Source: Kiritimatiellota bacterium (lineage in GTDB: Bacteria; Verrucomicrobiota; Kiritimatiellia; JAAZAB01). Taken from it: DNA of 5,636 nucleotides. The position numbers and the translations under genes are program-made. The stretch is from NCBI GenBank assembly GCA_008636095.1, contig VSJD01000340.1:1-5636 (forward strand). The letters run 5' to 3'. The first letter of the stretch is position 1; each line of letters opens with the position of its first letter. The notes below the pieces were generated by a model. That model worked only from the letters and a program-made list of their open reading frames with translations. It did no database searches and was not told the DNA's origin. This document shows positions 1-5,636 of this stretch, piece after piece.

Positions 1-164
1 TCGTTCATTTTGCTTTCCTTTTCACCGGAACCATCGGGAGCAGGCGGCCACGTTACATACAGGCATACGGGGTGTTTAGCCCCACGTGGGTGATGTCCGC
101 CGGCGCTCAGACACTGAATCGGAGAGCAACTCCATTGCAATCCTCGAGCGTCTCCCGTGTCGCC

Positions 165-194
165 CCAGTGAGTGTTTTCACTTTCACCCACTGG
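165..194 (+). other. Hairpin with TTTT loop
   Basis: CCAGTG (165-170) pairs with CACTGG (189-194), and directly inside it AGTG (171-174) pairs with CACT (179-182) around a TTTT loop, leaving a six-base bulge at 183-188. This gives ten base pairs. Its role is unknown. It could be a leader or 3'-end structure of an upstream transcript, since T-rich sequence follows at 221-238, but the T tract is too far away for a classical intrinsic terminator. Confidence 0.4.
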
Positions 195-210
195 CCGTAT
201 ACGATGCTCC

Positions 211-247
211 CTTGGTTCCATTTTTTCCACTCTTTTTTGAACCCAAG
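211..247 (+). other. Stem-loop with pyrimidine-rich loop
   Basis: CTTGG (211-215) and TTC (216-218) pair with GAA (239-241) and CCAAG (243-247), with C242 bulged. The 20-base loop is almost all pyrimidine and includes two T-tracts of six. The 10-mer CCTTGGTTCC (210-219) recurs at 2652-2661 within the heptad array after ribF, so this may be a degraded member of the same repeat family. That link rests on one shared 10-mer and could be chance. Confidence 0.3.
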
Positions 248-260
248 AGACCACATTACC

Positions 261-341
261 GACACTGATTTCACGGATGAAGAAAAAACAAGATCTTCTT
301 ACTCCCCGCCGATATCCGTGTCAATCCGTGTGCATCCGTGG
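261..341 (+). repeat. Interspersed repeat with 10-nt period (ATCCGTG x3)
   Basis: ATCCGTG occurs three times at exact 10-base spacing (314-320, 324-330, 334-340). Its reverse complement CACGGAT lies at 272-278, so the element can fold on itself around an A-rich centre and the palindrome AAGATCTT (290-297). I recall very similar sequence as a dispersed intergenic repeat in PVC-type genomes. That is memory, not something tested here. It ends 25 bases before the rbfA start codon and so would lie in its leader. Confidence 0.65.
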
Positions 342-365
342 TAAAAATATCTTCGGATTTGCCCC

Positions 366-764
366 ATGAGCGTTGATCGAATAACCCGTGTTAATGAACT
401 GCTCAAACGTGAAATCGGCGACCTGCTGTTCCGGGTCATGCACGCAGACGAATTTGACCTGGCGTCCGTGACGATCACGCGTGTTTCGACCAGCAAGGAC
501 TTGCGGGAAGCGCGCGTGTACGTCTCGATCCTGGGTCACGAGGCCCAACGGCCGCACATGCTGGCGCTCCTGAGCCGGCGCCGCGGCGAGTTCCAGCGCC
601 GAATCAACAAGGACATCACGCTCAAGTACACCCCGCGCCTGACATTTGAACTGGACTCGTCGGTGGAAGAAGGGGATCACGTGCTGGCGGTCCTCGCAAA
701 ACTGGAGAAAGCCGAGGAGAATGCAGGATTAAGAATGCAGAATGAACACAGCGAAAACCCATAA
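366..764 (+). CDS. rbfA: Ribosome-binding factor A
   Basis: RbfA is a small single KH-like (type II) protein that binds the maturing 30S subunit and supports 16S rRNA 5'-end processing and cold adaptation. The family is recognisable from RVNELLKREIGDLL near residues 8-21, DLREARVYVSILG at 45-57, the helix around residues 64-82, and LKYTPRLTFELDSSVEEGD at 86-104, which corresponds to the usual 'lr.tPeL.F..D.s.e.g' block. At 132 residues it is at the upper end of normal size. The start at 366 matches the family N-terminus, but no Shine-Dalgarno sequence is visible before it. The last 14 residues, from N119, are encoded by a heptad repeat array beginning at base 720 and are probably not ancestral RbfA sequence. 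It lies 66 bases upstream of truB, its common operon partner. Confidence 0.95.
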   Translation: MSVDRITRVNELLKREIGDLLFRVMHADEFDLASVTITRVSTSKDLREARVYVSILGHEAQRPHMLALLSRRRGEFQRRINKDITLKYTPRLTFELDSSVEEGDHVLAVLAKLEKAEENAGLRMQNEHSENP

Positions 765-819
765 ACTGTCCGCCTGAGGCGGATCCGCTTTGGCGAAAAA
801 TGTTTCTGCATTCTGCATT
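720..819 (+). repeat. Inverted heptad array at the rbfA 3' end, folding across the rbfA-truB gap
   Basis: The left arm is four consecutive 7-mers (AATGCAG, GATTAAG, AATGCAG, AATGAAC; 720-747) lying inside the rbfA coding sequence. The right arm is TTCTGCA twice (804-817) followed by TT. AATGCAGAATG (734-744) is a perfect 11-base inverted match to CATTCTGCATT (809-819). Between the arms sits a second perfect hairpin, TCCGCC (769-774) with GGCGGA (778-783) and loop TGA. The whole element could fold into one branched RNA that covers the rbfA stop codon and ends 11 bases before truB. Confidence 0.75.
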
Positions 820-830
820 AGCAAATTCCC

Positions 831-1595
831 ATGAATATGACCCATACCCCTTCCCATGCCAGCGGTTATTTCGGCCTGGCACAGGCGGACGGCCTGTTGC
901 TGGTGGATAAACCCGCGCGGCTTACGTCGCACGACGTAGTGGATCGGATCCGCCGGCAGTTCCACTTCGAGAAGGTCGGCCATGCCGGCACGCTGGATCC
1001 CCAGGCTACCGGCCTGCTGATCCTAATGATTGGGCGCGCGACCAAGCTGGCCCATGCGCTGTTGGCCAGCGACAAAACATATGAAGGCACCTTGCGGCTT
1101 GGTATCGCCACGGACACCCAGGATGCCGACGGCCGCATCATCAGCGAGGCCGATTATAGCCACGTCACCCGCGAGCAGATGGAAACGGAGATCCGGAAGA
1201 TGACGGGCGATTTCATGCAAACGCCGCCCATGGTCTCCGCCGCCAAGAAAAACGGGGTACCGCTCTACAAGCTGGCGCGCCAGGGCAAAACCGTGGAACG
1301 TACGCCCAAACTGGTGCATGTTTACGAATTCGTCCTGCGTGATTTTACGCCGCCGCGGGCCACCTTTTTTCTGCGCTGTTCAAAGGGCTTTTATGTGCGC
1401 ACCCTGTGCGCCGATCTGGGCACGGCCTTCGGCTGTGGCGCACACCTGGAGCAGTTGCGCCGCACCCAGAGCGGTGAGTTCGACCTGTCCCAGGCCGCGC
1501 GCCTGGATGACCTTCTGCGCCTGGACCGGAACCAGCTCCTGGAAAAGCTCGTCCCGCTGACCCGCGTCAATCTGCAACCCGCGCACACCTCATGA
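831..1595 (+). CDS. truB: tRNA pseudouridine(55) synthase
   Basis: TruB isomerises U55 in the T-arm of elongator tRNAs to pseudouridine. The signature KVGHAGTLDPQATGLL spans residues 48-63, with the catalytic aspartate at D56. Other family blocks are DKPARLTSHDVV (26-37), KTYEGTLRLGIATDTQDADG (82-101, substrate-contacting Y85), TPPMVSAAKKNGVPLYKLAR (131-150), CSKGFYVRTLCADLG (183-197, with R190 as the conserved active-site arginine) and LRRTQSGEF (209-217). At 254 residues it lacks room for the C-terminal PUA domain found in the longer E. coli enzyme; shorter forms are common. The start codon could be ATG 831 or ATG 837, and neither has a Shine-Dalgarno sequence. The final four bases overlap ribF (ATGA), which suggests translational coupling. 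One small oddity is that the usual glycine in 'DKPxGxTS' is replaced, giving KPARLTS. Confidence 0.96.
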   Translation: MNMTHTPSHASGYFGLAQADGLLLVDKPARLTSHDVVDRIRRQFHFEKVGHAGTLDPQATGLLILMIGRATKLAHALLASDKTYEGTLRLGIATDTQDADGRIISEADYSHVTREQMETEIRKMTGDFMQTPPMVSAAKKNGVPLYKLARQGKTVERTPKLVHVYEFVLRDFTPPRATFFLRCSKGFYVRTLCADLGTAFGCGAHLEQLRRTQSGEFDLSQAARLDDLLRLDRNQLLEKLVPLTRVNLQPAHTS

Positions 1596-2632
1596 AACTG
1601 GGTTTTAAACTCGCATGCCTGCGTGGTCAGCGTCGCCCTGTTTTGCTGGCGGCCGGTTTTTTTGATGGTGTGCATCGGGGCCATCAGGCCATCATCCGGA
1701 AAATAGTCAGCGCCGCGCGCCGCGAACGGGGCGCGGCTTGGGTCATGACCTTTGATACGCACCCCCGCAAAGTCCTTTTCCCTTTGTCGGCCCCCCGGTT
1801 ATTGACTTCGACCCAACATAAGCTCAGATTATTGAAGGCCCTGGGCGTGCACGGGTGCATCGTAATTCCATTTACACGCTCGCTGGCCCGGCGGGAACCG
1901 AAGGCGTTCATCGCCATGCTGGCGCTGGCGGCCCCGGCGTTGCGTCAGATTGTGATCGGCCGGAACTGGACGTTCGGCCGGCAGGGATGCGGCACCCCGG
2001 CCATGCTAAAGGCCCTGGCGCCGGTTTATGGATTCAAGATCACGGTCATTCCTCCGGTGCGATGGCACGGCGCGGTGGTTTCCAGCACGCGGATTCGCGC
2101 CGCTGTGCTGGCCGGACGCCTGGCGGAAGCCGCCGGCATGCTGGGCCGTCCGTTCAATCTGCTGGGGACGGTTGTGCCCGGCCGCGGACTTGGCCGCAAG
2201 CTGGGCATTCCCACGGCCAATCTGAATCCACACAATGAAGTGACTCCTCCGGACGGCGTGTATATCGTCCGGGCACGCTGGGATGGCGTTGCCTATCCAG
2301 GGATTGTCAATCTGGGTGTCCGGCCGACGGTCACCTGGAAGAACGTTAAGCGGTGGACAGGACAATGGACGCCAGACGCCGGACGCCGGACGCCAGAAGT
2401 CAGAAGTCAGAACACGCTCGACGCTCAACGCTCAACGCTCCACGTGCTTCCTCCATCGCGCGTTCTTGAACTGCACCTCTTCGGCCTGCGCCGCAACCTG
2501 TACGGAAAAGCCATTGAAGTCACGTTCCTAAAGAAACTCCGCCGCGAGCGGGTCTTCCCATCCCTGGCGGCGCTCCAGCGCCAGATTCGGAAAGATATTG
2601 AAAAGGCAAAGGCGTGGTTCGAGCGGAAATAG
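1592..2632 (+). CDS. ribF: Bifunctional riboflavin kinase / FAD synthetase with an internal repeat-derived insert
   Basis: RibF phosphorylates riboflavin to FMN and then adenylates FMN to FAD in the cytoplasm. The N-terminal nucleotidyltransferase half shows GFFDGVHRGH (22-31), TFDTHPRKVL (53-62), VIGRNWTFG (121-129) and SSTRIR (164-169). The C-terminal kinase half shows GRGLGRKLGIPTANL (197-211), PPDGVYIVRA (219-228), GVRPT (242-246), then LELHLFG (292-298) with probable catalytic base E293, and LYGKAIEVTFLKKLR (303-317). Length is 346 residues against roughly 310 for the family. The excess lies between T246 and E293: 46 residues instead of about 8 in E. coli RibF. That insert is largely encoded by twelve in-phase 7-nt repeats, and its composition (TPDAGRRTPEVRSQNT) is unlike the rest of the protein. 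All catalytic motifs remain and the frame is intact, so the gene is probably functional. It starts within the truB stop codon. Confidence 0.95.
   Translation: MKLGFKLACLRGQRRPVLLAAGFFDGVHRGHQAIIRKIVSAARRERGAAWVMTFDTHPRKVLFPLSAPRLLTSTQHKLRLLKALGVHGCIVIPFTRSLARREPKAFIAMLALAAPALRQIVIGRNWTFGRQGCGTPAMLKALAPVYGFKITVIPPVRWHGAVVSSTRIRAAVLAGRLAEAAGMLGRPFNLLGTVVPGRGLGRKLGIPTANLNPHNEVTPPDGVYIVRARWDGVAYPGIVNLGVRPTVTWKNVKRWTGQWTPDAGRRTPEVRSQNTLDAQRSTLHVLPPSRVLELHLFGLRRNLYGKAIEVTFLKKLRRERVFPSLAALQRQIRKDIEKAKAWFERK
2361..2444 (+). repeat. Heptad tandem array inside the ribF coding sequence
   Basis: Twelve consecutive 7-mers run without a phase break: GACAATG, GACGCCA, GACGCCG, GACGCCG, GACGCCA, GAAGTCA, GAAGTCA, GAACACG, CTCGACG, CTCAACG, CTCAACG, CTCCACG. 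The total of 84 bases is divisible by both 3 and 7, so the ribF frame is kept. The array divides into blocks of near-identical units (GACGCCN, then GAAGTCA, then CTCNACG). It falls exactly where RibF proteins have a short variable turn between the GxRPT motif and the catalytic glutamate strand. Confidence 0.85.
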
Positions 2633-2634
2633 TT

Positions 2635-2710
2635 TCAAGAACGTTCTTCGTCCTTGGTTCCTCGTTAATCCTAAACGAAGAACGATGAACAAAGAACCAG
2701 GAACTCTTGA
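2635..2710 (+). repeat. Inverted heptad array between ribF and rpsO
   Basis: The left arm reads GTTCTTC, GTCCTTG, GTTCCTC, GTTAATC (2643-2670). The right arm reads AACGAAG, AACGATG, AACAAAG, AACCAGG, AACTCTT (2674-2708). The arms are reverse-complement versions of the same unit type (AACNNNG / GTTNNNC), closed by a perfect outer stem, TCAAGA (2635-2640) with TCTTGA (2705-2710). The transcript could form a long imperfect hairpin starting two bases after the ribF stop codon. There is no T-tract directly after it, so it is not a standard intrinsic terminator, but it may protect or define the ribF mRNA 3' end. Confidence 0.7.
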
Positions 2711-2742
2711 ATTTGATCCGCTATTTTTCTTTATTTCCCCTA

Positions 2743-2771
2743 TTTACAAATCCCGGGCGAATGGCTATACT
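2743..2771 (+). promoter_or_regulatory. Sigma70-type promoter for rpsO-pnp
   Basis: TTTACA (2743-2748, five of six matches to TTGACA) and TATACT (2766-2771, five of six matches to TATAAT) are separated by exactly 17 bases. Transcription would start near 2777-2779, giving a leader of about 28 bases before the rpsO start. It lies just after the inverted array that follows ribF, in an AT-richer pocket. In E. coli and others rpsO has its own promoter and is co-transcribed with pnp, which fits. This is the best promoter match I found in the window. Confidence 0.65.
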
Positions 2772-2805
2772 TCCCGCGAAACAAACAAAGAACAATGGAA
2801 ACGCT

Positions 2806-3069
2806 ATGGCATTATCAACCAAAGACGAAATCAAGAAAGAGTTTCAGCACCACGAAAAAGACAGTGGTTCGGCTGGTGTTCAGGTGGCCCTGTTGTCCCT
2901 GCGGATCAATAAGCTGACCGAACACCTCAAGGCCAACAAGAAGGACCACAGTTCCCGCTATGGGCTGATCAAGATGGTCAGCGCGCGTCGTAAACTGCTG
3001 GATTACTTGGCACGCACCGACAAGGCCGGTTACCAATCCGTTATTGAGCGCCTGAAATTAAGGCACTAA
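2806..3069 (+). CDS. rpsO: 30S ribosomal protein S15
   Basis: S15 is a primary 16S rRNA binder that nucleates the platform of the 30S subunit and contributes to a bridge with 50S. The 87-residue product matches the family along its whole length (usually 89): [19 protein letters not shown] (12-30), [20 protein letters not shown] (35-54, holding the KKDHxSR rRNA-contact motif) and [13 protein letters not shown] (56-68), ending IERLKLR. The frame is open upstream to an ATG at 2707, but the start at 2806 gives the correct family N-terminus ([13 protein letters not shown]) and lies just downstream of the promoter, so the longer form is rejected. A weak Shine-Dalgarno-like GGAA lies at 2797-2800. 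In E. coli S15 represses its own translation through a leader pseudoknot; the short leader here gives little support for the same device. Confidence 0.97.
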
Positions 3070-3233
3070 GGATTGGCAACCCATTTTGGCCAAATGCGGG
3101 CTAAGGCAATCCACGCCGGAACCTCCGGATCGTTGGATCGTAAAGCCCCGCCCGCCTGCCCGAGACGACTCGGGTCGGTCAGGATCAACAAGGCGTTCAC
3201 CGTCAGGAATACTACTACAACCGAGGAAACACC
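3070..3233 (+). promoter_or_regulatory. Hairpin-rich rpsO-pnp intergenic leader
   Basis: This 164-base spacer carries three stem-loops: TTGGC (3073-3077) with GCCAA (3089-3093); CCGGA (3116-3120) with TCCGG (3124-3128) around ACC; and CCCGAG (3159-3164) with CTCGGG (3169-3174) around ACGA, extended by CCTG (3155-3158) with CAGG (3180-3183) across a five-base bulge. In E. coli the rpsO-pnp spacer contains an RNase III-cleaved hairpin through which PNPase represses its own synthesis. The arrangement here is compatible with such control, but the sequence cannot show it. None of the stems has a following T-tract, so read-through into pnp is expected. Confidence 0.5.
3223..3227 (+). promoter_or_regulatory. 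Shine-Dalgarno sequence of pnp
   Basis: GAGGA ends six bases before ATG 3234. It is the clearest ribosome-binding site in the window and fixes the pnp start. The starts of rbfA, truB and ribF have no comparable purine motif. Confidence 0.7.
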
Positions 3234-5339
3234 ATGAAAGCCACAACGTTCGTAGAAGTCAGCGTCGGCAATAAACTCATGCGCATCGAAACCGGCCTGC
3301 TGGCCCAACAGGCCAAGGGCGCGGTCACCGTGCAATCAGGTGAAACCATTCTCTTCTCGGCCGTCACGGCCGCGGACGCCCCCCGGGCAGGCATTGATTA
3401 TTTCCCGCTGCAGGTCGAATACCGCGAAAAATATTACGCCGCCGGAAAATTTCCCGGCGGTTTTTTCAAGCGCGAAGCGCGCCCCTCCGAAAAGGAAGTG
3501 CTGACGGCCCGGCTCACCGATCGACCCATCCGGGCCCTGTTCCAGAAGGGCTTCCGCAATGAAGTGCAGATCAACAATATGTTGCTGTCGGCCGACGGCG
3601 AAACCGACGCCGACATTCTTAGTATTGTGGCCTCCAGTGCGGCGCTGACAATTTCGGATCTGCCATTTTTCGGCCCGATCGCCGGCATACGCGTAGGCCG
3701 TGTAGATGGCGCCTGGGTGCTGAATCCCACCCATAGCGAACGCAGTCACAGCGACCTGGACCTCATTTATGCCTGCACGCGCGATCTGCCCATCATGATC
3801 GAGGGCGACGCCAGAGAAATTTCGGAAGCTGACCTGCTGGCGGCCATGAAAACGGCCCACGCGGCCTGTGTTGCCATTATTGACGCCCAGTTAGCCTTGC
3901 GGCGCAAGCTGGGGCTCCCGGACAAGGCCGTCGCAGACTTGGTCGAGGACCAGGCGCTGATCACCGCGGCACGCGGCCTGGTCGGGACCGAACTTGCCGA
4001 GATCCTGTGTATCCAGGGCAAGCAGGAACGCCGAACGCGCATGAACACGATCCGCGAGATGCTTAAAACAAAACTCACGGCTCAATTCCCGGAAATGACC
4101 GACGAGCAGTTCCGCGCCATGTTTGACGAGCTGGAAATCGAAACGGTGCGCGCCAATGTGCTACAGCATGGCCAGCGCATCGGCGGCCGCGATTTTGATG
4201 CCATTCGGACTTTGACCGCGGATGTCGGCCTGCTTCCTCGGGCGCACGGATCGGCCCTGTTCAGCCGCGGTGAGACCCAGGCACTGGGCAGCGTAACCCT
4301 GGGCAGTAAGGGTGACATTCAGAAACTGGACGCCATCACGGGCGGACCGGTGGAGAAGAAATTCATGTTGCACTATAATTTCCCGCCCTACTGCGTCGGC
4401 GAAGTCGGCCGGTTAGGTTCAACCGGGCGGCGCGAACAAGGCCACGGCGCACTGGCGGAACGCTCGCTGGAGGCGGTGATGCCCCAGGATTATCCCTATA
4501 CCGTCCGGATGGTTGCGGACATCATGGGCTCCAACGGCTCCAGCTCCATGGCCAGCGTGTGCGTCGGCGCACTGGCACTCATGGACGCGGGTGTGCCCAT
4601 TCGTCAGCCCGTCGCCGGTATTTCCATCGGGCTATTTACCGGTGGGGACCGCGCCGTGCTGGTCACCGACATTATCGGCGAGGAAGATCATTGCGGGGAC
4701 ATGGACTTCAAGGTCGCCGGCACGCGCCAGGGCATTACGGGTTTCCAGGTGGATCTAAAAATCCGCGGACTCGATTGGGCGCTGGTGGCGCAGGCCTTTG
4801 AAAAGGCCCGCATCGCACGCTTGCAGATCCTGGACTTCATGGCAACGATCCTGGAGAAGCCACGCAATGAAATGTCGCCTTACGCGCCGCGCGTTTCGGT
4901 CGTTAAAATCAATCCCGAAAAGATCGGCGCGCTGATCGGCCCCGGCGGCAAGAACATCCGCCGCATCACGGACATGACCGACACCCAGATTGATATTGAG
5001 GACGACGGCACGGTCAGCATCTTCAGCACCAACCAAGCCTCGATGGATATGGCCTTGCGAGAAGTCAGCCTGGTCTCGGCCGAGGCCGAGGAAGGCGTGA
5101 TCTACAACGGCACGGTGACGGGCATTAAGGAATTCGGCGCCTTCGTGGAAATTTTCCCGGGCCGTGACGGCCTGGTGCACATCAGCGAACTGGCCGACTT
5201 CCGCGTGAACCACGTGGAGGATATCTGCAAGTTGGGCGACCAGATGTGGGTCAAGTGCATCGGCGTGGATGAACGCGGAAAAATCCGGCTGAGCCGCCGC
5301 GCCGCCATGCAGGAAAAGGGACTATCCGATAAAAAATGA
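3234..5339 (+). CDS. pnp: Polynucleotide phosphorylase (polyribonucleotide nucleotidyltransferase)
   Basis: PNPase degrades RNA 3' to 5' by phosphorolysis, releasing nucleoside diphosphates, and can run in reverse to add tails. It acts as a trimer, often with RNase E or other degradosome partners. The 701-residue product is full length (E. coli 711). Domains in order: first RNase PH fold (about 10-145) with RNA-contacting [13 protein letters not shown] (76-88) and DRPIR (96-100); an all-helical linker (about 200-300); second RNase PH fold (about 315-545) with [14 protein letters not shown] (336-349), SNGSSSMAS (433-441) and catalytic [15 protein letters not shown] (483-497), where D485, D491 and K493 align with the E. 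coli catalytic D486, D492 and K494; KH domain (about 553-612) with IGPGGKNI (568-575); and S1 domain (about 621-690) with [15 protein letters not shown] (626-640). The start is set by GAGGA six bases upstream. A heptad repeat begins at its stop codon. Confidence 0.98.
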
Positions 5340-5425
5340 AGAATCAGGAATGGGAAAACTCCGAACATCCAACATCGAACACCCAACGCCGAATGCGAAC
5401 AAAGAACGAAGAACCATGAACTATA
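5335..5425 (+). repeat. Heptad array starting over the pnp stop codon
   Basis: The 7-mers AATGAAG, AATCAGG, AATGGGA run from 5335 to 5355, so the pnp TGA lies inside the first unit. After an eight-base step come AACATCC, AACATCG, AACACCC, AACGCCG (5364-5391), a six-base AATGCG, and then AACAAAG, AACGAAG, AACCATG, AACTATA (5398-5425). The last set shares AACAAAG and AACGAAG exactly with the array after ribF, which ties the two elements to one family. The series has no inverted arm. Confidence 0.75.
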
Positions 5426-5636
5426 GTGTTTCAGATAAATAACTTTACAAATTAACCGCAAAGATTGCAGAGAAAATGGCAAAAGGGTACCGTAAAACAT
5501 ATTCCTGCGTTTTTGTGCTCTTCCATGAGAAGGCTTGTCAAGAAGCGACTGACGTGGCAGGCGCTGGGCTCCGATCCTGAGGCATGTTATGCTTCCATTC
5601 GCACTCTATAATGGGTCATTAATTCAGACCCGGTGC
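5426..5636. other. Non-coding tail with degraded inverted repeat
   Basis: No gene is supported. TTAACCGCAAAGATTGCAGAG (5452-5472) and the roughly inverse TCCTGCGTTTTTGTGCTCTT (5503-5522) look like worn arms of an 'accgcaaag...gcagag' dispersed element that I recall from PVC-type genomes. A 28-codon ORF at 5525-5611 has no recognisable similarity. The pnp transcript has no obvious intrinsic terminator in this stretch. Confidence 0.5.
5584..5612 (+). promoter_or_regulatory. Possible promoter reading out of the right edge
   Basis: A perfect TATAAT lies at 5607-5612. At 17-base spacing the upstream hexamer is ATGTTA (5584-5589), only three of six matches to TTGACA. Immediately downstream, GGGTC (5613-5617) and GACCC (5627-5631) form an inverted repeat around nine bases that would overlap the start point, as an operator or a transposon-end hairpin might. 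The gene it would serve is outside the window. Confidence 0.3.

Follow-up and report, generated by a model that had tools for sequence, protein, structure and literature searches.

How does a core metabolic enzyme come to carry, at a turn close to its active site, a long peptide coded by 7-nt repeats? The question is raised by the window, a stretch of 5,636 nucleotides from a Kiritimatiellota bacterium (contig VSJD01000340.1) in which a profile search with Pfam and TIGR00083 finds rbfA, truB, ribF, rpsO and pnp. The RibF protein matches FAD_syn (1.9e-40, 138.7 bits against a cut-off of 27), Flavokinase (2.5e-35, 121.8 bits against 19.6) and TIGR00083 (227.3 bits against 184.35). The gene and the two anchors that delimit the loop under study are:

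1592..2632, plus strand: ribF, bifunctional FAD synthetase / riboflavin kinase of 346 aa (Pfam, TIGR00083, homologs)
2315..2329, plus strand: GVRPT codons, residues 242-246, left anchor (G242, P245 and T246 invariant in 98 homologs)
2468..2470, plus strand: codon of E293, predicted catalytic residue, right anchor (invariant in 98 homologs)

The translation of 1592-2632 confirms that 46 residues separate GVRPT from E293, as the earlier note had counted. A second, weak stretch of the alignment with the C. ammoniagenes FAD synthetase pairs E293 with its E268, and we take this position to have a catalytic role in riboflavin kinase. The predicted fold of RibF is that of a solved FAD synthetase, and the insert site is a turn that joins two predicted strands in the riboflavin kinase domain. 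In the AlphaFold model, confidence is high for the enzyme and low for the loop, with pLDDT below 50 at residues 267-284, which agrees with the disordered loop that the earlier note had proposed, and the model suggests that the fold is intact around it.

The loop is coded largely by repeats, which break down into the following features:

2361..2444, plus strand: array of twelve 7-nt units in one register (lag-7 analysis, TRF)
2368..2395, plus strand: sub-array, GACGCCR x4
2396..2409, plus strand: sub-array, GAAGTCA x2
2417..2444, plus strand: sub-array, CTCNACG x4
about 2333..2460, plus strand: lineage-variable insert, larger than the array (blastn breakpoints in relatives' ribF)
2337..2355, plus strand: left arm of an inverted repeat bounding the array (15/19 match with 2433-2451; shuffle P 0.0115, suggestive only)
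2433..2451, minus strand: right arm of the same inverted repeat

The twelve repeats had been described as uninterrupted; they do keep one uninterrupted register, though they comprise three kinds of unit and two transitional ones, in the order GACAATG, GACGCCR x4, GAAGTCA x2, GAACACG and CTCNACG x4, and TRF calls separate blocks rather than one. At lag 7, 60/77 positions match, giving a score of 41.4 as against a maximum of 12.8 over 500 first-order Markov windows; among lags 3-21 the runner-up is lag 14, with a score of 17.8. Further 7-nt arrays lie in the ribF-rpsO spacer (2642-2704), much of which is unaligned with G002, G003 and G001 by blastn, and after pnp (5357-5424). The last codons of rbfA (707-764) are also heptad-like, with AGAATGC and AGGATTA units, and the C-terminal tail of RbfA looks repeat-derived because alignments with G004, G003 and G001 end at 706-707.

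Here and below, G000 is the query genome and G001-G004 are four other genomes of its genus. A protein search of 97 genomes gave RibF matches in 92 (none in G005, G013, G045, G046 and G084), and 30 loci were read, including those of all four other genus genomes. After GVRPTV the loop has 44 residues in G000, 42 in G002, 41 in G004, 35 in G003 and 11 in G001, and those of G002, G003 and G004 are coded by repeat sequence other than that of G000. Blastn alignments of the window with ribF of G004, G003 and G001 end at 2334, 2332 and 2331 and restart at 2462, 2461 and 2459, respectively. In the alignment of the remaining 25 of the 30 loci there is no insert of comparable length; outside the genus, the anchors of most relatives listed are 9-17 residues apart, and those of a few are 29-35 apart. 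Both kinds of ortholog that the earlier note had suggested looking for at this exact point therefore exist: G001, G006-G009, the class loci read and the LALPKERPxRV proteins have a short loop, and G002, G003 and G004 carry inserts of other 7-nt composition. These short-loop and alternative-insert orthologs support the note's central proposal, that repeat DNA entered an essential enzyme at a tolerated turn near the active site.

The turnover becomes clearer among closer orthologs. A homolog search that scored 7994 candidates gave at least 406 matches at E <= 1e-60; as close orthologs we took P0001-P0042, the 42 closest among the 120 matches listed, with P0001 being the query cluster. Both anchors are present in 40 of the 42, and in these the loop varies from 11 to 69 residues, with only 11-12 residues in 11 of them. 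The insert conserved at protein level that the earlier note had named as the sign of an ordinary loop was not found: averaged over the 600 pairs whose cores are more than 0.8 identical, identity is 0.87 in the core and 0.08 in the loop. For instance, P0004 and P0011 are identical at 310/310 core positions (246/246 on the left, 64/64 on the right), while their loops, of 43 and 28 residues, are unrelated. With tblastn at E <= 0.05, 26 of the 27 loops of at least 20 aa match DNA at other places in the stretches sampled from G000, G003 and G004, as against 10/27 for shuffled loops and 2/27 and 6/27 for core segments, which makes the shuffled control an imperfect one; under the stricter cut-off of E <= 1e-3 there are 13/27 for loops, 1 for shuffled loops and 0 and 0 for core segments, the matches being putative repeats.

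On a tree of the 40 cores, 19 changes among five loop labels are counted, a rough figure because only 4/36 inner branches are starred and the bootstrap is unsettled. AU tests on this tree reject the CGLRI loops as one clade (p 0.0003) and likewise P0001 plus P0010 (p 0.008), and do not reject P0002 plus P0026 (p 0.077). The same loop types in lineages that this weakly supported tree separates fit repeated insertion or allele exchange. Arm-like motifs, sought in the 40 loop peptides with custom regular expressions, occur on the left in 18, on the right in 6 and on both sides in 5; at the DNA level, the inverted arms are absent from the outer 50 nt of the inserts of G002, G003 and G004. Thus, with DNA-level arms in G000 alone, we rejected them as a general feature of ribF inserts. 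Two close orthologs depart from the pattern. P0036, a cluster of three sequences, has a frameshift after the array by which E293 and the kinase C-terminus are lost and the FAD synthetase half is kept, and may be a phase-off variant, a pseudogene or a sequencing error; P0038 is without the right anchor. The insert may therefore sometimes harm the kinase or switch it off.

A further rearrangement is seen between G000 and G002:

2370..2449, minus strand: block homologous to the G002 ribF array in opposite orientation (70/80 identical, ungapped)

The plus-strand blastn alignment with G002 is continuous over 1392-2628, ribF being otherwise colinear, and 2370-2449 matches G002 ribF on the minus strand with 87.5% identity (E 1.5e-23). 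The G000 array scores 60 against the reverse complement of that of G002 and 10 on the same strand, the best of 35 control arrays reaching 37. At the level of sequence, these alignments establish the two arrays as one homologous block in opposite orientations. Because a same-strand alignment links the arrays of G002 and G004 (score 54), the inversion probably happened on the G000 lineage, a polarity inferred from that comparison. Inversion keeps the downstream frame because the length never changes; the block need only avoid stops on its new strand. In both G000 and G002 the block is stop-free in its own reading, while the G000 block has one TGA in the strand and phase of G002 and the G002 block one TAA in those of G000. 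Since each is open as read and has one stop if read the other way, this suggests that both orientations are translated, the test being suggestive as it concerns one pair of alleles, and each allele appears to have changed compatibly with the strand on which it reads. Overall, at this one codon the insert site appears to have alleles that are short, filled, swapped or inverted.

Heptad arrays are not confined to ribF. Per 100 kb sampled, there are 28.2 period-7 arrays in G000, 7.5 in G003 and 17.2 in G004, rates that are biased upward because some stretches were chosen for array matches; stretches taken by contig number gave 2, 15 and 8 arrays over 40, 220 and 151 kb, respectively, a genus total of 25 in 411 kb. 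Other periods from 4 to 13 reach at most 2.1 arrays per 100 kb, and period 14 follows period 7. Outside the genus, 48 kb of family loci contain 2 weak period-7 arrays, and the 4 found over 128 kb of class loci share a single locus, so that period 7 as such is not genus-specific. A three-unit GACGNC pattern has 114, 49, 35, 46 and 112 matches in G000-G004, G001 having also 17 control matches, and none in five genomes that belong to other genera within the family; 7 of the remaining 87 genomes have matches, at most 21 (G068). Genus specificity thus holds for the GACGNC unit and not for period 7. In G000, the matches to this pattern lie 67 in one orientation and 47 in the other. G068 belongs to another family of the class, and its 12 + 9 matches stand out against the zero counts of almost every other genome outside the genus; they may reflect independent origin or transfer, and its RibF, a fragment cut by the contig end, shows no insert. 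A locus of G053 (L030) has period-7 arrays of its own with other units at 53-185 and 1335-1449, near a ribF without insert. Finally, a 28-nt module with palindromic ends (CAGGGCG..GCCTGG) lies inside the RibF inserts of G002 (G002:C258:3585-3612) and G004 (G004:C88:14282-14309). With one mismatch allowed it has 8 matches in 4/9 genomes, six of them outside the two RibF inserts, and at both further places read it lies among heptads; with just 8 matches in nine genomes, we rejected it as an abundant mobile element.

The earlier note had called the repeat type otherwise intergenic, which does not hold: among 148 arrays in the samples and the window, with ORFs predicted by a custom codon model, 71 are intergenic, 42 lie inside ORFs and 35 at ORF ends. 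Pfam domains are present in eight of nine array-bearing proteins scanned (two M16 proteases, a glycogen debranching enzyme, a DinG-like helicase, DNA polymerase III gamma/tau, GlnE, a PMT-family protein and a Mu-type portal protein), and the ninth has none. At the sites that split contigs left open to comparison between genomes, variation resembles that in ribF. The interdomain linker of the M16 protease is long and differs among G000, G001, G003 and G004 and is short in G006-G009, G002 having a distant match only; the site in the debranching enzyme (GDE) has a short insert, variable within the genus; and the insert sites of the helicase were compared between G000 and both G003 (fragments) and G008. 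The G000 helicase gene (L094:7599-10172, DEAD/Helicase_C_2) has four heptad arrays at three insert sites, one insert lying a few residues past TSATL, presumably a helicase motif. In G004, a Mu-type portal gene (L114:12010-13776) has three arrays of ACGCTCA-like units; prophage genes are therefore reached too. A strand filter on in-gene arrays through stops was considered and rejected, as the purine-rich strand is the coding strand in 23/42, without orientation bias.

Based on these data, we consider it likely that heptad DNA sits in frame at the kinase turn of RibF, is translated into a predicted-disordered loop and is tolerated rather than needed. In this model, heptad DNA would be generated and remodelled throughout these genomes, and arrays would enter genes at permissive turns and linkers. 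Replication slippage, ectopic or allelic recombination and inversion would bring them to such sites and reshape them there, the inverted heptad arms at the ends of the G000 insert (15/19) being a possible substrate for inversion, and selection would retain only array contents that are open and in frame. Frame conservation points to translation of the loop, and the insertion step itself we infer, no donor array having been found among the candidates scored in five genomes or in the 159 loci examined. The loop is likely a tolerated, fast-changing filler because related species carry different repeats, one pair of them inverted, at the same spot; the word domesticated, used in the earlier note, is accordingly replaced by tolerated, as nothing shows a function.

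The opposite orientations in G000 and G002 could instead reflect two separate insertions of one source array, without inversion in place. Arrays do occur in both orientations across the genomes, as the 67 and 47 matches in G000 show, and P0001 and P0010 have a turned-round loop type in common, yet are rejected as sisters. A source array would be expected to leave a comparable match to the 80-bp block, and none was found: with 40 first-look candidates scored in each of the five genomes, the best hit is G002 ribF (E 1.6e-22) and the next best covers 41 bp (E 1.9e-9); in the 159 loci examined the next best reaches 55.4 bits against 100, with the same outcome over the 1.39 Mb examined. Moreover, the identity of the block, 87.5%, is near that of the ribF flanks (91.6% and 92.1%), as if the block had stayed in the gene, and we regard separate insertions as rather unlikely. 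We find it improbable that the insert is a transposase-moved palindromic element of the RPE or MITE kind: it can draw on the imperfect terminal inverted repeat of G000 and on the recurrence of the 28-nt module, but the inserts consist of degenerate 7-nt repeats with more than one type of unit, and the loops have no conserved element length, ends or peptide. Repeats do cause misassembly, and the relatives, as far as named, are metagenome bins, so ribF could have been misassembled. The ribF array is shorter than a usual short read. As the query cluster comprises four sequences on four contigs and other assemblies have in-frame inserts at the same codon, such an artefact is very hard to credit.

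Could the loop be functional, with peptide swapping beside the active site selected, for example for kinase tuning or partner binding, and the repeats serving as a variation device? That both anchors are in frame in 40/42 close orthologs accords with this idea, but 11/40 orthologs manage with just 11-12 residues, arrays behave in the same way in unrelated genes, and in hydropathy (GRAVY -0.34 versus -0.64, sd 1.36) and charge (0.101 versus 0.095 per residue) the peptides resemble those that intergenic arrays give in ordinary open translation, a comparison in which no selection on loop composition is seen. We therefore give a functional loop little credence. More speculatively, the turn might be a diversification site at which arrays with inverted arms swap or flip a loop of 30-60 residues with the frame kept, the genus thus testing random peptides in essential enzymes, and at which slips switch the kinase half off and on; the P0036 frameshift hints at such switching, and we rate this extended reading as doubtful. 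An ordinary lineage-specific loop, coded by repetitive DNA by chance, would suit P0048, P0049 and P0062, which lie outside the genus and have 29-35 residues in which heptad peptides are not recognised. Within the genus, a conserved loop of this kind is ruled out by the mean loop identity of 0.08 and by the loop matches to DNA elsewhere, and the blastn breakpoints in relatives' ribF and the inversion, which would destroy a conserved peptide, also speak against it, leaving chance coding with next to no probability. Thus, tolerated heptad DNA remains our preferred explanation.

The orthologs form a natural series in which repeat DNA is apparently translated inside a core metabolic enzyme, and this series makes testable both the origin of new protein segments from repetitive DNA and the tolerance of a conserved fold for random peptides. 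It also carries a warning that, in such genomes, the DNA should be checked before a loop is taken for a functional insertion.

Several known systems share features with the one described here. The cyanobacterial STRR heptanucleotide repeats and the heptads of the Nostoc tRNA-Leu intron are 7-nt tandem arrays with length variation in a structured gene product; their contexts are non-coding RNA or intergenic, which sets them apart. Rickettsia palindromic elements (RPE) were reportedly first described by Ogata et al. 2000. RPE are repeat DNA present in frame in unrelated metabolic genes and tolerated by the proteins (PMC10969869). In-frame insertion in unrelated genes is common to both systems, the genes here being those for RibF, the M16 protease, GDE and the DinG-like helicase. 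However, an RPE spans about 150 bp and has a conserved peptide (PMC10969869), whereas here we find degenerate 7-nt arrays of several unit types and no conserved peptide, with a mean loop identity of 0.08 and lengths of 11-69; the whole RPE is palindromic, whereas here arms matching at 15/19 occur in G000 only; and here orientation is reversed at one site between species.

Among heptamers, TAACTGA forms abundant 7-nt direct repeats in marine Beggiatoaceae and cyanobacteria, some in ORFs in the stop-free orientation, and 24 sets lie within coding regions or overlap them, most of these at the ends of proteins or in proteins classed as hypothetical (PMC4679880). Here, too, 7-nt tandem units lie at many places in the genome. 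However, TAACTGA is one fixed unit, whereas here the units morph (GACGCCR, GAAGTCA, CTCNACG) and TAACTGA is not among them, and here the array lies within a domain of a core enzyme whose orthologs form a series of turnover and inversion. Geobacter metallireducens has elements of four heptanucleotide repeats with the consensus GGACCGG, some within genes (PMC2700814); each is a fixed four-repeat element predicted to be a regulatory RNA, and the section of that report drawn on describes neither same-site turnover nor inversion (PMC2700814). The GGGAATC / GGGGAYT heptamers of Xanthomonas and Nostoc are genome-wide tandem repeats with variable unit number (PMC4692102). These are reported to be G-quadruplex formers that are under-represented in coding regions (PMC4692102), whereas here the units are others and many arrays are intragenic. 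In the open-access literature, searched by titles and abstract starts, we found no account of heptad arrays inside Kiritimatiellota genes, which is no proof of absence. Thus, repeat DNA inside genes is already known from RPE, TAACTGA and the Geobacter heptads, and what is new, as far as the literature search reaches, is that a morphing heptad array lies in the domain of a core enzyme, at a single site whose alleles may be short, swapped or inverted.
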